From IMG/VR virus record IMGVR_UViG_3300029267_000805, positions 1-21,349 of that record: a DNA stretch of 21,349 nucleotides; one strand, 5' to 3'. Origin of the DNA: a virus. Shown piece by piece: positions 1-21,349 of the stretch. The notes under the pieces were generated by a model, which saw only the letters and a list, made by a program, of their open reading frames with translations, had not been told where the DNA came from and searched no databases. Position numbers and translations under genes: made by a program. Position 1 is the first letter of the stretch. Each line of letters opens with the position of its first letter.

Positions 1-653
1 ATGGTTCGATTGACAATATTCACCTTGCGAATAGTTCGGTAACGATTACCGCTGGTGATGGTCTTGCAACCACATCTGCTTCGATCTCGCTTGGTAGTTC
101 TGCCACACTTAGTGTCAACGTAGACGATTCTACAATCGAAATCAATAGTGATTCGCTTCGTGTCAAGGACGGTGGTATTACAAATGCGAAGTTAGCGAAC
201 AGTTCATTCGTCATCTCTGATGGTGCTGGTAACACAAGTGATATCTCACTTGGTAATACCCTCACACTTCAAGGTACAACAAACGAAGTCTCTGTCGTTG
301 AGTCTGCTGGTACTGTGACCATCGGACTTCCTGATGATGTTACAATCGCAGGAAACCTCACAGTTAATGGTACAGTCACAACTATTGATACAAACAACTT
401 GGTTGTAGAAGACTCTTTGATTAAACTTGCTCGCGGAAATACTGGTGCAAATAGTGTTGACATTGGTTTCTATGGTGTGTATGATCCATCTGGAACCGAT
501 CTTTATACTGGTTTTATGTGGGATGCAGATGATCAGAAGTACAGATTATTCGACTCTCTCCAAGATGAACCAACAACAACAGTCGATGTTGACACTGGCA
601 CTGGATATGCAGTCGCAACTCTAGTCGCCAATATCAGTGGAGGTTCATTCTGA
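1..653 (+). CDS. Fibre-like virion protein, 3' part (5' end outside window)
   Basis: An open frame enters from the left edge (codons start at base 3) and ends with TGA at 651-653, leaving about 216 residues. The protein is rich in Ser, Thr, Gly, Asn and Val with short beta-type repeats, such as ITNAKLANSS and NLTVNGTVTTIDTNNLVVED. The second phrase is common in beta-helical or shaft regions of fibre and structural proteins of marine T4-like phages, which I know from memory. The end is less repetitive and holds a short globular piece (GFYGVYDPSG, GFMWDADDQKYRLFDSL). The following genes are also tail-type, so this is probably a tail fibre or another virion surface protein. The first in-frame ATG, at 315, is internal and not the true start. 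Exact role unknown. Confidence 0.75.
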   Translation, partial: GSIDNIHLANSSVTITAGDGLATTSASISLGSSATLSVNVDDSTIEINSDSLRVKDGGITNAKLANSSFVISDGAGNTSDISLGNTLTLQGTTNEVSVVESAGTVTIGLPDDVTIAGNLTVNGTVTTIDTNNLVVEDSLIKLARGNTGANSVDIGFYGVYDPSGTDLYTGFMWDADDQKYRLFDSLQDEPTTTVDVDTGTGYAVATLVANISGGSF

Positions 654-673
654 TATCTTGAAAGGATTATATT

Positions 674-877
674 ATGGAAGATAAATATGTTGAGTATTTG
701 GCAGAGATTGCAGTAAAGCGTTATTCCGACATGGTGACACATGCCATGAAACTTGAAGCAAAGGTCGCAGACCTCACGCAACAAGTCAAGACTCTTACTG
801 AGGAAAATCAATCTCTCACCAAAAAGGTGGAAGCGAAAAACAAAAGAACTTCTACCAAAAGTAACGACTTTGAGTGA
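674..877 (+). CDS. Small coiled-coil protein
   Basis: A 67-residue protein with an AAAGGA ribosome site about 8 bases before the ATG. Residues 25-56 show a heptad-like pattern of hydrophobic and charged residues (KLEAKVADLTQQVKTLTEEN), suggesting a coiled coil. The C-terminal tail is basic and polar. It lies between two fibre-type genes and ends only 7 bases before the next start, so it is very likely cotranscribed with them. Coiled coils of this size beside fibre genes may act as trimerisation, joining or assembly factors, but that is inference. I do not recognise a family. Confidence 0.7.
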   Translation: MEDKYVEYLAEIAVKRYSDMVTHAMKLEAKVADLTQQVKTLTEENQSLTKKVEAKNKRTSTKSNDFE

Positions 878-884
878 GTGATCA

Positions 885-3431
885 ATGGCAATAAACCGAG
901 AGTCCACAATTCAACACTTGTATTCAGGAACAGGGGGGGTCCAACCGACCCCCACTGATCTTGAGTATGGTGAGTTGGCCATCAACATATCGGATGGTAA
1001 AGTATTTTTCAGAGGAAGTGATGATTCTCTGAAGACGTTGTTGTCGTCTGGTGATCTTGTAACTTCAATTAACGGAGAGACAGGAGATTACACCGATCCA
1101 ACACCATATACTGGCATTCTCCACGGCGGTGTTCTTTCTGGGACTCTTGGTGGAACGACCTTTGATGTCTCTGCTGGTATCGGTCAGATTGTAGGAATCA
1201 CCACAGGGACTGCTGGTGTCACCATGACACGAACGGAAGTGACATGGGATGCTTTTACCAATGTGTCTCCGACCTATCTCGCAACGAATGACTTCAGTCG
1301 TGTTTATATTGATTCGAGTGGCACTCTACAACAACAGACTGCTCCATTCACGCATGATGATTACCGAGACAAGATTATTCTTGGAACAATCAGTCACATT
1401 GACCAGTCAACAATCGCTCTGATTACCAACAAGCAGAATGTTGCTTTCCAAATGGGACATCGACTGAGTGATTTGATGGAAGTCTTTGGACCGATGAAGA
1501 AGTCGGGACTGGTTGTTTCCGCAAACGGAGCAAATCTTTCACTCGATCGTTCATCGGGTGAAGTCTTCTGGATTGGTTCGAACTATTCACAAGATCAGAT
1601 TGAACCAGATTTAGAAGAAGTTGTTGCTGAAACTGCGGCAGATATTGCTAGAATCTATCGTGATGGTTCTGGTGACTATGTGTATGACACGAACAGTGGA
1701 TCATTTTATACTGTTGTAGATCCAGCAAATTATGATGACGATAGTGGAACGCTTCAGACTGTAAACAACAATCAGTGGACAGTCCAAAGAATGTATATGT
1801 TCCCGAATCTCACGAATGTCATCATGTTGTATTATGGCATCGCGATTTACAATTCATTCTCTGATGCAGTAGAGGGAATTCAAACCGAATCATTCCAAGA
1901 AGCAGACATCACCGAAGACAATGCTGTTTTTCTTGGTTATCTTATTATTCGTGGCGGTGCTGCCGATCTTACTACGACCGATGATGCGAAGTTTATTCCT
2001 GCTGGATTTAGTCGTGTTTCTGGTGCTGGTGGAGGAGGTGGTGGTGCTGGTGCGGTTGGTGCCACGGGTGCTACTGGTGCGACTGGAGCAGATGCAACCC
2101 CAATCGGATATACCGCAGGAAATACTGCACCTTCTGGATCAAATACAGGTGACTTCTGGTTCGAAACAGATACTGGATTGTATTATGCCAATGTTTGGGA
2201 TGGTATTACACTTGCATGGGTTCAGTTGACGGGTACTAAGGGTGCCACTGGACCTACTGGTGCGATCGGGCCGACTGGTGCTGATGGTGTGATTGGTCAG
2301 TCCATTGGATATACAGCAGGAAACACGGCACCATCAACAGCAAACACAGGCGACTTCTGGTATGAAAATGATACAGGTTTATATTACGCCTATGTTTGGG
2401 ATGGTTCAACTTTAGGTTGGTTGCAGATTTCTGGACAGGATGGTGTTGATGGTCCTACTGGTGCGACAGGTCCACAAGGTGATCAAGGTATTCAAGGGAA
2501 CACTGGTGCAACAGGTCCACAAGGTGATCAAGGTATCCAAGGAAACACTGGTGTTACTGGTGCCACAGGAGCAACTGGTCCACAAGGTGATCAAGGTATC
2601 CAAGGAAACACTGGTGTTACTGGTGCCACAGGAGCAACTGGACCACAAGGTGATCAAGGTATCCAAGGAAATACTGGTGCAACAGGTCCAGTCGGTGATT
2701 ACGTCGAGACATTCAACGGAGCAACTGGTGCCGTAGAAGGTGTCTCTTCTGTCAACGGAGAGACGGGTGATGTGGACTCTGGTGGTGCGGGTATTCGCTT
2801 CACTTTCGAACCATCGGTTCCATCAATGGGTGCTGGAGAAATCTGTATCACTTCAACAGTCATGACTGTTAGTTATACATCAGCATCAGGACTAGGAATG
2901 ACTGGTGCTATGCAGGATTTCTATGACGCTGGTGGTGGTACGGTTCTTGTGTCTTCTGCTGATGGTGATAGGGTTCTCTATATTGGAGACATTCCAGCAT
3001 CCCAATTAACGGATGTTTCTGGTTCATCCTACTGGAGATTTACCTTCAGTGGAACTGATATTATCAACGATGAAGCAAATATGTCATCTGGTGAGAATCT
3101 TTTCCTGAGTCTTGTTCCAAGATCCCCATCCACCATCACCTCATCCTACGCAGGCCACATCTACGCTCCATCCGAAGGAACCTACTACCTCGATCCACGG
3201 GCACCAGTCGGAAGAACCATCACAGAGTTCTATGCCATCTGCGGAACAGGTGGAATCTCTGCGGATCTCTACAACTCTGGTGCAACAGTCGGATCTCTCA
3301 ATGTCACACCAACGGGTGCCACCGCATCTCTGTCAAACACATCACTTGCCGAAGGTGGAACACTCGAAATGGTGACATCCAACTATAGTGCTTGTTATGA
3401 CTTTAGATTTGCGGTGAGGTACACTCAATGA
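885..3431 (+). CDS. Tail fibre with collagen-like repeats
   Basis: An 848-residue protein. Residues 1-50 (ending near [18 protein letters not shown]) match the usual N-terminal phrase of phage tail fibres that attach to the tail. Residues about 60-380 form a large non-repetitive region of unknown fold, followed by a glycine run (AGGGGGGAGA). Gly-X-Y collagen-type stretches lie at 390-403, 450-470 and 522-604. Between them sit two copies of a 44-residue module rich in aromatic residues (407-450 and 474-517; [20 protein letters not shown]). Residues 635-848 are a beta-rich C-terminal part and the likely receptor-binding tip. The phrase NGETGD occurs both near residue 63 and near 624. Codon use in the C-terminal third changes sharply. 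ATG at 885 is chosen because the preceding gene ends at 877. Collagen-like stretches in phage fibres are known to form trimers. Adhesin role is inferred. Confidence 0.85.
2103..2435 (+). repeat. Duplicated 44-residue module inside fibre gene
   Basis: Two diverged copies, 2103-2234 and 2304-2435, lie 201 bp apart in the same frame. They encode similar modules beginning [11 protein letters not shown] and continuing with GDFW, GLYY and VWDG. They are separated by a short collagen-like linker. Protein identity is high while many third codon positions differ, so the duplication is older than the collagen repeats downstream. Modules of this kind may be globular knobs along a collagen-like shaft; that is inference. 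Confidence 0.8.
2471..2690 (+). repeat. Tandem collagen-coding repeats (45 and 63 bp)
   Basis: The phrase coding for [13 protein letters not shown] starts four times, with its CCACAAGGTGATCAAGG core offset by 45, 63 and 63 bp (copies near 2471, 2516, 2579 and 2642). The second and third units are almost identical in DNA, which indicates recent slippage or unequal exchange. All spacings are multiples of nine bases, so the Gly-X-Y register is kept when the copy number changes. Confidence 0.9.
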
Positions 3432-4573
3432 GCAACTGGTTTGGTGGAGAACTGTGTGGAGAAGAACCTGCTCTCTGTGTGGAGGTGCGGGTTGATACTG
3501 CCGAACAATCTGGTGTTGGTAATTTTGGGTTTAGTCGGATTGCCGCTGCAACCAATAATGTGTTGATCGACTGGGGTGACGGAAGTTATCCAGAAACAGT
3601 GACTACAACTGGTGGTATTACTCACGGTTATGCAGACTCAACAAAGAGATATCTTGTCAAGATATATGCAGCAAATCCAAGTCACGCATTTGGAAATAAC
3701 TCGTACCTTAGTAGAAACTATGACGAAAACAAGATCACTGAACTCGTCGCGATGGGTGACATCAAATACGATGGGTTAGGAAGCAGCGATCATGGTTTAT
3801 TTCGCGAAGTACGGTCAATGGTCGGTACTCCTCTGAAGTCTTCTGCTGATTTAAGAAATATTAGTTCAAACGGATTTTTCCGATTATTTAATCTTGCTAC
3901 TGTTTTTAATGGAAACGTCGGCTCTTGGGATGTGTCAAGTGTGACGAATATGCGTCAAGCATTTAATAACGCAGTGGCGTTCAACCAAGATATAGGATCT
4001 TGGGATGTTTCGAATGTGACAAATATGAGAAATCTGTTCGATAATGCATCTACGTTCAACCAAGATATAGGATCTTGGGATGTTTCGAATGTGACAAATA
4101 TGAGAAATCTGTTCGATAATGCATCTACGTTCAACCAAGATATAGGATCTTGGGATGTGTCAAGTGTGACAAATATGAATCAGATGTTCAATAGTGCTGG
4201 CGTATTCAACCAAGATATCGGTTCGTGGGATGTTTCGAATGTAACGGACATGGGGTTGATGTTCATTGGTGCATCTTCCTTTGACCAAGATATCAGCGGA
4301 TGGAGCCCTTCTACAACTGCTGCTAATTTTTCTGGTATGTTGGCCAATAGCGGATTATCCGTAGAGAACTACAGTAAATGGTTGATTTGTCTTGCGAACT
4401 GGGCATATGACAACAGTTACACCACTGCCGAATCTCTTGGTGCATCTGGACTTCAGTATAACAATACGACATACACGGGAATCGGATCGGGTCAATATAC
4501 CGATGCAGTGTCCGCAAGAGCATATCTTGTAACGACTCTTGGTTGGACCATCACTGATTCAGGACAAGCATAA
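3428..4573 (+). CDS. BspA-like / DUF285 repeat surface protein
   Basis: A 381-residue protein whose ATG overlaps the stop of the fibre gene (ATGA). Residues about 35-75 contain a PKD-like strand with VLIDWGDGS, often seen at the start of DUF285 proteins. Residues 160-290 carry five 25-residue repeats of the form [16 protein letters not shown] plus a sixth, truncated one, the hallmark of BspA/DUF285 surface proteins of bacteria and protists (family knowledge). The C-terminus (about 300-381) is non-repetitive, with [13 protein letters not shown] and a Tyr/Ala-rich end. In this operon it is probably a virion-surface or host-attachment protein. No catalytic motif is seen. Two repeats are identical in DNA, so the copy number may change easily. 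Family assignment is firm; the role is inferred. Confidence 0.85.
3905..4303 (+). repeat. 75-bp tandem repeats coding DUF285 units
   Basis: Units begin at 3905, 3980, 4055, 4130 and 4205, with a partial sixth at 4280, all exactly 75 bp apart. Units 2 (3980-4054) and 3 (4055-4129) are identical at every base, and the identity continues about 29 bases into unit 4. The others are diverged. This marks a very recent in-frame duplication. Confidence 0.95.
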
Positions 4574-4884
4574 TGCACGAACATATAACGACACAAACGA
4601 CATGGTGTATTGCTCACGGACTTGGTGAGAAGATTCACTATGCACAGGTGAGAGAAGGAATCGTGATCACCACAGGACAACCGAATCTGGAGTTGTTCTA
4701 CAATCGTGCCGAGTGGGAATCACGACTCACGGAACTTGGTATTGCAGTAGAACTCCCAGAGGAAGATGAGATCCCACTCGAACCAACGACAGACGATTTG
4801 TTGTTCACTGATTCGGTGGATGACTTTCTATACGAAGACAAAGGATTCCGCCATGTCGCGAATCCATATCGCAGAGAATACTAA
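4573..4884 (+). CDS. Unknown small protein of the tail module
   Basis: A 103-residue protein translationally coupled to the preceding gene through a TAATG overlap. Its N-terminal part (TTWCIAHGLGEK) resembles short beta motifs that recur in phage fibre and tail proteins, though this is a weak impression. The middle (VITTGQPNLELFYNRAEWESRL) is followed by a strongly acidic stretch (ELPEEDEIPLEP). No signal peptide or membrane helix is evident. Position suggests a virion component or a fibre-assembly helper, with low certainty. Confidence 0.65.
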   Translation: MHEHITTQTTWCIAHGLGEKIHYAQVREGIVITTGQPNLELFYNRAEWESRLTELGIAVELPEEDEIPLEPTTDDLLFTDSVDDFLYEDKGFRHVANPYRREY

Positions 4885-4887
4885 ATA
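4880..4887 (+). promoter_or_regulatory. Possible T4-type late promoter
   Basis: The octamer ACTAAATA differs at one defined position from the NATAAATA element described for late promoters of T4-like phages. It lies 20 bases before the next ATG and ahead of an AAAGGAG ribosome site. A single short match in AT-rich DNA is weak evidence, and it overlaps the stop codon of the preceding gene. Confidence 0.25.
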
Positions 4888-4906
4888 GAATAAAGGAGAA
4901 TATAGA

Positions 4907-5116
4907 ATGAAATCACTCTATCCATTCGCAGACATCATGACACTCATGAGTAAGATCGAAGGTAACATCACCAAGTTGGGTGTTATCTACACATCACAAG
5001 AGGAAAGAACCGCAACCGATGAAGCGCTCATCGACTCATTCCTTGCAAAAGCAACAGAACTTTCAACAGCAGCAAACGCACTGAAGGGTATCACATTTGA
5101 TAACGGAGGTGCCTGA
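4907..5116 (+). CDS. Unknown small helical protein
   Basis: A 69-residue protein with a clear AAAGGAG ribosome site. It appears mostly helical, with Ala, Leu and Thr rich segments (FLAKATELSTAANALKG). Its stop codon overlaps the next start (TGATG), so the two are probably translated together. Both may be minor virion or assembly proteins because they close the tail module, but no family is recognised. Confidence 0.65.
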   Translation: MKSLYPFADIMTLMSKIEGNITKLGVIYTSQEERTATDEALIDSFLAKATELSTAANALKGITFDNGGA

Positions 5117-5442
5117 TGGCAATCACAGATCCTGAAGCGATCAAGTTCGTCAATGAGTACATTCGCCCAATGTGCGAAACAGTTCGTTACATGGGTGCAA
5201 GAGGTGCAGACTTCGCAAACAAGTGGGCACAGATCGCTGGTGAGTTTCCAAACGACCCAACAGAGGTCGTAGAAGACGGAAGAGAGAGCCAAGGTGTCTC
5301 TCGTCTCACTGGTGCTGATATCAATGCAGTCGCTGGTGCATTCACCACTCTTCTCTCGGAAATCTCTGGTGCAACCGCACAAGCCATCATCAGCAAGCCA
5401 TGCGTTCGTCCTCTACTGTACAGCCCAGAATCTGGCTTGTGA
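5116..5442 (+). CDS. Unknown small protein closing the tail module
   Basis: A 108-residue protein with a CGGAGGT ribosome site inside the preceding gene, and coupled to it through TGATG. The N-terminal phrase DPEAIKFVNEYIRPM resembles small proteins I recall near tail genes of marine phages; this is memory only. Residues 70-92 (LTGADINAVAGAFTTLLSEIS) look like a helix. No catalytic or membrane signature is visible. It is the last gene before the sigma70-like promoter of the next module. Confidence 0.65.
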   Translation: MAITDPEAIKFVNEYIRPMCETVRYMGARGADFANKWAQIAGEFPNDPTEVVEDGRESQGVSRLTGADINAVAGAFTTLLSEISGATAQAIISKPCVRPLLYSPESGL

Positions 5443-5453
5443 TACTAGATGGG

Positions 5454-5482
5454 TTGACTCCAGAACGCCTATCGAATAAATT
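5454..5482 (+). promoter_or_regulatory. Sigma70-like promoter before dUTPase
   Basis: TTGACT (5454-5459), a 17-base spacer and TAAATT (5477-5482) lie in the only sizeable gap between the tail module and the dUTPase gene. The -35 box matches consensus at five of six positions, the -10 at four of six. The 11 bases GATGGGTTGAC covering the -35 box are repeated exactly at the promoter near 17203, which raises confidence. It would drive the nucleotide and replication genes using the host RNA polymerase, as expected for early phage genes. Confidence 0.6.
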
Positions 5483-5533
5483 AAGAGTCCCTTCAAGGGG
5501 GTTGGAATAAAACACACAGGAGAATTCTAGACT

Positions 5534-6103
5534 ATGAACGGTTTGCCTACTCTTCGTTATTTTCGTACCCACTCCAATGTTCAACATCCAGTACTGAGCA
5601 CACAAGAAGCCGCATGCTATGATCTTTGTGCACATCTCCATGGACCAGTGTCTTCTGAAGACAGGTTCCCAGAGATCAGATCAGTCACTCTCTACACCCC
5701 ACACAACGAGATGATTACGGCTGTCGTTGAGACGGTGTTCGTCAACGACGAGCCACAGTCCTCGGTCTTGATCCCACCGCGCCACCGTGCTGTAATTCCT
5801 ACTGGTGTCGTTTTCGACATCCCCAAGGGATTCTCGGTTAGGCTTCATCCACGATCTGGACTTTCGATCAAGAAGGGATTCATCGTGGCGAATTGTGAAG
5901 GAGTCATCGATTCTGACTACTTTCATGAGATCAAGGCTCTGATGGTCAACAACAGTGACATGCCCATTACGATTAATCATGGGGATCGGATCTGCCAAGC
6001 AGAGTTGGTTCGAGTAGAACCACACACTTTCGAAGAGACAAACGTCCGACCAGAGCAAAGGACCGACCGTGTTGGTGGTCTTGGATCTACTGGTATTCAG
6101 TAA
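5534..6103 (+). CDS. dut: dUTPase (dUTP diphosphatase)
   Basis: Hydrolyses dUTP to dUMP and pyrophosphate, keeping uracil out of DNA and supplying dUMP to thymidylate synthase. All five motifs of trimeric dUTPases are visible in the 189 residues: CYDLCAH (28-34), PRSGLSIK (106-113), GVIDSDY with the presumed catalytic Asp126 (123-129), GDRICQAE (150-157) and the C-terminal P-loop-like RVGGLGSTG (179-187). The protein is longer than typical (about 140-170 residues), because residues 37-80 contain extra sequence between motifs 1 and 2. A CAGGAGA ribosome site precedes the ATG. It is the first gene after a sigma70-like promoter and works logically with ThyX downstream. Confidence 0.95.
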   Translation: MNGLPTLRYFRTHSNVQHPVLSTQEAACYDLCAHLHGPVSSEDRFPEIRSVTLYTPHNEMITAVVETVFVNDEPQSSVLIPPRHRAVIPTGVVFDIPKGFSVRLHPRSGLSIKKGFIVANCEGVIDSDYFHEIKALMVNNSDMPITINHGDRICQAELVRVEPHTFEETNVRPEQRTDRVGGLGSTGIQ

Positions 6104-6114
6104 TGAGGTGAAAA

Positions 6115-6504
6115 ATGAATCGTGATGAATTGATTGAATATCATGTTGATCTTTGCGATGCTGCTAGAGAGCTGATGCGTCTCAAGAATCACGACTACGC
6201 TGGTGAAGGATCCAGCAACCCATGGATGAATTTCGAGCGATCTGAACTGATGGGTGTTTGCAAGACAGAGCAGGCATTCATGGTCCGAATCCTCGACAAG
6301 ATCAGCAGACTGATCACGTTCGTCGATGCTGGTCAGCTACAAGTCAAGGAAGAAAGTGTCTTTGACTCTATCGTTGATTTGATCAACTACCTCGTCCTCT
6401 TTGGTGCCTTCGTCAACGAGAAGAAGGATACCAACCGACCAGTTCGAGGTCAGGCTGGATTTCTGACCGAAGAAGATCTTGACGACCCAACGCCCAACTG
6501 CTAG
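6115..6504 (+). CDS. DUF1599 (Nmad1) / MazG-like protein
   Basis: A 129-residue protein with a GAGGTGA ribosome site 11 bases after the dUTPase stop. The pattern KNHDYAG (24-30), RILDKISRL (58-66) and ESVFDSIVDLINYL (79-92) fits the DUF1599 family, related to all-alpha MazG/dUTPase-like nucleotide pyrophosphatases and also called nucleotide modification associated domain 1. The acidic residues in the third helix (D83, D87) could bind metal. Probable role is handling a nucleotide or modified nucleotide; the substrate cannot be read from sequence. It sits between dUTPase and DNA polymerase, which supports a nucleotide-pool function. Confidence 0.75.
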   Translation: MNRDELIEYHVDLCDAARELMRLKNHDYAGEGSSNPWMNFERSELMGVCKTEQAFMVRILDKISRLITFVDAGQLQVKEESVFDSIVDLINYLVLFGAFVNEKKDTNRPVRGQAGFLTEEDLDDPTPNC

Positions 6505-6513
6505 AATGAGAGA

Positions 6514-9036
6514 ATGAGCGAAAAGAAATTCTATACCAATGTGGTCACATACGGCAACACGATCTACTACCGAGGTTATGAAAACGGAAAAGCCGTAAAG
6601 ACCAACCCAGAGTTCAATCCGACTCTCTTCATCCCCTCCAGACGCGAAACACGATATCGCAACCTGGAGGGGTTGTTTGTTGAACCAGTACATCCAGGCT
6701 CCATTCGAGATTATCGCGAATTTATCAAGAAGTACGATAATGTCGGTGGCATGCGCATCTACGGCGACATCAATCTCGAATGCCAGTTTATCGGAAAGGA
6801 GTTTCCACAAGAAGAAGTGGATTACGACTTCAGCATGCTGAAAGTCGCGACCATCGACATCGAGACTACGTGTGATCACGGATTCCCTGACATCGACAAC
6901 CCCAAGGAGAAGATCATTGCGATCACTATTCAGATTGGTGATAAAACTACTAGTTTGGGTCTGGGTAGTTTCAATATTGTGGGTGTCGATTCTTTTGATT
7001 ACGTTGAAGAACGGGACCTCCTGACCACATTCCTCGATTTCTGGGACAATGAGAGACCAGACATCGTGACAGGATGGAACATCCGATTCTTCGACATCCC
7101 CTATCTTTTTGCACGAATCACTGAAGTGCTCGGTGAGAAGGAAGCAAAGAGGCTTAGTCCATGGCGAATCACTAAGGAGAAGAGTGTTCATCGCCGTGGT
7201 CGAGAGCAGAAGATCTTTGATCTCGTCGGCATCGCGGTCATGGATTACTTCGATCTCTACCAAACGTTCACATACACGAACCAAGAGTCCTATCGACTCG
7301 ACCACATCGCGTACGTTGAGCTTGGTGAACGCAAGTTGTCATACGAAGAACACGGATCGATCCGCGAGTTCTACAAGAATGACTTCCAGAAGTTCATGGA
7401 ATACAACGTCAAAGACGTTCATCTTGTGACTCGTCTTGAAGAGAAGTTGAAGTTGATGGAGTTGGCAGTCGCTCTCGCCTATGCCGCCAAGGTCAACTTC
7501 ATGGACGTCTTCTCTCAGGTCAAGATGTGGGACTCCATCATCTACCATTATCTTAAGGCTCACAACATCGTCATTCCTCCTCGTGCGGTGACGAAGAAGG
7601 CAGAACAGTACGCAGGTGCTTATGTGAAGGAACCAATCGTCGGAATGCATGATTGGATCATGTCCTTCGATTTGAACAGTCTGTATCCCCACCTGATTAT
7701 GCAGTACAACGTGAGTCCTGAGACCAAGGTGGCAAACACCGAGAAGGGTATGATGCTCGGACTGATGAGTCCAGACAGACTGCTGAATCCGACCGAAGGA
7801 ACGCAGTCCTTCCTCGATGAGTGGAAGGAGCAAGATCTCTCCATTGCATCGAATGGTGTAACCTTCACTCGCAAGTTCAAGGGATTTTTGCCTGCGATCA
7901 TGGAGAAACTCTACGAAGAGCGAAAGGTCGCCAAGAAGAAGATGATCGAGTGTCAGCAGGCAGCAGAGAAAGACCCTGGCAATAGGAAGATCGAATACGA
8001 CATCACCAAGTACAAGAACCAGCAGTTGGTCCGCAAGGTACAGTTGAATTCGGCATATGGTGCAGTTGGTAATGAATACTGCCGATACTACGACGTTGAG
8101 CTGGCAGAGGCAATCACGATTTCTGGTCAATTCAGCATCAGATGGATTGAGCACAGACTGAATGAATATTTCAATAAAGTTCTGGGCACGGAGAAGAAAG
8201 ATTATGTTGTTGCAATCGACACTGACTCAGTGTATCTTCGGGTTGGCGACCTTGTGTCTCGTTTCTGCCCACATAAGACGGAACAAGAAATTGTTGATTT
8301 CCTCGATAGAACGGCAGAAGAGGCTATCCTCCCATTCATCGATCGAAAGTACGAAGAGATGGCGGAGAAGGTCAACGCGTACCAGCAGAAGATGAAAATG
8401 GGCAGAGAGGCAATCGCTAACAAGGGCATCTGGACTGCCAAGAAGCGATACATCCTCAACGTGCTCGATAATGAAGGTGTTCGGTACGAGACTCCCAAGA
8501 TCAAGGTGACAGGAATCGAGACGACGAGAGCATCGACTCCTGAAGCTGTCCGCAAGTTCTTGACCGAGACGATTCGTCTGATCCTTGACACAGATGAAGA
8601 TACGGTGATTAACCACATCGAAGAAGTGAGGAATCATTTCAATGGTCTGACTCCAGAAGAGATTGCGTTCCCGAGAGGAATCAAAGGTCTGAAGAAGTAC
8701 GGAGATTCAAGCAGAGTTTATGCACCTCACACTCCGATCGCGACCAAAGGCGCTTTGCTGTACAATTACCATTTGAAGAAGAACGGACTCCTCAATAAAT
8801 ACCAGGCAATTCAAGAGAATGACAAAGCAAAATTCATCTATCTGAAATTGCCCAACACGATCAGAGAGAGGGTGATCACCTTCCCAGACGGACTGCCGAA
8901 GGAGCTCGATCTTCATGATTATGTTGACTATGACACGCAGTTCGAGAAATCGTTTCTCGATCCATTGAAGTCTATTCTGGAAGCCATCGGTTGGAGTTCA
9001 GAAAGAGAAAGCACACTTGAAGGACTTTTTGTATGA
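6514..9036 (+). CDS. 43: DNA polymerase, family B, T4 gp43-type
   Basis: Replicative DNA polymerase with proofreading. The 840-residue length suits the T4-like family (T4 gp43 is about 898). The 3'-5' exonuclease motifs are present: IDIETT with Asp115 and Glu117, [10 protein letters not shown] with Asp194, and YNVKD with Asp301. Polymerase motifs follow: A, FDLNSLYP (385-392); [10 protein letters not shown] (508-516); C, DTDS (569-572). The last residues, STLEGLFV, resemble the clamp-binding tail of T4 gp43. There is no intein or split. ATG at 6514 is used because the dUTPase-side gene ends at 6504; the ribosome site is weak. Its end overlaps the UvsX start (ATGA), so the two are coupled. Confidence 0.97.
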
Positions 9037-10091
9037 CTGATTTTTTGCAAACGATCATCAAGGACTCTGGCAACAAGTACGCAAGCATTGTCGATGAAGG
9101 AGTGGAGGGGAGCGACATCAGTGGATTCATTAACACTGGTAGCCTCATCTTTAATGCACTCCTGTCTGGCGACATTTATGGCGGAATTCCAGACAACAAG
9201 ATTATCGCACTCGCTGGAGAAAGTGCAACAGGCAAGACTTACTTTGCACTCGACATGTGCAAGAAGTTTTTGACCGACAATCCAGAAGCAGCGGTTCTCT
9301 ACTTCGACACCGAGCAAGCAATCACCTCTGGTATGATCAAGGATCGCGGTATCGATCCCAAGAGAGTGGCGATCTTCCCAGTTGCTACTGTCGAAGATTT
9401 CCGACACCAGTGTATCAAGATCGTTGATAAGGTGCTGGAAATGGACAAGAGTGAGCGAAAGCCCATGATGATTGTGCTCGACTCTCTGGGCATGCTTTCG
9501 ACCAACAAGGAGATCAACGATACCGCAGAAGGTAAGGACACGAGAGACATGACTCGTGCACAGTTGATCAAAGCGACCTTCAGGGTGTTGACTCTTAAGC
9601 TCGGTCAAGCACACATTCCGATGCTCCTCACCAATCACACTTATGACGTAGTTGGTGCATATGTTCCCACCAAGGAGATGGGTGGTGGGTCTGGTCTGAA
9701 GTATGCAGCATCGACCATCGTCTATCTCTCCAAGAAGAAAGACAAGGATGGAACCGACATCATCGGTAACATCATCAGGTGCAAGTTGTTCAAGAGCCGC
9801 CTGACCAAGGAAAACAAGCAAGTTGAAGTCCAACTCAATTACGACACAGGACTCAACCCATACTACGGCCTAGTGGATATCGCTGTGAAGTACAACATCT
9901 TCAATAAGCTGGGCACTCGCATTGAACTCCCTGATGGAAGGAAGGTTTATGAAAAGCAAATCAACAACAACCCAGAACAATACTACACAGACGAAATTCT
10001 CGACCAAATCAACCGAGCTGTTGGCATTGAATTCAAGTACGGATCCAGCGGGACAGAGGAAGATGTTGAGGGAGAGAGCACCGAAGTTTGA
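9033..10091 (+). CDS. uvsX: UvsX recombinase (RecA-like)
   Basis: Forms ATP-dependent filaments on single-stranded DNA for strand exchange and recombination-dependent replication. In its 352 residues one sees Walker A GESATGKT (62-69), the catalytic-Glu region YFDTEQ (Glu94), Walker B MMIVLD (145-150) and the loop [11 protein letters not shown], typical of T4 UvsX. The C-terminus is strongly acidic ([11 protein letters not shown]), as in other UvsX and RecA tails. A GAAGGA ribosome site lies in the end of the polymerase gene. The next gene starts inside its 3' end. Confidence 0.95.
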
Positions 10092-10407
10092 ATTTCTCGA
10101 ATCCGAGAATGAAGGAGAGTTTCAGACTATCCGTATTGACAGCGGACCAGCCTCTGGTGTAAAATACCGATATGGTGTGATCTCCTTCAGCGGGATCGAT
10201 GAAAATGGGGACTTGATCGATGGTGGGGAGCCTTCGATCAATTTCACGTACGAGATCGCGGAAGATTGCGATGTCGAAGTTGATCAGGTGATCATAGATG
10301 AAATGGGCAAGGTCCTGTCGGTCTTGCTAGATGCGAAATATGGCGGTGAAGACAATGAAGAACCCATCGACGGAGAAGACGATCCTGAGCAGTCTGGTTC
10401 AGGATGA
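10063..10407 (+). CDS. Unknown acidic protein between uvsX and gp41
   Basis: I place the start at ATG 10063, preceded by CAGAGGAAG, giving 114 residues and a 29-base overlap with uvsX. The longer frame from 9922 would overlap uvsX by 170 bases with low-complexity Thr/Asn/Ser sequence, so it is rejected. The protein is strongly acidic, especially at the C-terminus ([17 protein letters not shown]). A small unknown gene between uvsX and gp41 is also common in cyanophages, from memory. No domain recognised. Acidic proteins in this position might contact single-strand-binding or recombination proteins, which is speculation. Confidence 0.7.
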
Positions 10408-11752
10408 GGAATACCTGCGAAAGGCGATGCCCTTCATCAAAGAAGAGTATTTCGCCGATAGAGTGGAAAGGAAGGTCTTCTGTCAGATTCAGGACTTCGT
10501 GTCCAAATACAACAATCTGCCTACACAAGAAGCACTCGGTATTTGCATCTCAGAGATCAATGACTTCACAGAGTCCGATTTCCGTGAAGCGAAAGAATTG
10601 GTGTCTGAGATCTTCGAAAAGAAGGAATCGCGACCAGACCAGAAATGGCTCGTGGACACGACTGAGAAATTTTGCAAAGATAAAGCGATTTACCTTGCTA
10701 TTCTAGAATCCATCCAGATCATAGATGGCAAATCGAAGCACGACAAGGGTCATCTTCCCAAGTTGTTGCAAGATGCACTGTCTGTTTCTTTCGATACACA
10801 TGTTGGTCATGATTACATCGAAGATGCAGAAGATCGATACGAGTTTTATCACCGCAAAGAAAAGAGAATCGCATTTGATCTTGACTACATGAACAAGATC
10901 ACCAATGGTGGGACTCCGACCAAGACTCTCAACATTGTGCTTGCTGGAACTGGTGTGGGTAAGTCTCTTTTCATGTGTCACCATGCGGCAAATTGCCTCT
11001 CTCAAGGCAAAAACGTTTTGTACATCACATGCGAGATGGCAGAAGAGAGAATCGCAGAGAGAATCGATGCGAACCTAATGGACATCACGATGGACGAGCT
11101 CCACGAGTTACCCAAGGATTCCTATGAGAAGAAAATGGCAAAGGTAGCTGGCAGGGTTTCTGGTGCTCTGATTGTCAAGGAGTACCCTACTGCAACCGCC
11201 AATGTGAATCACTTTCGATCTCTGCTTGAAGAGTTGAAGATGAAAAAGAATTTCGTCCCCGACATCATCTTCGTGGATTACCTCAACATCTGTGCTGCTG
11301 CGAGATTTAAGAATGCAGCGAACGTCAACTCATACATGTATGTCAAGGCGATCGCAGAAGAATTGCGTGGTCTGGCGATGGAGACTGAGATACCCGTCTT
11401 TTCTGCTACCCAGACCAACCGCACAGGATTCACTAGCTCAGACGTAGGACTGGAAGACACCTCGGAATCTTTCGGTCTGCCACAGACCGCCGACTTCATG
11501 TTTGCTTTGATCGCCAATGAAGAATTGGATCAGTTGAACCAGATCCTAGTCAAGCAGTTGAAGAACAGATATGCTGATCCCGCCACGAACCGCAGATTCA
11601 TCATCGGGATAAATAGAGCGAAGATGAAATTGTACGATGTCTCTTCTGCTGACCAAGACGATCTTGTAGATTCAGGTCAAAGCGGATACATAAGGGACGA
11701 TCTGGGTGATAAGTTTAAAGTAGGAGAGAAGTTCTCCGATTGGACTCTTTGA
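10355..11752 (+). CDS. 41: Replicative DNA helicase, T4 gp41-type (DnaB family)
   Basis: Hexameric 5'-3' helicase that unwinds the fork and works with primase. I prefer ATG 10355 (465 residues) because GGTGA lies five bases upstream and the N-terminus [13 protein letters not shown] resembles other phage gp41 starts. ATGs at 10331 and 10340 are in frame but lack ribosome sites. The RecA-type core has Walker A GTGVGKS (198-204), Walker B IIFVDY (304-309) and SATQTNR (350-356), the DnaB-type sensor motif. T4 gp41 is about 475 residues. It overlaps the preceding small gene by 53 bases. Confidence 0.93.
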   Translation: MKNPSTEKTILSSLVQDEEYLRKAMPFIKEEYFADRVERKVFCQIQDFVSKYNNLPTQEALGICISEINDFTESDFREAKELVSEIFEKKESRPDQKWLVDTTEKFCKDKAIYLAILESIQIIDGKSKHDKGHLPKLLQDALSVSFDTHVGHDYIEDAEDRYEFYHRKEKRIAFDLDYMNKITNGGTPTKTLNIVLAGTGVGKSLFMCHHAANCLSQGKNVLYITCEMAEERIAERIDANLMDITMDELHELPKDSYEKKMAKVAGRVSGALIVKEYPTATANVNHFRSLLEELKMKKNFVPDIIFVDYLNICAAARFKNAANVNSYMYVKAIAEELRGLAMETEIPVFSATQTNRTGFTSSDVGLEDTSESFGLPQTADFMFALIANEELDQLNQILVKQLKNRYADPATNRRFIIGINRAKMKLYDVSSADQDDLVDSGQSGYIRDDLGDKFKVGEKFSDWTL

Positions 11753-11762
11753 GGATACTATT

Positions 11763-11939
11763 ATGACTGATAGAAACGACGACAACTACGACCGACGCGC
11801 CCTGGAAGAAGCAGAGATGGAAGAATGGCGGCAGTGGGCAGAATCTTGGATCAACGAAATCGATGAGGAACATGGTGCTGGTGAAGTCGGCACTGATGAA
11901 TTGATCAACCAATACAAGAGAGACACTCCAGGGCAATGA
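11763..11939 (+). CDS. Small acidic protein between gp41 and gp61
   Basis: A 58-residue protein (MTDRNDDNYD to RDTPGQ) with a GAGGA ribosome site directly after the helicase stop, and its TGA overlaps the primase ATG (ATGA). The middle is a charged helix (ALEEAEMEEWRQWAESWINE) with three Trp residues. There is no membrane segment. Its perfect fit between helicase and primase, coupled at the downstream end, argues for a real gene, possibly an accessory to the helicase-primase pair. No family recognised. Confidence 0.7.
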   Translation: MTDRNDDNYDRRALEEAEMEEWRQWAESWINEIDEEHGAGEVGTDELINQYKRDTPGQ

Positions 11940-12982
11940 GCATCATACTCGATCGCCAGTTCATTGACATCGCTGGTAGAAGCCTGAGAAATTTCAAGTG
12001 GAAAAAAGAAGGACTTGCCAACTGCTCCTGTCCCATTTGCGGTGACAGCAAGCGAGACAAGAAGAAGGCAAGAGGTTATTTCTATAGTAAGCATGGCAAG
12101 TTTTTCTACAAGTGCCACAATTGCGATTATTGGGCGAACCTGTACACATTCCTGAAGGACACCAATGTTAGCCTTCATAAGGAATATTGCATTCAGTCAT
12201 GGCTCCAGAGTCCCGCTTACAGCGAGAAGAAGAATCAGAAAAGGGGAGATGAGATGTTTGGACTGAAGAACAGCAAGCCCAAGTTCAAAGACAAGATGCT
12301 CAAAGGGTGCAAATGTCTGAAAGATCTTCCTAAGGATCATCCTGCAGTTCAGTTTGCTGATCTTCGCATCATCCCCAAGCAACACTGGGACAAGCTGTTC
12401 TTCACCGAGAATTTCGGTGATCTCGCTGCAAACCTCGACCCAGAGCAGAAGCTCCTAAAGTATGACCCAAGAATCGTGATTCCTTTTTATAACAAGGAAG
12501 GAGGGGTGGTAGCGGTTCAAGGTCGTGCTCTCAGCATGAAGGCAGAAAACGAAGCACGCAAGACCGTGAAGTACATCACCGTCAAGGCAGACAAGAGCAT
12601 CGAACGTCTATGGTACGGGATGTGGAGGGCAAACCCAAAAAAGAGAGTGTACGTTGTTGAAGGACCGATCGACAGTCTGTTTTTGGCGAATGCAGTCGCC
12701 ATGGTCGGTGCTGGTTCTGCTAGCAACATCCCTTCCAGATTTGCTAATTCTGATATGGTTTTCGTGCTTGATAATGAACCTAGAAACAAGCAAATCATCA
12801 AGTATAACCAAAATCTCATCGACGCAGGTCACAAAGTTTGTATTTGGCCTAAGACGATAGACAAGAAAGACGTCAACGATATGGCGTATGACATGAGTGT
12901 CCGTGACATTCAGAAAATGATTGATAGAAACACATTCAGCGGACTTGAGGCGTCGCTGAGACTTAAGGAATGGAGTGTTTGA
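11936..12982 (+). CDS. 61: DNA primase, T4 gp61-type
   Basis: Makes RNA primers for lagging-strand synthesis together with gp41. The 348 residues match T4 gp61 (342). A four-Cys zinc ribbon is visible: CPIC (32-35) and CHNC (60-63). A TOPRIM domain follows, with VVEGPIDS (Glu242) and VFVLDNE (Asp279). The region between, with RGYFYSKHGKFFYKC, is typical of DnaG-like zinc domains. The ATG overlaps the previous stop codon. Confidence 0.93.
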   Translation: MSIILDRQFIDIAGRSLRNFKWKKEGLANCSCPICGDSKRDKKKARGYFYSKHGKFFYKCHNCDYWANLYTFLKDTNVSLHKEYCIQSWLQSPAYSEKKNQKRGDEMFGLKNSKPKFKDKMLKGCKCLKDLPKDHPAVQFADLRIIPKQHWDKLFFTENFGDLAANLDPEQKLLKYDPRIVIPFYNKEGGVVAVQGRALSMKAENEARKTVKYITVKADKSIERLWYGMWRANPKKRVYVVEGPIDSLFLANAVAMVGAGSASNIPSRFANSDMVFVLDNEPRNKQIIKYNQNLIDAGHKVCIWPKTIDKKDVNDMAYDMSVRDIQKMIDRNTFSGLEASLRLKEWSV

Positions 12983-12983
12983 T

Positions 12984-14051
12984 ATGAACAGTTTTAATTG
13001 CAAGTTTGAGTATCTTTGGTTGGACGGGTATGAAACACCCAACATCAGAAGCAAGACCAAGTATGTGACCATTCAGACTGAGAATGACAATCTTAGGATG
13101 GAAGATATTCCAGAGTGGTCTTTCGACGGATCAAGCACGGAACAGGCAGAAGGTGGAAACAGTGACTGTGTGCTCGTCCCAGTGAAAGTTTACAAAAACA
13201 CCATCGAGCAGACGTATGGGGTCAATTCGTTCATTGTCCTTTGTGAGGTGATGGACCGAAATTATGGTATCCATCCGTCCAACACTCGTGCCAAGCTGAG
13301 AGATGCCATTTCTCAGCATGGAGGGGAGGACATGTGGTTTGGTATTGAGCAGGAGTATCTTCTGGTTGATCCCAAGATCAGACGTCCTTATGGTTGGCCT
13401 CCTAGCGGTTTCCCGAACCCTCAGGGTCGATATTATTGCGGAGTTGGTGGCGATGTCGTCATTGGAAGGGATTTAGTTGAGGCTCACGCGATATCTTGCC
13501 TTGAAGCAGGAATTCCTATTTGCGGAACCAACGCAGAAGTGATGCTTGGGCAGTGGGAATATCAAGTCGGTACTGCTAACGCCCTGGATGTTTGTGATGA
13601 TCTGTGGGTAGCACGTTACCTGCTTGAAGTCCTCGCGGAGAGAGAAGGACTCGCTGTTTCGCTGACCCCCAAGCCTATTCAGGGAGATTGGAACGGTTCT
13701 GGTGCACACATCAACTTCTCTACCGAATTCCTTCGAGAAGAAGGCGGAGAAGAGTATATCAACGACGTCATCAAGGCTCTTGAAGAGAACCACGATCAGC
13801 ATATCGACAACTATGGAATCGATAACGATCTTCGGTTGACTGGCAACCACGAGACTGCATCGATCGATACTTTCTCCAGCGGAAATTCTGATCGTGGTGC
13901 TTCCATCCGAATCCCACCCTCAACTGCCAAGACCAAGAAGGGATATCTGGAAGATCGACGTCCAGCATCTAACATCGATCCATACCGAGCTGTCCGATGT
14001 CTGGTCGAAACCGTTAGCAAGGTCCCCACTCGACAGGCGGTGTCTTCATGA
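12984..14051 (+). CDS. glnII: Glutamine synthetase, type II (GSII, eukaryote-like)
   Basis: Makes glutamine from glutamate, ammonia and ATP. I chose ATG 12984 (355 residues), with TGGAG eight bases upstream; an in-frame GTG at 12975 is possible. The GSII landmarks run in order: WSFDGSSTEQAEG (45-57), GIEQEY (Glu122, Glu124), NPQGRYYCGVG (145-155), GTNAEVMLGQWE (Glu185, Glu192), GDWNGSGAHIN (His242), RLTG (Arg284), DRGASIRI (Arg304, Arg309) and GYLEDRRPASN (Glu323, Arg325). Compared with human GS, every metal, glutamate and ATP ligand I can place is kept; the only nearby change is RIPR to RIPP. Length is normal for GSII. It lies in the replication operon: the primase stops 1 base before the ATG, and ThyX overlaps its end by ATGA. 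It is not GlnA type I. A phage-borne GS is unusual as far as I know. Confidence 0.95.
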   Translation: MNSFNCKFEYLWLDGYETPNIRSKTKYVTIQTENDNLRMEDIPEWSFDGSSTEQAEGGNSDCVLVPVKVYKNTIEQTYGVNSFIVLCEVMDRNYGIHPSNTRAKLRDAISQHGGEDMWFGIEQEYLLVDPKIRRPYGWPPSGFPNPQGRYYCGVGGDVVIGRDLVEAHAISCLEAGIPICGTNAEVMLGQWEYQVGTANALDVCDDLWVARYLLEVLAEREGLAVSLTPKPIQGDWNGSGAHINFSTEFLREEGGEEYINDVIKALEENHDQHIDNYGIDNDLRLTGNHETASIDTFSSGNSDRGASIRIPPSTAKTKKGYLEDRRPASNIDPYRAVRCLVETVSKVPTRQAVSS

Positions 14052-14797
14052 GTTCATGGCTTGAGGTACCTGTCAAGGGTGTTCAAGGAGGGTTCGTACA
14101 ACTCATCGACTTCATGGGGAGTGATCTGACGGTCTGCAACGCGGCGAGAGTATCATTCGCCAAGGAGACAGATTGGGAAGTCGACAAGGAAGCAGCACAT
14201 AGACTCGCCGCTAGCGGGTCTTCTGTTCCTCTGTCAGAGTTGGTCAGACTCAGCGAGAAAGATCAGAAGCTCTTGAAGTATCTCGCTGAACACGGGCATT
14301 GGACTCCCTTCGCCCACCCACAGTTGACCTTCAGGATCAAAGCACCGATTTCTGTTCGAACGCAATTCTTCAAGCACAAGCAAGGATTCGTTGAAAACGA
14401 AATCAGCAGGAGATATGTTTCTTTCGAGCCTGAATTCTACTACCCGAAGTGGAGAGGCAAACCCACAAATGGTGCCAAGCAAGGCAGCGAAGACTTCCTG
14501 GAAATCGCACCCAACACGCAGAATCTCTATGATCAAGCCATCCGAGCAGCGATGTATGCATACAACAATCTCTTGGACAGCGGTGTTGCACCAGAACAAG
14601 CAAGATTTGTCTTGCCACAGGGCATGTTCACCGAATGGTTCTGGACTGGGAGTCTTGCTGCTTTCATGAGATTTTACAACCAGAGGTCAGAAGAACATGC
14701 ACAGTGGGAGATCAGGCAGTACGCAGATGCGATCATGGGTGTAGTCAAAGACCATTTCCCTTGGTCGGTCAAATATCTTGTGGGCGAAACTAACTGA
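14048..14797 (+). CDS. thyX: Flavin-dependent thymidylate synthase ThyX
   Basis: Makes dTMP from dUMP using methylene-tetrahydrofolate, FAD and NADPH. The signature lies at residues 109-122: KHKQGFVENEISRR. It has KHK where cellular ThyX has RHR, and eight instead of seven residues before the Ser; similar KHx forms occur in phage ThyX, from memory. The C-terminal half has ARFVLPQG, FWTGSLAAFMRF and QWEIRQYAD, typical of the family. The length, 249 residues, is normal. Its ATG overlaps the GS stop. It consumes the dUMP made by dUTPase. Confidence 0.95.
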   Translation: MSSWLEVPVKGVQGGFVQLIDFMGSDLTVCNAARVSFAKETDWEVDKEAAHRLAASGSSVPLSELVRLSEKDQKLLKYLAEHGHWTPFAHPQLTFRIKAPISVRTQFFKHKQGFVENEISRRYVSFEPEFYYPKWRGKPTNGAKQGSEDFLEIAPNTQNLYDQAIRAAMYAYNNLLDSGVAPEQARFVLPQGMFTEWFWTGSLAAFMRFYNQRSEEHAQWEIRQYADAIMGVVKDHFPWSVKYLVGETN

Positions 14798-14837
14798 GTA
14801 TAGATACATCTGCGTCTATTAATTTAAAGGAGCAAAA

Positions 14838-16769
14838 ATGAGCAAAGAACTTCCCACTTCATATCAGTCTTTCATTCACCTTTCCCGATACTCCAGATGG
14901 CTGGAAGAAGAGGGAAGGAGAGAAACGTGGGATGAAACTGTCACGAGATACATGGACTTCTTCAAGGACCATCTGCAGATGACCTTGGGATACAAGATGG
15001 GTCCACAGATCTACAACGAGGTCAAGGACTCGATCCTGAATCTTGAGGTCATGCCTAGTATGAGATGTCTCATGACTGCTGGCGAAGCACTAAAGAAGGA
15101 CATGGTAGCTGGATATAATTGCTCCTATCTCGCCATCAACAGAGTACGTGCTTTTGATGAGATTCTTTACATTCTCATGTGTGGCACTGGTGTCGGTTTC
15201 AGTGTCGAAAGAGAATACGTCGCCAAGCTTCCGACCATCGCAGAGGAATTCACCGAGTCTGATACCACTATCGTCGTTCAGGACAGCAGAATCGGTTGGT
15301 GCAAGGCGCTCCGTGAATTGATTTCGCTCCTGATCACTGGACAGGTGCCTAAGTGGGATCTTTCCAAGGTAAGACCAGCAGGTTCAAGACTCAAGACCTT
15401 TGGTGGTCGATCTTCTGGTCCTGAGTCTCTAGACGAACTGTTCCGATTTACAGTCGAGAATTTCAAGAAGGCTGCTGGTCGCAAGATGACTAGTCTTGAA
15501 TGCCACGATCAGGTGTGCAAGATCGCTGAAATCGTGGTAGTCGGTGGTGTTCGTCGTGCTGCTCTCATCTCACTTTCATCTCTCACTGATGAGAGAATGC
15601 GTGGTGCCAAGCATGGACAGTGGTGGGTGATCGATCCTCACCGTGCTCTGAGCAACAACTCTGTCTGCTACAAGGAAAAGCCAGAAATGGGCACCTTCAT
15701 GCAAGAGTGGTTGTCTCTTTATGAGTCGAAGAGCGGTGAGAGAGGGATCTTCAACAGAGATTCCGCCAAAAGAACCGTAGAAGCGAACGGTCGAAGAGAT
15801 CCAGGCCATGATTTCGGTACTAACCCATGTTCCGAGATCATCCTTCGAGATCGTGAGTTTTGTAACCTCTCAGAGGTCGTGGCTAGAGAGGGAGATAGTA
15901 CAGAAGACATGGAGAGGAAGGTCCGAATCGCCACTATCATCGGAACGTGGCAGTCTACTCTTACAGATTTCAGGTATCTTTCTGCCGAATGGAAGAAAAA
16001 CTGCGAAGAGGAGAGACTCCTCGGTGTTTCAATCACTGGCATCATGGACAACAATGTTCTGAACGGTAAGGCCGCTCAGGGTGTTCTTCCTCAACTTCTG
16101 ACCAAGTTGAGGGAGGTAGCAGTCTCCACTAACAAGGAATGGAGCAATAGACTGGGGATCAGTCAGTCTACCGCAATCACCTGTGTCAAGCCTTCTGGTA
16201 CCGTGTCACAGTTGGTAGACTCTGCGTCTGGAATCCATGCACGACACAATCCGTACTACATCAGAACTGTTCGTGCATCGATCAAGGATCCTCTATGTGA
16301 CTTCATGATTGAAAGTGGGTTCCCCCACGAGCCGTGTGTCATGAAGGCAGACACCACCATGGTGTTCTCATTCCCAGTGAAGTCGCCAGAAAATGCAGTC
16401 TTCCGAAAGGACATGAGCGCAATCGAACAGTTGGAGCTTTGGTTGACGTACCAGAATTACTGGTGTGAACACAAACCGTCAGTCACCATCTCGGTGAAAG
16501 AGCATGAGTGGTTGGGGGTCGGTTCTTGGGTGTATGATCACTTCGACGAGGTGTGTGGCGTTTCGTTCCTTCCTTTCAGTGATCACTCCTACAAGCAGGC
16601 ACCTTATCAGGATTGTTCGAAGGAAGAGTATGAAGAACTGCTCGCCAAAATGCCGACCGATGTTGATTGGGCGGATCTTGCATCCTTCGAAAGAGGAGAC
16701 ACAACCGCTGGTTCACAGAGCATGGCATGCTCTGCTGGATCGTGTGAAGTAGTCGATTTGACCAACTGA
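14838..16769 (+). CDS. nrdJ: Class II (B12-dependent) ribonucleotide reductase
   Basis: Reduces ribonucleoside triphosphates to deoxy forms using adenosylcobalamin. All key Cys positions of the monomeric Lactobacillus leichmannii-type enzyme are seen: Cys95 in YNCSY, Cys331 in NPCSE (thiyl site, with Glu333), Cys342 in EFCNLSEV, and the C-terminal pair Cys631 and Cys636 in ACSAGSC. KPSGTVSQLVDSASGIHARH and YYIRTVR are also characteristic. The 643 residues are shorter than the 739 of the leichmannii enzyme, with about 53 residues missing between Cys95 and Cys331, which may affect the allosteric region. An AAAGGAG ribosome site precedes ATG 14838. No separate small subunit is needed, and none is present in this window. 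The 40-base gap upstream has no clear promoter. Confidence 0.95.
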   Translation: MSKELPTSYQSFIHLSRYSRWLEEEGRRETWDETVTRYMDFFKDHLQMTLGYKMGPQIYNEVKDSILNLEVMPSMRCLMTAGEALKKDMVAGYNCSYLAINRVRAFDEILYILMCGTGVGFSVEREYVAKLPTIAEEFTESDTTIVVQDSRIGWCKALRELISLLITGQVPKWDLSKVRPAGSRLKTFGGRSSGPESLDELFRFTVENFKKAAGRKMTSLECHDQVCKIAEIVVVGGVRRAALISLSSLTDERMRGAKHGQWWVIDPHRALSNNSVCYKEKPEMGTFMQEWLSLYESKSGERGIFNRDSAKRTVEANGRRDPGHDFGTNPCSEIILRDREFCNLSEVVAREGDSTEDMERKVRIATIIGTWQSTLTDFRYLSAEWKKNCEEERLLGVSITGIMDNNVLNGKAAQGVLPQLLTKLREVAVSTNKEWSNRLGISQSTAITCVKPSGTVSQLVDSASGIHARHNPYYIRTVRASIKDPLCDFMIESGFPHEPCVMKADTTMVFSFPVKSPENAVFRKDMSAIEQLELWLTYQNYWCEHKPSVTISVKEHEWLGVGSWVYDHFDEVCGVSFLPFSDHSYKQAPYQDCSKEEYEELLAKMPTDVDWADLASFERGDTTAGSQSMACSAGSCEVVDLTN

Positions 16770-16819
16770 GCTTCTGAAAACTTCGTTCAAAATACATAGA
16801 TGAAAGGAGGATTATCCCT

Positions 16820-17095
16820 ATGAGAAACAATCCGCAAAGCATCTATGAGGCCTATCGAAGCATGAGAGAGGCCGCCCGTGGTGGGGGTCAACTTCCTCCA
16901 CCAGAACCACAGCCAGCAATGCCACCATCGCATTCACCTGGGTCGCCCGTGAGACATGTATGGGACAACCCATGGGATCCAGCAACTGGTGGCGGTAAAG
17001 GATGGTGGATCCCAATCCCAGACGGCAACGGAGGCTGGACCTGGCACTGGGACCCATGGGCTGGTGGATACTACGGTCCTTGGAATTACGAATGA
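16820..17095 (+). CDS. Trp/Pro/Gly-rich small protein, unknown
   Basis: A 91-residue protein with a perfect AAAGGAGG ribosome site. Residues 1-20 form a charged helix-like start (IYEAYRSMREAARGG). Residues 21-45 are Pro-rich. From 47 on, nine Trp residues sit among Gly, Pro and Asp (GGGKGWWIPIPDGNGGW, HWDPWAGGYYGPW). No membrane helix or signal peptide is present, and I recognise no family. The Trp/Pro/Gly composition suggests a disordered or surface-binding protein. It lies after the reductase and directly before a terminator, so it ends that transcription unit. Confidence 0.7.
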   Translation: MRNNPQSIYEAYRSMREAARGGGQLPPPEPQPAMPPSHSPGSPVRHVWDNPWDPATGGGKGWWIPIPDGNGGWTWHWDPWAGGYYGPWNYE

Positions 17096-17103
17096 CCTTC
17101 TTG

Positions 17104-17154
17104 GGACCCTAACGGAACCCTAACTCCGTGTTAAGATTTTGTTAGACCTTTTGG
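17104..17154. repeat. CCCTAAC repeats and inverted GTTAG in an intergenic gap
   Basis: The gap after 17095 holds two direct copies of ACCCTAAC (GGACCCTAACGGAACCCTAAC), followed by the opposite-oriented GTTAGACC about 20 bases later and by TAACTCCGTGTTA, a small inverted repeat. These could be binding sites or a weak hairpin region ahead of the terminator. Short elements of this kind can also be chance. Confidence 0.35.
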
Positions 17155-17155
17155 A

Positions 17156-17189
17156 CCCCCCTTCCTAATATCAGGAGGGGGGTTTTCTT
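17156..17189 (+). terminator. Rho-independent terminator
   Basis: A run of six C (17156-17161) and TCCT (17163-17166) pair with AGGA (17173-17176) and six G (17177-17182), leaving one bulged T and a six-base loop AATATC. TTTTCTT follows at 17183-17189. The strong GC stem, short loop and T-run are the normal form. It separates the reductase unit from the promoter at 17203. Confidence 0.85.
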
Positions 17190-17202
17190 ATGAATCGATG
17201 GG

Positions 17203-17231
17203 TTGACACGGAACAGCCGTTGTGGTAAAAT
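17203..17231 (+). promoter_or_regulatory. Near-consensus extended -10 promoter
   Basis: A perfect TTGACA (17203-17208), a 17-base spacer and TAAAAT (17226-17231) with an upstream TG dinucleotide (17223-17224, TGGTAAAAT). This is one of the best sigma70 promoters possible. The -10 ends six bases before the ATG at 17238, so the expected start site falls on or next to that ATG, giving a leaderless or almost leaderless transcript. The bases GATGGGTTGAC are shared with the promoter near 5454. Confidence 0.8.
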
Positions 17232-17237
17232 GGGTGT

Positions 17238-19427
17238 ATGAGCAAGAATGTCAACATCGAGTCCAAGACCCTCCTCGCGAAGCTGCTTGCCACCGAGGAC
17301 ATCCGAGTCGAACACCAGCCCGTCCATACGGCGATGTTCAACACCGAGTCGCGTGTTCTGACTCTTCCTATGTGGAAGGACATGGACAACCATCTCTACG
17401 ACATGTTGGTCGGTCACGAGGTTGGTCACGCGTTGTTCACCGAGACGGATGTCCTCGGTGCAATCAAGACCATCGATCCCGATGAAGAATTCGGACAGGA
17501 AGTCGTCATGGACTACCTGAACGTGGTCGAAGATGCTCGCATCGAGCGACTGATGCAGGACAAGTTTCCAGGGTTGCGTCGTGACTTCCGAAAGGCATAC
17601 TCCGATCTGATCGAGCGAGATTTCTTCGGTGTCGCTGACCGAGACATCTCTGAGATGCGGTTCATCGACCGAATCAACCTGCACTTCAAGGTCGGCACCA
17701 TGATGAATGTGCCGTTCGACACCGATGAGCAGACGTTCGTCGATCAGATCGCCGAGTGCGAGACGTTCGAGGATGTCATGAACACCGTGTGGGATCTTCT
17801 CGACTACGCGTCTCAGAAGCAGAAGCAGAAGCAGCAGCAGGAGGTACAGACTACCGAGCCTGGCGACGGTCCTGAGCAGCAGGACGAAGAGCAGCAAGGT
17901 CAGACCAACGGTGATGGTGCTGAATCTGGCGAAGGTGAAAGCGACACCAACATGGCAGCCGATGGTGATGGTGATGCCAACGATCAGGAAGGTGTCTCTG
18001 GTGCATGCGACGGTGCATCGATCAACTCGACTGGTGGTTGCTGCTCTCTCGAACGATCCGAGACGCAGCAGGCATTCGACAAGAGCATGCAGGAGATGGC
18101 GAACTCGGTTCGCGAGGATCGACCCGTTCAGTACATCACCATCCCCGAAGTCAATCTGGACAAGGTGGTGGTCACCACCAGTGAGCTGCTCGAAGTCTTC
18201 CGAAAGGCAGACACCTTCGGCAACGGTAAGAATGCTTTGTACGCAGACTTCTCCGCTTTCCAGAAGGAAGCATCCAAGATCGTCGGCAACATGGTCAAGC
18301 GGTTTGAAATGAAGAAGGCCGCCGATGAGCACAAGCGAGCCATGACTTCTGACTCTGGTATCCTCGACACGGTGAAGATGATCAACTACAAGTGGTCTGA
18401 CGACATCTTCCTGAAGACCACCGAGATCGCCGAAGGCAAGAGCCATGGTTTGGTGATGATCGTCGATTGGTCTGGATCGATGGGTCCCGTGATCCACGAC
18501 ACGGTGAAGCAACTCATGGTCCTCGTCATGTTCTGCAAGCAGGTTGGTATCCCGTACGACGTCTACGCATTCACCAGCCATTGGGGCGGGCAAGGTGGTG
18601 CCACGGTGGCCGACGTCGCGGTCAAGAACCCCAAGGTCGGCGATGTCATGGTCGGCACCGACGCGACTATGGTGAACATCATGTCTTCTGAAGTCAAGAA
18701 GTCAGAATGGGTCGAGCTCATGACCTACATGTTCAGTCACTCTCGCGGACTGGATTACGGCAAGGCTAAGTCCTACGACGTCACTGCGCCTGGTTTCTTC
18801 CTCGGTGGTACTCCTCTCGAAGATGCCATCGTCACGACTCGCCAGATCCTGATGGAATTCAAGAAGCGGCATGGTGTGCAGATCGTCAACTCCGTCTTCT
18901 TGACCGATGGTGCTGGTTGTGGCGGTCCCCTCCGCAGCAACATGATCTACAACGGCGAGGAGTTTGAATATTCAAATGCTAGCGGCAACTGCAACGTGAT
19001 CCGTACCACCAAGGGTACCTTGGTCGGTCCGACCGATGGCAGTCACGTCGGGTGGCATCACAACTGGACCAAGTACATGCTCGAATGGCTCAAGGAGGAG
19101 ACTGGCATCGAAGCAGTTGGCATCTTCCTCACCGACAAGCGAGAAGCAGACTATAGGATCAATGAGGATGTCCAGGACAAGTCCAAGAAGCAGAAGATGC
19201 TTGAGACTCTCAAGTCTGATCTGGCAGTCGCTCTCGGTCGCTTTGGTGGGTACTCGCAATTCATCATGATGATCCAAGATAACAAGAAGGTCAAGGGTCT
19301 GGATGATGTGAATGCTGGTGCCAAGCCCGCTGTGGTGGCAAACGCAATGATCCGAGATGCCAAGAAGAGGAAGGTGGTCACTCGGATCATGGATGCTTTC
19401 GTCGATGCGATCGCTAAGGAGGGATGA
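17238..19427 (+). CDS. HEVGH plus VWA-domain protein (CobT-like)
   Basis: A 729-residue protein. An N-terminal helical domain (1-190) has GHEVGHALF (His60, Glu61, His64), the HExxH zinc-peptidase signature, and then VVEDARIERL (about 96-105), which may supply a further metal ligand. A low-complexity, Gln/Glu/Gly/Asp-rich linker spans 191-256. A VWA domain follows in the C-terminal half with all parts of the MIDAS metal site: DWSGS (410-414), GGTPLED (Thr525) and LTDG (Asp557). This arrangement resembles CobT/NorD-type VWA proteins, which work with MoxR/CobS AAA ATPases; such ATPase genes occur in marine T4-like phages, but none is in this window. Function unknown; metal-dependent binding or proteolysis is possible. 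No ribosome site is seen because the promoter lies directly in front. Confidence 0.85.
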   Translation: MSKNVNIESKTLLAKLLATEDIRVEHQPVHTAMFNTESRVLTLPMWKDMDNHLYDMLVGHEVGHALFTETDVLGAIKTIDPDEEFGQEVVMDYLNVVEDARIERLMQDKFPGLRRDFRKAYSDLIERDFFGVADRDISEMRFIDRINLHFKVGTMMNVPFDTDEQTFVDQIAECETFEDVMNTVWDLLDYASQKQKQKQQQEVQTTEPGDGPEQQDEEQQGQTNGDGAESGEGESDTNMAADGDGDANDQEGVSGACDGASINSTGGCCSLERSETQQAFDKSMQEMANSVREDRPVQYITIPEVNLDKVVVTTSELLEVFRKADTFGNGKNALYADFSAFQKEASKIVGNMVKRFEMKKAADEHKRAMTSDSGILDTVKMINYKWSDDIFLKTTEIAEGKSHGLVMIVDWSGSMGPVIHDTVKQLMVLVMFCKQVGIPYDVYAFTSHWGGQGGATVADVAVKNPKVGDVMVGTDATMVNIMSSEVKKSEWVELMTYMFSHSRGLDYGKAKSYDVTAPGFFLGGTPLEDAIVTTRQILMEFKKRHGVQIVNSVFLTDGAGCGGPLRSNMIYNGEEFEYSNASGNCNVIRTTKGTLVGPTDGSHVGWHHNWTKYMLEWLKEETGIEAVGIFLTDKREADYRINEDVQDKSKKQKMLETLKSDLAVALGRFGGYSQFIMMIQDNKKVKGLDDVNAGAKPAVVANAMIRDAKKRKVVTRIMDAFVDAIAKEG

Positions 19428-19428
19428 C

Positions 19429-19596
19429 ATGGGGAACACGGGGGGAGATTGGAAAGGGTGGAAGGCTCGACCCAACAACAGGGCCAACACTTGGTCTGGG
19501 AAGGCGAATCCAAAGAAGGATCGCCGAGAATGGAAAAGGAACAGGAATGATCGAATCGATCGTGAAGGACGCGGTTCAAGAGATGGTGGTGACTGA
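19429..19596 (+). CDS. Small basic Arg/Trp/Gly-rich protein
   Basis: ATG 19429 has AAGGAGG six bases upstream, giving 55 residues (MGNTGGDWKGWK to SRDGGD). It is strongly basic (KKDRREWKRNRNDRIDREGRG) and probably disordered, so it may bind nucleic acid; this is inference. A competing ATG at 19424, in another frame, is only about one base from the same ribosome site and is less likely. The 3' end overlaps the next gene by 50 bases in a different frame. Confidence 0.55.
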   Translation: MGNTGGDWKGWKARPNNRANTWSGKANPKKDRREWKRNRNDRIDREGRGSRDGGD

Positions 19597-19726
19597 AGTC
19601 ACCCACGATCTAGGACCCATTATCGTCGTTGGTTTCCTTTCTCTCGTGATGTTTGTGGGATACCACATCTGCAACAAGATCGAAGACTCTGCATCCAAGG
19701 CTCGCAACAAGCGAAAGGCTATCTGA
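19547..19726 (+). CDS. Small membrane protein, possible lysis factor
   Basis: ATG 19547, preceded by AAAAGGA at six bases, gives 59 residues. An acidic N-terminal part is followed by a single hydrophobic helix (about 22-41; GPIIVVGFLSLVMFVGYH) and a basic C-terminal tail (KARNKRKAI). The same frame could be opened from 19424 to give 100 residues, but the extra N-terminus is out of character and the ribosome site favours the shorter form. As the first of three stacked one-helix proteins before a secreted lysozyme, it is a holin or spanin candidate, by inference. Confidence 0.6.
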   Translation: MIESIVKDAVQEMVVTEVTHDLGPIIVVGFLSLVMFVGYHICNKIEDSASKARNKRKAI

Positions 19727-19727
19727 A

Positions 19728-19826
19728 ATGACTGATCAAACCGTTTTCTACGCCGTGTGCACCATCGTCGGTATCTCTGGTTGGTTTTTCTACTTTCTCG
19801 CTTTCAAGGGTGACAAGCAGCGATGA
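19728..19826 (+). CDS. 32-residue single-helix membrane peptide
   Basis: The frame from ATG 19728, one base after the previous stop, codes for 32 residues (MTDQTVFYAV to KGDKQR). The hydrophobic stretch GISGWFFYFLAF ends in a short basic tail. An AAAGG lies nine bases upstream. Its stop overlaps the next ATG (ATGA). Size and layout suggest a real micro-gene translated by coupling, but its length makes it hard to prove. Confidence 0.5.
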   Translation: MTDQTVFYAVCTIVGISGWFFYFLAFKGDKQR

Positions 19827-19900
19827 TTGTCTCTATTGCAATTCTGACCGTCTGCGTGTGCAATCTGATCATGGTCTTCTACAGCAACAAGGATTCTTGA
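19823..19900 (+). CDS. 25-residue membrane peptide
   Basis: ATG 19823 overlaps the previous stop and the frame ends at 19900, one base before the lysozyme ATG. The 25 residues (MIVSIAILTV to YSNKDS) are almost one hydrophobic helix with two Cys and a polar tail. It has no strong ribosome site of its own and would rely on coupling. Evidence is context only. Confidence 0.45.
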   Translation: MIVSIAILTVCVCNLIMVFYSNKDS

Positions 19901-19901
19901 C

Positions 19902-20327
19902 ATGCGATCTGTGATTCTCGCTTTGGGTGTCTTCTCTTCTGCTTGCTTCGGTGCCGATCACCGCAATCTTTTGGATGCCTTGTGTAGGGTGGAGTCGAAT
20001 TGCCAGGAAGATGCAGTTGGTGACAACGGGAACGCGATCGGTCCATACCAGATTTGGAAGGTCTACTGGAGGGATGCGGTCGATTTCGATCCTTCCATCG
20101 GTGGATGTTACGAGGACTGCATAGATAAGGAGTACTCCGAAAAGGTGGTCCTAGCATACTGGAAGCGGTACGCGACTGAACGACGCCTTGGTAGGCCAGT
20201 GACCGACCAAGATCGTGCAAGGATTCACAACGGAGGGCCTCTCGGATACAATAAGAAGTCGACCGAGAAGTATTGGAAGAAGGTGAAAGATGTCCTCACA
20301 CAGAGTGCACCCAGCAGGGAAAGGTGA
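19902..20327 (+). CDS. Secreted lysozyme-like protein (invertebrate-type/destabilase-like)
   Basis: A 141-residue protein. Residues 1-18 look like a signal peptide (MRSVILALGVFSSACFGA), implying export to the periplasm. The mature part has CRVESNC (Glu31), GDNGNAIGPYQIWKVYW (Asp41) and the ending ARIHNGGPLGY with STEKYWKKV. This order matches i-type (destabilase) lysozymes, where Glu and Asp are catalytic and the ending ARIHNGGP...YW..V is diagnostic (family knowledge). Four further Cys could form disulfides. It should cut peptidoglycan and act as the phage endolysin. Alternative: a distant lytic transglycosylase, since the folds are related. AAGGA lies eight bases before the ATG. Confidence 0.8.
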   Translation: MRSVILALGVFSSACFGADHRNLLDALCRVESNCQEDAVGDNGNAIGPYQIWKVYWRDAVDFDPSIGGCYEDCIDKEYSEKVVLAYWKRYATERRLGRPVTDQDRARIHNGGPLGYNKKSTEKYWKKVKDVLTQSAPSRER

Positions 20328-20430
20328 TTCACCCCGTAAGATGGACATGAAGAAATACCGCGAGAATTACGAAAAGATCTTCGGCAAGAAGAATAGTCCC
20401 AAAACCCCCAAAGGAAAGAAATCGTCATGA
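20290..20430 (+). CDS. Small basic protein with HPAGKGDSPR motif
   Basis: ATG 20290 has AAGG six bases upstream and gives 46 residues, overlapping the lysozyme 3' end by 38 bases. The phrase HPAGKGDSPR followed by KKYRENYEKIFGKK resembles short uncharacterised proteins I recall from several phages, so the longer start is preferred over ATG 20341. It is very basic and probably disordered at the end. Function unknown. Its stop overlaps the next start (ATGA). Confidence 0.6.
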   Translation: MSSHRVHPAGKGDSPRKMDMKKYRENYEKIFGKKNSPKTPKGKKSS

Positions 20431-20750
20431 ATGATATTATGATTTTGAAGCTGACCACCCAAGAAGACATCGTGTGTAGGCACGAGTATCATGAAGAGAC
20501 TGGTACCCACGTGATGAAGTCGCCTTGTGTGATCGTCGTCACTCCGAACGGATTCGGTGCCATGCCATACACCCCGTACGCGGAAGACTGGGAGTCTGGG
20601 ATCTCGATCAGCGAGGAATTTGTGATGTCGGTCCTTGTGCCGAATGAAGAAATGAAGAACCAGTACAACACTGCCTTCGGGAACGGTTTGGTCACTCCAC
20701 CCAAGCAGAAGCCCGTCGGTGTTGCTGGTGTGATCGGTCCCGACGTCTGA
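20427..20750 (+). CDS. Conserved phage protein of unknown function
   Basis: A 107-residue protein. The pattern MILKLTTQEDIVCR, VMKSPCVIVV, GAMPYTPYAEDWESGISI and NEEMKNQYNTAFGNGLVTP closely follows a family of small proteins common in cyanophage and marine T4-like genomes, which I know from memory. The short beta strands at the start may give an Sm-like fold, but this is a guess. An AAAGGAAAG ribosome site lies upstream. It is the last gene before the tRNA cluster. Confidence 0.7.
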   Translation: MNDIMILKLTTQEDIVCRHEYHEETGTHVMKSPCVIVVTPNGFGAMPYTPYAEDWESGISISEEFVMSVLVPNEEMKNQYNTAFGNGLVTPPKQKPVGVAGVIGPDV

Positions 20751-20760
20751 TATTATTAAG

Positions 20761-20834
20761 GGGGGCGTAGCTCAGCGGATAGTAGCAACGGTCTTCTAAA
20801 CCGTAGGTCGCAGGTTCGATTCCTGCCGCCCCTG
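20761..20834 (+). tRNA. tRNA-Arg (anticodon UCU)
   Basis: Full cloverleaf by eye. Acceptor GGGGGCG pairs with CGCCCCT (a G-U at the first pair), discriminator G. The anticodon stem ACGGT/ACCGT has loop CTTCTAA, giving anticodon TCT at 20795-20797. The T arm is GCAGG-TTCGATT-CCTGC. The D stem is weak (three pairs and a C-T mismatch, GCTC/TAGC). CCA is not encoded. It reads AGA codons, used often in this phage. Confidence 0.92.
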
Positions 20835-20849
20835 TTGAAGTTGTCTCTG

Positions 20850-21209
20850 ATGAAGATTGAAAAGTACACAGAAGCAGCGATGGAGGTTGCTCTTGAGATC
20901 GAACGTCGCAAGAAGCACGTGTCTTTGGTGGTCAGAAATGGGGTGGTCGAATCGGTGGGGGTCAACCAGTTCAAGACTCACCCGCTTGCCAAGAAATATG
21001 GTTATCGATATGATGAAGTACATTCCGAGCTTGACGCACTCATACGCTACCGAGGACCGAAGGATGGACTTACCCTTCTCAACTTTCGGTTCAATCGTTT
21101 CGGCGAGATGAGGATGAGCAAACCTTGCAAACTGTGCATGCCTTGGTGTGATGTCGTTTTTGATGAAATCTTCTACACCACGACCGAAGGCATAAGACGT
21201 TTGAAATGA
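20850..21209 (+). CDS. Small zinc-deaminase-like protein
   Basis: ATG 20850 gives 119 residues; an in-frame TTG at 20835 touches the tRNA end and is less likely. The zinc site of cytidine/deoxycytidylate deaminases is recognisable: VHSELDALI (His58, Glu60) and KPCKLC (Pro92, Cys93, Cys96). GVNQFKTHPL (37-46) is also like phage deaminase-type proteins. The protein is shorter than T4 dCMP deaminase (193 residues), so the substrate is uncertain: dCMP, a modified base or RNA are all possible. It lies between two tRNA genes without a strong ribosome site. Confidence 0.75.
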   Translation: MKIEKYTEAAMEVALEIERRKKHVSLVVRNGVVESVGVNQFKTHPLAKKYGYRYDEVHSELDALIRYRGPKDGLTLLNFRFNRFGEMRMSKPCKLCMPWCDVVFDEIFYTTTEGIRRLK

Positions 21210-21215
21210 GATGAC

Positions 21216-21288
21216 GGCACCGTAGCTCAGTTGGTAGAGCGGCGAGCTGTTAACTCGCATGTCACTGGTTCGAGTCCAGTCGGGGGAG
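21216..21288 (+). tRNA. tRNA-Asn (anticodon GUU), acceptor stem mispaired
   Basis: D arm GCTC/GAGC, anticodon stem GCGAG/CTCGC with loop CTGTTAA (anticodon GTT at 21249-21251), and T arm ACTGG-TTCGAGT-CCAGT are all perfect. The 3' acceptor strand CGGGGGA would need TCCCCCG, but the 5' strand is GGCACCG, leaving mismatches at pairs 1, 2 and 4. The 5' strand instead suits a different tRNA ending CGGTGCC. It may be a chimera of two tRNA genes or a decaying gene. CCA is not encoded. Confidence 0.8.
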
Positions 21289-21297
21289 TTGAAATAT

Positions 21298-21349
21298 CGG
21301 GGTGTAGCGCAGTTTGGTAGCGCGGCTGGTTTGGGACCAGCAGGTCGCA
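21298..21349 (+). tRNA. tRNA-Pro (anticodon UGG), cut by window end
   Basis: The 5' acceptor strand CGGGGTG, D arm GCGC/GCGC and anticodon stem GCTGG/CCAGC with loop TTTGGGA (anticodon TGG at 21332-21334) are typical of tRNA-Pro. The T arm and 3' acceptor strand lie beyond the window. It follows tRNA-Asn after nine bases, so the cluster probably continues. Confidence 0.88.

Follow-up and report, generated by a model that had tools for sequence, protein, structure and literature searches.

A type II glutamine synthetase in uncultured T4-like phages and its possible link to 2-aminoadenine nucleotides

Introduction

Why should a phage with T4-type replication genes make its own glutamine? The question is raised by a viral stretch of 21,349 nucleotides (IMG/VR record IMGVR_UViG_3300029267_000805; hereafter the window, meaning the whole stretch analysed), in which a gene for type II glutamine synthetase (GSII) lies between those for DNA primase and the thymidylate synthase ThyX. 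Glutamine synthetase (GS) has been reported in moraphages (PMC12619734) and jumbo phages (PMC13037316), and in estuarine viromes it is an auxiliary metabolic gene (AMG) enriched in saline samples (PMC13288924). As phage-borne GS is already published, the occurrence of GSII alone is not new. The genes of moraphages and jumbo phages are likewise located on the phage genome and have a presumed role in nitrogen supply. Those phages are large, whereas the locus described here is T4-like, places GSII within an operon comprising primase, ThyX and ribonucleotide reductase (RNR), and has near-complete relatives that encode PurZ. The latter enzyme, together with PurB and IMPDH, provides the widely reported, functionally vague phage GS with a concrete and testable metabolic partner.

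A complete type II enzyme

The gene extends from position 12984 to 14051 on the plus strand as a full-length open reading frame, ATG to TGA, and encodes 355 amino acids. A Shine-Dalgarno-like GGAG (12972–12975, plus strand) lies 8 bases 5' of the start codon. The product matches the NCBIfam GlnII model with 402.5 bits (E 1e-120), as against 28–62 bits for non-GSII models, including 62 for GlnA and 42 for GSIII. The score does not reach the curated equivalog cut-off (NF041605, 500 bits): this speaks against orthology with ordinary bacterial GlnII but leaves the GSII fold and mechanism unaffected. A PDB search retrieves solved GSII enzymes with a best E of 4e-100; GSI chains align over partial lengths, with E values of 5e-9 or worse. 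The AlphaFold model of the protein (pLDDT 86, pTM 0.89) has as its top Foldseek match 4bax, the GSII of S. coelicolor (TM 0.89). Fold, length and metal, glutamate and ATP ligands are thus those of known GSII (NF041605; 4bax, 3fky, 2qc8), with about 42–50% identity to the solved structures; unlike these, the window enzyme is phage-encoded and belongs to a phage-only clade. Judged from its sequence, the reading frame encodes a GSII, the match being far beyond chance.

The initial annotation had described a complete enzyme keeping every ligand that could be placed, and the comparison bears this out. E122, E124, E185, E192 and H242, as well as R284, R304, R309, E323 and R325, are the same residues in the yeast, dog and Streptomyces enzymes, and all ten are invariant in an alignment of 19 phage and bacterial sequences. 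Between the window and its nearest relative (L002) dN is 0.020 and dS 0.55, a ratio of 0.036, which indicates that the gene is kept under purifying selection.

Gene order in the window

The genes listed here are all on the plus strand. GSII is preceded by a dUTPase-like protein (5534–6103), a 129-amino-acid protein (6115–6504) with a weak, below-cut-off match (E 0.0065) to DUF1599 (nucleotide modification associated domain 1), a gp43-like family B DNA polymerase (6514–9036, phrog_262), a UvsX-like recombinase (9033–10091, phrog_97), a DnaB-like replicative helicase (10331–11752, phrog_19) and a T4-type DNA primase (11936–12982; phrog_47, E 2e-73). It is followed by ThyX (14048–14797; PF02511, E 6e-49) and a class II, B12-dependent RNR (14838–16769, phrog_367). 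The previously noted junctions are exact on both sides: a single base separates primase from GSII, the primase stop occupying 12980–12982 and the GSII ATG beginning at 12984, and the ThyX ATG at 14048 overlaps the GSII stop as ATGA. GSII would be co-transcribed with primase and ThyX and probably translationally coupled to both. An Rfam scan for a glutamine riboswitch or another element near GSII returned only tRNAs.

A clade of uncultured T4-like phages

The order helicase-primase-GSII-ThyX-RNR is kept in nine other IMG/VR contigs (L001–L007, L062 and L067), whose GSII identity to the window descends from 100 to 64%; in L005–L007 the ThyX position is matched by a ThyX remnant only. A tenth contig, G039, shows the same order with a GSII of 61% identity. 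The two large contigs tested, of 126 and 136 kb (G001, the contig of L005, and G002, that of L067), both encode the T4-type gp23 capsid protein (PF07068, E about 1e-131), and gp32 (PF08804) is found in G002. On these gene contents (gp43, UvsX, DnaB-like helicase and primase in the window, gp23 and gp32 in its relatives), the window and its relatives are uncultured T4-like phages.

Among cultured phages the closest DNA polymerase (50%) and the closest primase (38%) come from the Kyanoviridae cyanomyoviruses, and the class II RNR is closest to the enzymes of HMO-2011 and roseophages (64%). The pointers to the host differ: the polymerase points to cyanophages and the RNR to alphaproteobacterial phages. 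In the cyanomyovirus S-RIM2 two RNR subunits directly follow primase, with neither GSII nor ThyX between them, unlike the arrangement in the window.

An exchange slot between primase and ThyX

That GSII belongs to the phage and is no stray insertion, as had been proposed, is corroborated by its presence in the same slot in nine other contigs, by the range of identities down to about 60% and by purifying selection; counting G039, ten contigs share the position. The accompanying statement that the gene is locked into the operon was too strong, because other relatives, collected by primase similarity, have either nothing or unrelated genes at this position. Primase and ThyX are directly adjacent in about 17 contigs. 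Elsewhere the slot accommodates a nucleotide-sugar epimerase (L152), a membrane protein of 314 amino acids that weakly matches a phosphate transporter (L159, L166, L168), a 271-amino-acid AsxRS-like catalytic domain (L170, L174, L175), an LpxH-like phosphoesterase with a glycosyltransferase (L179, L180) or small unknown proteins.

A tree built from the concatenated replication proteins recovers the main GSII contigs as one monophyletic group (SH-aLRT 100). L062 falls outside it, so that at least two changes are needed for GSII, and the content of the slot changes at least 11 times overall. Sequence comparison thus identifies the primase-ThyX gap as a site at which metabolic or host-like genes are swapped in this T4-like group, and it illustrates a way by which such phages exchange metabolic genes within a conserved operon.

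Some further observations concern this region. L195 is an additional slot example. The AsxRS-like protein (L170:6014-6826, with relatives L336–L415) consists of a class II catalytic domain without an anticodon domain, corresponds to phrog_29758, of unknown function, and occurs in at least 599 viral stretches; it is possibly an asparagine-synthetase-like enzyme. A collagen-repeat tail-like gene lies between ThyX and RNR in L154 (8374–9543) and L168 (7340–8548).

GSII in other phages and its ancestry

A single pattern scan of IMG/VR yields at least 224 viral stretches encoding GS. Among 50,697 phage records the sole GSII-level matches are huge uncultured phages of 634–735 kb, and no T4-like isolate is included. 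The initial suspicion that no T4-like phage with GSII was known therefore holds for isolates; the question of whether the gene is already common receives a divided answer, phage GS being neither rare nor unpublished and the T4-like isolates among these records being devoid of it.

The GSII tree contains several separate phage clades. That of the T4-like phages is phage-only (SH-aLRT 95, and 98 with its sister L008) and deep, and is not nested in any cellular group within a sampling biased by the search patterns. The tree that had been suggested for finding the donor lineage thus defines a phage-only clade and places no donor. Further clades comprise large phages, the huge phages of 634–735 kb, and phages with the order helicase-RNR-GSII-polB and a TonB-receptor gene. 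The TonB-dependent receptor, of 943 amino acids in L035 (7107–9935), lies beside RNR, GSII or polymerase genes; its family, F2, comprises L035, the one member scanned, and 26 other loci. L083, binned as Flavobacteriaceae TMED121, encodes a GSII that branches within a phage clade and is probably a phage contig within a bacterial bin.

PurZ, PurB and IMPDH in the relatives

All three near-complete relatives (G001, G002 and G039; 126–136 kb) encode PurZ, PurB and IMPDH in addition to GSII. The clade PurZ scores 209–212 bits with NF038379, under the cut-off of 300, as against 137–140 for the best PurA model, and its best PDB match is the PurZ of phiVC8 (E 7e-55). Serine replaces the Asp13 of PurA in eight of eight clade sequences (G001, G002, L243 and five more contigs); a published survey found Ser13 in 147 of 147 phage PurZ proteins (PMC12884076). 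In the phylogeny the clade sequences fall inside the PurZ clade with phiVC8, BUCT555, PMBT28 and pB23 (support 100/99). Within mainly open-access literature and databases, PurZ in T4-like phages is new, its previous occurrences being in small sipho- and podophages. The clade IMPDH has a GPGSICTTR motif and an Arg-Tyr flap, which distinguish it from GMP reductase, and is devoid of CBS domains. PurB scores 341 and 332 bits against a cut-off of 326, and a simple PurB signature pattern is matched in G002 only. An adenylate-kinase-like gene lies directly 3' of PurZ in two distinct lineages (L229:1706-2257, L449:8463-8933, L454:10981-11454) and is a candidate dZMP or dGMP kinase.

PurZ is not within the 21-kb window. 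A contig with PurZ, L247, shares its sample of origin with L149; the primases of L149 and the window are 100% identical. The tetranucleotide composition of L247 correlates with the window at r 0.962, within the 0.90–0.98 of known same-genome pairs, and is the best match to it outside copies of the window's own region. Common sample and matching composition make it probable that the window phage carries PurZ in its own genome. G003, whose GSII is 73% identical, is the closest relative of the window among longer contigs; it shares one sample and an exact 21-bp end overlap with the PurZ contig L249, and the two align end to end, contiguously, on L248, which ties a fourth GSII relative to PurZ. 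In G002, GSII and PurZ are about 46 kb apart, in separate gene blocks.

PurZ is missing from 18 of 18 relative contigs devoid of GSII. Twelve of these include the exonuclease gene located immediately after the PurZ block, and the genes that flank the PurZ position are direct neighbours in L271 and L265, with no PurZ between them. All 13 such contigs checked are without PurB, and 12 of the 13 are without IMPDH. No match to PurZ, PurB or IMPDH is found in L008, the sister lineage in the GSII tree (91 kb, gp23-positive, incomplete), and the 262-kb contig G062 has PurZ with no GSII match. A more general connection of GSII with PurZ through the PurA-like genes of the large GSII phages G010, G025 and W01 was discarded: these carry Asp13 and fall outside PurZ. 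As the GSII-PurZ association is essentially that of one clade, it provides no evidence of repeated co-acquisition, and it may reflect shared ancestry rather than function.

Adenosine deaminase genes are present in G002 and G039, adjoining IMPDH (L227:5933-6964 and L425:15238-16263, respectively), and the G002 copy is above the curated cut-off. Further uncultured PurZ lineages, of 43–47% identity, are represented by L446 (on a 262-kb contig), L445, L444, L449 and L454, several with a Dut-like gene nearby; the PurZ active site reads GSTGKG in L445 and L446 and GSCGKG in the others.

Comparison with known Z-genome phages

PurZ is a feature of phages with 2-aminoadenine (Z) genomes such as phiVC8, SH-Ab 15497, S-2L and PMBT28 (PMC12884076, PMC8342488), and the relatives of the window resemble them in encoding it. 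Unlike these four, the clade is T4-like, has a family B polymerase, and carries genes predicted to make Z. It differs from known Z-genome phages also in adding phage-encoded PurB, IMPDH and GSII, and in that no homologue of DpoZ, DatZ, MazZ or DUF5664 was found. The family A polymerase model to which DpoZ belongs (PF00476) has no match in G001, G002 or G039; S-2L is reported to use a PrimPol in place of DpoZ (PMC8065100). Reference DatZ, MazZ/DUF550, DUF5664 and DmtZ proteins gave only general dUTPase similarity in phmmer searches of the relatives, a similarity shared by PurZ-minus relatives, and an HD-motif screen retrieved nothing. The dUTPase and the 129-amino-acid protein of the window were considered as Z-specific partners and rejected, because both occur in relatives devoid of GSII and PurZ.

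A possible role for GSII

During infection GSII would make glutamine from glutamate, ammonia and ATP, and the likeliest main use of this glutamine would be to provide amide nitrogen for nucleotides. The earlier suggestion that the phage may raise the supply of amide nitrogen is supported, nitrogen supply being the sensible role. A more specific sink in this clade would be the guanine branch. GMP synthetase uses glutamine to place the 2-amino group on XMP. The phage IMPDH, without its CBS regulatory domain, would make XMP, which host GuaA would convert to GMP with glutamine; PurZ and PurB would then convert dGMP to the 2-aminoadenine nucleotide dZMP, and nucleotide phosphorylation may be the task of the kinase encoded next to PurZ. 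No GuaA was recognized, and a crude pattern search for class I and class II glutamine amidotransferase motifs found none in five contigs, including G001 and G002.

The ligands, the GSII fold, the dN/dS ratio, the position in a replication and dNTP operon and the presence of PurZ, PurB and IMPDH in near-complete relatives are in favour of this role. Against a Z role stand the restriction to one clade, the absence of PurZ from L008 and other GSII phages, the absence of a GSII match from G062, the distance between GSII and PurZ in G002 and the Z partners that were not found. What is inferred is the activity of the enzyme, its timing, the use of host GuaA, the presence of Z in the DNA of the clade and PurZ in the window's own genome. 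That a working GSII supplies glutamine chiefly for nucleotides, in this clade possibly for the GMP leading to 2-aminoadenine, is the preferred reading, held at slightly under an even chance. The bolder proposition is rather doubtful: that 2-aminoadenine DNA is made by T4-like phages whose polymerase is of family B and which do without DpoZ and DatZ, GSII and the CBS-less IMPDH supplying the amide nitrogen for GMP and, through it, for the extra 2-amino group of Z. If true, Z chemistry, so far described for sipho- and podophages of small size that have special polymerases, would reach large phages of the T4 type, and one would have to ask how Z is handled by a family B polymerase.

The synthesis of the purine ring and of CTP also draws on glutamine, which makes a general supply role nearly as likely: in waters poor in nitrogen GSII would raise glutamine for the whole of the phage's DNA, RNA and protein synthesis, PurZ, PurB and IMPDH being simply co-resident. 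This fits the recurrence of GSII without PurZ in unrelated lineages (TonB-receptor phages, moraphage-like large phages and huge phages), the published, saline-enriched AMG (PMC13288924) and its moraphage counterparts (PMC12619734), and a slot whose weak phosphate-transporter match in relatives would be expected of a generic nutrient-gene site. Against it stands the fact that three of three near-complete GSII genomes hold the guanine-to-dZ genes and that the 18 GSII-minus contigs are devoid of PurZ. GSI is adenylylated at a site that GSII lacks. A phage GSII could therefore escape the adenylylation or feedback control of host GlnA, as the initial annotation had also envisaged, keeping glutamine high or shifting the nitrogen-status signal. 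The distance of the enzyme from the GlnA family, to which it aligns only in part, is consistent with such a bypass, which is nevertheless improbable, as no regulatory partner gene is seen in the window and Rfam detects no glutamine riboswitch. The GS superfamily includes ligases for other amines and amides, and the protein matches the GGputSyn model at E 1e-6, yet a GSII-fold ligase joining glutamate to another amine, or making another amide, is the least probable alternative given the full set of GSII ligands and the gap between 402 bits and the scores of other models.

Other features of the window

A DUF285 repeat protein (3428–4573, E 1e-62) adjoins a collagen-repeat tail protein at 885–3431, and a Destabilase (invertebrate-type lysozyme) domain protein is encoded at 19902–20327 (PF05497, E 3e-16). 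The right end of the window harbours a tRNA cluster (20761–20834, 21220–21283 and 21298–21349), comprising tRNA-Arg TCT and two further Rfam tRNA matches.
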